A DNA stretch of 64,000 nucleotides, taken from Bacillota bacterium (GTDB taxonomy: Bacteria > Bacillota > Clostridia > Lachnospirales > CAG-274). Below are positions 1 to 64,000 of the stretch, piece by piece; within the stretch, counting starts at the first letter, position 1, and each line of letters begins with the position of its first letter. Where the stretch lies: assembly GCA_017444985.1 (NCBI GenBank), contig JAFSVK010000170.1, positions 1-64,000 of the forward strand, in the 5' to 3' direction. The translations under genes were made by a program, and so were the position numbers. The notes below the pieces were generated by a model. The model was not told the DNA's origin. It saw only the letters and a program-made list of their open reading frames with translations, and searched no databases.

Positions 1-145
1 AAAGTGCTATTGAAGTAAAATTGAGATATCTTGTTCGAGGACTAGGAAATGGCTCGAAGCCAATGTAGAGCATTGGTGAGAGACATTGACGACGTAATCG
101 GGCAAGATAGCCAATTTTACGATTTATGAGTTTTTAGAGGCCCCC
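1..145 (+). repeat. MITE-like repeat, copy 1 (left end outside the window)
   Basis: This is nearly identical to the sequence at 9392-9548 and similar to 59926-60082. The first bases correspond to position 16 or so of the full element, so the left terminus lies before the window. The right terminus reads GAGGCCCCC instead of the GAGGTGCCC of the other copies. The interior holds the same nested inverted repeats (CCAATG/CATTGG near 60-77). No coding potential was seen. It lies upstream of the chaperone cassette, in the same orientation as in the other copies. Confidence 0.85.
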
Positions 146-163
146 TTTATAACAAAGTAAACC

Positions 164-213
164 AAAAGTCGTGTTTTTTGCAAATTTTATTTGTGAAAAA
201 CACGACTTTTTTA
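164..213 (+). terminator. Rho-independent terminator of an upstream gene
   Basis: The arms AAAAGTCGTGTTTTT and AAAAACACGACTTTTTT form a long, nearly perfect stem around an AT-rich loop, followed by T residues. It ends transcription coming from left of the window and insulates the promoter at 306. Because it is symmetric it could act in both directions. Confidence 0.8.
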
Positions 214-305
214 TAAAAACAAGATCGCACAGCAACAAAAATGCCTTTACATACACAAAATACGTAAATTTTAAATTAAAAGGGGATTTTATGAGGCGTA
301 AACTA

Positions 306-334
306 TTGACAAAATTAAAACGTTATTGTACAAT
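306..334 (+). promoter_or_regulatory. Sigma-A promoter of the vWA/PP2C/kinase cassette
   Basis: TTGACA (306-311) and TACAAT (329-334) are separated by exactly 17 bp, about 80 bp before the vWA start codon. The bases before and into the -35 box, AAACTATTGAC, recur in the second promoter of the cassette at 4853-4863. Confidence 0.8.
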
Positions 335-411
335 TAAATAGCGAAGATTTTGCTGTTATTTGTGTAATTTCACAAAGGAAAATACATTATATACTAAACG
401 GAGGTAATATT

Positions 412-1170
412 ATGTCTGATTTTAGCAACAATGAACTTATGGCAGGGATGCAACAGGGACCTACAAAAAAGGTAGTACCTCTTTTCTTTATGGTAGATAT
501 GTCCGGTTCTATGAACGGTTCTCGTATAGCGGAGGTAAATAATGCCATGAACCAGCTTTGGCCTCAGCTTAAGGAAGTACAAGGTAAGGAACAACTCCTT
601 GACATTCAGGTAAGAGTTATAACTTTCGGAAAGCTTGGTGCACAGTGGAAGGTAGGTAGTCCCAGCGCAGGTGTTCCCGCAGATGAATTTGTATGGACGG
701 ATATTCCTCTTAACGAACCCGACGGAGGTACACCTACAGAGCTTGCTCTTGAGCTTTTATTAAGCTGCATAGGTGATGATGTTTACAGAGAGTATATAGG
801 CAAAAGATTTTCCATACCTTTCATGCTTTTGGTATCGGATGGTGAAAGTAACGATGCCTCTCTCTACCTTCAGGCTATAGACAAGTTAAACAAAACCAAA
901 ATAGGTCAAAGAGCTATAATGTGTTCTATAGGTATTGATACCAACAACAACAAGATAGCTGCAGAAGAACTTAAAGTATTCGGAAGAAACGGTTTCAGAG
1001 ATTGTAGCGATATGGACCTCGGTTACCTTGCCACTCTTGTAAGTACAGCTACATTCAGAACCATAAACTTGTCTGCAGAGCAGGGTGCAGGAAACAATCC
1101 CGCATTCAAAAATGATATGGATGTTTTTGATGATATAGATGTTTTCGATATTTTCGATACGGAAGGTTAA
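412..1170 (+). CDS. vWA-domain protein, TerY-like
   Basis: The 252-residue protein is a single von Willebrand factor A domain with a short acidic tail. The metal-ion-dependent adhesion site is intact: D29-M-S31-G-S33, Thr107 in DGGTPTE, and Asp143 in VSDGES. There is no signal peptide or membrane segment, so it should be cytoplasmic. Related vWA proteins of the TerY group occur with a PP2C phosphatase and a Ser/Thr kinase in tellurite/stress-resistance loci. The next three genes here give the same combination, so it probably acts as a Mg-dependent binding scaffold or phosphorylation target of that set (inference). The start ATG follows a GGAGG site with good spacing. It is the first gene of the cassette and follows a strong promoter. 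Confidence 0.88.
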   Translation: MSDFSNNELMAGMQQGPTKKVVPLFFMVDMSGSMNGSRIAEVNNAMNQLWPQLKEVQGKEQLLDIQVRVITFGKLGAQWKVGSPSAGVPADEFVWTDIPLNEPDGGTPTELALELLLSCIGDDVYREYIGKRFSIPFMLLVSDGESNDASLYLQAIDKLNKTKIGQRAIMCSIGIDTNNNKIAAEELKVFGRNGFRDCSDMDLGYLATLVSTATFRTINLSAEQGAGNNPAFKNDMDVFDDIDVFDIFDTEG

Positions 1171-1191
1171 TGTTTGAAACGGAGATGAATT

Positions 1192-2058
1192 ATGTCGGGC
1201 AATATTGATGATAATGCACAAAAGTATCATATTTTTGACTATAAGGAAGAAGATGGCCTGACAGGTGTGGCGGTAACGGTACAGGGTAAGGGGCATATTG
1301 CGGAAAATAAGCCTTGTGAAGATTTTTCGGGAGCCTTTATAAGAGGCAGATACCTTGTCTATGCCGTTGCCGACGGACACTCATGTTGTTCCAACAGTCA
1401 GTACGGAGCAAAGTATGCTGTAGAGTCTGTAAAAGAATTGGTAGATAGATATACGAAAGAAAACTATTCTCAGGAAGATATGATAAGGGCTTTCAGAAGT
1501 AAGTCCGCTTTGAAAGACCTTCTTGATATATGGTTTTTGAAGGTATACGAAAAAGAATCCTCTTTGTTTGATCTGAGTGATAACTTTGACGAGGCATTTC
1601 CCGAATATGACAGCCTTACAAGACAACAAAGGTTGAATATAACTACGGAATACGGCACTACACTGCTTTCCAGTATAGTATGTGATGATATTATAATATG
1701 TTTTGCAATAGGTGACGGCGGTTTATATATGCTGAACAGAAACTACAAAGAAATGGTGGATGTTATGTCTCTTTGTGATTTCGGAAAAGTGGGAGATGCT
1801 GTAAATACTTCCATGTGCGATTTAAATGTGGGAGAGTTTTTGGTATCCTTCTACCCTAAAAGTATATTTGATGCCACTCTTATAATGAGTGACGGTGTTG
1901 CCGATCCTTGGCAAGAAACAGGAAGATTTGAAAAGATAAACGAACTGAGAGAAAAGTATCACGGGGAGGAAATGGATTCTATGCTTTACGGGTTTGTCGT
2001 AAATCATGCTCACCAATTCGATCCCGATGACGACTCTTTGGTATTTGGTGAATTTTAA
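1192..2058 (+). CDS. PP2C-family Ser/Thr protein phosphatase
   Basis: The 288-residue soluble protein has the PP2C motifs in order: ENKPCED (Asp44), ADGHS (Asp61), AIGDGG near residue 173, MSDG (Asp234), and a terminal DPDDDS near 275-280. All metal-binding aspartates are present, so catalytic activity is expected: Mn/Mg-dependent removal of phosphate from Ser or Thr. It begins 21 bp after the vWA gene, with an ACGGAG ribosome binding site. It very probably reverses the phosphorylation done by the kinase at 3410-4828. Unlike PrpC/Stp phosphatases, it is not paired with a PASTA kinase. Confidence 0.9.
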   Translation: MSGNIDDNAQKYHIFDYKEEDGLTGVAVTVQGKGHIAENKPCEDFSGAFIRGRYLVYAVADGHSCCSNSQYGAKYAVESVKELVDRYTKENYSQEDMIRAFRSKSALKDLLDIWFLKVYEKESSLFDLSDNFDEAFPEYDSLTRQQRLNITTEYGTTLLSSIVCDDIIICFAIGDGGLYMLNRNYKEMVDVMSLCDFGKVGDAVNTSMCDLNVGEFLVSFYPKSIFDATLIMSDGVADPWQETGRFEKINELREKYHGEEMDSMLYGFVVNHAHQFDPDDDSLVFGEF

Positions 2059-2068
2059 GGTATAGAGT

Positions 2069-3403
2069 ATGGCAAATGCAAACGGTGAAAAAAAATATAA
2101 TAGTGTTAATTACGGGCTTTACTATTCATACGAGCAGGATAAGTCTGAAAATTTTGTGTACAATTATCCGTATTGCTATGTTGTAGATGAGGATATACTT
2201 TCATCAATGAAGAAGGTAATACACACTCTTTCCGATGAACAGGGCTTCGTTATAGCAAGTGCCAAATTTAAAGCGGGAGTGCTTTATTTAAAATACCCTT
2301 TCAACAAAGAAAAAAGGTATCTTTTCAGCTCCATGTTCTGCAGAGAGTATGAGTACACCATGCCCGACGGTAGGGTCATACAAAGGAAAAAAATAGGCGA
2401 TTACGGTTTCGCACCCACTACGGATATGAGGCTTAAAATAGCCTCGGACCTTTGTAAAATATTTCATACCTTGAACAATCTTCAAATTTATATAAGAAAT
2501 TTTGATGAGAATATGTTCTTGTATGATATTGATAGCGGAAAAGTAATGCTTGATATTTTTCCCGCAATGTTACCTTATACATCTTCTCAGCTTAAATTTA
2601 TGGAGCAGATATATCCTGCTTATTACTTTGCATCACCAAACAGGATGGGACCTCACTCTTATTCGGAGCCTACTGTAAACACCAACAATTTTTTCCTTTC
2701 CGTAATACTGTATAAACTCTTTACGGGAGAGGAACTTTTAGAAGAATATAATCTTTCCACAATAGTAGACAGATATGAGAAAAGACAGCTTTTCATAAAT
2801 ACATCTTCCCATCTTCTCTTTTCGGAGTTTTTGGAAAAATATCAAATTTCTTTGCTTTTGCGCAATGTGGAAAAGTTGCCGTTTCTTACCGATGTCAATT
2901 CAAGCGATACCATACAGTATTCCTATCCGAACAACATAAAAAAACGCCTTTTTTCGGCAAGATGTGTATGTGGGGAAGGATTGTACGGTATGGGTCCGAA
3001 CCCTCTTATTTGTCCTAAGTGTTCAAGAGAGGCCTTCGGTTATGTTACTGCGGAAAGTACGGGGACGAAAGTTCTTCTTGTGGGAGCACAAAAACAAAGC
3101 AAGAGACTTATTTCCACCGAATATTCACCTATGCATTTCGGCATAGAAGATACCAAAAGAGACTGTATATTTAAACTTATAAGGGGAGTTGATTCAAAGG
3201 GGAATTTCAGATGTGCATTGATGTTTCTTATACAGGACGATGTATATCTTAAAGGGGAAGACACACGTACTTGGGAGCCGTATTTTGGTTTTAACTCCCA
3301 GGGTAACAGAATTTATACTATAGATGAACAGGTTGAGAAACTGCCGGTGAAGATAGGAAATGAAGTTTTTAACTTTGTTTTCAAATTTGATGTAAAGGAG
3401 TGA
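2069..3403 (+). CDS. Predicted pseudokinase with zinc ribbon
   Basis: This 444-residue protein is not recognised as a named family. Residues about 30-270 follow a protein-kinase layout in degraded form. The catalytic loop IYIRNFDENMFLYD (140-153) has Asn144 where the catalytic Asp belongs. VMLDIF (159-164) stands for the DFG region, and NNFFLSVILYKLFTG resembles the kinase F helix. A CxC...CPKC zinc ribbon follows near residue 300, then a beta-rich C-terminal region of about 130 residues. It sits between the phosphatase and an apparently active kinase with a similar zinc ribbon, which suggests a regulatory partner or scaffold. The ribosome binding site is weak (AAGGTATAGAGT), perhaps relying on translational coupling. 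Confidence 0.7.
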   Translation: MANANGEKKYNSVNYGLYYSYEQDKSENFVYNYPYCYVVDEDILSSMKKVIHTLSDEQGFVIASAKFKAGVLYLKYPFNKEKRYLFSSMFCREYEYTMPDGRVIQRKKIGDYGFAPTTDMRLKIASDLCKIFHTLNNLQIYIRNFDENMFLYDIDSGKVMLDIFPAMLPYTSSQLKFMEQIYPAYYFASPNRMGPHSYSEPTVNTNNFFLSVILYKLFTGEELLEEYNLSTIVDRYEKRQLFINTSSHLLFSEFLEKYQISLLLRNVEKLPFLTDVNSSDTIQYSYPNNIKKRLFSARCVCGEGLYGMGPNPLICPKCSREAFGYVTAESTGTKVLLVGAQKQSKRLISTEYSPMHFGIEDTKRDCIFKLIRGVDSKGNFRCALMFLIQDDVYLKGEDTRTWEPYFGFNSQGNRIYTIDEQVEKLPVKIGNEVFNFVFKFDVKE

Positions 3404-3409
3404 GTTACT

Positions 3410-4828
3410 GTGGCGCGTTCAAAACTTGAAATAAACACTACAATAATGAGTGCCAAAAATCGTGCCTATACCATAACAAAAGAACTTAACTCCTCCGGAG
3501 GTCAGGGTTGTATATACCTTGCAAACAGCCTTGGCAGAGATTGGGTAATAAAATGGTATTGGCAGGACGATCCTAACCAGAAAAAACATATCCAGGATAT
3601 GGTCATAAAGGGCAGACCTTCCAATTTGTCGAGAGTAGACAAAGTCAAGTTTTTGTGGCCTGTGGATTTCATACAGAACGATCGTTCTTTTGGATATGTA
3701 ATGGAGTATATAAATACAAAACATCTTTACAACTATGAAGATGTACTCCTACATGGAGCAAACGGCAGAGCAAAGTGGGATCACCTTATGCTTTGTCAAA
3801 TGAGCATAAAGCTTTTAAAAGGTTTTTATGCACTGCATTCCGCAGGGTATTGCTACATGGATATAAGCAGAGACAATTTATCCTTTGATAAGGACAACAA
3901 TATATTTGTATTCGATCCCGATAATATACAGGTAAACGATCCCGATAGGATAGATGCTACAAAGTGCGGAAGTTCCGTAAGCGGTACTCCGGGATTTATA
4001 GCACCCGAGATATTAAAGGGTATAAATAACCCTAACACCAAAACAGACCTTTGGCAAATAGCCGTATTCCTTTTCCTGTTATGGGTAAAGCATCATCCTT
4101 TTGATGGGGAACTTGTACTTAACGACGACAGATACAATGATATGAATTTACTTTGTACTGAACCCCATTTCATATTTGATGAAAAGTATCCCGATAACTA
4201 TGTGGGAGAGGACAAAGATAACTTCGGCTATGTAAATGCTTGGTGGCAGATAACACCAAAACCTATAAGAGACGTATTTACAGAGGCTTTCACAAAGGGT
4301 GTGGATCCTCTCTACAGAGTATACGAAGCAAAGTGGGTAAATGCCATAAACACTATAATGGCATCCGAACTTACAGAATGCCCCCATTGCGGTATGCATG
4401 TAAATAAATATGCACCTATATGTATGTATTGTTTTCAAAAACTTCCCGAAGCCAAAAGGCAGGAAGAAGAACATATACACGCCTCCGAGGCAAGAGAACA
4501 ATATTCGGGTGTATGTGTACTTATATTCGAAAACGGAAAGAGAAAAAAGATCGTGGAAACAAAGGTGGGCGATTCCTTCTCGGGAGAGATGCTTTCACCC
4601 TTCCTAAAAGATTATTCCAAGTTTGCCTCCATTGTTTCCAACCCTTTAAATCCCGATATAAAAGGTATTAAAAACGAAACGGAACTAACATGGGAGTGTC
4701 AAAAGCAAGACGGTTCAAAGTTTGAGGTAATGCCCGGGGCAAGTATGGTATTGAGACACAGGAACAGATTTGTGGTAAATACCGACTACGGCAATGTAGG
4801 TGTACTTGTATATGATTTTGACAGGTAA
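3410..4828 (+). CDS. Ser/Thr protein kinase with C-terminal zinc ribbon
   Basis: The 472-residue protein has a kinase domain in residues about 20-320: glycine loop SSGGQG (28-33), VIKW (Lys48), catalytic loop YMDISRDN (Asp151, Asn156), and FDPDN (Asp169) in place of DFG. All residues needed for phosphotransfer appear present, although the usual HRDxK is YMDIS. A CPHC...CMYC zinc ribbon follows near residue 325, then a C-terminal beta-rich domain. The start is GTG, placed 6 bp after AAAGGAGTGA, which overlaps the stop of the pseudokinase gene. Kinases of this shape with vWA and PP2C partners are known from the TerY-P triads of Ter-type stress systems. Its substrates are not known; the Hsp70/GrpE pair downstream is an attractive guess. 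Confidence 0.85.
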   Translation: MARSKLEINTTIMSAKNRAYTITKELNSSGGQGCIYLANSLGRDWVIKWYWQDDPNQKKHIQDMVIKGRPSNLSRVDKVKFLWPVDFIQNDRSFGYVMEYINTKHLYNYEDVLLHGANGRAKWDHLMLCQMSIKLLKGFYALHSAGYCYMDISRDNLSFDKDNNIFVFDPDNIQVNDPDRIDATKCGSSVSGTPGFIAPEILKGINNPNTKTDLWQIAVFLFLLWVKHHPFDGELVLNDDRYNDMNLLCTEPHFIFDEKYPDNYVGEDKDNFGYVNAWWQITPKPIRDVFTEAFTKGVDPLYRVYEAKWVNAINTIMASELTECPHCGMHVNKYAPICMYCFQKLPEAKRQEEEHIHASEAREQYSGVCVLIFENGKRKKIVETKVGDSFSGEMLSPFLKDYSKFASIVSNPLNPDIKGIKNETELTWECQKQDGSKFEVMPGASMVLRHRNRFVVNTDYGNVGVLVYDFDR

Positions 4829-4831
4829 CAG

Positions 4832-4897
4832 TTTACATAAATTTTACAACTCAAACTATTGACGGATTTGGAATATAGGAGTATTATATAATACAAT
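4832..4897 (+). promoter_or_regulatory. Second, internal promoter of the cassette
   Basis: TTGACG (4859-4864) and TATTAT (4882-4887) are 17 bp apart; TATAAT at 4887 would need 22 bp. AAACTATTGAC matches the first promoter of the cassette. Upstream there are two TTTACA boxes at 4832 and 4843, 11 bp apart, which resemble direct-repeat sites of OmpR/PhoP-family regulators. A small hairpin, CATCCGA/TCGGAT, lies in the leader near 4914-4933. Confidence 0.6.
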
Positions 4898-4972
4898 AGG
4901 GGGTATAGTGACACATCCGAAAAAACATCGGATAAAGAGATACCTTAATTTATTGAAACGGCGGTGAATGAT

Positions 4973-6253
4973 TTGAACGATAATATTTGCTTAACTGTAT
5001 ATGAGGACGATAAATTGGCAAGAGTTGTTGTTGCCAAAAGAGGAGAGGTTCTTGACGGTAAAAAGCTTTCAAAAGTTTTTCCAGCAGGAGAGTTTATAAG
5101 AGTTGACGGAAAAGATACTAACTTTACTCTTATGAATGTTTCTAAAAGTAAATTTAAATATGTTACAAAGGAAGAACCCGATAATGTGAATTTTCTTATT
5201 CCCATGAAAGATCTTTCTTTTGACAAAGAATTTACACTTATTTTCTTTGATGACCTTAAAGATAAAAAAGATAAGAAGATCCCCGTTATAAGAATAAAGA
5301 CTTTAAACGGTGACGATAACTTCTTCACGGGCGCAAAGAAGAGAGCTTTTGCTATGATAGCGGAAGAAAACGAAAATGATATCCAGCAAAGCGAAAACGA
5401 TGTAAAGGCAGCTACCGAGCAAAGTATGAAGATTATTGCCGAGGCTACCGAAAAACAAAAGCAAATTATAAACGAGGCAAATAACAGAGCAAAAGAAATA
5501 TCCGATATGGCAATGAGTAACAGCGTTGTCGTTCAAAATCAAGCTCAGGCAAAGGCAGACGAGATCATAGCCGCTGCAAACAAGGAAGCAGAGGAAATTA
5601 AGAAAAAAGCTGCCGAAGAAAGCGAAAAAGTTAAAGAAGAAACTGCCAAGAAGGATGAAAAGGCCAAGGATGAGGATAACAAGGATAATGATGCCAAAGA
5701 AGACGAAGCTCAATCCGAGACCAATGTAAATGTTCTTGAAGAGTATGAAAAGCTTGTAAGAGAATTCAGAAGAGAAGAGAGTAAAGATGAGGAGTCAACA
5801 GCCCACATACAAATGTATGAAAAGGCAAGAACTATAGTTGACGAGACCTCAAAGGATATACGCCAGCAGTTAAATGACACCATAAAGGCTGTGGAGTCTC
5901 TTCAAAATTCCCTTTGGAACAAACCTTTTTCCGAGTTTGCATCAAGAGTTAGAGAAATCGACAAGCTTCTTGATAACAAGGATATGAACAAACTCTCTAT
6001 GGAAGATGACGGTATAAAGAGAGTATACGCAACTATAAGTTCGGTAAGAAAGCGTATAGTTAAAACACTTAACTCCATAGGAGTAGAGGAGTATATCCCA
6101 AAGAAAGGCGAGAAGTTCGATCCCGAGTTGCATGATGACGTTGAGCTTGACTCACAAGGTCTTGATGTAACTATAGAGGATTGTGTTGATGTAGGATTCA
6201 AAAACAGCGGTGGCGTATTGCTCAAGGCTGTTGTTAAAACGATAAAGCAATGA
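4973..6253 (+). CDS. Coiled-coil protein with C-terminal GrpE-like head
   Basis: The product has 426 residues. The first 120 or so are beta-rich and unrecognised. Residues about 125-245 are a long, Ala/Glu/Lys-rich coiled coil that becomes highly charged. After a second helical stretch, the last 60 residues read like the beta head of GrpE: SIGVEEYIP, FDPELHDDV, and a closing GGVLLKAVVKTI that corresponds to GrpE's GRVLRPAxVxV. GrpE is the nucleotide-exchange factor of Hsp70, and an Hsp70 gene follows 13 bp downstream, so the assignment is supported by context. Normal GrpE is about 190 residues, so this is more than twice that length. The start is taken as TTG 4973, because an earlier GTG at 4964 lies inside the GGCGGTGA ribosome binding site. 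Confidence 0.72.
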   Translation: MNDNICLTVYEDDKLARVVVAKRGEVLDGKKLSKVFPAGEFIRVDGKDTNFTLMNVSKSKFKYVTKEEPDNVNFLIPMKDLSFDKEFTLIFFDDLKDKKDKKIPVIRIKTLNGDDNFFTGAKKRAFAMIAEENENDIQQSENDVKAATEQSMKIIAEATEKQKQIINEANNRAKEISDMAMSNSVVVQNQAQAKADEIIAAANKEAEEIKKKAAEESEKVKEETAKKDEKAKDEDNKDNDAKEDEAQSETNVNVLEEYEKLVREFRREESKDEESTAHIQMYEKARTIVDETSKDIRQQLNDTIKAVESLQNSLWNKPFSEFASRVREIDKLLDNKDMNKLSMEDDGIKRVYATISSVRKRIVKTLNSIGVEEYIPKKGEKFDPELHDDVELDSQGLDVTIEDCVDVGFKNSGGVLLKAVVKTIKQ

Positions 6254-6266
6254 TGAGGTGTAGATT

Positions 6267-7733
6267 ATGAAATTAGGCATTGATTTTGGTACATGTTATT
6301 CTTTCCCTGCTATTGTAATAAACGGGGAACCCAGATCCCTTTTGTCTATGAAGACAAATAACGGTAACAGAGGTATCCCTTCGGTGTTCTATTTTGATAA
6401 GAGAAATGGCGAAATGGTGGGAGTTAAGGCCGAAGCATACGGTAACAGAAATCCCGAGTGTGTTGTGGCAAACGTAAAAAGTGAGTTGCCCAACGGTACT
6501 GTATACGATCTTGACGGTATACAATACAGTGCAGGTGATATTTGTACTCGTATAATCGCAAAGATAACTTCCGAGGCAAATGAACAGCTTGAAACAGAGT
6601 TTAGAGAAAAAACCGTATACGAGGCAGTTCTTTCCGTTCCCGTAAGATTTGGTGATAACGAGCGTACTCTTTTGAGAAAGGCTGCAGAGGTATCAAGACT
6701 TGACGGTGGCGCAGGTCTCACTATCAAGAACTTTATACAGGAGCCTGTTGCGGCTGCTATAGACTATGGTGAAATGATAAGTACAGCCGACCAGGTACTT
6801 GTATACGACCTTGGTGGCGGTACTTTCGACGTCGCTTTGGTCATCCCCACACCCTTTGAGGAACAGCCTTACAGAGTTGTGGACTTCGACGGTACGGAAA
6901 TAGGTGGTAAAGACTTCGATGAAAGATTTGCTATCTATTTACAGACAGTATTTATGCGTGACTGCCAGATAGATCTTTCAAGAGATGCACGTTCCCGTCA
7001 CGATCTTCTTATGGCTGCAAGAAAAGCTAAAGAAGAACTTTCAGAGGATATGAGAACAGAGGTCGAAGTACAGTTTGACGGTTTGTTCTATGATGTAAAC
7101 GTTTCAAGAGAAGAATTTGAAGAGGCTACAAAAGAACTTATAGACGAGACTATGGATATCACCAAAAAGCTTGTTGAAAGAAACAATCTTGTAGGCTCCG
7201 AGCATCTCCATGTAGTTATGGTTGGTGGTTCTTCATTTATGCCTCAGGTTAAGAACGGACTTCAGCGTATATTAGGCGAAGAAGCGAGAGTTCACCTTCA
7301 TCGTCCCGATAAGGCTATAGCTTTCGGTGCCGCTCGTTTTGCAGCAAATGACAACTTGGTTCTCCAGCTTGCATCCTTCTCTTACGGTACAAACACCTAT
7401 GCGGGAGACGAAGAAAAGATCGCCAACATGGTTATCGCAAAGACACCTCTTCCCACGCCTGTTGTTAAGCATGAGTTTGAAACACTTATAGACGGTCAGA
7501 CATCGGTTCTCTTTGGTGTATATGAAAATGAGTCCAGAGAGGAATATGCCGATATCGACAGCGGAAGAAAGCTTATGGATATTACCCTTGGCTTCTCTGC
7601 ACCCGTACCCAGAGGAACACCCGTATATGTGGAAATGTCCTTGGGTGATGACGGTATACTTCTTATAAAGGCTGTCGACCCTGCTACAAACTCCTACGAA
7701 ACTGCTTCTATAAACGTAGTTCGTACAGAATAA
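6267..7733 (+). CDS. Hsp70/DnaK-like chaperone without helical lid
   Basis: This is an ATP-driven chaperone of 488 residues. The nucleotide-binding domain (1-365) has GIDFGTCYS (4-12), VYDLGGGTFDVAL (179-191), MVGGSSFMPQV (318-328) and RPDKAIAFGAA (346-356). A substrate-binding beta domain follows (about 370-485), with APVPRGTP and GDDGILLIKA matching DnaK's PRGMP and ADGILHVSA. The chain stops just after this, so the roughly 100-residue alpha-helical lid of DnaK (about 610 residues) and its acidic tail are missing. No J-protein gene is nearby. The usual dnaK operon (hrcA-grpE-dnaK-dnaJ) is therefore not what is seen here; this is a specialised paralogue. It is probably controlled by the upstream kinase/phosphatase (inference). 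Confidence 0.88.
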   Translation: MKLGIDFGTCYSFPAIVINGEPRSLLSMKTNNGNRGIPSVFYFDKRNGEMVGVKAEAYGNRNPECVVANVKSELPNGTVYDLDGIQYSAGDICTRIIAKITSEANEQLETEFREKTVYEAVLSVPVRFGDNERTLLRKAAEVSRLDGGAGLTIKNFIQEPVAAAIDYGEMISTADQVLVYDLGGGTFDVALVIPTPFEEQPYRVVDFDGTEIGGKDFDERFAIYLQTVFMRDCQIDLSRDARSRHDLLMAARKAKEELSEDMRTEVEVQFDGLFYDVNVSREEFEEATKELIDETMDITKKLVERNNLVGSEHLHVVMVGGSSFMPQVKNGLQRILGEEARVHLHRPDKAIAFGAARFAANDNLVLQLASFSYGTNTYAGDEEKIANMVIAKTPLPTPVVKHEFETLIDGQTSVLFGVYENESREEYADIDSGRKLMDITLGFSAPVPRGTPVYVEMSLGDDGILLIKAVDPATNSYETASINVVRTE

Positions 7734-7738
7734 AACTC

Positions 7739-7772
7739 AAAGCCGTAGGTCGCTTGGCTTACGGCTTTTTTA
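7739..7772 (+). terminator. Terminator or attenuator between Hsp70 gene and pyrH
   Basis: AAAGCCGTA (7739-7747) pairs with TACGGCTTT (7760-7768) and is followed by a T run. A competing pairing of AAGCC with GGCTT at 7756-7760 is possible. The T run ends only a few bases before the pyrH ribosome binding site, so the hairpin lies in the pyrH leader. Confidence 0.8.
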
Positions 7773-7783
7773 TAGGAGGAAAT

Positions 7784-8485
7784 ATGTATAAAAGAGTTAT
7801 CCTTAAACTCAGTGGAGAGGCATTAGCCGGGAATACCGATAAAAGTTACGATCTTTCCACTATAAATGCTGTTATAGAACAGATAAAAACCATTATCTCG
7901 GAAGGAAGCCAAGTTTGTCTTGTTATAGGTGGAGGGAACTACTGGCGAGGCAGAAGTGCAGACCCCGATATGGACAGAGTAAAGGCAGATCAAATAGGTA
8001 TGCTTGCCACAGTCATGAATGCCATTTATTTTTCCGATTGCTGTGCCAGACAAGGTGTTACAGCAAAGGTAATGACTCCCATAACCATAGGTGCTGTTAC
8101 CGAGATGTTTAATAAAGACAAGGCTATAGAAGAGCTTGAAAAAGGAAATGTTCTTATATTTGCGGCGGGAATAGGGCATCCCTTCTTTTCAACAGACACC
8201 GTTACAGCTTTAAGAGCCTGTGAACTTGAAGCTGATGCTCTTCTTTTTGCTAAAGCGGTAGACGGTGTTTATGATAAAGATCCCGCAAAACACCCGGATG
8301 CCAAGAAATTTGATGTGATACCTTGTAAGGATATTGTTGAAAAAAATCTTAAAGTTGTTGATATTGCGGCGGCAAATCTTTGCTATGAAAATAAAATACC
8401 TGTTGTTATTTTCGGCCTTTCCGAAGAAAACAGTATTATAAGAGCCGCACATGGCGAAAAAATAGGTACAGTGGTTACCGTCTAA
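7784..8485 (+). CDS. pyrH: UMP kinase
   Basis: Phosphorylates UMP to UDP in pyrimidine nucleotide synthesis; hexameric and cytoplasmic. The 233 residues match the family length. Visible features are the N-terminal LKLSGEAL, VIGGGNYWRGR, and the amino-acid-kinase nucleotide region AKAVDGVYDKDP. The start ATG 7784 follows TAGGAGGAA. An ATG 30 bases upstream, at 7754, is rejected because it lies inside the terminator stem and would add a non-homologous leader. The usual neighbours rpsB and tsf are absent; instead the Hsp70 cassette precedes it, with only a terminator-like hairpin and no visible promoter between. Confidence 0.95.
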   Translation: MYKRVILKLSGEALAGNTDKSYDLSTINAVIEQIKTIISEGSQVCLVIGGGNYWRGRSADPDMDRVKADQIGMLATVMNAIYFSDCCARQGVTAKVMTPITIGAVTEMFNKDKAIEELEKGNVLIFAAGIGHPFFSTDTVTALRACELEADALLFAKAVDGVYDKDPAKHPDAKKFDVIPCKDIVEKNLKVVDIAAANLCYENKIPVVIFGLSEENSIIRAAHGEKIGTVVTV

Positions 8486-8497
8486 GGAGGTTTAAAA

Positions 8498-9052
8498 ATG
8501 TCTGATTACACAAAAGTATATTCCGAAAAAATGGATAAGAGCGTTAAGGCTCTTGAAAATGAGCTTATAACCGTTAGAGCGGGAAGAGCTAACCCCCATG
8601 TATTAGATAAAGTAACAGCAGAGGCTTACGGCACTGAGATGCCTATAAATCAGCTGGCAAATATCTCTTCCCCCGAGGCGAGAGTTATAGCTATAAATCC
8701 TTTCGACGCTTCTACGCTTAAGGCTATAGAAAGAGCTATAAACGCATCTGATATAGGTATACACCCCAATAACGACGGTAAGGTTATACGCCTTATTTTC
8801 CCCGAGCTTACAGAGGAAAGAAGAAAAGAACTTACAAAGGATATAAAGAAAAAAGGCGAAGATACCAAAGTAGCTATAAGAAACATCCGCAGAGACGGTG
8901 TAGACCACATTAAAAAGCTTGAAAAAAGCGGCGAGATCACAGAAGACACAAGAGATGAGATCTTAGAGGAAATGCAAAAGCTTACGGATAAACATATAGC
9001 CGATATCGATAAATCCATAGAAGCAAAGACAAAAGAAATTATGTCAATATAA
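8498..9052 (+). CDS. frr: Ribosome recycling factor
   Basis: Splits post-termination ribosomes together with EF-G. The 184 residues are the standard length. Recognisable parts are the N-terminal helix ending in ELITVRAGRANPHVLD, the IAINPFD segment, and LTEERRKEL...KKKGEDTKVAIRNIR. It follows pyrH by 12 bp with an AAGGAGG site, the standard pyrH-frr pairing. Confidence 0.96.
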   Translation: MSDYTKVYSEKMDKSVKALENELITVRAGRANPHVLDKVTAEAYGTEMPINQLANISSPEARVIAINPFDASTLKAIERAINASDIGIHPNNDGKVIRLIFPELTEERRKELTKDIKKKGEDTKVAIRNIRRDGVDHIKKLEKSGEITEDTRDEILEEMQKLTDKHIADIDKSIEAKTKEIMSI

Positions 9053-9093
9053 TATCGACAAATTTTACCTTTAACAAAATATCCAAAGAAATC

Positions 9094-9121
9094 AACCCCC
9101 GATAAATGACGGGGGTTTTTT
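9094..9121 (+). terminator. Terminator after frr
   Basis: AACCCCCG and CGGGGGTT form a GC-rich 8-bp stem with an 8-base loop, followed by a T run. It closes the pyrH-frr unit. Confidence 0.9.
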
Positions 9122-9159
9122 CATAAAAGAAAACACTTCAAATATATTGTTGTAAAATA

Positions 9160-9188
9160 TTGACTTTTTTGTGTTTTTTTGGTAAAAT
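9160..9188 (+). promoter_or_regulatory. Promoter of tRNA-Leu
   Basis: TTGACT (9160-9165) and TAAAAT (9183-9188) are 17 bp apart, 10 bp before the first tRNA base. Confidence 0.7.
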
Positions 9189-9198
9189 TATTTTGTAT

Positions 9199-9278
9199 GC
9201 GGACGTGGCGGAATTGGTAGACGCGCCGGACTTAGAATCCGGTTCTTCGGAGTGCGGGTTCAAGTCCCGCCGTCCGCA
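9199..9278 (+). tRNA. tRNA-Leu (UAG)
   Basis: The acceptor arms GCGGACG (9199-9205) and CGTCCGC (9271-9277) pair fully. The anticodon arm CCGGA-CTTAGAA-TCCGG carries TAG, which reads CUA and related Leu codons. The T arm is GCGGG-TTCAAGT-CCCGC, and a class-II variable arm (TTCTTCGGAGT) is present but short. The discriminator base is A, and CCA is not encoded. Confidence 0.95.
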
Positions 9279-9285
9279 TTCTCAC

Positions 9286-9307
9286 GCATCCGAGGGATGC
9301 TTTTTTT
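9286..9307 (+). terminator. Terminator after tRNA-Leu
   Basis: GCATCC-GAG-GGATGC followed by seven T residues, 8 bp after the tRNA. Confidence 0.85.
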
Positions 9308-9391
9308 ATTAAAAGAAAGCTGCTTTACCGATATCACGGTATATGACAGGTTACATTCAACACTAATTCATCGAAAAAACTTTAGATTTAA

Positions 9392-9548
9392 GGGGAGCTC
9401 TAAAAAGTGCTATTGAAGTAAAATTGAGATAGCTTGTTCGAGGACTAGGAAATGGCTCGAAGCCAATGTAGAGCATTGGTGAGAGACATTGACGACGTAC
9501 TCGGGCAAGATAGCAAATTTTACGATTTATGAGTTTTTAGAGGTGCCC
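9392..9548 (+). repeat. MITE-like repeat, copy 2, with TTAA target duplication
   Basis: This element of 157 bp starts GGGGAGCTCTAAAAAG and ends TTTTTAGAGGTGCCC, which are imperfect terminal inverted repeats. It is flanked by TTAA on both sides (9388-9391 and 9549-9552), a direct target duplication. A second inverted pair lies further in: CTTGTTCGAG against CTCGGGCAAG, with T-G pairs allowed. A central hairpin CCAATG/CATTGG completes a nested fold. There is no ORF, so mobilisation would need a transposase encoded elsewhere. It lies between the tRNA-Leu terminator and rnhB. Confidence 0.88.
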
Positions 9549-9605
9549 TTAAGAAAGCTCCGATTAAAAGCTTTATATTGAATTTTTTATAAAATTGAGG
9601 TCAAT

Positions 9606-10367
9606 ATGGTTAGTATTTCATATATTAAAGATGAATTTAAAAATGCCGACTTGCAGGAAGCTTTAGCCTTGTGCGAGAAGTATTCCGATGATACCCGTGC
9701 AGGTGTAAAAGCTTGTATAACTGCCGCACAGAAAAGATACGACAAACATCTTTCGGAACAAAACAGATTAAAGGAAATGTATGTTTTTGAGAGAGAGTAT
9801 TACGATAAAGGCTATAATATCATAGCAGGCACCGATGAGGTGGGAAGAGGTCCTCTTGCAGGTCCTGTTGTTGCGGCTTGTGTCGTTTTGCCTAAAGATA
9901 CGCTTATAGAGGGTGTAAATGACAGCAAAAAGCTTTCAAAGAAGAAAAGAGAAGAACTTTATAAGCTTATACAAGAAAAAGCTTTAGCTATAGGTATAGG
10001 TATGGAAGACAATACCGTTATAGATGATATAAATATTTTAAATGCTACCTATTCCGCCATGAGAAAAGCCTTTTCCTCTTTATCTTTAAAGCCCGATATT
10101 TTGCTTGCCGATGCTGTTACTATCCCAAATATGGAAGTAGAGCAAAGAGGCATCATAAAAGGAGATGCAAAAAGCATAACCATAGCCTGTGCCAGTATTA
10201 TAGCAAAGGTAACAAGGGATAGAATGATGGAACAGTATGCCGAAGAATATCCTTGCTATGGTTTTGAAAGAAATATGGGCTACGGTTCGGGAGAACATAT
10301 AAATGCTCTAAGGCAATTCGGTCCCTGTCCCTTACACAGGAATTCGTTTATAGGAAATTTTGTATGA
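9606..10367 (+). CDS. rnhB: Ribonuclease HII
   Basis: Cuts the RNA strand of RNA-DNA hybrids and starts the removal of misincorporated ribonucleotides. The catalytic motif is GTDEVGRGPLAGPVVAA near residues 75-92 (Asp and Glu of DEVGRG). Asp in LLADAV and the conserved KGDAKSITIACASIIAKV region are also visible. At 253 residues it matches Bacillus RnhB, which has a similar extra N-terminal helical region of about 65 residues. GAGG lies upstream of the ATG. The gene opens a tight array running to birA. No clear promoter was seen between the repeat and the start codon. Confidence 0.95.
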   Translation: MVSISYIKDEFKNADLQEALALCEKYSDDTRAGVKACITAAQKRYDKHLSEQNRLKEMYVFEREYYDKGYNIIAGTDEVGRGPLAGPVVAACVVLPKDTLIEGVNDSKKLSKKKREELYKLIQEKALAIGIGMEDNTVIDDINILNATYSAMRKAFSSLSLKPDILLADAVTIPNMEVEQRGIIKGDAKSITIACASIIAKVTRDRMMEQYAEEYPCYGFERNMGYGSGEHINALRQFGPCPLHRNSFIGNFV

Positions 10368-10702
10368 ATAACAGAGAATACGGCAGAATAGGCGAAAAAA
10401 TAGCTACCGAATATTTAAGAAAAAAGGGTTGGACTATCATCGCTCAAAATTATAACACCAAAGTCGGTGAAATAGACATTATAGCTATTGATAGTGATTA
10501 TCTTGTATTTATAGAGGTAAAGGCGAGAAACGACATATCAAAGGGATATCCGCGAGAGGCTGTTACAAAGTACAAACAAAATCGCATCAGAAAAGCGGCA
10601 CTTATGTTTATAGCTCAAAACAAAAAAGAAAATGCTAAATGTAGATTTGATGTTATAGAGATCTTAAACGGAAATATAGAGCATATTGTAAATGCTTTTT
10701 AG
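10364..10702 (+). CDS. YraN family protein (UPF0102), nuclease fold
   Basis: The 112-residue protein has the conserved pattern of the UPF0102 family: GRIGEKIATEYLRKKGW, then VGEIDIIAID, and LVFIEVKAR. The E-x(n)-EIDxI...EVK arrangement matches a restriction-endonuclease/Holliday-junction resolvase-like fold, and activity is inferred only from that. It overlaps the rnhB stop by 4 bp (ATGA), so translation is coupled. The rnhB-yraN pairing is widespread in Firmicutes. Confidence 0.9.
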   Translation: MNNREYGRIGEKIATEYLRKKGWTIIAQNYNTKVGEIDIIAIDSDYLVFIEVKARNDISKGYPREAVTKYKQNRIRKAALMFIAQNKKENAKCRFDVIEILNGNIEHIVNAF

Positions 10703-10711
10703 GAGTAAACT

Positions 10712-11512
10712 ATGGTACTTACAGAAAAAAACGGTATAAAATACTATACTTTTAAAGGCTTTGAACAGTTACCTCACTGTTTTACCACAAGAGTAGGCGG
10801 CGTTTCTCAAGGCTCCTATTCTTCTCTAAATATGGCATTCAGGGAAGATAAAAGAGAAAATATACTTAAAAACTACGAGCTTGTATGTAATGCCATAGGT
10901 GTAAAAAAAGAAAATACTTTTTGGACAAAACAGGTTCATGGTGATAATATAGTTGTAGCCACCGAAGAAGACAGAGGTAAGGGTCTTTTAAAACCACGAG
11001 ATATAGAAGAGGGCTATGACGGTGTCATCACAAATATAAAAGATATTGTTCTTACGGGGTTTTCCGCAGATTGTGTACTTGTTTTTTTCTATGATGCCAA
11101 AAGAAAAGTCATAGGTGTTACTCACAGCGGTTGGAGAGGCACCGTAAAAAAAATAGTACAAAAAACAGTACAAAAAATGCAAACTGTTTTCGGTTGCGAT
11201 CCAAAGGACATAGTATGCGGAATTTCCCCCTCTATAGGCTTAGACCATTTTGAAGTGGATGAGCCTGTAGTTACGGAATTTAAAAATACCTTTGGAAATA
11301 CCGTAGATAGTTATATCCTTGAAAAGGGCAACGGAAAATATCATATAGACCTAAACAGTATTGTGGAATACACCCTTTTAGGCTGTGGCATAGATTTAAA
11401 CAATATAGATAAGGCAACGGTTTGTACCATGTGTTATCCTCAGCTTTTCTATTCCCACAGAATAATGGGAAACAGTCGAGGCTCCATGGCAGGGCTTATA
11501 TCTTTAAGGTGA
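10712..11512 (+). CDS. pgeF: Purine nucleoside phosphorylase / laccase-domain protein, YfiH family
   Basis: The 266 residues belong to the YfiH/YlmD (PgeF) family, described as purine nucleoside-processing and peptidoglycan-editing enzymes. Visible motifs are TRVGGVSQGSYSSLNM, the metal-binding segment KQVHGDN, the DCVLVFFYD/GVTHSGWRGTV block, and FYSHR near the C terminus. The zinc-binding His/Cys set (His of QVHG, Cys of ADC, His of THSGW) is intact. RBS AGGAG precedes the ATG; the gene follows yraN by 9 bp. Confidence 0.9.
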   Translation: MVLTEKNGIKYYTFKGFEQLPHCFTTRVGGVSQGSYSSLNMAFREDKRENILKNYELVCNAIGVKKENTFWTKQVHGDNIVVATEEDRGKGLLKPRDIEEGYDGVITNIKDIVLTGFSADCVLVFFYDAKRKVIGVTHSGWRGTVKKIVQKTVQKMQTVFGCDPKDIVCGISPSIGLDHFEVDEPVVTEFKNTFGNTVDSYILEKGNGKYHIDLNSIVEYTLLGCGIDLNNIDKATVCTMCYPQLFYSHRIMGNSRGSMAGLISLR

Positions 11513-11518
11513 TAAATT

Positions 11519-12838
11519 TTGAATAAACAAAATACCGTTATAAAGGTGGAAAAAGGTTCTATTGCCGAAGAAATGGGCATAGAAGTGGGAGATATACTGC
11601 TTGAGATAAACGGACAGCAGATCAAAGATGTATTTGATTACAGGTATCTTATACATGATGAATATCTTGTTGTGGATATACAAAAGGCAAACGGTGAACA
11701 GTGGTCTCTTGAAATTGAAAAAGAAGAGTGGGAGGATCTGGGCTTTGTTTTTGGCTCAGGGCTTATGGACAGAGCTATGCATTGCTCCAACCGCTGTATA
11801 TTCTGTTTTATAGACCAGCTTCCCAAGGGTATGAGGAAAGAACTATATTTTAAGGACGATGATTCAAGGCTTTCCTTTCTGCATGGCAACTATGTAACAC
11901 TTACAAATATGTCGGATGAAGATATAGACAGGATCGTTTTTTACCATCTCTCACCCATAAATATATCCGTACACACTACCAATATGGAACTGCGGGAAAA
12001 AATGCTTAAAAATAAAAATGTTACCAATCTAATGGACTATATCACCCGTCTTTCCGAAGGTGGTATTAAAATGAACTTTCAAATCGTACTTTGCAGAAAT
12101 ATAAACGACGGCAAGGAACTTGAACGAACGATAAAAGATTTGGGGCGGTTTATAGAAAATACATTAAGTATATCCATAGTACCTTTCGGAAGAACAAAAT
12201 TCAGAGAAGGCTTGTATGATATAGAACTTTTTGATAAAGACTCAGCCTCTAAAGTTATAGACGAGGTAGAGGAAATGCAAAAGTACTACCTAAAAAATCA
12301 CGGCACATACTTTTGCCATCTTTCGGATGAGTTTTATATTATGGCTGAAAGACCTATGCCCGAATATGACACCTATGAGGGTTTCCCTCAGCTTGAAAAC
12401 GGTGTGGGAATGATAACACTGCAGGATAGGGAACTGCATGAAGCCATTGAAAATACACCTTCGGATAATATTAAAAGAACATTATCCGTGGCAACGGGAA
12501 AAAGCGCTTTTAATTTTATAAATAAAATATGTAAAGATATCACAAAAAAATTTCCCAATACTCATATTTTGGTATATTGTATCGAAAATGAATTTTTCGG
12601 TAAAGATATTACGGTAAGTGGACTTCTTACAGGCAGTGATATAGTTAGCCAACTTAAGGACAAAAAACTCGGTTCTGCCCTTATAATATCGGAAAATGCT
12701 TTCAGTAACGATACCGACCTTATGCTTGATGATATGACAAGGCAGGATGTGGAAAAACATTTAAATGTAAGAGTTATAAAGGGAAAATGTGACGGTACAC
12801 AAATGTTAAAACAAATACTTGATGTGGAGGATAAATAA
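11519..12838 (+). CDS. DUF512 protein with PDZ and radical-SAM-like domains
   Basis: This 439-residue protein has an N-terminal PDZ-like segment (residues 8-60, with GSIAEEMGIEVGDILLEING). A CxxxCxFCF cluster near residue 90 (SNRCIFCFIDQLPKGMR) is of the radical-SAM type. The DUF512 C-terminal domain follows, with CHLSDEFY and the TGKSAF region. The family is conserved in Clostridia and cyanobacteria, usually next to der; its reaction is unknown. The start is TTG 11519, supported by AAGGTGAT six bases upstream. Its stop is directly followed by the der start, so the two are probably translated together. Confidence 0.9.
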   Translation: MNKQNTVIKVEKGSIAEEMGIEVGDILLEINGQQIKDVFDYRYLIHDEYLVVDIQKANGEQWSLEIEKEEWEDLGFVFGSGLMDRAMHCSNRCIFCFIDQLPKGMRKELYFKDDDSRLSFLHGNYVTLTNMSDEDIDRIVFYHLSPINISVHTTNMELREKMLKNKNVTNLMDYITRLSEGGIKMNFQIVLCRNINDGKELERTIKDLGRFIENTLSISIVPFGRTKFREGLYDIELFDKDSASKVIDEVEEMQKYYLKNHGTYFCHLSDEFYIMAERPMPEYDTYEGFPQLENGVGMITLQDRELHEAIENTPSDNIKRTLSVATGKSAFNFINKICKDITKKFPNTHILVYCIENEFFGKDITVSGLLTGSDIVSQLKDKKLGSALIISENAFSNDTDLMLDDMTRQDVEKHLNVRVIKGKCDGTQMLKQILDVEDK

Positions 12839-14158
12839 ATGGCAAAACCCATACTTGCGATAGTTGGTAGACCAAACGTAGGCAAATCCACTCTCTTTAA
12901 CAGAATAGCAGGCGAGAGGATATCCATTGTGGAAAATACTCCGGGTGTTACAAGAGACAGGATATATGCAGATGCGGAGTGGTTAGACAAACATTTTACA
13001 ATAATAGATACGGGTGGTCTTGAACCCGAAAGCGAAGATGCCATGCTTAGGCATATGTATATACAGGCTCAAATAGCTATAGAATCAGCCGATGTTATAC
13101 TCTTTGTTACCGATGTAAGAACGGGTATGACGGATATGGATATGCAGGTGGCAAACATACTCAGAAAATCTAAAAAGCCTGTTGTCCTTGCTGTAAACAA
13201 AGTAGACGATCTGGCTAAATACGGTATGCAGGTGTACGAATTTTATTCCCTTGGCCTTGGAGAACCCTTTGGTGTTTCGGGAGCTCAGCCTTTGGGCTTG
13301 GGAGATCTTCTTGATGAGATCATAAAACATTTCCCAAAAGAAAAACTTGAGGGAGAAGAAGAGGACTCCATAAAGGTAGCTATTATCGGAAGACCTAATG
13401 TTGGAAAATCCTCCCTTGTTAACAGAATTTTAGGTGAAAACAGAGTTATAGTAAGTGATGTGGCAGGTACAACAAGAGATGCCATAGACTCCGAGTATGT
13501 GTATAACAAGCAGAAATATACCTTTATAGATACTGCGGGTATGCGCAGAAAATCAAAAATAAAAGAAGATATAGAAAAGTACTCCATAATAAGAGCTGTA
13601 GCGGCAATTGAAAGAGCGGATGTATGTATTATGATGCTCAATGCCGAAGAGGGCGTTACGGATCAGGATACCAAGATAGCAGGTATTGCTCACGAAGCAG
13701 GTAAGGGTGTTATAATTTGTGTTAACAAGTGGGATCTTATAGAAAAAGATAACCACACTATGAATAAGTTTATGAAGGAGATTGACGAGGAGTTTAAATA
13801 TCTTTCATACGCTCCCAAGCTTTTCATCTCTGCGGCAACGGGACAAAGAGTAACAAAGCTTTTCGAACTCATAACCATAGTAAACGAAAGTAATAACAGA
13901 AGGGTACAAACAGGTGTATTAAACGATGTACTTATAGAAGCTATGGCTATGAATCAGCCTCCCGCAGAAAAAGGCAGACCCTTGAAAATATACTATATTA
14001 CAGAAGTATCCGTGCGACCTCCCACATTTGTACTTTTTGTAAACGATACCACACTTCTCCATTTTTCATATAAGAGATATATTGAAAATCAGCTTAGAGA
14101 AGCCTTTGGTTTTGTGGGTACACCCATACATTTTATCGCAAGGAACAGAAAGGAATAG
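12839..14158 (+). CDS. der: Ribosome biogenesis GTPase Der
   Basis: This GTPase has two tandem G domains and helps assemble the 50S subunit. The 439 residues are the family length. G domain 1 has [12 protein letters not shown] (10-21), DTGG and NKVDD; G domain 2 has [12 protein letters not shown] near 185, DTAGMRRK and NKWD. The KH-like C-terminal domain ends with [15 protein letters not shown]. The start ATG abuts the preceding stop codon, with GGAGG 8 bp upstream. Confidence 0.97.
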
Positions 14159-14161
14159 TAA

Positions 14162-14860
14162 ATGGAAAGAATTATCTGCCTTATTATAGGCTACTGTTTT
14201 GGCTGCATACAATCATCCTATATTTTCGGAAAGCTTATAGCACATATCGATATAAGAGACTACGGCAGCGGAAATGCAGGTTTTACCAATTCCACAAGAG
14301 TACTTGGAAAAAAAGTGGGTGCCCTCGTATTTATATGCGACCTTTTAAAACTTATAATCGCCTACTGTATATGTGCAGCGGTATTTAAGGGAAGCGGAAG
14401 CTTTTTCCCTAAGGGAGAAAACTTTCTCCCGGGAATATATGCAGGCTTAGGTGTTGTTTTGGGACACAACTTCCCGTTCTATTTAAAGTTTAAAGGCGGA
14501 AAGGGTATTGCCTGCACCTTAGGGCTTATGCTTTGCCTTGATTGGAGAATAGCACTTATGTCTTTTGTTATAGGCTTTGTGGTATTTTGGATAAAAAAAT
14601 ATATTTCACTTTCTTCTCTTGTAATGGCTACGGTTTTCCCCGTATTTATGCTTATATTTGAACCAAAGGGGCAATATGGTGCAGAAAGTATAATTATAAT
14701 GTTTGCACTTTGTGCACTTGCATTTTATAAACATAAGGCTAATATTGAAAGACTTTTATCGGGAACGGAGAGTAAATTCGGCTCCCGCGTATCCATAGAG
14801 AAAAAAGAAGAAAAAGCAGATACAAACTCGGTTTCAACCGGAAAAGGAGATGAACAGTAA
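14162..14860 (+). CDS. plsY: Acyl-phosphate:glycerol-3-phosphate acyltransferase
   Basis: Membrane enzyme that makes lysophosphatidic acid from acyl-phosphate and glycerol-3-phosphate, the first acylation of phospholipid synthesis. Visible PlsY motifs are SYIFGK, RDYGSGNAGFTNSTRVLGKK, and HNFPFYLKFKGGKGIA. There are about five hydrophobic segments. At 232 residues it is longer than usual by a charged, probably disordered tail of about 30 residues (SIEKKEEKADTN...). It is followed immediately by gpsA, which makes its substrate. Confidence 0.95.
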   Translation: MERIICLIIGYCFGCIQSSYIFGKLIAHIDIRDYGSGNAGFTNSTRVLGKKVGALVFICDLLKLIIAYCICAAVFKGSGSFFPKGENFLPGIYAGLGVVLGHNFPFYLKFKGGKGIACTLGLMLCLDWRIALMSFVIGFVVFWIKKYISLSSLVMATVFPVFMLIFEPKGQYGAESIIIMFALCALAFYKHKANIERLLSGTESKFGSRVSIEKKEEKADTNSVSTGKGDEQ

Positions 14861-15853
14861 ATGAAAACCGTTGCGGTAATAGGCTCGGGAAGCTGGGGAA
14901 CAGCTCTTGCAGTACAGCTTAAAAGAGCAGGGCTTAATGTTATACTTTGGTCATTTAAGGAAGAAGAGGCTGTTTCCATACTGGAAAACAGAGAAAATAA
15001 GGAGTTTCTTCCCGGTGTTAAGATAGACAAGGATATTATAGTAACAACAAAAGACGAGGACATTTCTTGGGCAGATATAGTTCTTTTTGCCACACCTTCT
15101 AAATTCGTCAGAAATATGGCAAAGAGGTTTGCACCTTACATTAAAGAAAAACAAATCGTTATAAATGTTGCAAAAGGTCTTGAAGAAGATACTCTTTTAA
15201 GACTTTCTCAGGTTATACAACAAGAAATACCCATCTGCACTCCCGTTGTGTTATCGGGTCCTTCTCACGCCGAAGAAGTGGGTAAAAATATGGCAACTAC
15301 CCTTGTAGCGGCATCGGAAGATATAGATGCGGCAAAAACTGTACAAAAGCTTTTTTCCACACCTATGTTTAGAATATATACAAGTACGGATATTATAGGT
15401 GTTGAAATAGGCGGAGCCCTTAAAAATCTTATTGCTCTTGCTGCGGGTATATCGGACGGCGTAGGCTACGGAGATAACACAAAGGCAGCTCTTATGACAA
15501 GAGGTATAGCGGAAATATCAAGGCTCGGAGTTGCCATGGGAGCCAAAGAAAAAACCTTTGCAGGGCTTAGCGGTATAGGCGACCTTATAGTGACCTGTAC
15601 AAGTAAACACTCCAGAAACCGTAATGCAGGAGAACTTTTGGGAAAAGGTAAGACCCTTGAAGAGGCTCTTGAACAGGTACACATGGTGGTTGAAGGTGTT
15701 GTAAATGCCAAAGCCGCCTATGAGCTTTCAAAAAGATATAATGTCAGTATGCCTATAACAGAAGAAATAAACAAGGTCATAGAAGGTAAAATAGAAGTCG
15801 AAAAGGCTGTTTACGAGCTTATGACAAGAGATTTTACCCATGAGGATAATTGA
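14861..15853 (+). CDS. gpsA: Glycerol-3-phosphate dehydrogenase [NAD(P)+]
   Basis: Reduces dihydroxyacetone phosphate to sn-glycerol-3-phosphate for phospholipid synthesis. The 330 residues carry the Rossmann motif VIGSGSWGTALAVQL (6-20), GPSHAEEV, the catalytic Lys region IGGALKNLIALAAG, and the substrate-binding GLSGIGDLIVTCTS, SRNR. The ATG starts directly after the plsY stop codon. Together with plsY and the later plsC (23477) it covers glycerolipid precursor synthesis. Confidence 0.97.
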   Translation: MKTVAVIGSGSWGTALAVQLKRAGLNVILWSFKEEEAVSILENRENKEFLPGVKIDKDIIVTTKDEDISWADIVLFATPSKFVRNMAKRFAPYIKEKQIVINVAKGLEEDTLLRLSQVIQQEIPICTPVVLSGPSHAEEVGKNMATTLVAASEDIDAAKTVQKLFSTPMFRIYTSTDIIGVEIGGALKNLIALAAGISDGVGYGDNTKAALMTRGIAEISRLGVAMGAKEKTFAGLSGIGDLIVTCTSKHSRNRNAGELLGKGKTLEEALEQVHMVVEGVVNAKAAYELSKRYNVSMPITEEINKVIEGKIEVEKAVYELMTRDFTHEDN

Positions 15854-16800
15854 CATTGATAAATAAAGTCCTTAATATCCTAAAAGAAAGTAAAGACTAC
15901 ATATCCGGAGAGGATATGGCTCAAAATTTAAGTTTGTCAAGAACTGCCGTTTGGAAATATATAAATAAATTGAAAAAAAACGGATATGATATTGTTTCAG
16001 TAACGGGAAAGGGTTATAAACTTATTGAAAACGATATTTTAAACGAAAATGAAATAACCTATCCCCATATATATTTCAAAGAGGAGATGACCTCTACAAA
16101 CAATGTTGCAAAGGAGCTTGCCTCAAAGGGGGCTCAAGAGGGACTTGTGGTAGTTTGCGACAAACAATCGGAAGGAAAAGGAAGACTTGGCAGAAGCTGG
16201 GAAGGCGATAACGGAAAGACCCTGTGTTTTTCTGTGTTGTTAAGACCAAAGCTTCCTCCTCACAAGGTATCAAAAATAACAATAATGGCTGGTATTGCCG
16301 TGTTGGAAGCTCTAAGAGAAATAACGGGATGCCCACTTTTTATAAAATGGCCTAACGATATTGTATACGAGGGTAAAAAAGTCTGCGGTATATTGACAGA
16401 AATGTCTGCAGAAGTGGATAATACAGAGTATGTGGTTTTAGGTGTGGGTATAAATGTAAATACGGATATTTTTCCAAAAAATATAAAAGAGATCGCTACT
16501 TCACTTTATATCCTTACGGGAGAAAAATACAAAAGAGCAAATGTACTTGATACTGCTTTAAAATATATCAAAAAGTATTATGATATATTTATAGACAGTG
16601 AGTTAAAAAATTTAAAAGAAGTGTACAATAGCTACTGTATAAATAAAGATAAGGCTGTTGAGACCATGGGTAAAAGTACGATATACGGTATAGCTCTCGG
16701 CATAAATGAAGAGGGCAGTTTGGAAATAAAAACCGAAGACGGAAAGATCGTTACGGTAATGAGTGGAGAAGTATCACTAAGAGGAGACGGCACATATTAA
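15850..16800 (+). CDS. birA: Biotin ligase with N-terminal repressor domain
   Basis: Attaches biotin to carboxylase subunits and probably represses biotin genes. The 316 residues contain an N-terminal winged helix (about 1-65; SGEDMAQNLSLSRTAVWKYINKL). The ligase domain has KQSEGKGRLGRSWEG, the IKWPNDIVYEGKKVCGILTE block and GVGINVN, and a small C-terminal domain follows. The start TTG 15850 overlaps the gpsA stop (TTGA); a second TTG two codons later is equally possible. Confidence 0.94.
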   Translation: MTLINKVLNILKESKDYISGEDMAQNLSLSRTAVWKYINKLKKNGYDIVSVTGKGYKLIENDILNENEITYPHIYFKEEMTSTNNVAKELASKGAQEGLVVVCDKQSEGKGRLGRSWEGDNGKTLCFSVLLRPKLPPHKVSKITIMAGIAVLEALREITGCPLFIKWPNDIVYEGKKVCGILTEMSAEVDNTEYVVLGVGINVNTDIFPKNIKEIATSLYILTGEKYKRANVLDTALKYIKKYYDIFIDSELKNLKEVYNSYCINKDKAVETMGKSTIYGIALGINEEGSLEIKTEDGKIVTVMSGEVSLRGDGTY

Positions 16801-16806
16801 AAAAAG

Positions 16807-16846
16807 AGGCTGCGAAAAAACACATTCTGTTTTTCACAGCCTTTTT
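16807..16846 (+). terminator. Terminator after birA
   Basis: AGGCTG (16807-16812) pairs with CAGCCT (16837-16842). The stem is extended by AAAAA/TTTTT towards the loop and followed by a T run. It separates the + strand operon from the opposite-strand tRNA-Ser. Confidence 0.85.
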
Positions 16847-16848
16847 AA

Positions 16849-16935
16849 CGGAGATGGTGGGAGTCGAACCCACGCGCCCTCTCGGACCTATCGCATTTCG
16901 AGTGCGACCTCTTACGACCACTTGAGTACATCTCC
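16849..16935 (-). tRNA. tRNA-Ser (CGA)
   Basis: Read on the minus strand, acceptor GGAGATG pairs with CATCTCC. The anticodon loop CTCGAAA gives CGA, which reads UCG. A long class-II variable arm and the T-loop GTTCGAC are present, and the discriminator is G as expected for serine. CCA is not encoded. Confidence 0.95.
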
Positions 16936-16945
16936 ATACATAACT

Positions 16946-16974
16946 ATATTAGCATACTAAATCCAAAAAATCAA
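16946..16974 (-). promoter_or_regulatory. Promoter of tRNA-Ser
   Basis: On the minus strand, TTGATT (16974-16969) and TAATAT (16951-16946) are 17 bp apart, 11 bp before the tRNA. Confidence 0.65.
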
Positions 16975-17004
16975 GCTTTTTTGTTATAATAGTGCAATTT
17001 ATCA

Positions 17005-17025
17005 GGGGGACTATGTTAGTCCCCC
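17005..17025 (-). terminator. Hairpin after the kinase-like gene, possible terminator
   Basis: GGGGGACTA and TAGTCCCCC form a perfect 9-bp stem with a 3-base loop, 18 bp beyond the kinase-like stop codon. A T run is lacking on both strands, so termination is plausible but not certain. Confidence 0.45.
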
Positions 17026-17042
17026 CTAAATATTATGCTGTT

Positions 17043-18710
17043 TTACCAGCCCATTTTAAATCCGCCACCAAAGGGGTCGTTTTTGTTTTTGTCTTCCTTT
17101 TCTCTTGAAGATGAGGAGCCGTATTTCTCTTCCCAAATATTTTGGCTTGTAACAACGGAACCGCTGTTATTATTGTCATTTTCGTCGTTGTCTTCCTCAT
17201 AATCGGGAGCATCGGTAGCTTTCTTTCTTCTTCCAAAGAGTGAAAAGCCTTTTCTCTTAGGCTTTTTATTTGTGTTTTCTTCTTTGGTCGCTTCCTTATC
17301 GGTAGTCTGCTCGGTCGCTTCGGGTTCCGAGACCTCGGTTACCGTTTCTTCATTTGTAAGAGCCTCTGTGGTATCCGAAACAGGGGTTATATGTGTAGTG
17401 AACTCCGTTACAGGCATAGGCTTAAGCTTCTGTGATGTAGGTTCTTCCTGTTTAACTTCCGGCTCTTCGGGTACATATTCATCATAATCCGCCAACTCTT
17501 CAAATTCGTCGGGAGTAAGCTCATCATATTCATCGGGAACAAGCTCATCAAACTCCTCGGGAGTAAGTTCATCGTATTCTTCGGTAGAATCATCGGAGAG
17601 TGCGGAAACATCAAATGCCATTTCATCATATTCTTCGGAAACATCGTCGAGAGTATCTGCGGATACTTCACCATAGGACTCTTCCACAGAACTTTGATCG
17701 GGCTCCATATCACTAAAATCGGGTACGACCTCCGAGATCTCCTCGGCTGTTATTATTTTTTGATCCTTTGAAATTATATATTTCTCTTCTGTAAGACGCT
17801 CATACAGCTGATTGAGTTCTATACGCATAAGTACGGGAGACTTATATCTTGCAGCTGTGTCATAAGATATAGCCTTCAGTATTATTTCGGCTATTCTTCC
17901 CTGAGCGTTAACAGGGGGAACGATCTCCTCATTTCTAAACCTTGCAAGTCTTGACATTTCAACATCGTTTTGATCTATAGGTGCGGGATATGCAGGCATA
18001 AAAGGATCTCTGTTGTTATTGAAAAGTCTGTAGAGTACAAGACCTAAGGAATATGTATCAACATTAGGGAGGAAGGGCTCGTTTCTGTATATCTCGGGAG
18101 CCATAAAAAGCATATTTCCAAGCTTTGAAGGACCTACTGTTTTAATACTTGATGATGCTATTGCAAAATCTCCCAAATAGAAGTTACCCTTATCATCTAT
18201 AAATATGTTCTCGGGCTTAACATTGCAATGTACTAAGTTACCTGTATTGCATTTTTCGAATAGTTTGCACAGTTCAACACCCATCTTTATGGCAAACTTG
18301 TCTGTTATACCGTTTTCTTTAACATAATCGGTAAGGTTGGTATATTTATCCATTCTAAGGAAAATATCCCAACGTATGGCATCCTCCGCCTTTACTACCT
18401 TTCTGTCCAAATAGGGAGCTATCCTACTGTCGTCTATTTTGGAAATTTCCATTATGCTGTTAAGAACTTCTTCTGTTACTGCTTTAAAGTGGTTTTCCAC
18501 TTCTTTTTGGGTCATATTTGAGGAGCTCATTTTATTTTTAACAGATGTCTGTGAATGAGGCACTTTAATATGTCTGAGGACAGCTTGCTTCTCTATACCG
18601 AATTCGTTTTTTGTGATCTTATAGGCTTCACCGTAACTTCCGTCGCCTATTTTTTCTTCAACTATCCAACCATCCCAAAAAGGCTCATGTTTTTTTATTT
18701 CATTTATCAT
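17043..18710 (-). CDS. Kinase-like protein with HRD-to-HCN change and acidic repeat tail
   Basis: The 555-residue protein has a Ser/Thr kinase fold in residues about 10-310: IGDGSYGEAY glycine loop, Lys49 in HIKVP, LVHCNVKPEN (159-168), GDFAIA (Asp181), and MAPEIY. Asn163 replaces the catalytic Asp of HRD (the codon is AAT), so it is predicted to be a pseudokinase or very weak kinase. A roughly 200-residue acidic tail holds tandem 8-residue units such as YDELTPEE, then a basic KPKRKGF patch and a Gly-rich end. No PASTA domain or membrane segment is present, unlike PrkC. ATG 18710 is chosen over TTG 18722 because GGTG lies 7 bp before it. It is a single gene, divergent from polC. Confidence 0.75.
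   Translation of the reverse strand: MINEIKKHEPFWDGWIVEEKIGDGSYGEAYKITKNEFGIEKQAVLRHIKVPHSQTSVKNKMSSSNMTQKEVENHFKAVTEEVLNSIMEISKIDDSRIAPYLDRKVVKAEDAIRWDIFLRMDKYTNLTDYVKENGITDKFAIKMGVELCKLFEKCNTGNLVHCNVKPENIFIDDKGNFYLGDFAIASSSIKTVGPSKLGNMLFMAPEIYRNEPFLPNVDTYSLGLVLYRLFNNNRDPFMPAYPAPIDQNDVEMSRLARFRNEEIVPPVNAQGRIAEIILKAISYDTAARYKSPVLMRIELNQLYERLTEEKYIISKDQKIITAEEISEVVPDFSDMEPDQSSVEESYGEVSADTLDDVSEEYDEMAFDVSALSDDSTEEYDELTPEEFDELVPDEYDELTPDEFEELADYDEYVPEEPEVKQEEPTSQKLKPMPVTEFTTHITPVSDTTEALTNEETVTEVSEPEATEQTTDKEATKEENTNKKPKRKGFSLFGRRKKATDAPDYEEDNDENDNNNSGSVVTSQNIWEEKYGSSSSREKEDKNKNDPFGGGFKMGW
17496..17591 (-). repeat. Four tandem 24-bp units within the kinase-like gene
   Basis: Units start at 17496, 17520, 17544 and 17568. 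Each codes for eight acidic residues of the form [YF]DEL[TV]P[ED]E. Length variation in frame is likely between strains. Confidence 0.8.
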
Positions 18711-19017
18711 CAATTGCACCAACCTTTACAAAAATATCTGTTACACAGTTAAACATAAGAACCAAACAAATATATACAAAAGTACATTTATATATATACA
18801 GTACTTTTTCAAAATTATTGTTATTATTATACCACATAAATATAATAATATAAAGTTTTTTTTGAAATATTTTTTATGTGCAAAAAAAGGGACAATAAAG
18901 TTAGTAAAATATATATGGTAAAAAAGGAATATAACAAAAAATATATGGGAGTTGTATCAAGCCGTAAAATCGGTTTTTTTAGATGTTTTTTTATGTTACT
19001 TGGCCTTTTTTGTCACC
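18711..19017. other. AT-rich divergent intergenic region
   Basis: It separates the minus-strand kinase-like gene from polC. An inverted repeat AAAAGTAC...GTACTTTT (about 18777-18807) lies in the likely leader of the kinase-like gene. A TATAAT-like box on the minus strand is at 18831-18826, with no good -35 box. No ORF or RNA gene was recognised. Confidence 0.6.
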
Positions 19018-19046
19018 TTGACAAAGCCTATTATTTATTATAAAAT
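19018..19046 (+). promoter_or_regulatory. Promoter of polC
   Basis: TTGACA (19018-19023) and TAAAAT (19041-19046) with 17 bp spacing, 24 bp before the polC start codon. Confidence 0.75.
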
Positions 19047-19069
19047 CAGATTACTAAGGAGTTTTGGAT

Positions 19070-22000
19070 ATGAATAGTTTTGCAAAAGTTTTTGAAAAGA
19101 TCAATCTATCGGCTAATGTTGTATCGAATTTAAAAAATACGGATGTTAGCAAGCTGATAGTTTCCCTTAAACAAAAAGAAATAAATGTCGGACTCGTATC
19201 CTGTGAATTTGTGGATGAAAGCTGTCTAAACGATTTTAACGACGATCTCAAGGCGGCATTTCCGGGTGTAGAGGCTGTAAATACATATATATCTTATGAT
19301 ATTTCGGGAAATGATGAGGAAAAGATTGCCCTCTACTACGATACCATACTTGCAAATATTAAAAATATAAGCGAATTTTGTTATGCCATTATGCAGGGAT
19401 GCAAATTTGAGTTTAAAGACGGTAAACTCTCATTTTTTTTAAGCGGAAACACAAGCTATTCTTTCTATTACAAAAAAATAGATATTTATATACAAACTTT
19501 GCTTAAAGAAAGATTCGGTCTTGACTGCAAGGTGGAGTTTGTGGGAAGGGCATATACGGAAGAGGAACTGGATATAATCGAGAAAAAAGTAAACGAAGTT
19601 ATAGAGCGGGGAATGAATGAAAAAGCTGTTTATCCCACCGAAAAGGTACCCGAACAAAAGTTACAGCCGAGAAAACCCGCAGTAGATGACAAGAAATTCC
19701 GAAGAAGGACCTCCAATGCCATAGTTGGAGACATAGATTCGGTTCCTATGTCTATAACAAAAGCCTATGAAGTAAGAGAAAACGTTACCATAGAAGGTCT
19801 TGTTTTGGATGAAGCGGAGATAAGAGAAACAAAAAACGGTTCTCTTATCGTTAAAGCTTTTATAGCTGATGCCAAGAATTGCATTATAGCAAAAATGTTC
19901 TCAAATCCCGAAGTCTATGAAAGAGATATAGCATCTTTACTAAAACAAGGTGCCTATGTTAAAATATCGGGAAACATTTCTGAGGATACTTTTGAGAGAA
20001 ATGAACCCGTTCTTTCCATCACAAAGCTTTGTAAAGGAGAAAAACCCGAGGAAAGATCGGATAATGCGGCAGAAAAAAGAGTAGAACTCCATCTGCATAC
20101 AAACATGAGTATGATGGATGCCGTTACTCCCGCAAGCGACTACATTAAAAGAGCAGCCGCTTGGGGACACAAAGCAATTGCCATAACGGATCACGGTGTG
20201 GTGCAAGCCTTTCCCGAGGCGCTTAAAACCTACGATTCTTTAAAAAAGAGCGGCAAGGATATAAAAATAATATACGGTTGCGAGGGATACCTTGTAGATG
20301 ATATGGGCACTGCCGTAAGAAATTGTAAAAATGAGTCTTTAGACAGCAGCTGCGTTGTTTTCGATCTTGAAACTACGGGACTTCACAGCGAAGTAGATAA
20401 GATTATTGAAATAGGGGCAGTAAAAACGGAAAACGGTAAGATAGTAGATAGATTTTCCACCTTTGTAAACCCGAATATGCATATTACCGAGGAAATAACC
20501 AAGCTTACAAGCATAACGGATTATGATGTAAAAGATGCACCCTTTGAAGATGATGTACTGCCTAAATTTTTAGACTTTGTGGGGGATAGTGTCCTTGTAG
20601 CACACAATGCACTTTTTGATGTGGGTTTTATCAGAAAGTGGGCAAAGGAAAAAAATATTGATATAAACAACACTATAGTCGACACTGTAGAGATAGGAAA
20701 AATACTTTCCCCCGGAATAAAGGACTACAAACTTGATACCCTTTGCAATGAGTATGATGTGAAGCTTGAACACCATCACAGAGCCGTGGATGATGCGGAA
20801 GCTACGGCAAATCTTTTTATAGCTTTTACGGAAAAGCTTAAAGGTCTTGGTAAAAACTATTTCCATGAAATAAATCCCATGCTCGATACCACCGTGGAGA
20901 AAAGAAATATAAGACCTTACTACCACATTATACTTCTTGCTCAAAATCAAACAGGACTTAAAAACTTGTATACTCTTGTGTCCGATTCCCATATAAAGTA
21001 TTTTAACAGACGTCCGAAGATACCGAAATCGGAACTTATAAAGTATAGGGAAGGGCTTATACTTGGTTCTGCCTGCGAGGCAGGGGAATTGTATGATGCT
21101 GTATACAGAAATTTCTCAGAAAACGAAATAAAAGAGATAGTGGATTTTTACGACTACCTTGAAATACAGCCCTTAGGAAACAATGCCTATATGATAGGCA
21201 ACAAATCCAAAAGCGGAAAAAGTGTTAAAGATGAGTCTCGCATAATAGAAATAAACAAAAAAATAACAGAGCTTGGAGATATTTATAAAAAGCCTGTGGT
21301 AGCTACCTGTGACTGTCACTTTATCGACCCCGAAGATGAGGTCTACAGAAGAATAGTGCAAACGGGAGACGGCTATAAAGATGTAGACGATCAGGCTCCG
21401 CTATTTTTCCGTACTACGGAAGAAATGTTGGGAGAATTTGAATATTTAGGTAAAGATAAGGCATACGAAGTGGTTATAACAAACACCAATAAGGTTGCCG
21501 ATATGATAGGTGATGTCCTGCCTATTCCGAGAGAGACCTATCCTCCTCACATGGAAAATGCAGATGAGGATTTTGAAAGAATATCCTATGAAAAAGCTCA
21601 TTCCATATACGGAGATGAACTACCAGAAATAGTAGAAAAAAGACTTAGACGAGAGCTTGATTCCATAATTTCAAACGGATATGCTGTGCTTTATATGATA
21701 GCTCAAAAACTTGTTTGGAATTCGGAAGAAAATGGCTATATCGTAGGCTCGAGAGGCTCTGTAGGCTCCTCTTTTGCCGCAACTATGGCAGGTATTACAG
21801 AGGTAAATCCTCTGCAGCCTCACTATGTTTGTAAAAAATGCAAGTACTCGGATTTTACCTCCGATGAAGTTATGGCTCTTGCAAGAGAGAGTATGTCGGG
21901 GTTCGACCTTCCCGATAAGCTTTGTCCCGTATGCGGTGAACCTCTGCACAAAGACGGACAGGCTATCCCCTTTGAAACTTTCTTGGGTTTTGACGGTGAT

Positions 22001-23467
22001 AAGGAGCCCGATATTGATCTTAACTTTTCGGGAGAATATCAAACAAGAGCACACAAATACTGTGAAACTCTATTCAAAGAGGGCCACGTTTTTAAAGCGG
22101 GAACAATATCCACACTGCAGGAAAAAACCGTGTACGGATATATAAATAAATATTGTGAGTTACACGATAATATGGTAATAAACAGTGCGGAAAAGAAACG
22201 ACTTGCTATGGGCTGTGTGGGTGTAAAACGTTCTACGGGCCAACATCCGGGGGGACTTATGGTGGTTCCCGATGATAACGATATTTTAAATTTCACTCCC
22301 GTACAAAGACCCGCAAACGATTTTTCCTCGGATGTAACCTCCACACATTTTGATTATCACTCCATATCGGGTAGACTTCTAAAGCTTGATATGCTCGGGC
22401 ACGATGTACCTACCATTATAAAAATGCTTGGAGATATTACGGGAGTAGACCCTATGTCTGTACCTGTGGGAGCAAAAGAAGTCGTTTCTCTTTTCACCTC
22501 TCCCGAGGCTCTTGGAGTAACAAAAGAAGACATAGACTGTGAAACAGGCTCCTGGGGCATACCCGAGTTTGGTACAAAGTTTGTACGCCAAATGCTTATG
22601 GATACAAAGCCCACTACATTCTCGGAGCTTGTAAGAATATCGGGGCTTTCCCACGGTACAGCGGTTTGGATAGGAAATGCCGCAGACCTTGTTCATAACG
22701 GTGTTGTAAAACTGAGAGATGTTATAGCTACAAGAGACGATATCATGGGCTATCTTATAAACTATGGCATTGAAAAGCTTACGGCTTTTACTATAATGGA
22801 GTTTGTAAGAAAAGGAAAAGCAGGAAAGGATAAAGAAAAATGGCAGCAATATGAGGCTCTTATGAGGGAGCACTCCGTACCTGAATGGTATATCGAAAGC
22901 TGTCACAAAATACAATACCTTTTCCCTAAGGGTCATGCGGTAGCCTATGTGACCAATTCCCTGAGAATAGCTTATTTTAAAGTACATCACCCTCTTGCAT
23001 TTTATGCCGCTACATTCTCCGTTAAATACGAGGATTTTGATTACAATCTTCTTTGTTTCGGCATTGATAAAGTTAAAGAAAAAATGGCTGATATAGACTC
23101 TTTGGGAGAGAATCTTTCACCAAAGGATAAAACCATGTATCCCGTTCTTGAACTTACAAAAGAAATGTACGCCAGAGGCTATAAATTTACAACAATAGAT
23201 TTGTATGCTTCGGAAGCCACAAAATTCAAGGTAGTAAAAAACGAGAACGGGGAAGAAGTGCTTTTACCTCCTTTATGCTCCCTTCAAGGTTTTGGAAAAA
23301 CGGCTGCGGAATCTTTGATAGCTGCCAGAAATGAAAGACGCTTTGATACAATAGCGGATATGCAGGAAAGAACAGGTCTCGGTAAAAAAATGATAGAGCT
23401 TCTCAAGGAAAACGATGTTCTTGGCAATATGCGAGAGACCGACCAGTTAACTATATTTGATTTTTAG
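19070..23467 (+). CDS. polC: DNA polymerase III alpha subunit, PolC type
   Basis: Main replicative polymerase of Gram-positive bacteria, with its own proofreading exonuclease. The 1465 residues contain an N-terminal domain (1-200) and an OB fold (about 230-330, VTIEGLVLDEAEIRET). The PHP domain starts at HLHTNMSMMDAVTPA near 340 and is interrupted by a DEDD exonuclease (VVFDLETTGL near 425, VAHNALFDVGF, HHRAVDDAEAT). The polymerase palm carries DKEPDIDLNFSGE, and a helix-hairpin-helix region lies near the end. A zinc-type CxxC pair (YVCKKCKYSD...LCPVCGE) is present, as in other PolC proteins. ATG 19070 is chosen over TTG 19064, which is too close to the AAGGAG site. Here it is not next to proS/nusA. 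Confidence 0.97.
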   Translation: MNSFAKVFEKINLSANVVSNLKNTDVSKLIVSLKQKEINVGLVSCEFVDESCLNDFNDDLKAAFPGVEAVNTYISYDISGNDEEKIALYYDTILANIKNISEFCYAIMQGCKFEFKDGKLSFFLSGNTSYSFYYKKIDIYIQTLLKERFGLDCKVEFVGRAYTEEELDIIEKKVNEVIERGMNEKAVYPTEKVPEQKLQPRKPAVDDKKFRRRTSNAIVGDIDSVPMSITKAYEVRENVTIEGLVLDEAEIRETKNGSLIVKAFIADAKNCIIAKMFSNPEVYERDIASLLKQGAYVKISGNISEDTFERNEPVLSITKLCKGEKPEERSDNAAEKRVELHLHTNMSMMDAVTPASDYIKRAAAWGHKAIAITDHGVVQAFPEALKTYDSLKKSGKDIKIIYGCEGYLVDDMGTAVRNCKNESLDSSCVVFDLETTGLHSEVDKIIEIGAVKTENGKIVDRFSTFVNPNMHITEEITKLTSITDYDVKDAPFEDDVLPKFLDFVGDSVLVAHNALFDVGFIRKWAKEKNIDINNTIVDTVEIGKILSPGIKDYKLDTLCNEYDVKLEHHHRAVDDAEATANLFIAFTEKLKGLGKNYFHEINPMLDTTVEKRNIRPYYHIILLAQNQTGLKNLYTLVSDSHIKYFNRRPKIPKSELIKYREGLILGSACEAGELYDAVYRNFSENEIKEIVDFYDYLEIQPLGNNAYMIGNKSKSGKSVKDESRIIEINKKITELGDIYKKPVVATCDCHFIDPEDEVYRRIVQTGDGYKDVDDQAPLFFRTTEEMLGEFEYLGKDKAYEVVITNTNKVADMIGDVLPIPRETYPPHMENADEDFERISYEKAHSIYGDELPEIVEKRLRRELDSIISNGYAVLYMIAQKLVWNSEENGYIVGSRGSVGSSFAATMAGITEVNPLQPHYVCKKCKYSDFTSDEVMALARESMSGFDLPDKLCPVCGEPLHKDGQAIPFETFLGFDGDKEPDIDLNFSGEYQTRAHKYCETLFKEGHVFKAGTISTLQEKTVYGYINKYCELHDNMVINSAEKKRLAMGCVGVKRSTGQHPGGLMVVPDDNDILNFTPVQRPANDFSSDVTSTHFDYHSISGRLLKLDMLGHDVPTIIKMLGDITGVDPMSVPVGAKEVVSLFTSPEALGVTKEDIDCETGSWGIPEFGTKFVRQMLMDTKPTTFSELVRISGLSHGTAVWIGNAADLVHNGVVKLRDVIATRDDIMGYLINYGIEKLTAFTIMEFVRKGKAGKDKEKWQQYEALMREHSVPEWYIESCHKIQYLFPKGHAVAYVTNSLRIAYFKVHHPLAFYAATFSVKYEDFDYNLLCFGIDKVKEKMADIDSLGENLSPKDKTMYPVLELTKEMYARGYKFTTIDLYASEATKFKVVKNENGEEVLLPPLCSLQGFGKTAAESLIAARNERRFDTIADMQERTGLGKKMIELLKENDVLGNMRETDQLTIFDF

Positions 23468-23476
23468 GAGTTTAAA

Positions 23477-24220
23477 ATGTTCAGATCTCTTTATTGGTAT
23501 ACGGATACTGTAATATCATTACTTATAAGTAAAATTTTATTGGTAAAAGCAAACAACATAAAAAAAGAACAAGGTGAAGAAGAATACCAAAAATACATAC
23601 ATGAAGGTGTTACCAAATGGGGAAAAAAGAGAGTTGAACATTCGGGTTCTAAAGTAAACATATCGGGGATAGAAAATATCCCCGATACAAATGGTATACT
23701 CTTTGTCTCAAACCACCAAAGCAATTTCGATATACTTGCTCTTCTGGGATATCTGCCTAAAGAAAAGGGCTTTATAGCAAAAAAAGAACTATCCAAGATC
23801 CCCATGCTTTCGGAATGGATGACACGTATAAACTGCCTTTTTCTTGACAGGGAAAACTTAAAGCAAACTGCAAAAATAATAACAGAGGGTATCAAGTATT
23901 TAAAAGAAGGCAAAAATATGGTAATTTTCCCCGAAGGAACAAGAAGCAAGGGCAAGCCTCACAAACACTTTAAAGGCGGGAGCTTTAAACTTGCCACAAA
24001 ATCGGGTGCCCCCATAGTACCAATAACAATAGACGGCACCTACAAAATAATGGAGGGTAACCCTCTTAACGCCATAAAACCCGCAAATGTCAATATTACT
24101 ATACACAAACCTATATTTGTATCCGAACTTAGTGACGAAGAAAAGACAAAACTTCCCAAGAGAGTGGAGGATATTGTTTTTGGAGGTATAAAAAGTGAGA
24201 ATAGCGGTAACGATAAATGA
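23477..24220 (+). CDS. plsC: 1-acyl-sn-glycerol-3-phosphate acyltransferase
   Basis: Adds the second acyl chain to make phosphatidic acid. The 247 residues have the acyltransferase block NHQSNFD (79-85, HX4D catalytic motif), the FLDRENL segment, and FPEGTRSKGK (151-160). A hydrophobic N-terminal stretch probably contacts the membrane. It lies 9 bp after polC and may be co-transcribed with it. Confidence 0.93.
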   Translation: MFRSLYWYTDTVISLLISKILLVKANNIKKEQGEEEYQKYIHEGVTKWGKKRVEHSGSKVNISGIENIPDTNGILFVSNHQSNFDILALLGYLPKEKGFIAKKELSKIPMLSEWMTRINCLFLDRENLKQTAKIITEGIKYLKEGKNMVIFPEGTRSKGKPHKHFKGGSFKLATKSGAPIVPITIDGTYKIMEGNPLNAIKPANVNITIHKPIFVSELSDEEKTKLPKRVEDIVFGGIKSENSGNDK

Positions 24221-24503
24221 AAAAGGCGAGTTTACCACAGATTTTTCCATCCCCGGAAAATTTAAACTCTATGCCTGTGAAAACAGCAGAATAATGGAAT
24301 GCTATACCGTTTCCTACAGCGGAAAAAACAAAGGCGACCTTGCCGATTTTTTCATAAACTGCGGCATAGATGCCCTTATGTGCGATCAGATCGACCACAA
24401 AACTCACACAGCACTTTCAAGCTGCGGTATACTGATATACAGCAACAATACAGGCAAATGTGACAGGGCGGTAATGGATTTTATAACCGGGAAATCTCTT
24501 TAA
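24195..24503 (+). CDS. NifX/NifB-like dinitrogenase cofactor-family protein
   Basis: The small 102-residue protein has the fold pattern of the NifX/VnfX/IssA family: MRIAVTINEKGEFTTDF at the start, a FKLYACEN strand, DLADFFINCGIDALMCDQI, and GILIYSNNTGKCDRAVMDF. Members bind Fe-S or Fe-Mo cofactor precursors, and many in anaerobes stand apart from nitrogen-fixation genes. Nothing here indicates nitrogen fixation. It starts with GTG and overlaps the end of plsC by 26 bp. Its stop marks the left edge of an AT-rich, apparently acquired segment. Confidence 0.75.
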   Translation: MRIAVTINEKGEFTTDFSIPGKFKLYACENSRIMECYTVSYSGKNKGDLADFFINCGIDALMCDQIDHKTHTALSSCGILIYSNNTGKCDRAVMDFITGKSL

Positions 24504-24844
24504 TAAAAATTAATGTTGTACAATATGAAAAACTAAAATCTCAATATGCAGCAGAAGAAGTATATTTTGCAGATAGAGTTGGAAGTGCGTTGAAGGATGA
24601 CCCTATTCATAGAGTTCCAAGTTATTTATCCAAAGAACAACTTGCAAAAGGAAGAACTTATAGTTATAGAGGAAATGACAATAGAGTTTACAAATTGCTT
24701 CAAGTAGAAGGACAACTAAATGAAACGGCGGGCATTTTTGAATATATTATAGACAATCGAGGACAAGTAACTCATCAACGTTTTATCCAAGGTGGAAAAT
24801 ACACTGGTTTTCCGAATCAAAAAGTTCTAAACGGAGGATATTGA
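24504..24844 (+). pseudogene. Orphan C-terminal tail of a polymorphic toxin (5'-truncated)
   Basis: The frame is open from the end of the NifX-like gene and reads INVVQYEKLKSQYAAEEVYF..., then DPIHRVPSYLSKEQLAKG, LLQVEGQLNETAGIFEYI, and GQVTHQRFIQGGKYTGFPNQ. This is the layout of toxin C-terminal modules found at the ends of large RHS, LXG or hemagglutinin-like proteins, as I recall them. There is no ATG in good context; only a TTG at 24590 lies within the homologous part. The delivery half is therefore missing, and this is a gene fragment or recombination cassette. The immunity gene follows directly. Whether any product is made is unknown. Confidence 0.65.
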
Positions 24845-24846
24845 GT

Positions 24847-25323
24847 ATGGACAATTATTCAGTATGTTTTCGGGACTTGAGAGACAAAATTACAACTTGG
24901 ACTTGGCAAGAATTATTATTTGGCTTAAGTAATAACATAATTAAAGTTGATGATATAATAGATTATGTAAATGATCTTATTCTGAAAAAATCTAATAATG
25001 ATTCAGATTTACTTATAGAGATAATAATAGCTGACAAAGATAAAGTAGAGTCAATTGTAAGAGAACTAGCTTCAAGCGAAAAAAAACAATGTGAAAAAAA
25101 AATAATATCTAAATGGATTTTTTTAATTATTTATCACCTATATATTTCTAAAAATTCAAATATAAATAATATAATTGATAATATTTATTGTGATTTTGAT
25201 TATCCGTCAGATATAGATTGTTTAGTATCCTATATGCCAAAAGAAGATAGTGAGTCTCAAAATGATAAATTACAAAAATATTTAGTAATAGGCAAAAATA
25301 TATGGTTCACAAATAAAAAGTAA
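24847..25323 (+). CDS. Probable immunity protein, DUF2247-like
   Basis: The 158-residue soluble, acidic and helical protein matches what I remember of DUF2247: TWTWQELLFGLSNNIIK near the start, KWIFLIIYHLYISKN in the middle, DFDYPSDIDCLVSYMP near 120, and a closing LQKYL. ATG 24847 is chosen because GGAGG lies 9 bp upstream; a TTG at 24841 is too close. Directly after a toxin tail, the position is that of an immunity gene. The base composition is clearly more AT-rich than neighbouring genes, which suggests transfer. The family name is from memory and needs a profile search. Confidence 0.65.
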   Translation: MDNYSVCFRDLRDKITTWTWQELLFGLSNNIIKVDDIIDYVNDLILKKSNNDSDLLIEIIIADKDKVESIVRELASSEKKQCEKKIISKWIFLIIYHLYISKNSNINNIIDNIYCDFDYPSDIDCLVSYMPKEDSESQNDKLQKYLVIGKNIWFTNKK

Positions 25324-25358
25324 GTGATAAATAATCTGATGTACCAATAATTTAAAAG

Positions 25359-25407
25359 ACTCCAATCAGCTCTTATGGAATAAAGTTAAAGTTGATTGGA
25401 GTTTTTG
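25359..25407 (+). terminator. Terminator after the immunity gene
   Basis: ACTCCAATCA (25359-25368) and TGATTGGAGT (25393-25402) form a 10-bp stem followed by a T run. Confidence 0.8.
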
Positions 25408-25674
25408 TTGCGATTTTTGTCATAGGATTTTTGGATGTACTTAACATAGTGCAAAATAGAACACTATGTTTGTTGTAAAAATAACATTTACTTCTTCCGC
25501 AATATACCAACCCTATTATAATCTTTTATAACCTGCTAATGGCTAAAAAATATTTGGTGTAAAATTGGTGTCAAAAATTTATAAATTTTATTTCAAAAGC
25601 CGGTGTCTATCGGCTTTTTCTTTTTCCTCGGTATTGATTTGCAAAAGAGGGGTGTGAAAAATCACACCCCCTTA
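25408..25674. other. Non-coding junction with several palindromes
   Basis: It holds a 9-bp perfect inverted repeat AACATAGTG/CACTATGTT (25443-25470) and a tandem TTGGTGT pair near 25553-25572. A terminator-like AAAAGCCG/CGGCTTTTT hairpin (25595-25619) and GGGGTGTGA/TCACACCCC (25649-25670) follow; the last is the likely polA terminator on the minus strand. No gene was seen. The arrangement may be the right-hand scar of the acquired segment. Confidence 0.5.
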
Positions 25675-28299
25675 TTATTTCAAATCATACCAATTATTTC
25701 CACTGTGAACTTCGGCTACCAAAGGTACGGAAAGTTTTACGGCATTTTCCATTTCGGTTTGTAGTATTTGGGAAACCTTGTCTTTTTCTTCTTTGTAGGT
25801 CTCTATTATAAGTTCATCGTGTACTTGGAGTATAATGCGAGACTTTAATCCCATTTCTTTTAACTTTTTATAGACATTTACCATAGCTATTTTTATAATA
25901 TCTGCAGCGGTGCCTTGTATGGGCATATTCATGGCTACTCTTTCTCCAAAGGAGCGCAGGGCAAAGTTTTTGGAGGAAATTTCGGGAATGTATCTTCTTC
26001 TTCCGAAAAGTGTAACGGCATATCCCTTGGCTTTGGCTTCTGTTATGCAGTTATCCAAAAAGGATTTTATTTTGGGATAGCGGGCAAAATAGCTGTCTAT
26101 ATAGTTTTGGGCTGTCTTTTGGCTTACATTTATATCCTGTGAAAGTCCGTAGGCGCTTATACCGTAAATTATACCGAAATTAACGGCTTTTGCGTGGCGT
26201 CTTTGCAAGCTTGTGACCTCATCTTGCGGGGTGTTGAATACCTGCGAGGCTGTCATGGTGTGAATATCTATGTTGTTTTTAAAAGCTTCAGTAAGATCCT
26301 CATCACCCGACATCGCCGCAAGAACACGAAGTTCTATTTGTGAATAATCCGCATCGAGAAATATGCAACCTTCCTTAGGAATAAAGACCTTTCTTAACTG
26401 TCTTCCGAGTTCTATTCTTACGGGTATATTTTGAAGGTTTGGCTCGGTGGAACTTATTCTTCCCGTAGTAGTAACGGTTTGGTTAAATGTGGAGTGTATT
26501 CTGCCGTCCTTCTCTATAACCTCCTGCAGACCTTGGGCATACGTACTTTTAAGCTTTGCATAGGTTCTGTATTCAAGTATTTCCGATACTATATCCGATT
26601 CGTCTTTTAATTTTTCCAGTACATCTGCCGAAGTTGACCAACCTGTTTTTGTTTTTTTACCACCTTTAAGGGCAAGCTTTTCAAATAGTATTACGGAAAG
26701 CTGTTTTGGAGAGTTTATATTAAACCTCTCCCCCGCATGCCAATATATATCCTCCTCAAGTTCCTTTATTTTATCATCAAGGGAGGCATCATATTGTTTT
26801 AACATATCTCTGTCTGCCGCCATACCTTGTATTTCCATATCCGCAAGCACATAGGTAAGGGGAAGTTCTATGTTTTCGTAGAGGAAGAGCATATTTTCTT
26901 CTTTTAATCTATCTAAACAAATATCCTTTACTTTAAAGGGTATACGGCTCATTTCCCCCACAAAGCTTAAAAGCTCGCTTTCCGATAGATCCGATAGTTT
27001 TTTCTTGCTTTTTCCTTTTCCTAAAACTTCCTCCTCACTCTTTAGAACAGTACCTAAAAATATTTCTGCTATATCGTTTGTTTTATAGGAAGCTTTTGAA
27101 GAATCGGCAAGATATGCACCCAAGGCGGCATCAAAGGTAATATTTTTTATATTAACACCTTTCTTTTTCCAAAATAATATATCTTCCTTTATGTTTTGAG
27201 ATATTTTTTCGCTATCACTTGCAAGAAAATCCGCTATAGCCTCTTCTATATCGTCACATTGAAATACATAGGTCTCGGTAGATGTGGTAAGAGAGAAAGC
27301 ACAAAGACTCTCATCTTCATACACGCATTTATATCCACAGGCTTCAAAGGGATTTGTGTTTTTCAGTATATTTTCAGCTTCATTTTTGTCCTTTACAAGT
27401 TTAATATCCGTATTTTTCACCGTGTTATCTTCCAAGGAAAATCTTGTTAAAAAGGATCTGAACTCACACCTTTTAAAAATCTCATAGGCTTTTTCGTTAA
27501 AAATATTTTTAACGGAACACTCCTCGGTTTTTATATCTAAAGGTACCTTTGTATCAATAGTTACAAGCTTTTTGCTTAAAAGTGCCTGTTCTTTGTATTC
27601 CCTTAAGTTTTCCGAGGCTTTTTTGGGCTTTACTTTATCTGCGTTTTCTATGGCATTTTCAACACTTTTATATTCCTGTATTATTTTTACGGCGGTCTTT
27701 TCTCCTACGGAAGGTACACCGGGAACATTGTCTGAGGTGTCACCCATAAGAGCCTTAACTTCTATAAATTCAAGAGGAGTAACACCGTAAGCCTGCTCCA
27801 CATCCTTTGCAAAATAAGTTTCAACCGTGGTTGTACCGCCTTTTGTTTTCGGTATGCGCACAGATATATTTTCGCTTGCTATTTGTAAAAGATCTCTGTC
27901 TCCCGAGATTATAACGGGGTCGTATCCTTCTTTTTCCGCTCTTTTTGCAAGAGAACCCAATAGATCGTCTGCTTCAAAGCCTGCTTTTTCGTATGTTTTT
28001 ATTCCCATAGAGGCAAGCACCTCTTTAAGAAGGGGCATCTGGGGCCTAAGTTCCTCGGGCATACCCTTTCTTGTGCCTTTATAATCCTCATACATCTTAT
28101 GTCTAAAGGTGGGAGAGTGCACATCAAAACATACAACACACATATCGGGGGTCTCTTCATCCAAAAATTTAAAGAAGATATTTAAAAAGCCGTAAACTCC
28201 GTTAGTATATTCTCCTTTTGAATTTGTAAGAAGAGGAGTAGCATAAAAGCCTCTGTTTATAATACTGTTGCCGTCTATAAGCAATATCTTTTTTTTCAT
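25675..28299 (-). CDS. polA: DNA polymerase I
   Basis: Repair and Okazaki-fragment polymerase of 874 residues. The N-terminal 5'-3' exonuclease is present (ILLIDGNSIINRGFYA, GFEADDLLGSLA, GDRDLLQIA, MGDTSDNVPGVPSVGEKTA). The middle domain lacks the DxE and other metal-binding motifs of a 3'-5' exonuclease, so proofreading is probably lost, as in Bacillus. The polymerase domain has DADYSQIELRVLA, RRHAKAVNFGIIYG and QVHDELIIE. ATG 28299 is chosen; the longer frame from 28398 runs back through a terminator hairpin. The ribosome binding site is poor. Confidence 0.95.
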   Translation of the reverse strand: MKKKILLIDGNSIINRGFYATPLLTNSKGEYTNGVYGFLNIFFKFLDEETPDMCVVCFDVHSPTFRHKMYEDYKGTRKGMPEELRPQMPLLKEVLASMGIKTYEKAGFEADDLLGSLAKRAEKEGYDPVIISGDRDLLQIASENISVRIPKTKGGTTTVETYFAKDVEQAYGVTPLEFIEVKALMGDTSDNVPGVPSVGEKTAVKIIQEYKSVENAIENADKVKPKKASENLREYKEQALLSKKLVTIDTKVPLDIKTEECSVKNIFNEKAYEIFKRCEFRSFLTRFSLEDNTVKNTDIKLVKDKNEAENILKNTNPFEACGYKCVYEDESLCAFSLTTSTETYVFQCDDIEEAIADFLASDSEKISQNIKEDILFWKKKGVNIKNITFDAALGAYLADSSKASYKTNDIAEIFLGTVLKSEEEVLGKGKSKKKLSDLSESELLSFVGEMSRIPFKVKDICLDRLKEENMLFLYENIELPLTYVLADMEIQGMAADRDMLKQYDASLDDKIKELEEDIYWHAGERFNINSPKQLSVILFEKLALKGGKKTKTGWSTSADVLEKLKDESDIVSEILEYRTYAKLKSTYAQGLQEVIEKDGRIHSTFNQTVTTTGRISSTEPNLQNIPVRIELGRQLRKVFIPKEGCIFLDADYSQIELRVLAAMSGDEDLTEAFKNNIDIHTMTASQVFNTPQDEVTSLQRRHAKAVNFGIIYGISAYGLSQDINVSQKTAQNYIDSYFARYPKIKSFLDNCITEAKAKGYAVTLFGRRRYIPEISSKNFALRSFGERVAMNMPIQGTAADIIKIAMVNVYKKLKEMGLKSRIILQVHDELIIETYKEEKDKVSQILQTEMENAVKLSVPLVAEVHSGNNWYDLK

Positions 28300-28309
28300 A
28301 TTTTCATTT

Positions 28310-28335
28310 AAAATTATCCCCGATGTTGTCGGGGA
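28310..28335 (-). terminator. Hairpin between the gltD-like gene and polA
   Basis: ATTATCCCCGA and TCGGGGATAAT form an 11-bp stem with a 4-5-base loop; only a short T run follows on the minus strand. It lies between the gltD-like stop and the polA start and would lower polA transcription from upstream. Confidence 0.6.
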
Positions 28336-28363
28336 TAATCTACTTCCTTTCTTTAAGGACTTC

Positions 28364-29686
28364 TTAATGACTGCCAAGCCCCAGAAGCTTGATAGCATCT
28401 ACGTAACTTGAAATACCTTCAACTACCTGTTTTGCAGCCTTCATTGCCAAAACTACAGTTGCAGGCTGATGAACAACATCGCCTCCCGCAAAAACGCCGT
28501 TTAAGGTGGTCATACCATAAGGTTTTTCTTTTGTTATAAGGTAACCGTTATCGTTTACCTCTATGCCCTTTGTTGTGGATATGATTCTCTTTGCGGGTTT
28601 GGAGCCTATTGCCACAAGGACTTTATTACAGGGTATTATAAGCTCGTTGCCGTCAACATCGGCTCTTAAGCCTGTAAGCTTGCCGTCCTTACCTATATAC
28701 TCTTTGGAGTTTGTTTTCCACATAAATTTAACTCCGTCAGCTACAGCCTCCTCATATTCCAAAGGCTCTGCAGACATGGATTCCTGTACATCTCTGTACA
28801 CTACCGTAACTTGTTTAGCACCCATTCTCAAAGCTGTTCTTGAGGCATCCATGGCAACATTGCCCGCACCTATTACAATAACGGTATCTCCATCGGAAAC
28901 GGGCACTTCGTTTTTCTCCACGCTCTTACTGTTATATAGAGCGACCATACGAAGGAAATAGTGAGATTGTACAACACCGCTAAGATCTTTCCCGGGTATA
29001 TTCAGTTCCTTTGAAACCGAGGTACCCGTGCCTATAAATATGGCATCAAAGCCTTCTTCAAACATTTGATCTATTGTTATGTCATTACCAACTATGGTAT
29101 TGCAACGGTAGGTAACACCAAGCTCTGCTATTCTGGCGGTTTCTCTTCTGACAACATCTTTAGGGAGCCTAAACTCGGGTATACCGTATAAAAGTACGCC
29201 ACCCGGTTCTGCCTCACCTTCAAACACGGTTACGTTAAAGCCTATTTTAGCAAGATCACCCGCTACGGTAAGACCTGCAGGACCCGAACCTATTACCGCA
29301 ACATTTCCTCTTGTTTTAGGTGGGATCTTTTCTCTTATAAGCTTCATATCGGCATCGAAATCCGCAACGAACTGCTCAAGTTTACCTACCTTAATGGGTT
29401 TACCTGTTTTATTGAGCACACAATGACCTTGACACTGCTTTTCGTGAGGGCAAACTCTTCCGCACACCGCAGGGAGATTTGTTTTTTCTGCCAAATAGCT
29501 TCTTGCCTCTCCAAAATTGCCCATGGAAAGTTGATGTATAAACTCGGGAATGTTGTTTTCTATGGGACAGCCCGTTTTACAGCCCGGTTTTTTACAATTA
29601 AGACACCTTTTGGCCTCATTTATAGCCTCAAGCATTGTAAATGGTGTTGCATCATATTCGTCATATTTTCTGATATTTTCATCCAT
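28364..29686 (-). CDS. GltD-type NADPH-dependent oxidoreductase (glutamate synthase small subunit-like)
   Basis: The 440 residues show the N-terminal four-Cys Fe-S segment (RCLNCKKPGCKTGCP) and the second CGRVCPHEKQCQG cluster. The FAD motif is VIGSGPAGLTVAGDLAKIG, with YGIPEFRLPKDVV, the NADPH motif VIGAGNVAMDASRTALR, and the closing GVFAGGDVV. It supplies electrons from NADPH to a partner: glutamate synthase large subunit, or in Clostridia the NfnA/SudB subunit of an electron-bifurcating transhydrogenase. Neither partner is next to it, so the choice between GltD, SudA and NfnB cannot be made from this window. Confidence 0.85.
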   Translation of the reverse strand: MDENIRKYDEYDATPFTMLEAINEAKRCLNCKKPGCKTGCPIENNIPEFIHQLSMGNFGEARSYLAEKTNLPAVCGRVCPHEKQCQGHCVLNKTGKPIKVGKLEQFVADFDADMKLIREKIPPKTRGNVAVIGSGPAGLTVAGDLAKIGFNVTVFEGEAEPGGVLLYGIPEFRLPKDVVRRETARIAELGVTYRCNTIVGNDITIDQMFEEGFDAIFIGTGTSVSKELNIPGKDLSGVVQSHYFLRMVALYNSKSVEKNEVPVSDGDTVIVIGAGNVAMDASRTALRMGAKQVTVVYRDVQESMSAEPLEYEEAVADGVKFMWKTNSKEYIGKDGKLTGLRADVDGNELIIPCNKVLVAIGSKPAKRIISTTKGIEVNDNGYLITKEKPYGMTTLNGVFAGGDVVHQPATVVLAMKAAKQVVEGISSYVDAIKLLGLGSH

Positions 29687-29721
29687 ATTTTTGCCTCCCG
29701 TATATATTTTTTATTAGTGTT

Positions 29722-29750
29722 ATTCTATCATACATATAAAAAAAAAGCAA
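29722..29750 (-). promoter_or_regulatory. Promoter of the gltD-like gene
   Basis: On the minus strand, TTGCTT (29750-29745) and TAGAAT (29727-29722) with 17 bp spacing, 36 bp before the start codon. Confidence 0.6.
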
Positions 29751-29775
29751 GAGTTTGCAATAGTTTTCTCAACAC

Positions 29776-29804
29776 TTGATTTTATGATATTTGTGTATTA
29801 TAAT
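29776..29804 (+). promoter_or_regulatory. Promoter of the Lrp/aminotransferase operon
   Basis: TTGATT (29776-29781) and TATAAT (29799-29804) with 17 bp spacing, 37 bp before the start codon. It is divergent from the gltD-like promoter. Confidence 0.75.
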
Positions 29805-29840
29805 TAAGGTATAAATCGTTATACAACAGGAGGACATGAA

Positions 29841-30329
29841 ATGTTAAAAAACGATATACTTGAAATATTGGAAAACAACAGCAGGATCAAAATAAATGAT
29901 GTGGCAACGATGCTTGGCAAAAGCGAAGAAGAGGTAAACGTTGCTATAGCGGAACTTGAGGCGGACAATGTTATTTGCGGTTATTCCACACTCATAAACT
30001 GGGATAAAGCCGACAAACAGTATGTTTCCGCAATGGTAGAGGTAAAAGTCACTCCCCAAAGAGAACAGGGCTTTGAAAAAATTGCCGAAAGAATATATAA
30101 ATTTGATGAGGTAAAGGCTGTATATCTTATGTCGGGAGGTTTTGACCTACTTGTAATGGTTGACGGCAAAGACATTAAAGAGATAGCTTATTTTATATCA
30201 AGCAAGCTTTCTCCCATAGATGCCATATTGAGTACATCTACTCATTTTGTGCTAAAAAAATATAAGGACCATGGGGTTATTGTTGAGAAAAACAAAAAAG
30301 ATGACGAAAGGATGATAGTTTCACCATGA
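29841..30329 (+). CDS. Lrp/AsnC-family transcriptional regulator
   Basis: The 162 residues comprise an N-terminal HTH (about 1-55; NDILEILENNSRIKINDVATMLGKSEEEV) and an AsnC/RAM effector domain (about 65-145). The domain includes VEVKVTPQREQGFEKIAERI, AVYLMSGGFDLLVMVDG and a terminal STSTHFVLKKYKDHG. Ligands of this family are usually amino acids. It overlaps the aminotransferase start by 4 bp (ATGA), like the alaR-alaT pair of Bacillus subtilis, so it probably controls this operon in response to an amino acid. Confidence 0.92.
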   Translation: MLKNDILEILENNSRIKINDVATMLGKSEEEVNVAIAELEADNVICGYSTLINWDKADKQYVSAMVEVKVTPQREQGFEKIAERIYKFDEVKAVYLMSGGFDLLVMVDGKDIKEIAYFISSKLSPIDAILSTSTHFVLKKYKDHGVIVEKNKKDDERMIVSP

Positions 30330-31501
30330 AAAAGGCTGAAGATTACATAAATAAAAAAGTATTAAATATGCCTTTTTCGGGCATCAGAAAATTCTTTGAT
30401 GTAGCAAATGAATTGGAAGGTGTTATATCCTTAGGCGTTGGCGAGCCCGATTTCGATACTCCCTGGCCCATAAGAGAAAAAGCTATATATTCTCTTGAAA
30501 AAGGTAAAACAAACTACACCTCAAACGCAGGGCTTTTGGAGTTGAGAGGGGAGATAGCAAACTATCTTGACAGAACTATACATGTTGTGTACGATCCCGC
30601 CAAAGAAGTACTTGTGACGGTAGGTGCCAGCGAAGGTATAGACCTTTCTTTCAGAGCCCTTGTAGAGCCGGGAGACGAGGTTATCATCCCGGAACCCTCT
30701 TTCGTATGCTATAAACCTTGTGTTGAAATGGCAGGAGGTATTCCCGTCGTATTGGAGACAAAAGCAGAAAATGAATTTAAAGTAACCGTAGAGGAAATAG
30801 AAGAAAAGATCACCGATAAAACTAAAATACTGCTTTTACCTTATCCCAACAACCCCACAGGTGCCATACTCGACAGGGAAGATCTTAAAAAAATAGCTGA
30901 TTTTCTCAAAGATAAGGATATTATTGTTGTAAGTGACGAAATATATTCGGAGCTTACCTACGGAGAAAATAAACATGTATCCATAGCTTCTTTTGAAGGT
31001 ATGAGAGAAAAGACCATCGTCTTAAACGGTTTTTCAAAATCTTATGCCATGACAGGCTGGAGGCTTGGATATGCTGCAGGTCCCGAGGCTATAATATCGG
31101 CTATGATGAAAATACATCAGTATTGTATAATGTGTGCTCCCACCACAAGCCAACAGGCAGCTGTGGAGGCTATTAAAAACTGTGATAAATATGTGGATAA
31201 GATGAGAAAAGAATATGATATGAGAAGAAGAGTTATGCGAAAGGGCTTTTTGGATATGGGACTTGAATGTTTTGATGCAAAGGGTGCCTTTTATCTCTTC
31301 CCTTCCATAAAGTCTACAGGCCTTTCCTCCGATGAGTTTTGTGAGAGACTTTTATTTGAAGAAAGGGTAGCGGTGGTTCCCGGCAGTGCTTTGGGCAAAA
31401 GCGGTGAAGGTCATATTCGCTGTTCCTATGCCTACTCCATAGAAGAGATCAAGCAGGCTCTTGAAAAAATAGCTGTTTTTGTGAAGAAAATAAAAGGCTG
31501 A
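30326..31501 (+). CDS. Class I/II PLP aminotransferase (alanine/aspartate type)
   Basis: The 391 residues are of fold-type I. Visible are SLGVGEPDFDTPWPIR, TNYTSNAGLLELR, LPYPNNPTGAIL, DEIYSEL, and the PLP lysine in NGFSKSYAMTGWRLGYAAG. The C-terminal arginine region GHIRCSYAYS binds the substrate carboxylate. Being coupled to an Lrp-type regulator, it resembles B. subtilis AlaT, although substrate choice cannot be read from sequence alone. Confidence 0.9.
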   Translation: MKKAEDYINKKVLNMPFSGIRKFFDVANELEGVISLGVGEPDFDTPWPIREKAIYSLEKGKTNYTSNAGLLELRGEIANYLDRTIHVVYDPAKEVLVTVGASEGIDLSFRALVEPGDEVIIPEPSFVCYKPCVEMAGGIPVVLETKAENEFKVTVEEIEEKITDKTKILLLPYPNNPTGAILDREDLKKIADFLKDKDIIVVSDEIYSELTYGENKHVSIASFEGMREKTIVLNGFSKSYAMTGWRLGYAAGPEAIISAMMKIHQYCIMCAPTTSQQAAVEAIKNCDKYVDKMRKEYDMRRRVMRKGFLDMGLECFDAKGAFYLFPSIKSTGLSSDEFCERLLFEERVAVVPGSALGKSGEGHIRCSYAYSIEEIKQALEKIAVFVKKIKG

Positions 31502-31513
31502 GAAGGTGAGTAT

Positions 31514-32245
31514 ATGTCCTATAGCGAATTAACTCAAATTTTAAGAGAAAATGACAATATTGTCTTTTTCGGTGGTGCAGGGGTTTCTACCGAAAGTAAC
31601 ATCCCCGATTTCAGAAGCGAAAACGGTTTATACAATGCACAAACAAAATACGGTGTTTCTCCCGAAACCATAATAAGCCATACTTATTTTGTAAACAATA
31701 CGGAAAAGTTTTATTCATACTACAAAGAAAATCTTATATTTAAAGATGCAAAGCCCAATAAAGCTCATATCGCTTTGGCAAAGTTGGAGGAAATGGGAAA
31801 ACTTAAAGCTATAGTAACACAAAATATAGACGGTCTTCATCAACTTGCGGGAAGTAAAAGTGTATATGAAGTTCACGGAAGTGTGCTGAGAAACTACTGT
31901 ACGAAATGTGGGAGTTTCTACGGGGTAGATACTATACTTGAAAGTAAGGGCATACCCAAATGCGAAAAGTGTTCGGGACTTATAAAACCCGATGTTGTGT
32001 TGTATGAAGAAGGCCTTGATGATGAAGTATGGTCGGGAGCCTATAAAGCTGTGGCAAGTGCACAGGTGCTTATAGTGGGAGGAACTTCCCTTGTAGTATA
32101 CCCTGCGGCAGGTCTTGTAAATGTATTTAAAGGAAAAAAGCTCGTACTTATAAATAAGAGCAACACATCTTTTGATAATATGGCTGATTTGGTAATACAC
32201 GACAGTATAGGCAAAGTTTTATCCGAGGCGGTAGAAGCTCTATGA
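31514..32245 (+). CDS. cobB: NAD-dependent protein deacylase (sirtuin)
   Basis: Removes acyl groups from lysine side chains using NAD. The 243 residues contain GGAGVSTESNIPDFRSENG (20-38), TQNIDGLHQLAG, EVHGS with the catalytic His, two zinc CxxC pairs (CTKC, CEKC), and GGTSLVVYPAAGL. The zinc site is intact. Its 3' end overlaps the helicase gene by 4 bp. Confidence 0.94.
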   Translation: MSYSELTQILRENDNIVFFGGAGVSTESNIPDFRSENGLYNAQTKYGVSPETIISHTYFVNNTEKFYSYYKENLIFKDAKPNKAHIALAKLEEMGKLKAIVTQNIDGLHQLAGSKSVYEVHGSVLRNYCTKCGSFYGVDTILESKGIPKCEKCSGLIKPDVVLYEEGLDDEVWSGAYKAVASAQVLIVGGTSLVVYPAAGLVNVFKGKKLVLINKSNTSFDNMADLVIHDSIGKVLSEAVEAL

Positions 32246-34200
32246 ATGACATACTGCAGGAACTGAATCCTCCTCAAAGAGAGGCTGTTTTAAACACGGA
32301 AGGCCCCTTACTTATACTTGCGGGTGCGGGCAGTGGCAAAACAAGAGTTATCACCAATCGCATAGCCTATCTTATAACGGAAAAAAATGTTTCTCCTCAC
32401 AATATTTTAGCTATAACATTCACCAAGAAAGCAGCGGGGGAAATGAGAAACAGGGTAGAGGATCTTACGGGAATGAGAGGGTTTATGTGGATAAGTACCT
32501 TCCACTCCGCCTGTCTTAAAATACTTAGGATAGAAAACAGATATATTCCTTACGAACAGGGCTTTTCCGTGTCAAACACAGATGAAACGGAAAGGTGTAT
32601 TAAAAATATTTTAAAAGACTTTAGTATCGACAGCAAACAATTTCCCGCAAAATATATAGCAAACCTTATAAGTGAGGCAAAAGATAAACTTATCTCTCCC
32701 GAAAATGCCTACGGTCATTTCGTAAAAGAAAAACATTTTACGGGGCGCGATGGAGATATCGTACAAAGAATATATGAGGAGTATCAAAAAAGACTTTTAA
32801 GCTCCAACACCATGGATTACGGAGACATTATATTCGAATGTGTGAAGCTTTTTGAAAACAATCCCGAAATATTGCGAAAATACGGTGAAAGATTTAAGTA
32901 TATTATGGTAGATGAGTACCAGGATACCAATAAAGCACAATATATTTTTGTACAACTTCTTTCATCCGTAAGCCGTAATATTTGCGTTGTGGGAGATGAC
33001 GATCAAAGCATATACGGCTGGAGAGGCGCCGATATAGCCAATATACTTAATTTTGAAGATGATTTTCCCGAAACAAATATTATAAAACTTGAACAAAATT
33101 ATCGCTCGTCAAAATATATATTGGACGGTGCAAATGCTGTTATAAGCCACAACATTCAACGTCACGAAAAAAAGCTTTGGACAGAAGACGAATCGGACGA
33201 AAAAATATCGGTACATTCTTCCTACAGCGACCTTGACGAGGTTGATTTTATAAGCGATAAAATAGCGGAAGGCATTAAAAAAGGAAAACACTATAAGGAC
33301 TTTGCCGTACTTTATAGGGCAAACTACCTTTCAAGAAAGATAGAGGAGTGTTTTATAAAAAGAGGCATACAATATAAACTTCTCTCGGGTACGGAGTTCT
33401 ACGACAGAATGGAAATACAGGATATGGTATCCTACCTTAAAGTTATATCCAACAATTACGCGGATATGCCCCTTTTAAGGATAATAAACGTTCCCAAAAG
33501 AAAAATAGGTGCAACCACCGTGGAAAAGGTAAGGCAGTATGCCTTGGAAAGGGATATATCGTTATTTTCCGCACTTGAAGATTGCGAAAAAATAGAAGGT
33601 ATATCCGCAGCCACAAAGAAAAATATACTTGGGTTTACGGATATGATAAGGCATTTTTCCGAAAAAGCCAAAACGAAAAAAACAAGCCTTATTTTTAAAG
33701 AACTTTTGTCCGAGATAGCCTATATAGAAGACCTTAAATCACGAAAAGAGGAAAACACTCAGGCTCGTATCGAAAACATAGAAGAGTTTGAAAATACAAT
33801 AGCGGAGTTTGAAAGGGGATATACTCAAAACGAAGAGGATGTTTCTCAGTTGTCCGCCTTTCTTGAAAATATAGCTCTTTATACGGATACCGAAAAATAT
33901 AATAAAGATGATGATGCCGTACTTCTTATGACTGTACACAGTGCAAAAGGTCTTGAATTTGAAAATGTTTTTTTAACAGCATTTGAGGAAAATATATTTC
34001 CCAGCTATATGTCCTTAGCAGATGAGGATATAAACGGCATAGAAGAAGAAAGGCGCCTTTGTTATGTGGCTATGACAAGGGCAAAGAAAAAGCTTTATAT
34101 CACATGTTCATCAAGCAGAATGTCAAGAGGACAGTTCGTTTACAATATGCCATCAAGGTTTCTTGAGGATATCCCTCGGGAATATATTACCGAAGAATAA
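32242..34200 (+). CDS. pcrA: UvrD/PcrA-type superfamily 1 DNA helicase
   Basis: The 652-residue 3'-5' helicase has GAGSGKTRVITNRIAYL (motif I), TFTKKAAGEMRNR (Ia), VDEYQDTN (II), GDDDQSIYGWRGA (III), LEQNYRSS (IV), VHSAKGLEFENVFL (V) and RRLCYVAMTRAKKKL (VI). It is about 80 residues shorter than PcrA of Bacillus, lacking the C-terminal RNA-polymerase-interaction tail. The symbol is therefore by fold; a Rep- or UvrD-like paralogue is possible. It is the last gene of the operon beginning at 29841. Confidence 0.85.
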   Translation: MNDILQELNPPQREAVLNTEGPLLILAGAGSGKTRVITNRIAYLITEKNVSPHNILAITFTKKAAGEMRNRVEDLTGMRGFMWISTFHSACLKILRIENRYIPYEQGFSVSNTDETERCIKNILKDFSIDSKQFPAKYIANLISEAKDKLISPENAYGHFVKEKHFTGRDGDIVQRIYEEYQKRLLSSNTMDYGDIIFECVKLFENNPEILRKYGERFKYIMVDEYQDTNKAQYIFVQLLSSVSRNICVVGDDDQSIYGWRGADIANILNFEDDFPETNIIKLEQNYRSSKYILDGANAVISHNIQRHEKKLWTEDESDEKISVHSSYSDLDEVDFISDKIAEGIKKGKHYKDFAVLYRANYLSRKIEECFIKRGIQYKLLSGTEFYDRMEIQDMVSYLKVISNNYADMPLLRIINVPKRKIGATTVEKVRQYALERDISLFSALEDCEKIEGISAATKKNILGFTDMIRHFSEKAKTKKTSLIFKELLSEIAYIEDLKSRKEENTQARIENIEEFENTIAEFERGYTQNEEDVSQLSAFLENIALYTDTEKYNKDDDAVLLMTVHSAKGLEFENVFLTAFEENIFPSYMSLADEDINGIEEERRLCYVAMTRAKKKLYITCSSSRMSRGQFVYNMPSRFLEDIPREYITEE

Positions 34201-34203
34201 CAC

Positions 34204-34241
34204 AAAAACTCGCAGAAGTATTTTCTTTTGCGAGTTTTTTT
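34204..34241 (+). terminator. Terminator after the helicase gene
   Basis: AAAAACTCGCA and TGCGAGTTTTT form an 11-bp stem followed by a T run. Confidence 0.9.
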
Positions 34242-34267
34242 ATGTAAAAAAGCTTCTATTACAGCAC

Positions 34268-34332
34268 TGTTACGCTTGTGTTACAAATTTGTTTAAAAAG
34301 TTCTTGAAGTAATATTTTCTATATGGTATAAT
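34268..34332 (+). promoter_or_regulatory. Promoter of purH with upstream 11-bp-spaced repeats
   Basis: TTGAAG (34304-34309) and TATAAT (34327-34332) are 17 bp apart. Upstream, TGTTAC (34268), TGTTAC (34279) and TGTTTA (34290) recur at exact 11-bp steps. This helical spacing is typical of tandem binding by OmpR/PhoP-family regulators. No PurR box or purine riboswitch was recognised. Confidence 0.65.
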
Positions 34333-34370
34333 ACTACTAATTGGGCACTATCAGAACAGGAGGATACAAA

Positions 34371-35924
34371 ATGAAAAGAGCACTTATAAGCGTTTCCGAT
34401 AAAACGGGAATAGTCGATTTTGCTAAACGTTTAAACGAACTCGGTATAGAGATAGTCTCTACCGGAGGAACATATAAAGTTTTAAGCGAAGCGGGATTAC
34501 CTGTAATAAACATATCCGATGTTACGGGTTTTCCCGAATGTCTTGACGGAAGAGTAAAGACGTTGCATCCCAATATACATGCGGGTCTTCTTGCAATAAG
34601 AGATAATGAAGAGCACATGAAACAGGTAAAAGAGCTTAATGTAGAGCTTATAGATATGGTGGTAGTTAATCTCTATCCCTTTAAAAACACTGTTTTAAAG
34701 GAAGGTGTCACCTTTGAAGAATGTATAGAAAACATCGATATAGGTGGTCCTACAATGCTTCGTGCGGCAGCAAAAAATTATCAGGATGTTTCCGTTATAA
34801 TAGACCCGTCGGATTATGATAAGGTACTCTCGGAGATAAAGGAAAACGGCAAAGTTTCAAAGGAAACAAACCTTTATTTATGTGCCAAGGTGTTTAATCA
34901 CACAGCTTATTATGATTCCATGATAGCTTCATACCTTAAGGATAAGGCAGGTCTCCCCAAGTATCCCGATACATTGACAATGACCTTCGAAAAAGTTCAG
35001 GATATGAGATACGGCGAAAATCCTCATCAAAGTGCCGCTTTCTATAAAGAAGTAGGCAAAAATGAGGGTATGTTGACCTCCGTAAAGCAGCTTCACGGCA
35101 TAGAGCTTTCATTTAACAATATAAATGATACTCACGGTGCTCTTGAGCTTTTGAAAGAATACACCGAGCCTACCGTAGTGGCTTGTAAGCATTCAAATCC
35201 TTGCGGAGTGGCTTCGGGCAAAGATATACACGAGGCTTATGTTAAAGCCTATAATACCGACCCCACATCGATATTCGGCGGTATAGTATGCGCCAACAGA
35301 GTTATAGATAAGGCAACGGCAGAGGAAATAAGCAAAATATTCCTTGAAATAGTTCTTGCTCCGGGCTTTGATGCGGATGCTCTTGAAATTTTGGAAAAGA
35401 AGAAAAATATTCGCTTGTTGACACTTGATAATATAGATAAAAAACAGCCCGCTTCTGCTTTCGATTGCAAAAAAGTTTCGGGCGGTATACTTGTTCAGGA
35501 TGTAGACAGTCTTCTTTTAGGCGATGAACTTAAAGTAGTTACAAACAGAAAGCCTACCGAAAAGGAAATGGAAGACCTTCTCTTCACCTGGAAGATAGTT
35601 AAATTTACAAAAAGTAACGGTATAGCTATAGGAAAAGACTTACAGTCTGTAGGCATAGGTCCCGGACAGGTAAACAGAATATGGGCTACGGAACAGGCTA
35701 TAGACCACGGTACAAACCAGCTTGGTGCCGAGTTTGTAAAGGGTGCTGTTCTCGCCAGTGATGCCTTTTTCCCTTTTGACGACTGTGTTGAGGCTGCCCA
35801 CAAAGCAGGTATAACAGCTATAATACAACCCGGTGGTTCAAAAAGGGATCAGGATAGTATCGATAAATGTAACGAATACGGTATAGCAATGGTATTTACC
35901 GGTATGAGACATTTCAGACACTAA
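34371..35924 (+). CDS. purH: Bifunctional AICAR formyltransferase / IMP cyclohydrolase
   Basis: Catalyses the last two steps of IMP synthesis. The 517 residues have the N-terminal IMP cyclohydrolase domain (1-150; [28 protein letters not shown]-like [30 protein letters not shown]). The transformylase domain follows (about 200-517; [25 protein letters not shown] with catalytic Lys-His, RDQDSIDKC). ATG 34371 follows ACAGGAGG; an in-frame start at 34341 lies before that site and is rejected. It stands alone, away from other purine genes. Confidence 0.96.
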
Positions 35925-35937
35925 AATAAAAGCTTAA

Positions 35938-35953
35938 GGGAACCTCTAAAAAG
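35938..35953 (+). repeat. Relic of the MITE-like repeat (single 16-bp end)
   Basis: GGGAACCTCTAAAAAG matches the left terminus of the repeat family and is flanked on both sides by TTAA (35934-35937 and 35954-35957). Outside that the flanks continue the symmetry (AAAGC / GCTTT), so 35929-35962 can form a 9-bp-stem hairpin. It appears to be an excision or deletion remnant. Confidence 0.75.
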
Positions 35954-35983
35954 TTAAGCTTTAACAGGAGTAATTCGATACAA

Positions 35984-36994
35984 ATGAGTAATAAAGTCAT
36001 AACGTTCGGCGAAATTATGCTTAGGCTTTCTCCCGATAACAACGAGAGATTTTTACAAGCAACAAGATTTGAGGCTGTATACGGAGGAGGCGAGGCAAAT
36101 ACCTCCGTATCTCTTTCAAATTTCGGTGTCAACTGTAGTTTTGTAAGTAAGCTTCCCCTTAATCCCATAGGGCAAAGAGCTGTAAACTCCCTCAGAGAAT
36201 ACGGTGTGGATACGGAGAATATCATAAGAGGCGGCGAGCAGATAGGTATATATTTTCTTGAGAAAAAAACAAGTCAAAGACCTACATCCGTTATATATAA
36301 TCGTTCGGGTTCTACTATCGCTACAGCAAAAAGCGAGGAGTTTGATTGGGAAAAAATTTTTAAAGATGCCAAATGGTTTCACTTTTCGGGCATAACTCCC
36401 GCTTTAAGCGACGAACTTGCGCAGGCAACACTTCAAGCTTGCAAAAAAGCTAAGGAAATGGGGCTTACCGTAAGTTGCGATCTTAATTACAGAAGTAAGC
36501 TTTGGAGCGGTGAAAAAGCCAATTCGGTAATGAGCCGAATATGTGAGTATGTGGATATATGTATAGCTAATGAAGATGATGCTATAGGTATATTCCAAAT
36601 CGATACAACTAACACAGAGGGAAAAGAAAAAAATATGTATACGGCTCAGCTCCTTATGGAGAGATTTCCGAATTTTAAAATGGTTGCCTCTGTTTGGAGA
36701 TATGAAACTTCAATAACCACATTTTCCCTTAAATCTATGATATATGACGGAAAAGATGCCTACTACAGCAAAGAGTATTCCATGCATATACTTGATTACA
36801 TAGGTGCAGGAGATGCCTTTTGTGCAGGCATAATATATTCCGTTATTAAGGGCTACGATCTGAAGCGAGCTGTGGAATTTTCCAATGCCGCAAGCTGTTT
36901 GAAACATACCGTAAGCGGTGATTTCAACCTTGTAAGCGCAGAGGAGGTAAACCATCTTGCCTTTGCAAAAGAGGGCAACGAAGTCGAAAGGTAA
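35984..36994 (+). CDS. kdgK: 2-dehydro-3-deoxygluconate kinase, PfkB family
   Basis: Phosphorylates KDG, the common product of pectin and uronic acid breakdown, to KDPG. The 336 residues show the ribokinase/PfkB fold: VITFGEIMLRLSP (5-17), YGGGEANTSVSLSNFG, CDLNYRSKLW, IANEDDAIGIF, and the catalytic DYIGAGDAFCAG near 270. The GEIMLRLSP start and DLNYR motif are typical of KDG kinases rather than ribokinases, but substrate remains inferred. It supports pectin use with the GH105 and pectate lyase genes further on. Only the repeat relic lies between it and purH, with no obvious promoter, so it may be read from the purH promoter. Confidence 0.82.
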   Translation: MSNKVITFGEIMLRLSPDNNERFLQATRFEAVYGGGEANTSVSLSNFGVNCSFVSKLPLNPIGQRAVNSLREYGVDTENIIRGGEQIGIYFLEKKTSQRPTSVIYNRSGSTIATAKSEEFDWEKIFKDAKWFHFSGITPALSDELAQATLQACKKAKEMGLTVSCDLNYRSKLWSGEKANSVMSRICEYVDICIANEDDAIGIFQIDTTNTEGKEKNMYTAQLLMERFPNFKMVASVWRYETSITTFSLKSMIYDGKDAYYSKEYSMHILDYIGAGDAFCAGIIYSVIKGYDLKRAVEFSNAASCLKHTVSGDFNLVSAEEVNHLAFAKEGNEVER

Positions 36995-37033
36995 CACAAA
37001 TATTACAATTATAATAAAATTAAGTAAAAATAA

Positions 37034-37063
37034 TTGCTAAAAATATAGTAGCTATGCTATACT
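37034..37063 (+). promoter_or_regulatory. Promoter of trigger factor gene
   Basis: TTGCTA (37034-37039) and TATACT (37058-37063) with 18 bp spacing. GTAACA (36991) and ATTACA (37002), 11 bp apart, lie upstream. An AT-rich leader with a possible GCCG/CGGC stem precedes the AGGAGG site. Confidence 0.55.
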
Positions 37064-37150
37064 CTATCCAGTTAGTTTTTTGCCGCAGATTCAAACGGTT
37101 CAAAAGACGGCTTGGGTTAAGCAGCAAAGAATATTAGGAGGATTTTTTTG

Positions 37151-38443
37151 ATGAGTACATTTGAGAAGTTGGAGAATAATAAAGTTAAAATTACTTTTTC
37201 CGTAGACGCGGCAAGGTTTGAGGAAGGAGTAGATTATTCTTACAAGAAGAATAGAAACAAAATAGCTTTACAGGGTTTCAGAAAAGGAAAAGCACCGAGA
37301 AAACTCATAGAAGCACAGTACGGTAAGGGTGTTTTCTATGATGATGCCATTAATTATGTTCTGCCCGATGCTTATGAGGCAGCTGTTAAGGAAAACGCTC
37401 TTGATGTTGTTTCCAGGCCCGAGATAGATGTAACCAAAATCGACGAAAAAGATGGTGTGGAATTTGTAGCAGTCGTTACAGTTAAGCCGGAGGTGAAACT
37501 TGGAGACTATGTTGGTCTTGAGTATACTTTTGTGGATACGGAGCCTACAGATGAAGAGGTTGAATCAGAGATAAAGAGAGAACTTGAAAAGAATTCAAGA
37601 ATAATCACTATCACAGACAGACCTATACAAGTAGGGGATATTGCCACAATAGATTTTAAAGGATTTATAGACGGCGAGGCTTTTGCAGGCGGTGAAGCAA
37701 CAGACTATGATATAGAGATAGGTTCTCATTCCTTCATAGATACTTTTGAAGATCAGCTTGTTGGACACGAAGTTGGGGATGATGTGGAAGTAAATGTTAC
37801 CTTCCCCGAAGAGTACGGACAGAAAGAACTTGCAGGAAAGCCCGCTAAGTTTGAAGTTGAGATAAAAGATATTAAATTTAAGGAACTTCCCGAACTTACA
37901 GAAGAGTTTGTTCAGGATAGCACCGAATTTGAGTCTATAGAAGATTATAAAAACGACATTAGAGGAAAGTTGATCGTTACAAAGCAACAGCAGGCAGAGG
38001 ATACCAAAATATCCGAGATACTTGATGCCCTTGTGGACAACTGTGAAATGGATGTTCCCGATGTAATGATCGAAAACGATGTTGAAACTAAGATAAGTGA
38101 CTTTGAAAGAAATATCAAGCAGCAGGGACTTACCCTCGATCAATATCTTTCCTTTATGGGACAGGATATAGAGGCAATGAAGGCCGCTTACAGACCTATG
38201 AGCACAAAGCAGGTAAAGGCAAGACTTGCTCTTGAGGCTGTAGCAAGCAAGGAAAATTTCGAAGTTACCGAAGATGATATAAAAGAAGAAACAGAGAAGA
38301 TAGCAAAAGCCTATGGTATGGATGCAGAGAAACTTTCTGCTGTTCTCAGAGATGAGGATAAGGAAAACATGACAAAGGATATACAGGTACAAAAGGCTCT
38401 TGACTATGTAAAGGAAAAGGCTGTTTCAAAGAAAAGCAATTGA
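37151..38443 (+). CDS. tig: Trigger factor
   Basis: Ribosome-bound chaperone and peptidyl-prolyl isomerase. The 430 residues comprise the ribosome-binding domain with the signature GFRKGKAPRKLIE (about 38-50), the FKBP-type domain (about 150-240; GDIATIDFKGFIDGEAFAGG, SFIDTFEDQLVGHEVGD), and the helical C-terminal arms. ATG 37151 follows TTAGGAGG by 9 bp. The order tig-clpP-clpX is the classic bacterial arrangement for folding and proteolysis. Confidence 0.96.
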   Translation: MSTFEKLENNKVKITFSVDAARFEEGVDYSYKKNRNKIALQGFRKGKAPRKLIEAQYGKGVFYDDAINYVLPDAYEAAVKENALDVVSRPEIDVTKIDEKDGVEFVAVVTVKPEVKLGDYVGLEYTFVDTEPTDEEVESEIKRELEKNSRIITITDRPIQVGDIATIDFKGFIDGEAFAGGEATDYDIEIGSHSFIDTFEDQLVGHEVGDDVEVNVTFPEEYGQKELAGKPAKFEVEIKDIKFKELPELTEEFVQDSTEFESIEDYKNDIRGKLIVTKQQQAEDTKISEILDALVDNCEMDVPDVMIENDVETKISDFERNIKQQGLTLDQYLSFMGQDIEAMKAAYRPMSTKQVKARLALEAVASKENFEVTEDDIKEETEKIAKAYGMDAEKLSAVLRDEDKENMTKDIQVQKALDYVKEKAVSKKSN

Positions 38444-38461
38444 TAATCGGAGGAAAAATAA

Positions 38462-39052
38462 ATGAGTCTTGTTCCCATAGTTGTTGAAAAAACAGCTGCA
38501 GGAGAGCGCTCCTACGATATATACTCAAGGCTTCTTCAAGACAGAATAATATTCTTGGGAGAGGAAGTAAATGATACCACAGCAAGTATTGTAGTTGCAC
38601 AACTTCTTTTTCTTGCGGCAGACGATCCCGAAAAGGATATAAATTTATATATAAACAGTCCCGGGGGTTCCGTATCTGCAGGTTTTGCCATATATGATAC
38701 CATGCAGTATGTTCCTTGTGACGTTTCAACGATTTGTATAGGTATGGCGGCAAGTATGGGAGCTTTTCTTCTTGCAGGAGGTGCAAAGGGGAAAAGATAC
38801 GCTCTGCCCAACTCCGAAATAATGATACATCAGCCTTTGGGAGGCGCCAGAGGACAGGCTACCGATATACAAATACAAGCCGAGCAGATCATAAAAGTTA
38901 AGGCTAAACTCAATAAAATACTTTCCGAAAATACGGGAAAAGGTTTGGATATTATAAAAGCAGACACCGAAAGAGATAACTATATGTCTGCCGAGGAAGC
39001 ACTTGAATACGGTATTATAGACAGTATTATCACAAAGCCTCCCGTAAAATAA
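38462..39052 (+). CDS. clpP: ATP-dependent Clp protease proteolytic subunit
   Basis: Serine protease forming tetradecameric chambers. The 196 residues include [17 protein letters not shown], the catalytic Ser in [12 protein letters not shown] (about 98), the catalytic His in [16 protein letters not shown] (about 123), and Asp in [21 protein letters not shown] (about 172). The triad is complete and the length is standard. It is 18 bp after tig and 30 bp before clpX, which supplies the unfoldase. Confidence 0.97.
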
Positions 39053-39082
39053 GAATATATATGCAGAAAGGAAATTGCATAG

Positions 39083-40381
39083 ATGACACCAAAGATGAAT
39101 ACCAGAATGCTCAGATGTTCCTTTTGCGGAAAGACACAGGATCAGGTCAGACGCCTTGTGGCAGGTCCGGATGCCTATATATGCAACGAATGTGTAGAGT
39201 TATGCTACGACATCGTAGAAGATGGTTCGGAGAACGATTTAGCGGAGAATTTAGACGGTTCTTTGCCTACTCCGGAGGAGATCAAGAATATTCTTGATGA
39301 ATATGTTATAGGGCAGGAGGTTGCAAAAAAAGCTCTTTCTGTTGCGGTATATAACCATTATAAAAGAATAGCCACAGAAAGCTTTACGGGTACTGTGGAA
39401 ATACAAAAGAGCAATATACTTATGGTAGGACCTACGGGTGTAGGTAAGACCATGCTTGCCCAGACCTTGGCTAAGCTTATAAATGTGCCTTTTGCAATTG
39501 CAGATGCCACCTCCCTTACAGAGGCGGGTTATGTAGGTGAGGATGTAGAGAATATACTTCTTAACCTTATACAGGCAGCTGATTTTGATATTGAAAGAGC
39601 TCAAAGAGGTATCATTTATATAGATGAGATAGATAAAATTGCAAGAAAATCCGATAATCCTTCCATTACAAGAGATGTAAGCGGAGAGGGTGTACAACAG
39701 GCACTTCTTAAGATACTTGAGGGTACTGTTGCCAATGTTCCTCCTCAGGGTGGAAGAAAACATCCTCATCAGGAATTTATACAAATAGATACAACCAATA
39801 TTTTGTTTATATTGGGTGGTGCCTTTGCAGGCATTGAAAAAGTTATTGAAAAGAGAATTTCAAATAAGGTTATCGGCTTTGGAGCGAAGGTTCAAAATAA
39901 GGAAGAACTTATGAGCGGAGAACTTTTAAAACAAATAGTTCCCCAGGATCTGCACCATTTTGGACTTATACCCGAGCTTATAGGCCGTATGCCCGTTATA
40001 GCAACGCTTGAAAACTTAAACGAGGATTCTCTTGTAAGAATACTTACAGAGCCTAAAAATGCCATTACAAAGCAGTATAAGTACTTGCTTGAGTTAGATG
40101 GTGTTGAACTTGAGTTTGAGGATGATGCTCTTAAGGCTATAGCTAAAAAAGCCGTAGAACAAGAAACGGGTGCAAGAGGTTTAAGAGCCATAGTAGAGGG
40201 ATTTATGCGCGATGTAATGTATGAGCTCCCCTCTGATAAAACAGTATTAAAGTGTATCATAACCGCCGATGCGGTAAACGGCAAACAGAAGCCTCGCTAT
40301 GTTGTAGGTGAGAGTGAAAGAGCACCTGTAACAATGAAAAAGACAAGAAAGAAAAGAGTTTCGCAAACAAGCGTAGGATAA
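39083..40381 (+). CDS. clpX: ATP-dependent Clp protease ATP-binding subunit ClpX
   Basis: AAA+ unfoldase that feeds ClpP. The 432 residues have an N-terminal zinc-binding domain (CSFCGK...CNEC), Walker [16 protein letters not shown], Walker [11 protein letters not shown], the pore loop region GYVGED, a ClpP-binding IGF loop (KVIGFGAK), sensor 2 [10 protein letters not shown], and a basic C-terminal tail. The start ATG 39083 has AAAGGAAA upstream. Confidence 0.97.
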
Positions 40382-40386
40382 TATTC

Positions 40387-40428
40387 AGGGAAGTGTTGAG
40401 GATTTTTAATTCAAGATACTTCCCTAAA
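40387..40428 (+). terminator. Possible terminator after clpX
   Basis: AGGGAAGT and ACTTCCCT form an 8-bp stem, with an inner TTGA/TCAA pairing. The T run is short, so strength is uncertain. Confidence 0.5.
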
Positions 40429-40515
40429 TTTATGCTTGACTGAAAAAATTTTTTCTGTTATTCTATCCTTTGTAGTATTTTTAGTTTTGAAAACTATATA
40501 TGGGAGTAATATTTA

Positions 40516-42501
40516 ATGGCAAGAAAAAGTGCTAATACTGAATACAATAACGAAAGTATAAAATCTTTAAAGGGTGCAGACAGAGTAAGGTTAAGACCTG
40601 CTGTAATCTTCGGTTCCGACGGTATAGAAGGTTGTGAACATTCCGTATTTGAAATACTTTCAAATTCTATAGATGAAGCAAGAGAAGGCTATGGCAACAG
40701 AATAGAAATAACTCTGGGTAGGGATAACGATATCACAATATCCGACCACGGCAGAGGTATACCCGTAGATTTCAACAAAACAGAGGGAAAATACAACTGG
40801 GAACTTTTATTTTGTGAGCTTTATGCAGGCGGAAAATATAATAACAATTCCGAGGATAACTACGAGTTCAGTTTGGGTCTGAACGGTCTGGGTCTTTGTG
40901 CCACACAGTACAGCTCCGAATATATGGATGTTGTAATATACAGAGACGGTTATAAATATAAGCTTCTTTTTGAAAAAGGCGAAAATGTAGGTGGCCTTAC
41001 AAAGCAGGAATATTCGGGCACCAAAACAGGCACAAGTATACATTGGCGTCCCGATATGGAAGTATTTACGGATATAAACATTCCCGGGGACTTTTTCAGA
41101 GATATACTTAAAAAGCAGTGTATTGTAAATGCGGGACTTAAATTTGTATTTACCGACGAAAAGCAAGGCAGTGTGGAAGAATACTGCTATGAAAACGGTA
41201 TAAAAGACTATATTTCGGAAATCGCCTCCGAGAAGGCTCTTACGGATATACAATATTACGAATGTGAAACAAAGGGTAAGGACAGGGAAGACAAGCCCGA
41301 GTATAAATTAAAATTTCAAGTAAGTTTCTGTTTCAACAATGAAGTAAATGCCCTTGAATATTATCACAATTCAAGTTTTCTCGAACACGGCGGTTCCCCC
41401 GATAAAGCTGTAAGAAGTGCCTTTGTATCGGCTGTGGATAAGTATCTTAAAGATAACGGTTTATATAAAAAAGATGAGAAAAAAATCGTTTTCTCCGATG
41501 TGGAAGACAGTCTTGTACTTATAATAAACAGCTTTTCCACTATCACAAGCTACGAAAACCAAACCAAGAAATCCATTACAAATAAATTTATACAAGAGGC
41601 TATAAATGATTTTTTAAAGCAACAGCTTGAGATATACTTTATAGAAAACAAGGCTGATGCAGATAGAATTGCGGCCCAAGTGCTTGTAAATAAAAGAAGC
41701 CGTGAAAGTGCGGAAAAAACAAGAATAAATATAAAGAAAAAACTTACGGGTACCCTTGATATGTCCAACAGGGTGGAAAAGTTTGTAAACTGCCGTTCAA
41801 AGGACGTTAACAGAAGAGAGCTATATATCGTAGAGGGCGACTCGGCTATGGGCTCTTGTATACAGGGACGCAACTCCGAGTTTCAAGGACTTATGCCTGT
41901 CAGAGGTAAGATACTTAACTGTCTTAAAGCTACCTACGAAAAAATATTCCAAAATGATATTATAGTAGATCTTCTAAAAGTGTTGGGTTGCGGTGTTGAA
42001 ATAAACACAAAGCATAACAAGGACTTAAACGGTTTTGATATAGAACAACTGCGTTGGAACAAGATCATAATATGTACGGATGCAGATGTAGACGGGTACC
42101 AAATAAGAACACTTATATTGACTATGCTCTACAGACTTGTTCCCACACTTATACTTAAGAAAAAAGTATTTATAGCAGAGTCACCCTTGTATGAAATAAA
42201 CTGCGGTAAAAACACCTATTTTGCCTTTACTGAAAAAGAGAAGGCGGATATCCTCGATAAAAAGGTAAAGGATAAAAAGTATAAAATACAAAGATCCAAG
42301 GGACTTGGAGAAAACGAGCCCGAGATGATGTGGCAAACTACCATGAATCCCGAAACAAGGCGACTTATTTGTGTTATGCCCGAAGATGTGGAAAAAACGG
42401 CAGCTGTTTTTGAAATGCTTCTCGGGGACAATATAGATGCAAGAAAAGAGCATATAAGAGACTTCGGAAGCAGATATATAGATTTAACGGAGCTTAGCTG
42501 A
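40516..42501 (+). CDS. parE: Type II topoisomerase B subunit, topo IV (ParE)-like
   Basis: ATP-driven subunit of 661 residues. The GHKL ATPase has EILSNSIDEA, SDHGRGIPV and GLNGLGLCATQ. The TOPRIM domain has EGDSAMGS and CTDADVDGYQIRTL, then SKGLGENEPEMMW. It differs noticeably from the gyrase B at 47798: RLRPAVIFGS where gyrase has [10 protein letters not shown], and MPVRGKILN where gyrase has LPLRGKILN. The partner gene at 42503 lacks a GyrA box, so topo IV is the better name. Such divergent ParE proteins are common in Clostridia. Confidence 0.85.
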   Translation: MARKSANTEYNNESIKSLKGADRVRLRPAVIFGSDGIEGCEHSVFEILSNSIDEAREGYGNRIEITLGRDNDITISDHGRGIPVDFNKTEGKYNWELLFCELYAGGKYNNNSEDNYEFSLGLNGLGLCATQYSSEYMDVVIYRDGYKYKLLFEKGENVGGLTKQEYSGTKTGTSIHWRPDMEVFTDINIPGDFFRDILKKQCIVNAGLKFVFTDEKQGSVEEYCYENGIKDYISEIASEKALTDIQYYECETKGKDREDKPEYKLKFQVSFCFNNEVNALEYYHNSSFLEHGGSPDKAVRSAFVSAVDKYLKDNGLYKKDEKKIVFSDVEDSLVLIINSFSTITSYENQTKKSITNKFIQEAINDFLKQQLEIYFIENKADADRIAAQVLVNKRSRESAEKTRINIKKKLTGTLDMSNRVEKFVNCRSKDVNRRELYIVEGDSAMGSCIQGRNSEFQGLMPVRGKILNCLKATYEKIFQNDIIVDLLKVLGCGVEINTKHNKDLNGFDIEQLRWNKIIICTDADVDGYQIRTLILTMLYRLVPTLILKKKVFIAESPLYEINCGKNTYFAFTEKEKADILDKKVKDKKYKIQRSKGLGENEPEMMWQTTMNPETRRLICVMPEDVEKTAAVFEMLLGDNIDARKEHIRDFGSRYIDLTELS

Positions 42502-42502
42502 A

Positions 42503-44710
42503 ATGAAGAAACAAACCAATACGGAAAGTAAATATATTGAACAGAATATAACCGATACCATCGAAAACAACTATATGCCCTATGCCATGAGTGTCATCGT
42601 TTCAAGAGCTATACCCGGAATAGACGGTTTTAAGCCTTCTCACAGAAAACTGTTGTACACCATGTACAAAATGGGGCTTATGAACGGAGACAGAACAAAG
42701 TCTACAAATGTTGTGGGACAAACCATGAAACTTAACCCTCACGGTGATGCCACGATATATGAAACTATGGTAAGGCTCGCAAGAGGAAACGAAGCTCTCC
42801 TTGTTCCCCTTGTAGACTCAAAGGGAAATTTCGGTAAAGTATATTCCAAAAATATGGCTTTTGCCGCTTCAAGATATACTGAGGTAAGGCTTGAAAAGAT
42901 TTGTGAGGAAGTTTTTAAGGATATAGACAAAAACACGGTAGATATGGTGGATAATTATGACGGCACCATGAAAGAACCCGTGCTCTTTCCCACAGCTTTT
43001 CCCAATATACTTGCAAACCCCAATCAGGGTATAGCTGTAAGTATGGCAAGTACAATATGTTCTTTTAACTTAAAAGAGGTTTGTAACGCTACGATACAGT
43101 ACATTAAAAATAAAAACACGGATCTGCTCAAATATCTTAAAGCTCCCGATTTTTCCACAGGGGGAGAGATCATTTACAATGCCGATGAGTTAAGAAAAAT
43201 ATATTCCACGGGTAGGGGTAGTTTTAAAGTTCGAGCTAAATACAGATATGATAAAAAGAGCAGTATCATAGAAGTATACGAGATCCCCTACACATCTACC
43301 ATAGAATCTATTATCGACAAAGTTATATCTCTTGTAAAAAGCGGTAAAATAAAAGAAATAAACGATATAAGAAACGAAACGGACCTTGGTGGTCTTAAAA
43401 TAGCCATAGACATAAAGAGAAGTGCAGACCCCCATAAGCTTATGACTAAGCTTTACAAAATGACACCTCTTTGTGACAGCTTTAACTGTAATTTTAACGT
43501 TCTTGTAAACGGTTCTCCCAGATGTATGTCCGTTGCGGAGATATTGGATGAGTGGATACTCTTCAGACAGGAATGTATAGAGAGAAAAACTTATTTTGAA
43601 AGAGAAAAGAAAAAGGAGAAACTTCACTTACTTGAAGGTCTTTCAAAAATAATACTTGATATCGACAAGGCAATACGCATTGTAAGAAATACTCCCGAAG
43701 ATGCCCTTGTTGTTCCTAACCTTATGGAAGGTTTCGGCATAGATAGGATACAGGCAGAGTATGTAGCGGAAATAAAGCTCAGAAATCTTAACAAGGACTA
43801 TATTTTAAAGCGTACCGATGAAATAAGGGATCTGAATGAGGAAATATATATGCTTACTCTCATACTTGAAGATAAGCAGCTTGTAAACAATATTATCGTG
43901 GAGGATCTTAAAAGAGTAAGTAAAAAGTACGGTATCGACAGAAAAACAGATATTATTTCCGAGGACGACGTTCAAGTGATAGATACGGAAGAGTTTATAG
44001 ACGATTACGGTGTAAAGCTTTTCCTAACAAAAGAAAACTATTTCAAAAAGATTACCCTTGTTTCTTTAAGAAGTGCCTCGGAGCATAAACTTAAAGATGA
44101 CGATGAGATCATACAGGAGCTTGAAAGTACAAACAAAAGTGAAATACTTATGTTTTCGGACAAGTGCAATGTGTATAAAGTAAAACTTTATGAGCTGGCA
44201 GAGTGTAAGGCAAGTTCCTTGGGAGATTATCTTAACAATATCATAGGTATCGATAAAGATGAAAAGATAATATATATGACCGAAAATCACGGTTATAACG
44301 GTTATATGCTCTTTGCTTACCAAAACGGTAAAATTTCAAAAATAGATATGAAGGCATACGAAACAAAGACCGCAAGGAAAAAACTTATAAATGCCTACGG
44401 CAATAAATCACCTATTGTAAATATACTCTATTTGGAAAATGATGAGGATATTTTGCTTGTAAGAGACAGTGATAAAGCAATGCTTTTAAACACCTCCCTC
44501 ATACCCTTGAAGCAAACCAAAAACTCCTCCGGTGTACAAGTATATACCCTTAAAAAGGGCAGTGTTTTATCTGCCATGCTAAAAAAAGGAGACTTTGACT
44601 TTTCGGATATAGACTATTACAGAAGCGAAAAAATACCTGCCACGGGACACTTCATAACAGATGAAGATAAAAAGAAAAACGATATGGATTATCAATTGAA
44701 AATAGAGTAA
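42503..44710 (+). CDS. parC: Type II topoisomerase A subunit, topo IV (ParC)-like
   Basis: DNA-cleaving subunit of 735 residues. The active tyrosine is Tyr125 in AASRYTEVRL. The N-terminal block NYMPYAMSVIVSRAIPGIDGFKPSHRKLL is typical. The C-terminal pinwheel domain has no QRRGGKG-type GyrA box, which argues for decatenation (topo IV) rather than negative supercoiling. At the quinolone position equivalent to E. coli ParC Ser80 it has Ala83 (PHGDATIYE), while the acidic residue Glu87 is kept. The start is one base after the parE stop. Confidence 0.87.
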   Translation: MKKQTNTESKYIEQNITDTIENNYMPYAMSVIVSRAIPGIDGFKPSHRKLLYTMYKMGLMNGDRTKSTNVVGQTMKLNPHGDATIYETMVRLARGNEALLVPLVDSKGNFGKVYSKNMAFAASRYTEVRLEKICEEVFKDIDKNTVDMVDNYDGTMKEPVLFPTAFPNILANPNQGIAVSMASTICSFNLKEVCNATIQYIKNKNTDLLKYLKAPDFSTGGEIIYNADELRKIYSTGRGSFKVRAKYRYDKKSSIIEVYEIPYTSTIESIIDKVISLVKSGKIKEINDIRNETDLGGLKIAIDIKRSADPHKLMTKLYKMTPLCDSFNCNFNVLVNGSPRCMSVAEILDEWILFRQECIERKTYFEREKKKEKLHLLEGLSKIILDIDKAIRIVRNTPEDALVVPNLMEGFGIDRIQAEYVAEIKLRNLNKDYILKRTDEIRDLNEEIYMLTLILEDKQLVNNIIVEDLKRVSKKYGIDRKTDIISEDDVQVIDTEEFIDDYGVKLFLTKENYFKKITLVSLRSASEHKLKDDDEIIQELESTNKSEILMFSDKCNVYKVKLYELAECKASSLGDYLNNIIGIDKDEKIIYMTENHGYNGYMLFAYQNGKISKIDMKAYETKTARKKLINAYGNKSPIVNILYLENDEDILLVRDSDKAMLLNTSLIPLKQTKNSSGVQVYTLKKGSVLSAMLKKGDFDFSDIDYYRSEKIPATGHFITDEDKKKNDMDYQLKIE

Positions 44711-44712
44711 AC

Positions 44713-44749
44713 AAAAAAACTGCGTATAAAAACAAATACGCAGTTTTTT
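44713..44749 (+). terminator. Terminator after parC
   Basis: AAAAAACTGCGTAT and ATACGCAGTTTTTT form a perfect long stem with an 8-base loop. Confidence 0.9.
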
Positions 44750-44762
44750 GTTTGGAATATAC

Positions 44763-44791
44763 TTGCAAAATGCTGAAAAATAGGGTATAAT
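44763..44791 (+). promoter_or_regulatory. Promoter of GH105/ABC transporter genes
   Basis: TTGCAA (44763-44768) and TATAAT (44786-44791) with 17 bp spacing, 28 bp before the start codon. Confidence 0.7.
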
Positions 44792-44818
44792 CAAGAAAAA
44801 CCATTACGGGAGGCAATT

Positions 44819-45955
44819 ATGAATAAATTACTTGATAAATATATCGATCAGTTGCTTGAAAACAGCACACCCCAAGCACCTATATGGAATATAGAAAAAA
44901 TAAAAAGCGGAAAACCTTCAACCTGGAACTATATTGACGGCTGTATGATAAAGGCTTTACTTGATATATATACTATCACGGGAGAAAAGAAGTATTTTGA
45001 ATTTGCCGACTCTTTTATAGACTATTTTGTAAAAGATGACGGTTCCATAGATTCTTACGACCCTTTGGAATACAATATAGACAATGTAAATGCGGGAAAA
45101 ACTCTTTTTGAACTTTACAAGCTTACGGGAAAAGAGAAATACCGCAAGGCTATAGATACCATATATTCACAGGTCAGCCTTCAGCCCAGAACTGCAGAAG
45201 GAAATTTCTGGCATAAACTCATATATCCTTATCAGGTATGGCTTGACGGTATGTATATGGGACAGCCTTTCTATATGCAATATGAGGTGGAATACAACAA
45301 CTGCAAAAACTGTAAAGACAGCTACAACCAGTTCATGAATGTATACCGTATCATGAGAGATGAAAAAACAGGTCTTTATTATCACGGCTACGATTCCACA
45401 AAGAAAATATTCTGGGCAGATAAAGAAACAGGACTTTCAAAGAATTTCTGGCTTCGTGCTTTAGGCTGGTACTCCATGGCTCTTATTGATACTATAGAAG
45501 TTATGCCTTCTTCCATGGAAGAAGAAAAACAAACTCTAAAAGATGTTTATAAACAGCTTATAGATTCCATGCTTAAATTCCAAGATGAAAGCGGTATGTG
45601 GTATCAAGTAGTAGATAAAATAGGTGAGAAGGGCAACTACCTTGAAACAAGCGGAAGTGCCATATTCGCATACTCTATAATGAAGAGTGTAAGAATGGGA
45701 ATACTTGAAGAGAGCTATTTCAACTACGGACTTAAAGCTTTTAACGGCATTTGTGATAAGTATCTCTCCGAGAAAGACGGTCAGCTTCAGCTTGACGGCA
45801 TCTGTCTTGTGGCAGGCTTAGGTCCCAGTAACAAAACAAGAAGAGACGGTACATACGAGTATTATATGAGTGAACCTGTGGTATCAAACGATGCAAAGGG
45901 TGTTGCTCCCTTGGTTCTTGCATATACCGAGACCTTATACAGGGAAAATAAATGA
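44819..45955 (+). CDS. GH105 unsaturated (rhamno)galacturonyl hydrolase
   Basis: Releases the 4,5-unsaturated galacturonate left at the non-reducing end after pectate or rhamnogalacturonan lyase cleavage. The 378 residues fit the YteR/YesR (GH105) family. Visible are WNYIDGCMIKALLDIY near residue 40, HKLIYPYQVWLDGMYMGQPF, LYYHGYDSTKKIFWADK, FWLRALGWYSMALIDTIE (RxxGW), and the C-terminal SGSAIFAYSIMK. The acid residue in DG(M/C)Y is present. No signal peptide was seen, so it acts in the cytoplasm on imported oligosaccharides. The stop overlaps the ABC transporter start (ATGA). Confidence 0.88.
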   Translation: MNKLLDKYIDQLLENSTPQAPIWNIEKIKSGKPSTWNYIDGCMIKALLDIYTITGEKKYFEFADSFIDYFVKDDGSIDSYDPLEYNIDNVNAGKTLFELYKLTGKEKYRKAIDTIYSQVSLQPRTAEGNFWHKLIYPYQVWLDGMYMGQPFYMQYEVEYNNCKNCKDSYNQFMNVYRIMRDEKTGLYYHGYDSTKKIFWADKETGLSKNFWLRALGWYSMALIDTIEVMPSSMEEEKQTLKDVYKQLIDSMLKFQDESGMWYQVVDKIGEKGNYLETSGSAIFAYSIMKSVRMGILEESYFNYGLKAFNGICDKYLSEKDGQLQLDGICLVAGLGPSNKTRRDGTYEYYMSEPVVSNDAKGVAPLVLAYTETLYRENK

Positions 45956-47613
45956 AAACTCTTAAAAGAAAAAATGCACTGAAATGGATATTTAAATATA
46001 CAAAAGGCCAACTCTTTAGGGTGGCCTTTTTGTCTGTAATAACAGGTCTTATAGCCTTTGGTTTTATATGGCTTGCCGTTGTATCAAAAAAAGTGCTTGA
46101 TATTGCTACGGGGGACGATGGTGGCAATATATTCTTACACATCGGCATTATATTTTTCATTATAGGAATGCAAGCCTTTTTGAATGTTATATATGCAAAT
46201 ATAGTTATACGCACCGTGGGTAAGACAGACATTGCCATAAAACAAGGTGTTTTTTCGAAACTTTTACAAAAAAAATGGACAGCTGTAAATAAATTTCACT
46301 CGGGAGAGATCATAAACAGACTCACCTCCGATGTTGATATTGTTGTTAACGGTGTTGTGGACATACTTCCTACAGCCATTGCGCTTCTTACAAGGCTTAT
46401 AGCGGGACTTATTGTACTTTTTTCCATAGATGCCAAGTTTACCGCAATAGCCGTAGGCGTAGGACTTTTTGTATTCGTATGTGCAAAAATATACAGCAAA
46501 CACTTTAAATACCTACACAAAAATCTCCAATCGGCTAACGGTGAGGTAAGAAGTTTTTTACAGGAATGCTTTGAAAATATAATAGTTATAAAATCCTTCG
46601 CCAATGATGAAAATATCCGAAAACGACTTAGCGAGAGGCAAAATAAAGCCCTTAAAATAATGTATAAGAAACAGACTGTAAGTAATGTGGCTAACACGGG
46701 AGTGTATGTTCTCTTTACGGGAAGCTACTATGCAGCTCTTATATGGGGTGCATTCAGCATAGGTAAGGGAGTTATAACCTTCGGTACCTTAACGGCATTT
46801 TTGCAGATCATAGAACAAATAAAAGCTCCCATGGCAAATATAAGCGGCCTTGTGCCTAAATTTTATTCTATGGTAGCCTCTGCGGAAAGACTTATGGACC
46901 TTGAAGTACTGCAGGATGAAACAAGAGAGGGATCATCGGAAGCTGCCTTCTATAAGGATATTGAAAGCATAGTCATAGACAAAGTTTCCTTTTCATATAA
47001 AGATGAGAGTGTGCTTAAAAATGCCTCGGCTGTAATAAAAAAAGGAGAGTTTGTAGCCATTTCGGGTAGATCGGGTATAGGTAAGTCTACTGTCATGAAA
47101 CTACTTTTAAACCTTATTGAACCCAATAAGGGAAGTGTATACTTTAAGTGTAAGAATAAGGATGTAACCATAGATGCAGGTCACAGAGGGCTGTTTGCTT
47201 ATGTCCCCCAGGGCAATATGATACTATCCGGTACTTTGAAAGAAAACATAGCTTTTTGCAATCCCTCCGCCTCGGATGAAGAGATAGTAAAGGCAGCCAA
47301 ACTTTCCATGCTTTGGGATTTTATACAAAGTTTACCCGAAAAAGAAAATACTATTATAGGCGAAAGAGGATTAGGCTTAAGCGAAGGGCAAACTCAGCGC
47401 CTTGCAATAGCAAGAGCCATACTTACGGATGCTCCCATACTTTTACTTGATGAGGCTACCTCCGCCCTTGATGAAGAAAACGAAGTTAAGCTTATTGAAA
47501 ACCTTAAAAAGCTAAAAAACAAAACTTGTATATTTATATCCCATAGACAAAAGACTCTCGAAATGTGTGAAAGTATTTTGACCATGGAAGACGGAAAATT
47601 ATTAAAATCATAA
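45952..47613 (+). CDS. ABC exporter-type half transporter
   Basis: The 553 residues fuse about five to six membrane helices (20-300) with a C-terminal ATPase. The ATPase shows Walker A SGRSGIGKSTVMKLLL, signature LSEGQTQRLAIARA, Walker B LLLDEATSALDE and a switch His (FISHR). The type-I exporter fold usually dimerises and sends lipids, peptides or drugs outward. It is translationally coupled to the GH105 gene, yet sugar import normally uses a different ABC class with binding proteins. Its substrate is therefore unclear. Confidence 0.85.
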   Translation: MKTLKRKNALKWIFKYTKGQLFRVAFLSVITGLIAFGFIWLAVVSKKVLDIATGDDGGNIFLHIGIIFFIIGMQAFLNVIYANIVIRTVGKTDIAIKQGVFSKLLQKKWTAVNKFHSGEIINRLTSDVDIVVNGVVDILPTAIALLTRLIAGLIVLFSIDAKFTAIAVGVGLFVFVCAKIYSKHFKYLHKNLQSANGEVRSFLQECFENIIVIKSFANDENIRKRLSERQNKALKIMYKKQTVSNVANTGVYVLFTGSYYAALIWGAFSIGKGVITFGTLTAFLQIIEQIKAPMANISGLVPKFYSMVASAERLMDLEVLQDETREGSSEAAFYKDIESIVIDKVSFSYKDESVLKNASAVIKKGEFVAISGRSGIGKSTVMKLLLNLIEPNKGSVYFKCKNKDVTIDAGHRGLFAYVPQGNMILSGTLKENIAFCNPSASDEEIVKAAKLSMLWDFIQSLPEKENTIIGERGLGLSEGQTQRLAIARAILTDAPILLLDEATSALDEENEVKLIENLKKLKNKTCIFISHRQKTLEMCESILTMEDGKLLKS

Positions 47614-47742
47614 AAATATGCCCCTTGTAAATTTTTTTGCTGTTTTAAGTAGTAGGGTACGGATTATAAAAATATAAACGCTTACAGATAGGAAATTTTA
47701 AGAATTTCGCAAAAAAAGCTTTAAATTATTCCTTTTTTGTGG

Positions 47743-47748
47743 TATAAT
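47743..47748 (+). promoter_or_regulatory. -10 box of the gyrBA promoter
   Basis: TATAAT preceded by GTGG, 50 bp before gyrB. A convincing -35 box is not seen at 17 bp (TTTAAA at 47720), as is common for supercoiling-sensitive gyrase promoters (inference). The rest of 47614-47797 holds no recognised feature. Confidence 0.5.
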
Positions 47749-47779
47749 GTATTGAGTAAGAAGTTGTTTAAAAAGTTGA

Positions 47780-49720
<1,941 letters not shown>

Positions 49721-49733
49721 GAGGACACTTTAA

Positions 49734-52244
49734 ATGGACGAAAATAAAAATTACGATCAAATTATAGATGCCGATCTTTCCGGCAAAATGAAAAGCTTTT
49801 ACATCGATTACGCCATGAGTGTTATTGTTTCAAGAGCAATACCCGATGTAAGAGATGGCCTTAAACCCGTACACAGAAGAATAATGTACGATATGCACGA
49901 ACTTAAGCTTCTACCCGGAGGCGGTTACAAAAAATCAGCCCGTATCGTAGGTGATACCATGGGTAAATATCACCCCCACGGTGATGCCTCCATATACGAT
50001 GCTTTGGTTAGACTTGCTCAAGACTTTTCCTTAAGGTATCCCTTGGTAGACGGTCACGGTAACTTCGGTTCCATAGACGGATACCAAGCGGCTGCATCAA
50101 GATATACAGAAGCAAAAATGGCAAAGATATCTCTGCCTTTGCTTGCGGATATCGAAAAAGATACTGTAGACTACATAGATAACTACGACGGAGAGTATAA
50201 GGAACCCACGGTACTGCCTTGCAGATTTCCCAATCTTTTGGTAAACGGCTCTACGGGTATAGCCGTAGGTATGGCTACAAATATTCCTCCTCATAATCTT
50301 AAAGAGGTCATAAATGCCCTTATTAAGATGATAGACAACAGAATAGAGGAAAACAGAGATACGGAAATAGACGAAATACTTCAAATCATAAAAGGTCCCG
50401 ATTTCCCTACGGGTGCCAGCATTATAGGCAGAAGCGGTATGGAAGCGGCATACAGAACGGGCAGGGGAAAACTCCGTGTTCGTTCTGCATGTGAAGTAAG
50501 AACGGCACCCAGCGGTAAAGAAAGTATAGTTGTTACCGAAATACCTTTTAATGTTAATAAATCTCGTATGATAAGCGGTATAGCCGAACTTGTAAAAGAG
50601 AAGAAAATAGAAGGCGTATCCGATATACACGACCATTCCGACAGAAACGGAATAAATATAATAATAGATTGCAAAAAAGAAGCAAGTGCCGAAGTGGTTA
50701 TGAATAAGCTCTTTAAATACTCTCAGCTTGAAGAGTCCTATTCGGTAAACTTCCTTGCTATCGTAAACGGAGTACCCAAGACCCTTAATATAAAAGAAAT
50801 GCTTTCCTGCTATATGGACCACCAGGAAAACGTGGTTACAAGGCGTACACAGTTCGACAAGAAAAAGGCCGAGGCAAGAATGCACATTGTTGAGGGACTT
50901 TTAATTGCTCTTGATAACATCGATGAGGTCATAACCATCGTAAGAAGTTCAAAGACAACAGCCGAGGCAAGGGAAAGATTGCAAGAAAGATTTTCTTTAA
51001 CGGAGATACAGGCAAACTCCATTATAGAAATGAGAATAAGAGCCCTTGTAGGTTTGGAAAGAGAAAAGCTTGAAGACGAAAGAGCCGAACTTGAAGCGAA
51101 TATAAAAGAATGGTCAGAAATACTTGCAGACAAGAACAAACTTATAAGTGTTATTAAAACGGAACTTATAGAAATAAGGGATAAATACGGCGACGAAAGA
51201 AGAACAAAGATCCTTCCCAATATGGGTGAGATAGATATGGAAGATCTTATAGACGATTACTTAAGTGCCGTAACCATTACAAACCTCAATTATGTGAAGA
51301 GAATAAGTCTTGATACTTACAAGAGCCAAAACAGAGGCGGGAAGGGCATTAAAGGCCTTCAAACAAGAGAAGAAGACTTTGCCCGCAACCTTCTTATAAG
51401 TTCTAACCACAGTTATATCCTCTTCTTTACAACAAAGGGAAAGGTTTACAGAATGAAAACTTGGGAAATACCCGAGGCCGGAAGGAATGCCAAAGGAACT
51501 CCCATTGTAAATCTTCTTCCCCTTGAACCCGAGGAAAAGATAAGTGCCTGTGTGCCTGTTAAACACTTTGGAGAAGGACAATACCTTACCATGGTCACAG
51601 AACAGGGTATTATAAAAAGATCAAGTCTTCGCTTCTTTGAAAACATAAGAAAAACAGGTATAAAGGCTATAAATCTTATGAACGACGACTCTCTTGTAAC
51701 GGTTATAAAAACTACGGGAGACGATCAGCTCTTTATTGCTACAAGAAACGGTATGGCAATAAGATTTAAAGAAGAAGAAGTAAGAGGTATGTCAAGAACA
51801 TCCTACGGTGTAAAGGCAATAGCCTTAAAAGAAGGCGATTATATTATAGGTGCCGCCTTGGCAGACCCTGAATACAAAGTTCTTACCGTCACGGAAAACG
51901 GATACGGAAAGTGTACGGGTATCGATAACTTTAAACTTCAACACAGAGGCGGAATAGGTTTAAGATCTTATGCCATAACAGAAAAAACAGGTAAGATCGT
52001 AAGTATAAGCATGGTTAAAGACGGAGAAGAACTTATAATGATAACAGATGAGGGTATCGTTATAAGAATAAAGGTCCGTGATATCAGAACGACCTCCGGA
52101 AGAGTAGCCTCGGGTGTTAAACTCGTTAATATGGATGAGGGTGTTAAGCTTGTAAGTGTGGATAAAATAAGAGAAGAAGCAATTGCAAGTGAAGACTCCG
52201 AAGATATTGATCAAGACGAAAATTACGATATTGGCAACGAATGA
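49734..52244 (+). CDS. gyrA: DNA gyrase subunit A
   Basis: DNA-cleaving subunit of 836 residues. The catalytic Tyr124 lies in AASRYTEAKM. The C-terminal domain carries the GyrA box as QNRGGKG near residue 535, which is needed for wrapping and negative supercoiling, so this pair is the true gyrase. The tail is acidic (EDSEDIDQDENYD). At the quinolone site it has KYHPHGDASIYDAL: Ala85 where E. coli has Ser83, and Asp89 equals Asp87. It follows gyrB by 13 bp. Confidence 0.97.
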   Translation: MDENKNYDQIIDADLSGKMKSFYIDYAMSVIVSRAIPDVRDGLKPVHRRIMYDMHELKLLPGGGYKKSARIVGDTMGKYHPHGDASIYDALVRLAQDFSLRYPLVDGHGNFGSIDGYQAAASRYTEAKMAKISLPLLADIEKDTVDYIDNYDGEYKEPTVLPCRFPNLLVNGSTGIAVGMATNIPPHNLKEVINALIKMIDNRIEENRDTEIDEILQIIKGPDFPTGASIIGRSGMEAAYRTGRGKLRVRSACEVRTAPSGKESIVVTEIPFNVNKSRMISGIAELVKEKKIEGVSDIHDHSDRNGINIIIDCKKEASAEVVMNKLFKYSQLEESYSVNFLAIVNGVPKTLNIKEMLSCYMDHQENVVTRRTQFDKKKAEARMHIVEGLLIALDNIDEVITIVRSSKTTAEARERLQERFSLTEIQANSIIEMRIRALVGLEREKLEDERAELEANIKEWSEILADKNKLISVIKTELIEIRDKYGDERRTKILPNMGEIDMEDLIDDYLSAVTITNLNYVKRISLDTYKSQNRGGKGIKGLQTREEDFARNLLISSNHSYILFFTTKGKVYRMKTWEIPEAGRNAKGTPIVNLLPLEPEEKISACVPVKHFGEGQYLTMVTEQGIIKRSSLRFFENIRKTGIKAINLMNDDSLVTVIKTTGDDQLFIATRNGMAIRFKEEEVRGMSRTSYGVKAIALKEGDYIIGAALADPEYKVLTVTENGYGKCTGIDNFKLQHRGGIGLRSYAITEKTGKIVSISMVKDGEELIMITDEGIVIRIKVRDIRTTSGRVASGVKLVNMDEGVKLVSVDKIREEAIASEDSEDIDQDENYDIGNE

Positions 52245-52259
52245 GCATAGGAGGTTATT

Positions 52260-53810
52260 ATGAGTACAGCACAAATAGGTATCATAATATCGATAGTCGT
52301 TTACCTTATAAGTATGCTTGCGGTAGGTTTTTTTGCCTCTCGTAAAACAAATAATGTAAGTGATTTTTACTTAGGCGGCAGAAAGCTTGGCCCTTTGGTA
52401 ACAGCCATGAGTGCCGAAGCTTCGGATATGAGTTCCTACCTCCTTATGGGTATACCGGGTCTTGCCTATTTTTCGGGTATAGCAGATGCGGGTTGGACTG
52501 CCTTCGGTCTTATAGTAGGAACATATTTAAACTGGCTTTTTGTGGCAAAAAGGCTTAGAAATTATACGGCAAAATTAAATGCCATTACACTACCTGAGTA
52601 TTACAAAGAAAGATTTAGAGACAATAAGAATATAACCCTCCTTATAGGGGCAATTGCTATAATTGTTTTCTTTATACCCTATACAGCCTCGGGCTTTGCA
52701 GCCTGCGGAAAACTTTTTTCACAGCTTTTCGGTATAAACTATAATCTTGCTATGATAATATCGGCTGTGATCATTATAGGTTACACCACAACAGGTGGCT
52801 TCCTTGCTGCTTCCACAACAGACTTTATACAATCCATTGTAATGAGTTTGGCACTTCTTATGGTAGTTTTTTACGGTATAAGTTGTGTAGGCAGTGTGGG
52901 AGATGTAGTAGAAAGTACCAAAGATCTACCCGGATTTTTAAGTGTAAATCATACACTGAACAATGTTACAAATACTGCTGACAGTTACGGTATTTTCAGA
53001 AAAATAACAATGTTCTGCTGGGGGCTCGGTTACTTTGGTATGCCCCACATACTCCTGAGATTTATGGCAATCGAAAAGCCCGATAAGTTAAAGCTTTCAA
53101 GAAGAGTTGCCTCTGTATGGGTAGTACTCTCCTTAGCTATTGCAACAATACTCGGTATTGTAGGTAGGGCTATGACAAATTCAAATGTTTTAACAAGTTT
53201 ACTTGATAAATCCGATCTTACAAGTACGGCAAAAGCCGAGACCCTTATAGTAGTGCTTGCAGATCATATAGCCCAAAACGGTCTTTTGTTTGCTTTACTT
53301 GCGGGTATAATAATAGCGGGAATACTCGCTTCCACAATGTCAACCGCAGACTCTCAGCTTATTGCAGCATCATCCGCGGTCTCCGAAAACATTGTAAGAG
53401 ATGTATTTAAGGTAAAACTTAAAGAAACAACATCTGTATTTTTTGCTAGAGCAACACTTGTTGTTGTAGCTGTATTTGCCGTTATTATTGCATGGAATCC
53501 CAACAGTTCCATATTTAATATAGTTTCCTTTGCATGGGCAGGCTTTGGCGCTGTATTCGGACCAATAACCATAATGTCGCTTTTCTGGAAGCGTACCAAT
53601 CTTCCGGGAGCAGTAGCGGGCATGATATCAGGCGGTGTAATGGTATTTATATGGAAATATTTTGTAAGACCTATAGGCGGTGTATGGGATCTATATGAAT
53701 TGGCACCTGCCTTCGCACTTTCACTTATTGTTATAGTCATCGTCAGTCTTACTACAAAGGCACCCGATGATAATATTGTAAAAGAATTTGAAGAAGTTAA
53801 AAAAATGTAA
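52260..53810 (+). CDS. putP: Sodium/proline symporter, SSS family
   Basis: The integral membrane protein of 516 residues has about 13 hydrophobic segments. Conserved blocks are SDFYLGGRKLGPLVTAMSAEASDMSSYLLMG (sodium-site region), TLPEYYKERF, YTTTGGFLAASTTDFIQ and ILASTMSTADSQLIAASSAVSEN. These fit PutP best within the solute:sodium symporters, and proline uptake is the likely role. It begins 15 bp after gyrA with a GGAGG site, so it may be partly co-transcribed with gyrase. Confidence 0.9.
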   Translation: MSTAQIGIIISIVVYLISMLAVGFFASRKTNNVSDFYLGGRKLGPLVTAMSAEASDMSSYLLMGIPGLAYFSGIADAGWTAFGLIVGTYLNWLFVAKRLRNYTAKLNAITLPEYYKERFRDNKNITLLIGAIAIIVFFIPYTASGFAACGKLFSQLFGINYNLAMIISAVIIIGYTTTGGFLAASTTDFIQSIVMSLALLMVVFYGISCVGSVGDVVESTKDLPGFLSVNHTLNNVTNTADSYGIFRKITMFCWGLGYFGMPHILLRFMAIEKPDKLKLSRRVASVWVVLSLAIATILGIVGRAMTNSNVLTSLLDKSDLTSTAKAETLIVVLADHIAQNGLLFALLAGIIIAGILASTMSTADSQLIAASSAVSENIVRDVFKVKLKETTSVFFARATLVVVAVFAVIIAWNPNSSIFNIVSFAWAGFGAVFGPITIMSLFWKRTNLPGAVAGMISGGVMVFIWKYFVRPIGGVWDLYELAPAFALSLIVIVIVSLTTKAPDDNIVKEFEEVKKM

Positions 53811-53818
53811 ATATCAAA

Positions 53819-53857
53819 AGGGGCACTGTGAAAGCACATTTTACAGTGCCCTTATTT
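53819..53857 (+). terminator. Terminator after putP
   Basis: GGGCACTGT and ACAGTGCCC form a 9-bp stem followed by TTATTTT. Confidence 0.85.
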
Positions 53858-53903
53858 TAGATCAAATAGAGCATTTTTTATAAAAAACAAATAAAAATTC
53901 GTA

Positions 53904-53932
53904 TTGTAAAAAGATTTTTTTTGTGCTATAAT
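53904..53932 (+). promoter_or_regulatory. Promoter of the pectate lyase gene
   Basis: TTGTAA (53904-53909) and TATAAT (53927-53932) with 17 bp spacing, 32 bp before the start codon. Confidence 0.7.
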
Positions 53933-53964
53933 TCTTGAAACAAGAATATATTGGAGGTCTTAAA

Positions 53965-56376
53965 ATGAAGAAAACCATAAGAAAGATAATAGGCTCCGCT
54001 CTTGCTTTAACAATGAGTATAAGCGGTGTTCTGTTTTCAAATGTCTATGCGGCAGGCATTACCGAAAGAGTCGGAGCATGGAAGGAAAGTATGTACTGCG
54101 AGTGGCTTCCCGTTGAAGGTGCCGCTCGATATCAAGCTTATATAATATCCTCGGACGGCAAGGAAAACCTTCTTGATGATGAGCTTATAAGACAGTATGA
54201 TACCTACATAAGAGCCGATGCCGTAGGTCTTTCCGCAGGAAACTACAAAATGAGGATAGTTGCCGAAAATGCGGATGGAACACAAATAGCAAGCGTAGAC
54301 ACGGAAACTCTTACGGTTGAGAGCTACAAGAGAGATGGTTTTGCCTTTGCAAACGGCAGTGCAAGCGGTGGCTATAATAATGACGGTACTCCCGAAAGCG
54401 GTGCTTTAATATTTTATATTACAAATGAAAATAAAGACAGTGTTACTTGCGATATCGTTACCAACAGTAAAGGGGGAACGACCGCCTGTACAGGTGTTGG
54501 CGAAATTATAAAAGCCATGGAAAAGGGTTATGAAACAAGACCGTTTATTTTCAGATTTATAGGTCAAGTAGAAGTACCTGCCAGCGAACAAAAACTTAAT
54601 CAGCTTGATATAAAGAGAGCAGGTAATATAACATTTGAGGGTATAGGCTCGGATGCTGTTGCAAAGTTTGGCTTTAACCTTGTTGAGGCAAAAGATATCG
54701 AAATAAGAAACCTAGGTTTTAAAGATATGACCACTAAGGATGAAGATGCGGTAACCATTAAGGATGAGTCAAAAAATATTTGGATACATAATCTTGATGT
54801 GTTCTACGGCGGGCAGGGTAGCGATGCCGATCAAGCAAAGGGCGACGGCTCTGTAGACCTTAAAGGTGCATCTACCCACATAACCGTAGCAGATAACCAT
54901 TATTGGGATTTCGGTAAGGTAAATCTTTGTGGTTTAAATGAGAGCAAGGATTACTATGTTACATACGCAAGAAACTGGTTCGATCACTCTGACTCTCGTC
55001 ATCCCCGTATAAGAAGAGCTTCCGTTCATATTTTTAATAACTTCTATGACGGTGTTTCAAAATATGGTGTGGGAATGACTTCGGGCGGTTCCGCTTTTGT
55101 AGAAGCAAACTACTTCAGAAACACAAAATATCCTTCCCTTATATCTCTTCAAGGCTCTGACCTTGCGGGAGGCGGTACTTTTAGCGGTGAAGACGGCGGT
55201 ATAACAAAGCTTTACAACAATATTATGGCAGGTACCTATACCTTTATAGAAGGTATCACTGAAGAAAAAGACGGTACTAAAAATTATGACAATCAAGCAG
55301 ACGGCTACACTGTAAAAACCAGAGAGGAAACGCTTCCCGACACCTTAAAATGTGCTGTGGGAGCTACAAGCTACAATAACTTTGACACCACTATGGAGCT
55401 TGGTGTATCTGCCACAGACATTTTAGCCCCCGAAAATGTACCTTCCTACGTTATGGCTAATGCGGGAAGATGTGCAAACGGTGACTTTACATTTGCATTT
55501 AACAATATCGTTGATGATGAAAGCTATGATGTCAACCCTGAGCTTGTTAAAGCTCTTTCGGCGTATACCGATAAAATAGTTGCTATAGGCGGTACGGTTG
55601 CATCTAATACAAACCCCTCCGCTGCAGCTTCAAGTATTACGGGTGTTGACGGAAATACCGTTATACAAAACAGAGACAGTGATAGACAGGCGTATGCGGC
55701 AACTCTCCCCACAGCAACGGAAGAGGAGGGCAATAAAGCCACAGGAGGTGGCGGTGGTGTATCAAGTGTAGACTTAAAACTTGAGACCTCCGATTTATCA
55801 AAGGGAACATTTTCATCCAATATTTTGGGTGTAGGCACAAACGGTGCTTTTGATATACTCGCAAACAGCTCCAAGACCGTAAGTGTAGACTCTTCTAAGG
55901 GTATACAGCTTGGCGGAGCGGGAAATGCCGAATACAGAGCTGTAAGAGTTACCACCGAAAAGCCCGGTACTCTGTATATAAGTGCAAATTCAACAGGCAG
56001 TGATACAAGAACACTTAATGTTGATGATGCAAATACATCCGAAAATATCGGTAGTGTCTCCGCACCCTCGGGAGGTACTGTTAAGCTTGATCATGCGGGT
56101 AGCTTTGTAATATATTCAACAAACAAGGGTATAAACGTTACAAAGGTACAGGTGGTTTACGATAAAGCTGTTTTAGGCGATGCCAACGGCGACGGTACCA
56201 TAGACGCAAAGGATGCAAGTGTAATACTTCAATTTGCAGCTACTACAGACACCCCTTCTGAGGAATTTTTATCTGCTTGCGATGTAAATAAAGACGGTAC
56301 TGTAGATTCTAAGGATGCTTCTTTGGTATTACAGTATTCATCGGGTGTAATAGAAGGCTTTGGAAACGAAGACTAA
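53965..56376 (+). CDS. Secreted PL1-type pectate lyase with dockerin
   Basis: Cleaves polygalacturonate by beta-elimination outside the cell. The 803 residues start with a signal peptide (KKTIRK, hydrophobic core, cut after about VYA). An Ig/FnIII-like segment follows (about 35-115), then a PL1 beta-helix (about 120-480) with WIHNLDVFYGGQG, GDGSVDLKGASTHITVADN, SDSRHPRIRRASVHIFNNFY. After a Gly-rich linker comes an unassigned beta domain (about 600-720). Last is a type I dockerin: GDANGDGTIDAKDASVILQ and CDVNKDGTVDSKDASLVLQ, both Ca-binding loops complete. ATG 53965 follows GGAGG; an earlier in-frame start is rejected because it precedes that site. The dockerin implies attachment to a cohesin scaffold encoded elsewhere. 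Confidence 0.92.
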   Translation: MKKTIRKIIGSALALTMSISGVLFSNVYAAGITERVGAWKESMYCEWLPVEGAARYQAYIISSDGKENLLDDELIRQYDTYIRADAVGLSAGNYKMRIVAENADGTQIASVDTETLTVESYKRDGFAFANGSASGGYNNDGTPESGALIFYITNENKDSVTCDIVTNSKGGTTACTGVGEIIKAMEKGYETRPFIFRFIGQVEVPASEQKLNQLDIKRAGNITFEGIGSDAVAKFGFNLVEAKDIEIRNLGFKDMTTKDEDAVTIKDESKNIWIHNLDVFYGGQGSDADQAKGDGSVDLKGASTHITVADNHYWDFGKVNLCGLNESKDYYVTYARNWFDHSDSRHPRIRRASVHIFNNFYDGVSKYGVGMTSGGSAFVEANYFRNTKYPSLISLQGSDLAGGGTFSGEDGGITKLYNNIMAGTYTFIEGITEEKDGTKNYDNQADGYTVKTREETLPDTLKCAVGATSYNNFDTTMELGVSATDILAPENVPSYVMANAGRCANGDFTFAFNNIVDDESYDVNPELVKALSAYTDKIVAIGGTVASNTNPSAAASSITGVDGNTVIQNRDSDRQAYAATLPTATEEEGNKATGGGGGVSSVDLKLETSDLSKGTFSSNILGVGTNGAFDILANSSKTVSVDSSKGIQLGGAGNAEYRAVRVTTEKPGTLYISANSTGSDTRTLNVDDANTSENIGSVSAPSGGTVKLDHAGSFVIYSTNKGINVTKVQVVYDKAVLGDANGDGTIDAKDASVILQFAATTDTPSEEFLSACDVNKDGTVDSKDASLVLQYSSGVIEGFGNED

Positions 56377-56390
56377 AAAAACTAAAATTT

Positions 56391-56418
56391 ATCCCCAAGG
56401 CACTGCCTTGGGGATTTT
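56391..56418. terminator. Bidirectional terminator between convergent genes
   Basis: ATCCCCAAGG (56391-56400) and CCTTGGGGAT (56406-56415) form a 10-bp stem with T or A runs on both sides. It can serve both the pectate lyase gene and the GGDEF-EAL gene. Confidence 0.88.
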
Positions 56419-58180
56419 AAGTTTCATTAAGTTTTTTGGCTTCATTCTTAACCACTTCCTCCGCCTGTTCATAGGGTAGGGGGCGCCCCCAAAGGAAGCC
56501 TTGAATATAATCACAGCCAATTTCTTTTAAAGTATCAAGTTGAGTTTGTTCTTCCACACCCTCGGATATAACATCAAAGCCCATAATATGCCCTATAGAT
56601 ATTATGGCAGCCACATATTGCTTTGAAGACTCGCTGGTGTTTATTTTATCTATAAAAGATTTATCGATTTTAAGCAGGTTTGCAGGGAATTTATTTAAAT
56701 AGCTGAGAGAGGAGTACCCTGTACCAAAGTCATCTATAGCTATTTGTATACCCATATTTTCTATCTCATTTATAACCTGCAGAGCCTTTTCAACGGAATC
56801 TATCATTATAGATTCCGTAATTTCAATCTCAAGATTTTTTTCGGGTACACCGCTTTCCTTAAGTATTTGGCGAAGTTCATCCAAAAAGTCGTTTTTCATC
56901 AAATGTCTTACGGATACATTTATACTTAATGTAATATCAAGGTGATATTTTTTGAGTATCTCTCCAAAAAACATAGCGGCTTTACGAAATATTATACTAT
57001 CTATTCTATCTATAAGTCCCACTTTTTCGGCAACGGGTATAAATTCTCCCGGACTTATAATATTATTGTCGCTGTCTCGCATACGAGCAAGAGCCTCAAA
57101 ACCCCGTAAATTGTGTTCTGTATCATATTCGGGTTGCAAGTTGAAAAATATTGTATCATTTTCTATGGCAGTTCTTAACTTGTGCTCAATTTCAAGAATA
57201 TGCTCTGTTTTAAGAAAATCTGTTTTAAATCTTAAAATGTGATTACTGCTATTTATACGCTTTACCTCTGTCATAGCGGCATTGGAGTAGGTAAACACCG
57301 TATCGGTAACTTCCGAATCGCTCGGGTAAAAAGCGTATCCGTAACTTGCTGTTATGTAAAAATCATATCCGTCTATAACAATACATTCACTTACAGCTTG
57401 CTCATATTTTTTTATGGTTTCGAGCACATCATCCTCTGTTTTAAAATTCCATATAACAAGGCAAAACTCATCACCGCTCACCCTTGCAATAAAATTATGG
57501 GTCAAAGTTTCAGCTGTTTTTTGCCAACGCTTTGATATTTCTATAAGTATTTTATTCCCTATCTCAAAGCCCATTGTATTGTTTATACTTTTGAAGTTAT
57601 TGATATCTATGGATACTATGGCATATTTTTCGAGCCTATTATTAAAATCATTAAAAAGCTGTGAGCAAGCAAACATATTCGGGATCCCCGTAAGTCGATC
57701 CGTTACCGCTTGTTCATCGATCTTAGCCCTGAATTTTGCTATATTTTCGTTATTTATATACAGAAGAATAACAGATATAAGAGTAAAAACCGTTATAAAA
57801 AGTCCGGGCAAACTTGTAAGATTTTTTCCGAATATTATACCAAAGCTTAAGGATATGATCTGCATTATAAGTGCTATGAGTGACGTTATAAAACCCAAGC
57901 GTCCATAAAAGCTTACAATAATGATAAGGCAAAGGTTTGCAAGTGAGGTCAATACTCCCGCAAAGGTGGAAAGAGGTATAGAAGCCTCACCTAAGGTAAC
58001 GGTTATATTTTCACCGCCTGCAACTATCTTAACGAAAAATGAAGTAATAACATAGAGTATGATCAGTATAAAATACCATATTATAGGCACTTTCCTGTTA
58101 AGCGATAAGTAATTTAAAGCTTCTTGAGATAATTTTTTATTTTCGTAGTTAATCGGAGTATTATCGTTGTTTTTATTCAT
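56417..58180 (-). CDS. Membrane GGDEF-EAL protein, probable c-di-GMP phosphodiesterase
   Basis: The 587-residue protein has about five to six membrane segments (residues 32-142). A GGDEF domain follows (about 155-318), with DRLTGIPN and SGDEF (235-239) instead of GGDEF. The EAL domain (about 325-580) has FEALARM (361-367), EITES, IDDFGTGYSSLSYL, KIDKSFID, and SEGVEE. The EAL catalytic residues are all visible, so c-di-GMP breakdown is the expected activity. SGDEF can be active or a GTP sensor. AAGGAG lies 8 bp before the ATG. Confidence 0.9.
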   Translation of the reverse strand: MNKNNDNTPINYENKKLSQEALNYLSLNRKVPIIWYFILIILYVITSFFVKIVAGGENITVTLGEASIPLSTFAGVLTSLANLCLIIIVSFYGRLGFITSLIALIMQIISLSFGIIFGKNLTSLPGLFITVFTLISVILLYINNENIAKFRAKIDEQAVTDRLTGIPNMFACSQLFNDFNNRLEKYAIVSIDINNFKSINNTMGFEIGNKILIEISKRWQKTAETLTHNFIARVSGDEFCLVIWNFKTEDDVLETIKKYEQAVSECIVIDGYDFYITASYGYAFYPSDSEVTDTVFTYSNAAMTEVKRINSSNHILRFKTDFLKTEHILEIEHKLRTAIENDTIFFNLQPEYDTEHNLRGFEALARMRDSDNNIISPGEFIPVAEKVGLIDRIDSIIFRKAAMFFGEILKKYHLDITLSINVSVRHLMKNDFLDELRQILKESGVPEKNLEIEITESIMIDSVEKALQVINEIENMGIQIAIDDFGTGYSSLSYLNKFPANLLKIDKSFIDKINTSESSKQYVAAIISIGHIMGFDVISEGVEEQTQLDTLKEIGCDYIQGFLWGRPLPYEQAEEVVKNEAKKLNET

Positions 58181-58332
58181 AGCGTAACTCCTTCAAAATC
58201 TTTTTTAAAAAAACATTATTTCACTTCACATAAATAATATTCAATTTACGATATAAGAAGAATCCTTTAATATATTTATATCATATTTTTATTCTTTTTT
58301 CAATAGTTTTTATTTGAAAATGCAAAAATATA

Positions 58333-58369
58333 TTTTGTGACGGTTTTGTGACTGTTATGCTACTATAAT
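58333..58369 (+). promoter_or_regulatory. Activated-type promoter of the PepSY gene with direct repeats
   Basis: TTTTGTGACGG (58333-58343) and TTTTGTGACTG (58344-58354) are contiguous 11-bp direct repeats with 10 of 11 bases equal. They end 9 bp before TATAAT (58364-58369) and cover the place of a -35 box, which is itself poor. This geometry fits PhoB/OmpR-family activators. Confidence 0.65.
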
Positions 58370-58421
58370 ACACTTAAAGAAAAGCAAAGAAACAAAATTA
58401 TAAAAAAAGGAGTGAGTAATT

Positions 58422-58706
58422 ATGAAAAAGATAATATGTACATTAGTAATAACAACATTTATTTTAAACATGGGAGCTACGGTATTTGCAAAGGAACACA
58501 CTACCGTTGAAGAAGCAAAGATAATAGCCCTTAACAAAGTAGGCTTAAAAGCCGATAACGTATTTTTCACAAAAGCTAAAGAAGACATAGAACACGGACA
58601 CAAAATATGGGAAATTGAGTTCGTAAGCGGAGATAAGGAATACGAGTTTGATATTGATTTTCATACATTAAAAGTATTGGATGTCGATATAGACTACAGA
58701 GATTGA
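58422..58706 (+). CDS. Secreted PepSY-domain protein
   Basis: The small protein of 94 residues has a signal peptide (KKIICTLVITTFILNMGATVFA, cut near residue 23) and one PepSY domain: EEAKIIALNKVGL, a central IWEIEFVSGDKEYEFDID strand pair, and VLDVDID. PepSY modules often inhibit proteases or act in cell-envelope sensing. A single copy like this is probably extracellular or periplasm-like. The gene is alone between a regulated promoter and a strong terminator. Confidence 0.85.
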   Translation: MKKIICTLVITTFILNMGATVFAKEHTTVEEAKIIALNKVGLKADNVFFTKAKEDIEHGHKIWEIEFVSGDKEYEFDIDFHTLKVLDVDIDYRD

Positions 58707-58719
58707 CACATACCCATAA

Positions 58720-58772
58720 AAGCCCTCCAAACTATATTCGCTAGCAGAATTTGTTTGGAGGGCTTATTTTTT
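58720..58772 (+). terminator. Terminator after the PepSY gene
   Basis: AAGCCCTCCAAAC (58720-58732) and GTTTGGAGGGCTT (58753-58765) form a perfect 13-bp stem followed by a T run. Confidence 0.9.
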
Positions 58773-58792
58773 GCTTATTTAAAAAAAATATA

Positions 58793-58819
58793 TTGAAATA
58801 TCAGCAATATTGTTATAAT
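58793..58819 (+). promoter_or_regulatory. Probable promoter of the PAP2 gene
   Basis: TTGAAA (58793-58798) and TATAAT (58814-58819), but only 15 bp apart, shorter than ideal. Confidence 0.45.
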
Positions 58820-58855
58820 ATATAAATAATAAATACAATAGAAAGGATGATGAAT

Positions 58856-59794
58856 ATGCATATTGATATTGAGTATCTGCTTTTTCTACAGGAGATGAGG
58901 ATGGCAACAGGAGGCTTCTTTAATGAGATCTTCAATGCTATATCAAAAATAGCCGTTGATATTATGCCTATACTTCCGTATCTTATTTTCTGGGCTGTGG
59001 ATAAGAGTTGGGGGTACAGATTTATGGGTACACTTTGGTCGGGAGAGGTCGTAAACGGTGTCATGAAACTTACCGCCTGTGCTTACAGACCTTGGATAAG
59101 AGATTCCAGAATAGAGCCTGCAGGAGATTCCAAAGTAGCTGCAACAGGGTACTCCTTCCCAAGCGGACATACTCTGAATGCTACGTCTATGTATGGTACA
59201 ACAGCAGTGTGGCAGAGAAAAAAGCGTAAAGGACTTTTTATACTTTGTATTGTAATGATACTGCTTACAGGCTTTTCAAGAAATTTTCTGGGGGTCCATA
59301 CACCGCAAGATGTTTTGGTTGCCCTTATAGAAGCAAGTTTCGTTATGTTTGTAGCGGGACTGCTTCAAAATCGTTTAAAAGATGATCCGAAACTTTGCGA
59401 TATATTAACCGTGGTTGGTCTTACGGTCGTGGTTGCGGCACTAATATACATACAAATAAAACCTTATCCTATGGACTATGTAGATGGCAAACTTCTGGTA
59501 GATCCCCAAAAGATGATGAATGACAGTTTTAAGGCTCTGGGTGGTCTTACGGGTTTCCTCGCAGGAAGCCACATAGAAAGGCACTTTGTAAAATACGAAA
59601 TCCCTAAAAATTCTAAAAATCTTCCCCTTCTTGCAGGCGTTGGTGTAGGTATTATGTACAGTTGGATAACCTTTGTCTCTCCCGCCACATTACAAGCTTG
59701 GTTTGGAGCTCACTGGGGAACATTTATTTCCTACACTCTTATGTTGATATTTGCAATAGCACTGTATCCTTTATTTATAAGAAAAAACAAATAA
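58856..59794 (+). CDS. PAP2-family membrane phosphatase
   Basis: The 312-residue integral membrane protein has six or more hydrophobic segments and the three acid-phosphatase motifs: KLTACAYRP, SFPSGHT, and SRNFLGVHTPQD. All catalytic residues (Lys, Arg, Ser, His, Arg, His, Asp) are visible. Likely substrates are phosphatidate or polyprenyl pyrophosphate, and the length (longer than BcrC at about 195) fits the larger clostridial PAP2 group. ATG 58856 is taken because GAAAGG lies 9 bp upstream; ATG 58847 and 58850 are too near. Confidence 0.88.
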   Translation: MHIDIEYLLFLQEMRMATGGFFNEIFNAISKIAVDIMPILPYLIFWAVDKSWGYRFMGTLWSGEVVNGVMKLTACAYRPWIRDSRIEPAGDSKVAATGYSFPSGHTLNATSMYGTTAVWQRKKRKGLFILCIVMILLTGFSRNFLGVHTPQDVLVALIEASFVMFVAGLLQNRLKDDPKLCDILTVVGLTVVVAALIYIQIKPYPMDYVDGKLLVDPQKMMNDSFKALGGLTGFLAGSHIERHFVKYEIPKNSKNLPLLAGVGVGIMYSWITFVSPATLQAWFGAHWGTFISYTLMLIFAIALYPLFIRKNK

Positions 59795-59809
59795 TGCATG
59801 TAATAAATA

Positions 59810-59833
59810 TGGGGTGTGGAAAGTCACACCCTA
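59810..59833 (+). terminator. Hairpin after the PAP2 gene
   Basis: GGGTGTG (59812-59818) and CACACCC (59825-59831) form a 7-bp stem; the T run is interrupted by A residues. Confidence 0.6.
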
Positions 59834-59925
59834 TATTATATTGTTATAAAAAAGAAATATTATTGATATGATTGGGGTGTTGTTTTAATTTATATATTAT
59901 AGTATAATGTATGTGTATAATATAA

Positions 59926-60082
59926 GGGTACCTCTAAAAAGTGCTATTGAAGTAAAATTGAGATAGCTTGTTCGAGGACTGGGAAATGGCTCGAAGCCAA
60001 TGTAAAGCATTGGTAAGAGACATTGAAGACTAACCTTTGCAAGATAGCCAATTTTACAATTTATGACTTTTTAGAGGTGCCC
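59926..60082 (+). repeat. MITE-like repeat, copy 3
   Basis: The length is 157 bp, like copy 2. The ends GGGTACCTCTAAAAAG and CTTTTTAGAGGTGCCC are better inverted repeats than in copy 2. The flanks are ATAA and ATAG, so the target duplication is imperfect or decayed. The right half differs from the other copies (GAAGACTAACCTTTGC for GACGACGTACTCGGGC), which weakens one internal stem. It ends 23 bp before the next gene and so supplies most of its leader. Confidence 0.88.
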
Positions 60083-60105
60083 ATAGCATTGGTAGGTGAA
60101 AAAAG

Positions 60106-60759
60106 TTGGCTTCATCAAAAAAGAAAAAAGAAAAAAACTCCTTTCTTATAGAAGAAGACGAAATTATTGAAAAAACCCGAAATAATAAAGATATTATGAA
60201 GGCTCTTCTCAAAGAGGCCATGCCTAAAGATGCAGAACCTATAGATGTTATTTGTCCGGGTTGCGGTAGGGAAATACTTGTATACGACGAATATATTTGT
60301 CCAAAATGCGGTTGTGAATTTGAACCTGCGGAAAAACAGTACAGACTTACCAAATTCGGAGCAATTGTAGCGGGAGTTTCGGCTTTCTTTTTTGCGGCGG
60401 TGTTTACACTTTTGTTTTATACGGCAGGAGGAAGTTCCGATGCCGAAGAGCTTGTTAAAGTAAACTTTACATCCATATTTTTAAACCCCGATTTTTTACG
60501 AATGTTAGCTTTCTCGGCAAGTACACTTCTTTTTTCGGTACTTGTTGTTGTTTGTTCGGGAAGGGCGGATAAGCTACTGTTTTCCTTGTTTATAATAACT
60601 CTTGGTATTGTTTCTTTAAGATTTCTTTCGGGTGTTGACAAGCAAACCATGTTTTGCCCCGTGGCATGGATACTTATAGTTTTACCTATATCGCAAATAT
60701 CCGGTGGAATATTTTGTTTTATAGATCAATTTTTGGATACCGCAAATGAACCCGATTAA
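60106..60759 (+). CDS. Membrane protein with N-terminal zinc ribbon
   Basis: The 217 residues start with a Lys/Glu-rich stretch, then a zinc ribbon (VICPGCGREIL...YICPKCGCEF, about 45-70). Four hydrophobic segments follow, about 85-105, 130-155, 160-175 and 185-205. The function is not recognised. The start is TTG 60106 after GGTAGGTG, which lies just beyond the right end of repeat copy 3. It overlaps the next gene by 14 bp, so the two are probably coupled. Confidence 0.75.
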   Translation: MASSKKKKEKNSFLIEEDEIIEKTRNNKDIMKALLKEAMPKDAEPIDVICPGCGREILVYDEYICPKCGCEFEPAEKQYRLTKFGAIVAGVSAFFFAAVFTLLFYTAGGSSDAEELVKVNFTSIFLNPDFLRMLAFSASTLLFSVLVVVCSGRADKLLFSLFIITLGIVSLRFLSGVDKQTMFCPVAWILIVLPISQISGGIFCFIDQFLDTANEPD

Positions 60760-61045
60760 AAAAATATATTTTAAAACAGGTGCTATCAGAATTTACTTTT
60801 ATATTTTATACGGTATAGCTTTTATGGCAATGCTTTACAAAAGCAGCTTCGATTCAGCTTGTAAGCATGGTAAAAGCTGTATTTTTTGCGGTTTAAGAAC
60901 TGCTATGCATTATGTTTTAAGGCTTGATTTTTGGAGTGCGTACACTTCAAACCACTTGGTTTTTATTATTATTGCTTTGATAATACTATCGGTAGCCGAT
61001 ACTTTATTAGTTATAAATTTTTATGTAAAGAGGTATAGATTATGA
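60746..61045 (+). CDS. DUF2752-like small membrane protein
   Basis: The 99 residues have two or three hydrophobic segments and the DUF2752 hallmark: a Cys pair with Arg, CIFCGLRTAMHYVLRLDFWSAY (CxxCGLTRA in the family), followed by an Asn and a membrane helix. The function is unknown. It overlaps the zinc-ribbon gene at its start and glmU at its end (ATGA). Zinc-ribbon or other membrane proteins often sit beside DUF2752 genes. Confidence 0.75.
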   Translation: MNPIKKIYFKTGAIRIYFYILYGIAFMAMLYKSSFDSACKHGKSCIFCGLRTAMHYVLRLDFWSAYTSNHLVFIIIALIILSVADTLLVINFYVKRYRL

Positions 61046-62418
61046 ATGATTTAAAAGTTGTAATTCTTGCGGCAGGACAGGGCACAAGAATGAAATCCGA
61101 TGTTCCGAAGGTCCTTCACAAAATTTTGGACAAACCTATGGTAGAATATGTTATAGGTGTAAGTAAAGAAGTTGGCGCAAAAGAAGTTTGTGTAGTTGTT
61201 GGACATCAATCCGCAATGGTAAAATCCATTATCAAAGACAGATGTGATGATGTAAGCTTCGCTCTTCAAAAAGAACAGCTTGGCACAGGCCATGCCCTTA
61301 TGCAAACAGGTGATTTCATAAATAGCGGGAATATTCTTGTGCTTTGCGGAGATACTCCCCTTATAAAGGCAGAGACCCTCAAAGTATTTATGGACTATCA
61401 CGAAAAAGAAGGAAATGCCGTAACGGTTATGTCCATGTGTGTGGAAGACCCTACGGGATACGGCAGAATAGTTATAGATCAAAAAAACGGTTCTTTTTCA
61501 AAGATAGTGGAAGAAAAGGATGCCAATGCGGAAGAAAAGAAAATAAAGGAAGTAAACACCGGAGTTTATATTTTTAAAGCCGAGGCTTTGTGCGAAGCTT
61601 TAAGTAAACTTCAAAATAACAATGCACAAAATGAATATTATCTTACAGATACCGTGGAAATAATAGCCAATTCGGGAAAAAATGTTTCCGCATATATGAG
61701 CATGGATCCAAATGAATTTATGGGTATAAACAACAAATTACAGCTTTCAAATGCTATAGCGGTCATGAGAGACAGAATAAATACCCGTCTTATGCTTGAT
61801 GGCGTTACGATTACTGACCCCGCTTCAACATACATAGGAAGCGATGTTAAAATAGAGCGTGATACTATAATTTATCCCGGCTGTATGATAGAGGGCAATA
61901 CCCAAATAGGAAAAAGCTGTATTATAGGTCCAAATACCAAGATAACATCATCTAAGATAGATGACTGCGTTACAATACTTAACAGTGTATTAGACAGAGC
62001 GGAAATAAAGGGATATTCCTCTGTAGGTCCTTTTGCATATCTTCGTCCCGATTCCAAAATAGGAGAACACGTTAAGATAGGAGACTTTGTTGAGGTCAAA
62101 AACTCCAATATCGACGACGGAACAAAGGTCAGCCACCTTACATACATAGGTGACTCCGATGTTGGTAAGTGTGTAAACTTCGGTTGTGGTACCGTTACTG
62201 TAAATTATGACGGTAAGACCAAAAATCGTTGTAAGATAGGAGACGGTGCTTTTATAGGATGTAATACCAATCTTGTGGCACCCGTTGAAATAGAAGCAAG
62301 AGCATATACCGCAGCGGGCTCTACAATAACACAAAATGTTCCCGAGGACAGTCTTGCAATAGCAAGAAACAGACAAGAAAATAAAGAAGGCTGGCGTAAG
62401 AAAAACGATAACGAATAA
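61042..62418 (+). CDS. glmU: Bifunctional GlcNAc-1-P uridyltransferase / GlcN-1-P acetyltransferase
   Basis: Makes UDP-GlcNAc for peptidoglycan. The 458 residues have an N-terminal pyrophosphorylase domain (LAAGQGTRMKSDVPKVLH, 9-26; EQLGTGHAL; LCGDTPLI). The C-terminal left-handed beta-helix shows hexapeptide repeats, RPDSKIGEHVKIGDFVEVKNS, and the catalytic THLTYIGDSDVG-type region (SHLTYIGDSD). NYDGKTKNRCKIGDGAFIG and AAGSTITQNVPEDSLAIAR complete it. Its start overlaps the DUF2752 gene by 4 bp. Confidence 0.97.
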   Translation: MNDLKVVILAAGQGTRMKSDVPKVLHKILDKPMVEYVIGVSKEVGAKEVCVVVGHQSAMVKSIIKDRCDDVSFALQKEQLGTGHALMQTGDFINSGNILVLCGDTPLIKAETLKVFMDYHEKEGNAVTVMSMCVEDPTGYGRIVIDQKNGSFSKIVEEKDANAEEKKIKEVNTGVYIFKAEALCEALSKLQNNNAQNEYYLTDTVEIIANSGKNVSAYMSMDPNEFMGINNKLQLSNAIAVMRDRINTRLMLDGVTITDPASTYIGSDVKIERDTIIYPGCMIEGNTQIGKSCIIGPNTKITSSKIDDCVTILNSVLDRAEIKGYSSVGPFAYLRPDSKIGEHVKIGDFVEVKNSNIDDGTKVSHLTYIGDSDVGKCVNFGCGTVTVNYDGKTKNRCKIGDGAFIGCNTNLVAPVEIEARAYTAAGSTITQNVPEDSLAIARNRQENKEGWRKKNDNE

Positions 62419-62428
62419 ATAAAAGCAG

Positions 62429-62473
62429 AACTCCGATAGTGTGCGATTTAATCGTACTTTATCGGAGTTTTTT
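62429..62473 (+). terminator. Terminator after glmU
   Basis: AACTCCGATA (62429-62438) and TATCGGAGTT (62460-62469) form a 10-bp stem with further pairing inside and a T run after. Confidence 0.9.
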
Positions 62474-62478
62474 ATAGG

Positions 62479-62507
62479 TTGAAAAAACAATATCGATATA
62501 GTATAAT
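62479..62507 (+). promoter_or_regulatory. Promoter of addB
   Basis: TTGAAA (62479-62484) and TATAAT (62502-62507) with 17 bp spacing, 31 bp before the start codon. Confidence 0.75.
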
Positions 62508-62538
62508 GGTTTAAAAGTTTTTACGGAATGAGTGTAAT

Positions 62539-64000
62539 ATGAGTTTACAATATATAATAGGTATCACCGGCTCGGGAAAAACAGAATATTGCATAACAGA
62601 GGCTTTAAAAAGAGATAACGAGGGTAAAAAAAGTATATTTATAACTCCCGAACAAGCGACCTTTATTACAGCCGATAAGTTTATGGGCAGACAAAAAGGC
62701 CATACACTTTTACATACGGATGTAACCAGCTTTACTTCACTTGCCAAAAAAGTAATAAGAAAAGAAGGTTGCAGCAAGGATAAAATTTTGGGAGATGTAG
62801 GAAAAGCCATGCTTGTGAGAAAGATAATTTATAACGCTCACAGGAAAAACAAGTTAGAATTCTATTCATCCTCCTATAATAAAAAAGGCTTTTGTGACAA
62901 GATTGGAAAAGCTTTTACGGAACTGCTAAACTACAGTATAGATCCAAATACACTCTTAGAAGCGGCACAAAGCACGGAGAAAAGTGTACTGATAAAAAAA
63001 TACAACGATATAGTATACTTGTACAACGAATATACGGATTTTTTAAAAAAAGAATTTATATCTACAGACGGTATTTTGGATGTTTTTTGCGATATTATAA
63101 AAACAAGTGACTATTTAAAAGATACACAGGTTTGGATAGATGGTTTTATAAGCTTTACTCCACAAGAAATATCGGCAATATCAAGTATGGTCAAATATGC
63201 GGAAATGGTATATATAACCGTTAATTTACAAGGAAAAGATCTTACTGTCAAGAACAATTTCGATCCCTATCTTGATATTAAAAATTCGGCAAACAAAATA
63301 TTAAAAAATACTGTAAATGAAGGCATAGATGTAAAAAAAATTATATATTTGGAAGAAAATATACGCCACAAAGACACTCCGGAACTAAAACATCTTACCG
63401 AAAATTATCTCAATGTGAACTTTACCCCATATAAAAAAGAAACCGATGCTATTTTACTTGTAGCTGCAGAAGAACTGTATGGGGAGATAGAGTTCACCTG
63501 CAGACAAATAAGAAAGCTAATTATAGAAAAAGGCTATTCCTACGATGATATAGCCGTAATTACAAGTGGAAGCGATTATAACGCCCCTCTCACGGTTCTT
63601 ATGGACAGGTATAATATTCCCTATTTCCTTGATGAAAGGGAAAGCATTACATCTTATTCCTTGTCCGTTTTCATAATGTCTATAGCTGAGATATTTGCCT
63701 TTCCATTCAGCGGTGAAGCCATATCCTCCCTTTTAAAAACAGGGTATATTAAATTTAAAACAAAAGAAAGAGAAAAGAAAATATGGGAGCTTGACTATTT
63801 TATAAAAGCTACCGGATTGGGTTCTTACAAGCTTTTAAACGACTTTAAAATGGATGAAAATACTTACTATAGGTTTGATGCAAATAATATAAACTATGCA
63901 CTTACCTGTGTGAGAAGAACATTAGAGCCATTGATAGAGCTGTTTAAAACAGGCAGAAAACACAAGGTTAAGCATATATGTTCAAAACTTTTTGAAGTAC
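62539..64000 (+). CDS. addB: ATP-dependent helicase/deoxyribonuclease subunit B (partial)
   Basis: N-terminal 487 residues of AddB, the nuclease partner of AddA in double-strand-break resection; the gene runs off the window. The frame has no stop from ATG 62539. Visible are the Walker A IGITGSGKTEY, IFITPEQATF, FTSLAKKVIRKEG, IWIDGF-like VWIDGFISFTPQE, and a YDDIAVITSG block followed by IPYFLDERESI. These fit the first half of AddB (about 1150 residues). The C-terminal nuclease and Fe-S cluster would lie outside the window, with addA probably following. Confidence 0.9.
   Translation, partial: MSLQYIIGITGSGKTEYCITEALKRDNEGKKSIFITPEQATFITADKFMGRQKGHTLLHTDVTSFTSLAKKVIRKEGCSKDKILGDVGKAMLVRKIIYNAHRKNKLEFYSSSYNKKGFCDKIGKAFTELLNYSIDPNTLLEAAQSTEKSVLIKKYNDIVYLYNEYTDFLKKEFISTDGILDVFCDIIKTSDYLKDTQVWIDGFISFTPQEISAISSMVKYAEMVYITVNLQGKDLTVKNNFDPYLDIKNSANKILKNTVNEGIDVKKIIYLEENIRHKDTPELKHLTENYLNVNFTPYKKETDAILLVAAEELYGEIEFTCRQIRKLIIEKGYSYDDIAVITSGSDYNAPLTVLMDRYNIPYFLDERESITSYSLSVFIMSIAEIFAFPFSGEAISSLLKTGYIKFKTKEREKKIWELDYFIKATGLGSYKLLNDFKMDENTYYRFDANNINYALTCVRRTLEPLIELFKTGRKHKVKHICSKLFEV

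Follow-up and report, generated by a model that had tools for sequence, protein, structure and literature searches.

The window, that is, the whole stretch of 64,000 nucleotides that was analysed, carries near its start six open reading frames, all on the + strand between positions 412 and 7733. First come genes for a vWA protein and a PP2C phosphatase, then for a putative pseudokinase and an apparently active kinase with a zinc ribbon, and last for a GrpE-like protein next to an Hsp70 that lacks the lid. The first-pass annotation had described six adjacent same-strand genes here, and all six were found as described. The genes, domains and predicted signals of this cassette are as follows.

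166..208, + strand: intrinsic terminator 5' of the cassette, a 20-pair stem followed by a T run; fold -24.6 kcal/mol
306..334, + strand: predicted sigma-70 promoter in front of the vWA gene, TTGACA-17-TACAAT; 11/12 consensus matches
412..1170, + strand: vWA (TerY-like) protein, 252 aa, with intact MIDAS; PF00092, E 7e-5, just under the cut-off
1192..2058, + strand: PP2C phosphatase, 288 aa; PF13672, E 7e-21
2069..3403, + strand: putative pseudokinase with zinc ribbon (Cys 299/301/315/318) and C-terminal beta domain, 444 aa; kinase fold by AlphaFold2 and Foldseek
3410..4828, + strand: Ser/Thr kinase, 472 aa; PF00069 (Pkinase), E 3.5e-13, over the cut-off; zinc-ribbon match weak
about 4379-4432, + strand: zinc ribbon of the kinase; cysteines 324, 327, 338 and 341 invariant in alignment A6
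4499-4825, + strand: C-terminal FHA-fold domain of the kinase; model pLDDT 94.9, best PDB matches FHA
4859..4887, + strand: predicted internal promoter in front of the GrpE-like gene, TTGACG-17-TATTAT; 10/12 consensus matches
4964..6253, + strand: GrpE-like protein, 429 aa; PF01025, E 4e-6, over the cut-off
about 4979-5248, + strand: N-terminal domain of the GrpE-like protein, probably kin to the FHA-like domain of the kinase by profile comparison
6267..7733, + strand: lidless Hsp70 (NBD and SBD-beta), 488 aa; PF00012, E 1.5e-62, the match ending after SBD-beta
7739..7771, + strand: intrinsic terminator at the 3' end of the cassette, ahead of pyrH (ATG at 7784); AAAGCCGTA..TTACGGCTTTTTT, fold -20.1 kcal/mol

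Successive genes are separated, from 5' to 3', by 21, 10, 6, 135 and 13 bp. The first-pass annotation noted short gaps and read a single cassette; a conserved promoter lies in the 135-bp stretch ahead of the GrpE-like gene, so the cassette is predicted to form two transcription units within one bounded block. Both promoters have counterparts on contig L016 of genome G046, another species of the genus, at 6873 in the same place upstream of the cassette and at 11512 in the equivalent gap. Hexamers and spacing are identical at both, against a background of diverged intergenic DNA; the cassette there ends with a different terminator in the same place. Promoter-like sites in the whole region number 22 against 21.7 by chance, and since this is no excess, the promoter assignment rests on the two best-scoring sites and their conserved placing. 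A housekeeping operon with pyrH-frr was considered and rejected, because a terminator separates the cassette from pyrH and because the pyrH locus of G046 carries no cassette. The surroundings also contain a dispersed repeat of about 150-180 bp with at least seven copies in the organism's own genome, located in the window (1-147, 9404-9550 and 59938-60077) and on L001, L021, L148 and L165. The repeat is MITE-like, its ends resembling inverted repeats (CTCTAAAAA..TTTTTAGAG), and has no Rfam match; several copies lie at contig ends and one just upstream of the cassette.

According to Anantharaman et al. 2012, as cited in PMC11090510, the TerY-P triad consists of a vWA protein, a PP2C phosphatase and a Ser/Thr kinase with a zinc ribbon. 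All three parts are encoded at the locus and are adjacent in the window, in L016 and in a further contig, L054, which bears out the earlier designation as a TerY-P-like triad. The residues said to be intact could be read directly in the letters: DMSGSM, GGTPT and SDGE in the MIDAS of the vWA protein, VADGH, GDGG, MSDG and DDDS in the PP2C active site, and IKWYW, MDISRDN, FDPDN and APE in the kinase, the last set being kept across four orthologues in our reading of the alignment. The likeness to TerY-P thus lies in three domain families encoded by adjacent genes and in the homology of the kinase to those of ter loci; the Klebsiella plasmid homologues of the triad kinase sit in ter loci with TerD, VWA, TerY-C and PP2C genes. 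The cassette differs in its order (vWA, PP2C, pseudokinase, kinase), in its deep clade, in the added pseudokinase, GrpE-like protein and Hsp70, and in the absence of TerD and TerC. In the kinase tree, a long branch with 100/100 support unites the cassette kinases and sets them apart from the kinases of ordinary triads. Orthologues of the vWA protein share 63-95% identity with it, as compared with 24-36% for the vWA proteins of ordinary triads. Neither pseudokinase nor GrpE-like protein nor Hsp70 was found at 16 ordinary kinase-vWA-PP2C triads, flanks included. The kinase-ZnR-beta architecture itself, including the C-terminal domain, is common to the kinases of ordinary clostridial triads.

The third gene has no match in Pfam or NCBIfam. 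Its AlphaFold2 model, built from a four-row alignment (pLDDT 69, pTM 0.71), returned protein kinases for all 50 PDB matches listed by Foldseek (best E 3e-5, prob 1.0), which supports the earlier assignment of this gene to the kinase type. The assignment rests on the fold search, since a profile comparison with the cassette kinase gave no significant match. In alignments A3 and A8 the candidate VAIK strand shows no conserved Lys and the candidate catalytic loop no conserved Asp, these sites being placed by a model of moderate quality. A CxC..CxxC ribbon, whose cysteines are invariant in A8, and a beta domain occupy the C-terminal third. This beta domain was also considered as a homologue of the FHA-like domain of the kinase and rejected (hhalign prob 0.2, not significant); the predicted strand order in the two models is alike. 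In genome G056, a natural fusion (L079, 7161-8945) joins PP2C to a shortened pseudokinase with ribbon and beta domain. Elsewhere, in G601 (L115, 4562-6955), a weakly kinase-like protein of 797 aa precedes a triad kinase and may be an independent pseudokinase.

The second predicted transcription unit encodes the putative chaperone pair. The GrpE-like protein consists of an N-terminal FHA-like domain, a coiled coil and a GrpE head (5777-6241). The head had been proposed earlier, and the PF01025 match over the cut-off agrees with an hhalign probability of 94 to canonical GrpE, with the GrpE head/beta domain present. The epithet "giant" suits the 429 aa in the window, but size is lineage-specific, as the L054 orthologue has 280 aa. 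The Hsp70 retains intact ATPase motifs (GIDFGT, QEP, VYDLGGGTFD and VGGSS); its residues 3-481 align to DnaK, after which the 488-aa protein ends without the alpha-helical lid, exactly as first annotated. The pair thus resembles DnaK-GrpE in having the NBD and SBD-beta of DnaK and the head of GrpE, and differs in the missing lid, the extra FHA-like domain of the GrpE-like protein and the lack of a J-protein gene nearby. A full-length dnaK lies on another contig of the same genome.

Similar pairs occur in other settings. A second lidless Hsp70 adjoins a putative GrpE-like protein in the organism's own genome (C184; L020, 2292-10864) and in G202 (L147, 1961-10592); the GrpE-like call comes from position and pattern and has no Pfam match. 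Both pairs lie between two DO-GTPases and a large zinc-ribbon protein with an FNIII-like pattern, an arrangement conserved in G202 that fits the HSP70 theme of Kaur et al. 2020. In G209 (L146, 8877-18234), a lidless Hsp70 with a GrpE-domain protein (PF01025, 35 bits) lies next to TPR-like proteins and a large protein whose motifs resemble those of HD phosphohydrolases. Together these loci suggest that lidless Hsp70 and GrpE-like pairs are portable parts, joined to a TerY-P-like triad here, to DO-GTPases at L020/L147 and to HD/TPR-like proteins at L146.

A link between the two halves of the cassette is suggested by a domain that they appear to share. In Foldseek, the C-terminal domain of the kinase finds FHA domains as its best matches (TM 0.5-0.64, best E 0.011). 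When profiles were compared with hhalign, it matched the N-terminal domain of the GrpE-like protein with a probability of 93.9, against at most 2.0 for column shuffles. A profile of 19 kinases gave a weaker match, colinear over the domain, with a probability of 36 (shuffles below 1). On these profile comparisons, we take the two domains of the cassette as homologous. The phosphothreonine pocket of FHA domains (GR, SxxH, NG) is not evidently conserved; only G56, N59 and W65 are invariant or nearly so in alignment A9.

The cassette recurs beyond a single strain, in distantly related gut clostridia, in line with the recurrence that the first-pass annotation had proposed to look for. The full set in the same order is present in L016 of G046, whose contig is also found as Clostridiales bacterium UBA3680, and in L054 of G202 (MAG Nc350_bin65), which belongs to another family of the order. 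A third family is represented by L079 of G056 (MAG Gx485_bin204), where the set is incomplete: the fused PP2C-pseudokinase is followed by the kinase and the Hsp70, the vWA gene is located on a separate, unlinked contig, and the GrpE-like gene was not detected in this genome, which is 89% complete. In G047, a contig fragment carries the C-terminus of the GrpE-like protein and the Hsp70. A contig scan with two short patterns gave at least three matches.

Strong matches to the Hsp70 subfamily (at least 778 bits) occur in five of 392 genomes of the order (the window's own, G046, G047, G056 and G202), with one further, distant locus in G209 at 277 bits. A close vWA protein was found only in G000, G056 and G202 among 246 genomes of the order, that is, in three of the five Hsp70-subfamily genomes; G046 and G047 are not among the matches listed. 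Outside the window's own genome, no close kinase was found in 391 genomes of the class or 398 of the phylum, and the cassette is absent from the other sampled genera of the family. The system is rare, as these counts show, and its recurrence amounts to only three independent lineages.

The insertion sites differ as well. The G046 cassette comes after a priA-like gene, and in that genome rsmG and pyrH lie only about 300 bp apart, the site at which the window carries the cassette before pyrH. In the window's own genome, the priA-like gene is on another contig with def and fmt nearby, and no cassette was seen on the stretch read. From these neighbourhoods, the cassette occupies different sites in two congeners. 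Phage or plasmid cargo was rejected as an explanation: the kinase found no relative in a scan of viral contigs, the vWA protein had no match in a search of phages, and the plasmid relatives are only distant kinases and Hsp70s. The Hsp70 tree groups G202 with G056 and the kinase tree groups the window with G046; the two are compatible with co-inheritance, few splits being informative.

These data bear on whether the six genes belong together. The TerY-P-type switch and the Hsp70/GrpE pair could be two unrelated neighbours that merely travel together, a reading that draws on the separate promoters, the 135-bp gap and the undetected GrpE-like gene of G056. Against it stand the joint occurrence across three families and joint absence elsewhere, the related domain in the kinase and the GrpE-like protein, and the compatible trees, and we regard it as improbable. 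The earlier reading of the locus as one system is partly supported: it survives the refuting conditions set in the first-pass annotation, given the three-family recurrence, the presence of the Hsp70 and vWA subfamilies in the same genomes and the different sites in two congeners.

Close relatives of each half have been published. In the DO-GTPase/GAP1-N2 conflict systems of Kaur et al. 2020 (PMC7159879), one theme comprises HSP70 and GrpE, in some cases with an extra lidless HSP70, and a separate theme comprises kinase-ZnR-beta with PP2C and a stand-alone vWA protein. There the two themes stand apart, each with a DO-GTPase and GAP1, whereas the cassette joins both. Neither DO-GTPase nor GAP1 is encoded among its six genes; DO-GTPases are encoded on other contigs of the genome, and an HSP70 DO-GTPase cassette is present elsewhere, not at 412-7733. 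DO-GTPase loci with an adjoining protein of about 1160 aa that carries a GLGGTG motif (tubulin-like by pattern) occur in the same genome, G046 and G202 (L148, L149 and L151). Type II and III-A CoCoNuTs combine a TerY-P triad and an Hsp70-like NBD/SBD protein in one operon (eLife 2024, PMC11090510). The CoCoNuT Hsp70 has degenerate ATPase motifs, while in the cassette these motifs are intact and the Hsp70 comes with a GrpE-like partner of its own. No McrB-type NxD GTPase, McrC, CnuH, helicase or HEPN protein was recognised among the six genes or their neighbours in the window, L016 and L079, the window's contig ending just upstream. The earlier remark that no described system with the whole set was known is corrected by the two relatives above; no paper with the whole set, or with the full TerY/vWA/PP2C/kinase/Hsp70 combination, was found among the open-licence papers searched. 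What is new here is the joining of both halves without GTPase or McrBC, the pseudokinase, and the domain link between kinase and GrpE-like protein.

We favour, with moderate confidence, a reading as one machine, the six genes together supplying a TerY-P-type phospho-switch and, as its output, a dedicated Hsp70-GrpE pair. It is supported by the conserved set and order, the co-occurrence, the intact residues, the two promoters, the shared FHA-like domain and the published precedent for each half. It is weakened by G056, with no detectable GrpE-like gene and its vWA gene elsewhere, by the separate promoters and the pocket residues, by the count of only three lineages, and by the lack of a nuclease or other killing effector and of recognised defence genes beside the loci. 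Control of the chaperone by phosphorylation, like the biological role of the cassette, is something we infer. In such a machine, the kinase and PP2C would set the phosphorylation state of its members, most simply the GrpE-like protein, Hsp70 or vWA protein, and the vWA protein with its MIDAS and the pseudokinase may serve as scaffold or sensor. The FHA-like domains would dock the kinase and the exchange factor to each other; nucleotide exchange would then track the switch, and with it the binding of substrates or partners to the lidless Hsp70. Having no lid, this Hsp70 probably binds folded or assembling partners and not refolding clients. The full version, with nucleotide exchange directly gated by kinase and PP2C through the FHA-like domains, the pseudokinase as scaffold and the whole as an effector arm in conflict or stress, we consider doubtful.

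Analogy to TerY-P, DO-GTPase and CoCoNuT systems makes stress or phage conflict the likeliest setting for the one machine. As a sub-case by role, the cassette could serve anti-phage defence, the switch sensing infection and the Hsp70 assembling on or trapping a target that belongs to the phage or the host. Modules of TerY-P-like type have been reported to work against phages by themselves and to form part of CoCoNuTs, which also carry Hsp70-like proteins (PMC11090510), HSP70-GrpE and kinase-PP2C-vWA both occur in DO-GTPase conflict systems, and the patchy distribution and differing chromosomal sites would fit. However, a toxin-like or nuclease gene is absent, the neighbours are housekeeping genes, the PADLOC matches are limited to weak ones to kinases and a single weak one to Hsp70, and the viral-contig scan and phage search were negative; we see defence as a serious candidate that falls somewhat short of an even chance. 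The near-consensus promoters, the intact ATPase motifs and GrpE head, and the triad kinases of the Klebsiella ter loci would suit a regulated device for proteostasis or for stress of the envelope or by metals, where the Hsp70 would remodel a complex of the host and defence would play no part. Such a device appears dispensable, given its absence from the other sampled genera of the family, and the ter core genes are missing, which leaves this role on the unlikely side.

TerY-P triads are widespread and their outputs are mostly guessed. The cassette offers a compact case in which the triad is accompanied only by a pseudokinase and a private chaperone pair, and in which the output of the switch is testable. 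If the one-machine reading is true, reversible phosphorylation of a dedicated exchange factor would join the known modes of Hsp70 control.
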